Shown here: piece after piece, positions 1-7,469 of the stretch
Numbering within the stretch: the stretch's first letter is position 1
How the letters are laid out: every line of letters starts with the position of its first letter
NCBI GenBank assembly: GCA_025774805.1
Contig: JALGZR010000133.1
Span: forward strand, 1-7,469
DNA: 7,469 nucleotides
Direction of reading: 5' to 3'
Source of the DNA: a bacterium
GTDB taxonomy: Bacteria; ARS69
Translations under genes and position numbers: made by a program
Notes under the pieces: generated by a model
Database searches by the model: none
The model's input: only the letters and a program-made list of their open reading frames with translations
What the model was told of the DNA's origin: nothing

Positions 1-255
1 GCCCTCGAGTCGCTGCGCGATCGGCTCTTCGGCGATCCGAACGAGGACGGAGGGCTGGAGCTTCTCCACACGATCGCGATGCACCTGCCGGTGAGCCTCA
101 AGCGCAAGCTCGACTGGCTCGCGCGGCCGGGCTCTCTCGCCCGCTGGGAGAAGGTCCGTGAGACCCTCAACTCGCTCGGCAGCGCGCGCGAGCTCCGGGC
201 GCGAACCCTGGTGCGGTACTCCGATCTGCGGCCTTCGGACCCGGGGCAGAACTGA
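1..255 (+). CDS. C-terminal fragment of an unrecognised protein
   Basis: An open frame enters from the left edge and ends at TGA 253-255, giving the last 84 residues of a protein whose start lies outside the window. The fragment is soluble and charged, with alternating hydrophobic and Arg/Leu residues that suggest helices (for example LPVSLKRKLDWLARPGS and ARWEKVRETLNSLG). It has no cysteines, no membrane segment and no motif I can name. The neighbouring minus-strand gene is convergent, so the two are not co-transcribed. Codon use (G/C third positions) matches the rest of the window, which supports real coding. Confidence is high that this is a gene end; the function is unknown. Confidence 0.7.
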   Translation, partial: ALESLRDRLFGDPNEDGGLELLHTIAMHLPVSLKRKLDWLARPGSLARWEKVRETLNSLGSARELRARTLVRYSDLRPSDPGQN

Positions 256-282
256 CCGATCCTGCGGTTCCGCTCGGATCGG
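256..282. terminator. Hairpin between convergent genes, possible bidirectional terminator
   Basis: CCGATCC (256-262) pairs perfectly with GGATCGG (276-282). The 13-base interior can itself close a GCG/CGC stem over GTTC. The hairpin starts one base after the stop of the left gene and sits in the 42-base gap before the stop of the convergent minus-strand gene, the usual place for a shared terminator. Neither side has a clear run of T, so intrinsic termination in either direction is only an inference. Confidence 0.5.
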
Positions 283-297
283 AGTTCCCGTGGCCGC

Positions 298-792
298 TCA
301 GTTGCGGGATGGCCGGAAACGCACCATGAGGCGGGAGCCGCCTCGTTCGGAGAGCCCTGCGATCGGGTGGGAGGGATCGGCCGCGAATCGGTAGAGAGCC
401 TCGAGCACCTGCTGAGCGTCGACCCCGGCGTCCGCGCATGCTCGCGCGAGCGTGGAGTCCTCGGTCTCGTGGCTCCCGCGATCCCGGGTGAGACCGTAGA
501 AGGCGAGAATCTCCCGCACGCGCGGATGCACGGCCATCAACTCGCCGAGCGTCATCTCCGGCTCGAAGCGGATCTCCCCTCGCTCCCGCCTCCGGTCGAA
601 CTCGATCGCTCCGATCGCCGACTCGACCTGGGAGACTCTTCTCTGGAGAGGGTAGAAACGCCGGTCGTGGAGCCGCTTCATCTCTTCGACGCGGGCGCGG
701 AGGCGGGAGATCCGTCGGATCCCGATCCAGAGGCCGATCCAGAGCCCGGCCAACATCAACCCGATGAGTCCGGTCAGCAGCAGGAGCTTCAT
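298..792 (-). CDS. Membrane-anchored coiled-coil protein with a cysteine-free DUF1858-like domain
   Basis: The 164-residue protein has three parts. Residues 2-25 are one hydrophobic segment (LLLLTGLIGLMLAGLWIG), read as a membrane anchor followed by a positive RRISRLRAR stop-transfer stretch, so the rest probably faces the cytoplasm. Residues 28-70 are Arg/Glu-rich and helical, a likely coiled coil. Residues 76-135 resemble DUF1858 (found in ScdA-like and hybrid-cluster-associated proteins): MTLGELMAVHPRVREILAFYGL, then ACADAGVD and a closing helix. In family members I know, the turn after the first helices usually reads like GxxCxxC; here it is GLTRDRGSH, so the cysteines are missing, and Cys119 is the only one in the protein. 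The start is supported by GGAGG (799-803, minus strand) six bases upstream of ATG. It is transcribed away from the PHP gene and is probably driven by the TTGTCG/TATAGT promoter at 893-922. The domain call is by eye and moderately sure; the biological role is unknown. Confidence 0.72.
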   Translation of the reverse strand: MKLLLLTGLIGLMLAGLWIGLWIGIRRISRLRARVEEMKRLHDRRFYPLQRRVSQVESAIGAIEFDRRRERGEIRFEPEMTLGELMAVHPRVREILAFYGLTRDRGSHETEDSTLARACADAGVDAQQVLEALYRFAADPSHPIAGLSERGGSRLMVRFRPSRN

Positions 793-809
793 GCCGGGCC
801 TCCGCTCGA

Positions 810-832
810 CCCCCCGGGGCTTGTCCGGGGGG
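810..832. repeat. C-run/G-run hairpin
   Basis: CCCCCCGG (810-817) pairs with CCGGGGGG (825-832) across the 7-base loop GGCTTGT. It lies just upstream of the ribosome binding site of the minus-strand gene, so it would fall in that gene's 5' leader if the promoter at 893-922 is used. It also overlaps the left arm of the larger inverted repeat at 816-931. A leader-structure role is inference. Confidence 0.45.
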
Positions 833-931
833 GGCCGACGACTCTATAGTCCACGGTCGCCTCGGGGGCCGGCCGGTGCCAGCCCCCGGTCCACTATAGG
901 ATCGGCCCCCCCGGAGCGACAAGCGAGCCCC
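816..931. repeat. Imperfect inverted repeat with TATAGT boxes in both arms
   Basis: Left arm 816-850 and right arm 893-931 (reverse complement) share, in the same order, GGGGC, TTGTC, a CGGGGGGG run, CCGA and CTATAGT, separated by small indels. An inner stem CGGGGGC (863-869) / GCCCCCG (882-888) caps it. Each arm therefore carries a promoter-like TTGTC...TATAGT pair pointing inward. Part of the match is inflated by G runs, but the CTATAGT and TTGTC blocks are not. It could be a regulatory palindrome, a duplicated inverted promoter, or a small dispersed repeat. Confidence 0.5.
893..922 (-). promoter_or_regulatory. Candidate promoter for the minus-strand membrane protein gene
   Basis: Read on the minus strand, TTGTCG (917-922) is separated by 18 bases from TATAGT (893-898), a 5/6 match to the sigma-70 -10 box. 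Transcription would start near 886 and reach the ATG at 792 after a leader of roughly 95 bases containing the hairpin at 810-832. A mirror-image pair, TTGTCC (821-826) and TATAGT (845-850) with 18-base spacing, lies on the plus strand and could drive the PHP gene through a leader of about 340 bases. Confidence 0.42.
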
Positions 932-953
932 AACCCACCCCGGAGCCGTCCTT

Positions 954-1128
954 GGCTGCATACCTCACCAGCCTCTGCTGCGGCAGCGGCAAGTCGCGCC
1001 TGGCGTCGTCGTTGCGGCGCTTCCGCCCTGCGACGAGGCTCCGGCCCCGCCTCCGGCGAAGGCCCTCCATCTCCTCGCCGGACACGACCATCCCCAGCCT
1101 CGCGACGAGCCTGGTGAGGAATGCAGCC
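954..1128. repeat. 175-base palindromic element with long arms and branched interior
   Basis: Arms 954-975 and 1107-1128 are 22 bases each and complementary except for two positions; the core is TGCATACCTCACCAG on the left and CTGGTGAGGAATGCA on the right. The pairing continues with GTCGCG (993-998) / CGCGAC (1101-1106), directly inside the right arm, and CTGG (1000-1003) / CCAG (1094-1097). The left bulge can close as GCTG-CGG-CAGC. Two further local hairpins fit inside: TCGTCG...CGACGA around a GGCG-CTTC-CGCC tip, and CCGGCGA...TCGCCGG at about 1053-1081. Such a nested arrangement looks like a structured RNA or a MITE-like insertion rather than chance pairing. Transcribed strand, boundaries and family are unknown. 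Confidence 0.6.
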
Positions 1129-1143
1129 TTCGCGTCGATCGAA

Positions 1144-1187
1144 CCCGCCCCTCGAATCTCGAACCGTCCCCCCGGGGCGGGGAGGGG
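1144..1187 (+). promoter_or_regulatory. Hairpin abutting the PHP-gene ribosome binding site
   Basis: CCCGCCCC (1144-1151) is exactly complementary to GGGGCGGG (1174-1181), and the purine-rich GGAGGGG (about 1181-1187) follows immediately, seven bases before ATG 1194. A folded leader would place the ribosome binding site at the base of an 8-bp G/C stem, which could lower or regulate translation. The pairing is visible; regulation is inference, and G+C-rich sequence forms such stems readily. Confidence 0.35.
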
Positions 1188-1193
1188 CCACGG

Positions 1194-2039
1194 ATGACCG
1201 GAGGAGATCTCCACCTGCACTCCGTCCGATCGGACGGAGAGTGGACCCCGGCCCGACTCGTGCGCGAGGCGAAGCGAGCCGGGCTGTCGACGGTCGCCCT
1301 GACCGACCACGATACGATCGCGGGGCTGGAGGAGGCTCAGGCGACCGGGGAGGAGCTCTGCGTCCGGGTGATCGTCGGCGTCGAGATCTCCACGTGGCGC
1401 GGCGTCGATCTGCACCTGCTGGCCTACGGATTCGATCCGACGTCGGCGGATCTCCGGGAGGTTCTGCGACGCTGCCGGGACGGGAGACGGACCCGGGCGG
1501 AGCGAATGGTCGCGGTTCTCGCCCGGCTCGGCGCGCCGATCACGATGGGGTCGGTGGAGCGCCACGCGGGCGAGGGGGCGATCGGGCGGCCCCACGTTGC
1601 GAAGGCTCTGGTCGAGGCCGGTCACGTGAGCACCATCCGGAAGGCTTTTCTGGAGTTCCTGGGCGAGGATCGTCCGGCCTATGTCGAGAAGGTCCGTCTC
1701 GACCCGGGCGAGACGATCGCCCGCGTGCAGGCGGCCGGAGGAGTCGCGGTCGCGGCGCATCCCGGGATCTACGGGGAGCCCGAGTCCTTCGATCCCCTCG
1801 TCGAGGCCGGGCTCGATGGAGTGGAGATCCTCCATCCGCTCCACGGCCGCAAGACCCGTGCGGCGTTCGACGCGTACGCGATCGCGAACGGCCTGGCCCG
1901 CACCGGCGGGTCGGACTTCCACGGGCCGCGGGGAACCACCCCCCCGATCGGCCGGATCGCGATCGAAGAGGCCTGGATCGAAGATCTGCGGGAGAGGATC
2001 GGGAGGCGTCGCGAGCAAGCCCGGACGATTCATGAATGA
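1194..2039 (+). CDS. PHP-domain phosphatase, RNase AM / nucleoside 3',5'-bisphosphate phosphatase type
   Basis: The 281-residue protein shows the full metal-binding set of the polymerase-and-histidinol-phosphatase fold: DLHLHS (H7, H9), SDG (14-15), TDHD (37-40), GVEIS with E64, an H74 region, GRPH (131-134), AHPG (H189) and GSDFHG (D241, H243). The order and spacing follow the E. coli YciV/TrpH (RNase AM) and Cv1693 family, including the 'ALVEAGHVSTIRKAF' block with a conserved aromatic V-segment after it. These are trinuclear-metal cytoplasmic enzymes that remove the 3' phosphate of nucleoside 3',5'-bisphosphates or trim 5' RNA ends. Length is normal. The start is supported by GGAGGGG seven bases upstream and by the motif beginning almost at once. 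The last residues (TIHE) and the stop are encoded within the inverted repeat at 2018-2095, an odd feature suggesting the 3' end was remodelled by that element. Family assignment is confident; exact substrate is not. Confidence 0.9.
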   Translation: MTGGDLHLHSVRSDGEWTPARLVREAKRAGLSTVALTDHDTIAGLEEAQATGEELCVRVIVGVEISTWRGVDLHLLAYGFDPTSADLREVLRRCRDGRRTRAERMVAVLARLGAPITMGSVERHAGEGAIGRPHVAKALVEAGHVSTIRKAFLEFLGEDRPAYVEKVRLDPGETIARVQAAGGVAVAAHPGIYGEPESFDPLVEAGLDGVEILHPLHGRKTRAAFDAYAIANGLARTGGSDFHGPRGTTPPIGRIAIEEAWIEDLRERIGRRREQARTIHE

Positions 2040-2095
2040 TCTGCCGCGATCGCGGTTCCGCAATCTCGCGACGATCTTCATGAATGGTCCGGGCT
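2018..2095. repeat. Inverted repeat overlapping the PHP-gene stop codon
   Basis: Arms 2018-2041 and 2073-2095 are inverted copies with one mismatch and one single-base gap. Each contains AGCCCGGAC next to ATTCATGAA, itself a palindrome (ATTCATGAAT at 2028-2037, TTCATGAA at 2077-2084). The 31-base interior holds a perfect 12-bp palindrome CCGCGATCGCGG (2044-2055). The A/T-rich TTCATGAA cores stand out from the surrounding G+C-rich DNA. There is no T tract, so it is not a textbook intrinsic terminator. It may be a dispersed intergenic repeat, a protein-binding site, or an mRNA 3'-end structure. Confidence 0.75.
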
Positions 2096-2142
2096 AAGCT
2101 CCGATCGTCGGCGGGCCGGCGAAGTCCGAAGGGAGGGATGAG

Positions 2143-2382
2143 ATGGCGGAACGCGCGAACCGGTTGGAGACGAACCGGCCGGGGCCCTTCTACGTGGACA
2201 GCGAGTGCATCGACTGCGACCTCTGCCGCGAGATCGCTCCCGAGAACTTCGAGCGCGACGAGGAAGAGGGAAACTCCTTCGTCTACAAGCAACCGGAGAC
2301 CGACGAGGAGCGGGAGCAGTGCGAGGAGGCCCGTGACAGCTGCCCGGTCGAGGCCATCGGGAACGACGGCGAGGAGGGCTGA
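2143..2382 (+). CDS. Single-cluster [4Fe-4S] ferredoxin
   Basis: This is a 79-residue acidic protein with C22-x2-C25-x2-C28 and C67-Pro, the ligand pattern of monocluster ferredoxins such as that of Thermotoga maritima; the tail ...DSCPVEAI is typical. It is a soluble low-potential electron carrier. The position that in disulfide-containing relatives carries the fifth cysteine (CxxCxxCxxxCP) is Ala32 here, yet an extra Cys60 is kept upstream of C67. The start has GGGAGG about seven bases upstream, and MAERANR leads into a conserved GPFYVD segment. It follows the PHP gene after a gap containing the 2018-2095 repeat, and a paralogue lies 145 bases downstream. The redox partner is not identifiable from sequence. 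Confidence 0.92.
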   Translation: MAERANRLETNRPGPFYVDSECIDCDLCREIAPENFERDEEEGNSFVYKQPETDEEREQCEEARDSCPVEAIGNDGEEG

Positions 2383-2394
2383 TCCGGGTCGCTC

Positions 2395-2422
2395 TTGACG
2401 GACGTTCTCTCCTCCGTAGCCT
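2395..2422 (+). promoter_or_regulatory. Candidate promoter for the second ferredoxin gene
   Basis: TTGACG (2395-2400) matches five of six bases of the -35 consensus. TAGCCT (2417-2422) is a weak -10 with 16-base spacing. The start of transcription would be near 2430, about 100 bases before the ATG. If real, the two ferredoxin paralogues can be expressed independently. Confidence 0.4.
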
Positions 2423-2527
2423 GTGGAGACGGCTCTCGCCGGGGGACGAGCCCCAAGCCCGAGGGCAGCGGACCGCATCCTCCGAGATCGAGGGCGCAGC
2501 GATCCACGTCCAAGCCTGGAGCGCCCG

Positions 2528-2758
2528 ATGGCCGACAAGATGCGAAAGCTCCCCAAGAACGTGTCCGGTCCCTGGTACGTCGACGAAGACTGCGACGACT
2601 GCAGCCTCTGCAGCGAGATCGCGCCCGGGATCTTCTTCCGGAACGAGGACGCGGGTCAGTCCTTCGTCGGCCGGCAGCCCGAGGACGACGACGAGATCTC
2701 CCAGTGTGAAGAGGCCGCCGACAGCTGTCCCTCCGAGTGCATCGGAAGCGACGGCTGA
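2528..2758 (+). CDS. Second single-cluster [4Fe-4S] ferredoxin, tandem paralogue
   Basis: This is a 76-residue acidic protein, 44 of 76 positions (58%) identical to the preceding ferredoxin in an ungapped alignment. Cluster ligands C22, C25, C28 and C67 are present, as is the unusual Cys60. It differs by a further Cys71 (CPSEC, where the first copy has CPVEA), by shorter acidic ends and by Trp16 in place of Phe. I chose ATG 2528 (MADKMRK) because it aligns with the start of the first copy and has GGAG six bases upstream. An in-frame ATG at 2423 would add 35 Arg/Pro-rich residues unlike the family and lacks support. Its own candidate promoter lies at 2395-2422. Duplication followed by divergence in redox potential or partner is the likely history; partner unknown. 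Confidence 0.92.
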   Translation: MADKMRKLPKNVSGPWYVDEDCDDCSLCSEIAPGIFFRNEDAGQSFVGRQPEDDDEISQCEEAADSCPSECIGSDG

Positions 2759-2802
2759 TTTCCCGCCCGTTTACTCTCCCACCACCTCCGCCGCCGGCCG
2801 CC

Positions 2803-2829
2803 TTGTCGGAACGTCCCGGGGCTGATACT
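2803..2829 (+). promoter_or_regulatory. Candidate promoter for trxB
   Basis: TTGTCG (2803-2808) and GATACT (2824-2829, four of six matches to TATAAT) lie in the 106-base gap before trxB, about 35 bases from its ATG. The 15-base spacing is shorter than ideal. The same TTGTCG hexamer appears in the candidate promoter at 893-922, which mildly supports it as a -35 form used by this genome. Confidence 0.38.
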
Positions 2830-2864
2830 CTCCGCCGAACTGCCGTCAACCTCGAGGAGAAGAG

Positions 2865-3803
2865 ATGGCCCACTCCGCCGTCGCGATCATCGGGTCGGGG
2901 CCGGCCGGGCTGACCGCGGCCATCTACACGGCCCGGGCCGACTTGGAGCCGATCGTCATCGAGGGAATACAGGCCGGTGGGCAGCTCACGACGACGACCG
3001 ACGTCGAGAACTTTCCCGGCTTTCCCGAGGGTGTACAAGGCCCCGATCTCATGGGGAAGTTCCGGGCGCAGGCCGAACGCTTCGGGACGAGCTTCCTCCG
3101 CGGCGACGTCACCGAGGTCGACCTCTCGAAGCGCCCGTTCCGGATCATCTACGACGAGGGGCAACTGACGTGCGACGCGCTCATCATCTCGACCGGCGCG
3201 AACGCCCGTTTGCTGGGGCTCGAAGGGGAAGAGGCGTTCATCGGACACGGCCTCTCGACGTGCGCCACCTGCGACGGGTTCTTCTATCGCGGCCAGGAGA
3301 TCGCGGTCGTCGGGGGCGGCGACTCCGCTCTGGAAGAGGCCATGTTTCTGACCCGGTTTGCGGAGAGGGTGCACCTCATCCACCGCCGGGACGAGCTCCG
3401 GGCCTCCAAGATCATGCAGGGGCGTGCCCGCAAGAATGAGAAGATCGAGTTTCACTGGGACTCCGTCGTCGACCGGATCCTCGGAGACGAACAGGGACTC
3501 GTGCGCGGCGTCTCGCTCGAGAACGTGAAGTCCGGCGAGCTCTCCGAGCTCCCGATCAAGGGGCTGTTCATCGCGATCGGCCACGTCCCGAACACCTCGC
3601 TGTTCGCGGGTCAGATCGATCTCGACGAGAACGGCTACGTTCGCCTTCCCGGGCGGGGGACCCCGACGAGTGTCGAGGGCGTCTTCGCCTGCGGTGACGT
3701 CGCCGACCACACCTACCGACAGGCGATCACCGCGGCCGGGACCGGCTGCCAGGCCGCCCTCGACGCGGAGCGCTGGCTGGAGGCGCAAGCCGACGAGAAC
3801 TGA
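2865..3803 (+). CDS. trxB: Thioredoxin-disulfide reductase (NADPH)
   Basis: A 312-residue flavoenzyme of normal length that transfers electrons from NADPH through FAD to oxidised thioredoxin in the cytoplasm. The N-terminal FAD site is GSGPAGLTAAIYTARA (10-25). The redox-active pair is C133-A-T-C136 followed by Asp137. The NADPH domain has GGGDSALEEA (150-159) and HRR (173-175), the phosphate-binding basic motif that marks NADPH preference. The C-terminal FAD motif is GVFACGDVAD (272-281). All expected residues are present, so this is a true TrxB rather than one of the CxxC-less ferredoxin-NADP reductases of the same fold. GAGGAGA (2854-2860) precedes the ATG. It follows two ferredoxin genes, but no thioredoxin gene is in the window. 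A short perfect hairpin follows the stop. Confidence 0.97.
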   Translation: MAHSAVAIIGSGPAGLTAAIYTARADLEPIVIEGIQAGGQLTTTTDVENFPGFPEGVQGPDLMGKFRAQAERFGTSFLRGDVTEVDLSKRPFRIIYDEGQLTCDALIISTGANARLLGLEGEEAFIGHGLSTCATCDGFFYRGQEIAVVGGGDSALEEAMFLTRFAERVHLIHRRDELRASKIMQGRARKNEKIEFHWDSVVDRILGDEQGLVRGVSLENVKSGELSELPIKGLFIAIGHVPNTSLFAGQIDLDENGYVRLPGRGTPTSVEGVFACGDVADHTYRQAITAAGTGCQAALDAERWLEAQADEN

Positions 3804-3818
3804 ACGGGCGGCGCCCGT
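3804..3818 (+). terminator. Short hairpin immediately after trxB
   Basis: ACGGGC (3804-3809) and GCCCGT (3813-3818) form a perfect 6-bp G+C-rich stem over a 3-base loop, starting right after the trxB stop. No T run follows, so it may weaken read-through or stabilise the mRNA end rather than terminate fully. pepA begins 69 bases after trxB, so partial read-through into it is plausible. Confidence 0.35.
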
Positions 3819-3872
3819 CGTCGCTTCGCCCCCCGTTCTCGGCTCGAAGCTCCTGCCGGAGAAGGAGGAGTC

Positions 3873-5381
3873 ATGCCCGTCTTTCTCTCCCACCGAACGG
3901 CCACGGACGAATCGATCGGGGCCGACCTCCTCGTCGTCCCGATCGCCGAATCGGCGCATGGCGTCCCCGCGCGGCTCGCCCGCCTGGGGAAGGGCGTCGC
4001 CGACGCGGTGGCGCGGGCCCTCGACCTCGGAGATTTCGAGCGGGAGGTCGGATCCGTCGTCACACTCCGCGTCTGCCGGATCGAGCGGTATCCGAGGATC
4101 CTGCTGCTCCGGCTCGGATCCGGCGAGGAGCCCGAGTCGGTCGGCGTGCGTCGTGCCTTCGCCAAGGCCTCGAAGGACCCGCTCTTCCGCCGCATCGACT
4201 CGGTCGCCGTCTGGGCCGAGCCGTCGCTCGGCTCGGGGGCGGCGCTCGCGGAGAACGTGGCCGCGGCGATCGACGGTCTGCTCGAGGGAACCTACCGGTG
4301 GACGGCCGCCACCACGAAGAAGGAATCGCCGGCGGGGCGGTACCTGTTTCTCGCCGACGGCGCCCGGTCGCTCGCCCGCGTGGACGAGGGGATCGCGCAC
4401 GGACGGGCCCTCGGCGACTCGGTCCTCCTCGCGCGGGAGATCGCGAACACGCCGGCGAACCGGATGGGGCCGGCCGAGATGGCGGAGCGGGCGAAGGAGA
4501 TCGCCGCCGAGGCGGGACTCGCGTGCCGCGTCCTCGCCGGGACCCGCCTCGCGCGCGAGCGGATGGAGGCCATCCGCACCGTCGGAGCGGGCTCGGCCCG
4601 GGACCCGAGACTGATCGTCCTCGAGTACGATCCCGGCGTCGACCTGGAGCCGATCGTCCTCGTGGGCAAGGGCCTCGTCTACGACACGGGCGGGCTGAGC
4701 CTCAAGCCGACCTCCAGCATGGTCGGGATGAAGTTCGACAAGTGCGGAGGCTCCGTCGTCCTCGCCGTGCTGCGGGCCGCCGCCACGCTCGATCTTCCGC
4801 TTCCGCTCGTCGGGATCGTCCCGGCGGTGGAGAACAGCGTGTCGGGTACGTCCTACCGACCGGGCGACGTCATCGGCTCGCGCAGCGGCCAGACGATCGA
4901 CGTCCAAAACACCGATGCCGAGGGACGGCTCGTTCTCGCGGACGCGATCGACTACGGCATCGACAAGTACTCTCCGCGCGCCCTGATCGACATCGCCACG
5001 CTCACCGGCGCCGCCTACTACGCGCTCGGCGACCGGGCGTGCGCCGTGCTCGGCACCGACGACGGAGTCGTGGAGCGCCTGCGGGAAGCCGGTGAGCGGT
5101 CGGGGGAGCGGGTGTGGCCGCTTCCGCTTTGGGCCGGGTACCGTAAGGACGTCGACAGCCCCGTCGCCGACGTGCGGAACACCGGACCCTGGGGGGCGGG
5201 AACGATCACCGGGGCCGCCTTCCTCCAGCGCTTCACCCGAGACGTGCCCTGGGCGCACCTCGACATCGCCAGCGTGTCCTACGACCGGCGAGAGACCAAG
5301 AACGGCGCGACCGGCTTCGGGGTTCGGCTTCTCGTGGAGGCGCTCCGGCGCTGGCCGAAGCGCCGCGGGAGAGGACGATGA
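3873..5381 (+). CDS. pepA: Leucyl (M17) aminopeptidase
   Basis: A 502-residue two-metal cytosolic aminopeptidase that removes N-terminal residues from peptides; family members are hexamers. The N-terminal domain (about 1-165) is variable. The catalytic domain carries the full M17 set, matched by spacing to E. coli PepA: metal ligands K266, D271 (GKGLVYDTGG), D289 (MKFDKCGG), D348 and E350 (NTDAEGR), plus catalytic K278 and R352. DIATLTGA (373-380) and the C-terminal PWAHLDIAS (459-467) are also family hallmarks. AAGGAGG (3862-3868) gives a strong ribosome binding site. Its stop overlaps the next start as ATGA (5378-5381), so translation of the MBL hydrolase is probably coupled. Some PepA proteins also bind DNA (XerCD recombination, carAB); nothing here indicates that role. 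Confidence 0.96.
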   Translation: MPVFLSHRTATDESIGADLLVVPIAESAHGVPARLARLGKGVADAVARALDLGDFEREVGSVVTLRVCRIERYPRILLLRLGSGEEPESVGVRRAFAKASKDPLFRRIDSVAVWAEPSLGSGAALAENVAAAIDGLLEGTYRWTAATTKKESPAGRYLFLADGARSLARVDEGIAHGRALGDSVLLAREIANTPANRMGPAEMAERAKEIAAEAGLACRVLAGTRLARERMEAIRTVGAGSARDPRLIVLEYDPGVDLEPIVLVGKGLVYDTGGLSLKPTSSMVGMKFDKCGGSVVLAVLRAAATLDLPLPLVGIVPAVENSVSGTSYRPGDVIGSRSGQTIDVQNTDAEGRLVLADAIDYGIDKYSPRALIDIATLTGAAYYALGDRACAVLGTDDGVVERLREAGERSGERVWPLPLWAGYRKDVDSPVADVRNTGPWGAGTITGAAFLQRFTRDVPWAHLDIASVSYDRRETKNGATGFGVRLLVEALRRWPKRRGRGR

Positions 5382-6295
5382 AGACCGGCACGATCGAATG
5401 GCACCTGGTTTCTGACGGAACGTTCCTCCTGGACGGCGGCGCGATGTTCGGCGTGGTGCCCAAGCCGCTCTGGTCGATGCGGGCCCCTGCCGACGACCGG
5501 AACCGGATCACGCTCGGGGTGCACCCGCTGCTCATCCGCGCCGGCGGAAAGACGGTCCTGGTGGACGCGGGCATCGGACGGAAGGAGAAGGGGAGGTTCC
5601 CCGACCTCTACGGCGTGGGGGACGAGACCGACATCGTGACGTCGCTCGCCGGGCACGGGATCTCTCCGGAGGACGTGGACATCGTCGTCTTCACGCACCT
5701 CCACTTCGACCACGCGGGCGGGGCGACGCGCCTCGACGAAGAGGGGAGAGTGGTTCCGGTCTTCCCGAACGCGCGCCACCTCGTGGAGCGGAACGAGCTG
5801 TTCGACGCCGAGAATCCGACGGTACGCTCCCGGGCGAGCTACATCTCCGACAACTGGGCCCCCCTCGAGAACGCGGGACTCCTGGAAGTGGTGGAGGGGG
5901 ATCTCGAGATCGTGCCGGGAGTTACGCGGCGGGTGATGAAGGGGCACGTCCGCGCTCTCGTCGGGGTGCTTCTCGACTCGGACGGCGAGCGGGCCTTCTA
6001 CCCGACGGACAACATGCCGACGGCCGCCCACGTTCCCCCGCCGTGGGTGATGGGCTTCGACCTCTATCCCCTCGACACCGTCGCGTTCAAGGAGTCGTTC
6101 CTGCCGCAGGCGGCCGACGAGGAGTGGACCGTCATCTTCGAGCACGATCCGGACATCGGGGCGGCGCGCATCCAGCGGAAGGACAAGGGCTGGGAGATCG
6201 AGCCCGTGCTCGATGCGCCGCCGCGGGCCCGATCGCCCGAGGCACCGGCCGGAAGCGGCCGGAAGATGGACCCGAGGGGAAGCGCCGTAGAATGA
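5378..6295 (+). CDS. MBL-fold metallo-hydrolase
   Basis: A 305-residue protein of the metallo-beta-lactamase fold. Zinc or iron ligands visible are HLHFDH (H107, H109, D111, H112), H190 (MKGHVRALVG), D211 (YPTDN) and H256 (FEHDP), a complete dinuclear site. The layout (TLGVHPLLIRAGGKTVLVDAGIG, then THLHFDHAGG, then GH...D...HD) is that of the AHL-lactonase-like and general hydrolase branch; the substrate cannot be read from sequence. There is no signal peptide, so it is cytoplasmic. The C-terminal 25 residues (Pro/Arg/Gly-rich, from about 281) look like an unstructured tail outside the fold. ATG overlaps the pepA stop by four bases, and the stop overlaps the nrdR start by four bases, placing it firmly in the operon. 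Confidence 0.9.
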   Translation: MKTGTIEWHLVSDGTFLLDGGAMFGVVPKPLWSMRAPADDRNRITLGVHPLLIRAGGKTVLVDAGIGRKEKGRFPDLYGVGDETDIVTSLAGHGISPEDVDIVVFTHLHFDHAGGATRLDEEGRVVPVFPNARHLVERNELFDAENPTVRSRASYISDNWAPLENAGLLEVVEGDLEIVPGVTRRVMKGHVRALVGVLLDSDGERAFYPTDNMPTAAHVPPPWVMGFDLYPLDTVAFKESFLPQAADEEWTVIFEHDPDIGAARIQRKDKGWEIEPVLDAPPRARSPEAPAGSGRKMDPRGSAVE

Positions 6296-6762
6296 GGTGT
6301 CCCTCGTGCTCCAGCCCGGAGAACAAAGTCGTCGATTCCCGGGCGGCCCGGGACGGTGCTGCGATTCGACGCCGGCGCGAGTGCCTCGCCTGCGGAGCGC
6401 GTTTTACGACCTACGAGTACGTCGAACGCACGCAGCTTCTCGTCATCAAGAAGGACGGGTGCCGCGAGCCCTTCCTCCGAGAGAAGCTGTCGGTGGGAAT
6501 CTCGAAGGCCTGCGAAAAGCGACCGATTCCTCTCGAAGAGATCGAAGGTCTGATCGATCGGGTCGAGAGCCGGGTCCAGGCCATGGGACAGAGCGAGGTC
6601 GAGAGCCGCGCGATCGGCGAGTCGGTAATGGAGGAGCTCGCCCGGCTCGACCAGATCGCCTACGTGCGGTTCGCGAGCGTGTACCGCGACTTCCGTGACG
6701 TGAATCACTTCATGGACGAGATCAAGCGGGTCCTCGAGGCCCGGCGGAAGGACGGAGAATGA
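6292..6762 (+). CDS. nrdR: Transcriptional repressor NrdR
   Basis: 156 residues, the normal family size. The N-terminal zinc ribbon has C3-x2-C6 and C31-x2-C34, with the conserved basic stretch AIRRRREC. Residues about 49-139 are the ATP-cone, which senses ATP/dATP (VIKKDGCREPFLREKL and ending YVRFASVYRDFRDVNHF). NrdR represses ribonucleotide reductase genes when dATP is high, by binding paired NrdR boxes. No nrd gene and no obvious NrdR box is in the window, so its targets lie elsewhere. The ATG at 6292 overlaps the upstream stop; an in-frame ATG further upstream (6043) would add 83 Arg/Gly-rich residues out of the family pattern and is rejected. The stop overlaps the next start by four bases. 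Confidence 0.97.
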   Translation: MRCPSCSSPENKVVDSRAARDGAAIRRRRECLACGARFTTYEYVERTQLLVIKKDGCREPFLREKLSVGISKACEKRPIPLEEIEGLIDRVESRVQAMGQSEVESRAIGESVMEELARLDQIAYVRFASVYRDFRDVNHFMDEIKRVLEARRKDGE

Positions 6763-7469
6763 TCCGAGACGAGTCCATCACCGTTCGAACCCTCGACAAC
6801 GGCCTGACCGTAGTGACGGAGCGCCGGGGCCTGGGCCCGGTCGTCTTCTCCGGGGTGGTCTATCGTGTGGGATCCCGCGACGAGCGGCCGGGAGTGACCG
6901 GCATCAGCCACATCCTCGAGCACATGATGTTCAAGGGAACCGAGAAGTACGGCAAGGGGGAGGTCGCGGCGATCGTCGAGCGGAACGGAGGCGACCTGAA
7001 CGCATTCACGTCCGAAGACGTGACCATGTACTTCGAGGTGTTCGCCCGGGATCGCTGGAAGCTCGCACTTGAGATCGAGGCGGAGCGGATGTTGAATCTG
7101 GCGATCGACCCCGACGAGCTCGAGTCGGAGCGACAGGTCATCCTCGAGGAACGGATGATGTATCTCGACATCCCGGCGGTCGAGCTCTCCGAGGAGCTGA
7201 CCGCCGCGACCTTCCGCGAGAGCCCCTACCGGTGGCCGATCATCGGTTGGGAGGCGGACATCCGGGCCGTGACGCGCGACGATCTCATGACGCACTACCG
7301 CCGCTACTACGCTCCGGCCAACGCGGCCCTCGTCGTGGTCGGCGACGTGGGGCCCGACGAGGTTCTCGCCGCGGCCGAGGAGCACTTCGGCGCCCTCACG
7401 CCCTCCGATCCGATCGAGCGGCGGATTCCCCGCGAGCCTCCCCTGCGCGCGGTGACGCGCGTCGAGGTC
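6759..7469 (+). CDS. M16 family zinc metallopeptidase, 5' part
   Basis: The first 237 residues of a processing-peptidase-like protein; the gene continues past the right edge. The inverted zinc motif is H51-I-L-E54-H55, with the distal glutamate ligand expected about 76 residues on, at E130/E131 (VILEERMMY). YYAPANAALVVVGDV (183-197) is the conserved segment that closes the first half-domain. This half therefore carries the catalytic site. Full-length relatives are about 420 residues, or about 900 in the tandem form; which applies cannot be seen. There is no N-terminal signal peptide (MIRDESITVRTLDNGL), suggesting a cytoplasmic or M16B-type enzyme like Bacillus YmxG/MlpA. The start ATG overlaps the nrdR stop as ATGA (6759-6762). 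A non-catalytic M16 partner often follows such genes and may lie just downstream. Confidence 0.94.
   Translation, partial: MIRDESITVRTLDNGLTVVTERRGLGPVVFSGVVYRVGSRDERPGVTGISHILEHMMFKGTEKYGKGEVAAIVERNGGDLNAFTSEDVTMYFEVFARDRWKLALEIEAERMLNLAIDPDELESERQVILEERMMYLDIPAVELSEELTAATFRESPYRWPIIGWEADIRAVTRDDLMTHYRRYYAPANAALVVVGDVGPDEVLAAAEEHFGALTPSDPIERRIPREPPLRAVTRVEV

Follow-up and report, generated by a model that had tools for sequence, protein, structure and literature searches.

A miniature mobile element with IS1380-type ends and a conserved, structured core that likely acts as RNA

The window, the whole analysed stretch of 7,469 nucleotides, holds a long palindrome between two divergent genes, a 164-aa open reading frame starting at 792 (minus strand) and a PHP gene (PF02811) starting at 1194 (plus strand). 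The question raised by this locus is which of the three readings in the initial annotation applies: a structured RNA, a leader of the PHP gene or a MITE-like insertion. The described arms, 954-975 and 1107-1128, were recovered as 22 nt with 91 % complementarity and a spacing of 131 nt. Folding was non-random on both strands, with -98.3 kcal/mol (z -5.95) for the plus strand and -109.6 kcal/mol (z -5.12) for the minus strand; none of 200 dinucleotide shuffles was as stable in either case. The palindrome is thus real, although its extent, given before as 954-1128, had to be corrected to 955-1127 by comparison with other copies. Several hundred MITEs with IS1380-type ends populate the source genome. 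The locus is one of them, set apart from ordinary MITEs by a conserved, structured and apparently end-independent core. The following features were assigned:

951-954, left 4-mer CTTG, probably decayed from the target consensus CTAG
955-1127, minus strand (oriented by the core), complete copy of the palindromic mobile element, 173 bp or 181 bp with the flanking 4-mers, from an alignment with 29 other copies
955-971, plus strand, left terminal inverted repeat GCTGCATACCTCACCAG (consensus CCTGCATNTCTCACCAG)
970-1113, minus strand, conserved structured core, 81.8 bits with R1, a covariance model of the interior alone that was built from 16 sequences including this copy
975-983, minus strand, conserved lower-loop motif, 3' side, CCGCAGCAG
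1026-1056, minus strand, apical hairpin CCGGAGGC..GTCGCAGGG, its helix 95.9 % paired over alignment A3
1098-1107, minus strand, conserved lower-loop motif, 5' side, CGTCGCGAGG
1111-1127, plus strand, right terminal inverted repeat CTGGTGAGGAATGCAGC
1128-1131, right 4-mer CTTC, probably decayed from the target consensus CTAG
2016-2097, minus strand, second, internally deleted core copy of 82 bp, family 2, matched by R1 at 2035-2079

A search for copies in the source genome and its relatives, suggested together with the original description, returned hundreds of homologous copies in the source genome and ends in other genomes. With the consensus end CTAGCCTGCATATCTCACCAG (up to three mismatches), the source genome (5.1 Mb, 284 contigs) was found to contain the 21-bp terminal repeat CTAGCCTGCATNTCTCACCAG at 320 ends, 167 forward and 153 reverse; the reversed control pattern gave 0. 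BLAST with the element revealed at least 39 further copies of 87-92 % identity, from a scoring of 40 of 351 candidate places, window copy included, all with at least 87 % identity. In 1.09 Mb sampled from this genome, 80 paired elements and 45 single ends were observed, which extrapolates roughly to 370 elements for the whole genome. Paired elements were mostly 55-182 bp long: nearly half had 180-182 bp, the rest were mainly internally deleted, down to 55 bp. A crude gene caller placed 53 of 69 elements between genes, with 12 expected, and no orientation preference was found. The single ends were, judged by eye, a mix of left and right types, so a one-sided truncation as in retroelements was rejected. 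The element was unmatched in plasmid and phage collections, and its ends gave just marginal short matches there. One viral contig with the end pattern was probably a chance match, the partner end being absent within the retrieved stretch.

The candidate for the mobilising enzyme came from a Bryobacterales MAG (G053), in which hairpins coexist with two 97 % identical insertion sequences of 1732 and 1731 bp that encode an IS1380-family transposase and carry the same ends. The first reads CTAG CCTGCATTTCTCACCAG ... CTGGTGAGATATCCGGG CTAG, the second CTAA CCCGCATTTCTCACCAG ... CCGGG CTAA. The first is inserted within a hairpin copy, at a CTAG site that is uninterrupted in several other hairpins. 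Where a hairpin is nested in another hairpin, the uninterrupted copies have exactly one 4-mer at that site. Equal 4-mers flanked 13 of 53 hairpins in this MAG (6.5 expected, P 0.003), namely CTAG, TTAA, TTAG, CTAA and TTAT. The ends are classified as IS1380-type because of the insertion sequence with the same ends, the duplications and the nested insertion. In G043, a transposase of 60 % identity was accompanied by a matching right end. The suggestion of a MITE-like insertion is thus strongly supported: the short elements without coding capacity occur in hundreds of copies with common terminal inverted repeats, and G053 provides both the 4-bp duplications and an autonomous IS1380 element with the same ends. 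IS1380-family insertion sequences (PF13701/NF033539), which have served as prokaryotic outgroup in trees of piggyBac (PMC10813416), resemble the hairpins in their inverted ends and the 4-bp YTAR-type duplication, but the hairpins are gene-less and the insertion sequences lack the conserved core; R1 gave no match to the autonomous IS1380 copies. In the source genome, no intact IS1380 and no IS4/IS5-type DDE_Tnp_1 transposase were found, and the flanks of the copies were too decayed to show target duplications. The only IS1380 trace found there was a decayed C-terminal transposase fragment (L071, G000:C17:1747-2085) without matching ends beside it; hence the copies look like leftovers of past bursts. 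IS1380 was not detected in several copy-rich genomes (G047, G048). In G048, a 457-bp hairpin element (L263, G048:C51, 1531-1987) appears to enclose a different palindromic insert, with arms GCCCGGCCGGAGCCCCCAG ... CTGGGGGCTCCGGCCGGGC.

Named GTDB genomes, with lineage names as in the records, were scanned for exact occurrences of the end, which was located in MAGs of Deltaproteobacteria, Gammaproteobacteria, Alphaproteobacteria, Acidobacteria (Acidobacteriota), Eisenbacteria, Nitrospira, Verrucomicrobia and Gemmatimonadetes among the matches listed. Fourteen other genomes had 2 to 639 ends each, and all reversed controls were 0. Among four relatives from the source's own family, one had ends, in a single 55-bp copy. 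Six gammaproteobacterial copies (L134, L163, L170, L172, L192, L218) were about 248 bp long and folded into two arms, which share the terminal stem and of which one resembles the rod described below.

Copies of different phyla have unrelated stem sequences and the same fold, a rod consisting of a terminal stem, an internal loop CGTCGCGAGG/CCGCAGTAG, a long helix with small mismatches and an apical hairpin GGAGGCGTAC ... GTACGTCGAG. The proposed covariance model and test for compensatory changes yielded double changes well above shuffled controls, as expected for a new structured RNA. In a sequence-only alignment of 13 copies, unfitted to structure, both sides had changed in 54 of 81 pairs, with 162 double-change cells against 66 after shuffling and 49-63 with the partner slid. 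The 37 rows of alignment A3, which was fitted to the model, had 524 double-change cells against 205 shuffled. The initial annotation had described a branched fold of the plus strand; covariation favours instead a rod without branches, formed by the minus strand. One of the inner helices of the branched fold, 993-998/1101-1106, is private to the window copy: it uses GTCGCG, where other copies have GCCGCG, and its formation would engage the conserved CGTCGCGAG motif.

The core is found between other ends as well. In the source genome, a second family bounded by CCCGGACTATTCATGAA ends shares the core, and R1 matched the source genome, other hosts and 9 of 98 genomes surveyed. Cores with other ends or stems were detected in G002, G039, G061, G067, G103, G105 and G109, with best E values of 7e-18 to 1e-6 or better; a match in G001 was short and weak (E 4e-4). 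The ends elsewhere were CCCGCATTATTCATG in G039, TTTA GGGCAGTCACAAAAACC ... TTTA in G061 and AGAAGCGGTTTCATAAG in G103. The core thus appears able to change its ends. In G002, a genome of the source's family, each of the copies read (L332, L341, L348) had an unrelated outer stem, mostly with no visible duplication. No shared terminal repeat was seen in G002, G067 and G109, thus the mobility of the core is only putative in these genomes. Neither the window nor the core matched an Rfam family above the gathering threshold, only chance-level matches were obtained. With Rfam structured RNA families the core shares a covarying structure, conserved loops and a strand preference; it differs in the lack of a family match and in the mobility of its copies.

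Several observations suggest that selection acts on RNA. On the core-forward strand, which is the minus strand of the window, G.U exceeded A.C by 36:13 in the unfitted alignment and by 150:53 under a strand-symmetric filter, and this strand folded better in 34 of 34 sequences, with a mean difference of -14.2 kcal/mol against -6.5 kcal/mol for shuffled composition, all calculated over alignment rows that are not independent. A G.U pair in the apical helix was kept in 27 of 34 sequences. In DNA, G.T is also a milder mismatch than A.C, and the wobble excess alone is no proof of RNA. On the basis of the sequence comparisons, the core likely acts as RNA. The original reading as a structured RNA is therefore supported with modifications: a mobile element carries the conserved core, which lies on the minus strand.

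The most serious alternative is an ordinary MITE, whose hairpin would matter only as DNA, for example by arms that aid the pairing of the ends, with complementarity maintained by palindrome-templated repair and a core devoid of any RNA role. IS1380 ends and duplications would account for the spread, and the persistence of deletion derivatives down to 55 bp implies that the core is not strictly needed. Palindrome repair would, however, not keep unpaired motifs (GCGA, AGGCGTA, CGCAG) across phyla, and it leaves unexplained the strand-specific G.U excess with its kept G.U pair as well as the occurrence of one core between different ends. We consider this explanation rather unlikely. Far less probable is a structured RNA gene standing alone or a PHP 5' leader, despite the strong fold, the covariation and the position of the window copy, whose edge lies 63 bp before the PHP start. 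Hundreds of dispersed copies share their ends, an orientation bias to neighbours is absent and Rfam has no match; copies adjoin unrelated genes in either orientation, in low-copy genomes unrelated housekeeping genes without a conserved neighbour, and relative to the PHP gene the conserved strand is the antisense one. The leader interpretation of the initial annotation is accordingly not supported.

Two other transposase systems were considered. High copy number, a short palindrome, intergenic placement and an edge tetranucleotide recall REP/REPIN-type palindromes moved by a RAYT (Y1 tyrosine) transposase, which are likewise high-copy extragenic palindromes (PMC3733652, PMC3116915). However, the RAYT domain PF01797 was absent from the source genome, G053, G048 and G046, although G053 is the richest in copies, and the Y1 loci examined in other genomes had no convincing ends. 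A REP is itself a palindrome of 20-40 bp, whereas the ends of the much longer element pair only with each other; an origin of this type is highly improbable. An origin as a Tc1/IS630-type MITE, with TA duplicated inside CTAG as in RUP or Correia-like repeats, has in its favour that CTAG is a known target of IS630. Against it, PF13358 was not found in G000, G041, G043, G047, G048 and others, the insertion sequences at PF13358 loci were not bounded by the ends, and two findings are at variance with it, the IS1380 insertion sequence with the same ends and duplications of 4 bp (TTAT/TTAT, for example); hence we give this origin hardly any credence.

The element is very probably an IS1380-mobilised MITE with a core kept by selection on the folded strand, most likely as RNA. 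A resident or past IS1380 transposase would bind the inverted ends of about 17 bp and move the element into CTAG-like (YTAR) sites, creating the 4-bp duplication. The core of about 145 nt would fold on one strand, the minus strand in the window, as a long rod that is capped by an apical hairpin and contains conserved internal loops, and selection would act on this folded single strand, most likely as RNA. From sequence data we infer mobilisation in trans by IS1380, transcription, and an RNA that may aid the persistence or spread of the element. A more far-reaching proposal, which we offer only tentatively, is a selfish structured RNA of about 145 nt without relatives in Rfam; it would spread among distant phyla between the ends of available transposons (IS1380 groups and others) and promote or protect its own spread.

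Like other bacterial MITEs (Correia, RUP, ERIC and others), the element is short, gene-less, high in copy number, intergenic, framed by inverted repeats and accompanied by internally deleted forms; it differs in its interior, a covarying structure common across phyla and different ends. Described MITEs are, to our knowledge, confined to narrow host groups. In the non-subscription literature searched, we found no description of these ends, of IS1380 MITEs or of structured MITEs. MITE interiors are usually dismissed as filler without meaning; in this element conservation resides in the interior, whose shape outlasts changes in stem sequences and terminal repeats through many phyla and in hundreds of copies per genome. 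Whether a DNA-transposon derivative carries an RNA that serves the transposon or the host has thereby become a testable question, and the covariance model could annotate a widespread repeat.

The second palindrome of the window (2016-2097) has the other IS1380-type end (CCCGGACTATTCATGAA type) and is flanked by CAAG and CTAA. The PHP gene runs into this palindrome at its 3' end and has its stop codon (2037-2039) inside; a changed C terminus of the protein is thus a probable result of the insertion or of its decay. Further downstream, two adjacent short ferredoxin-like genes, 2143-2382 and 2520-2759, precede a thioredoxin-reductase-like gene; the second has no Pfam match and a Cys pattern similar to that of the first, which was assigned to Fer4_13.
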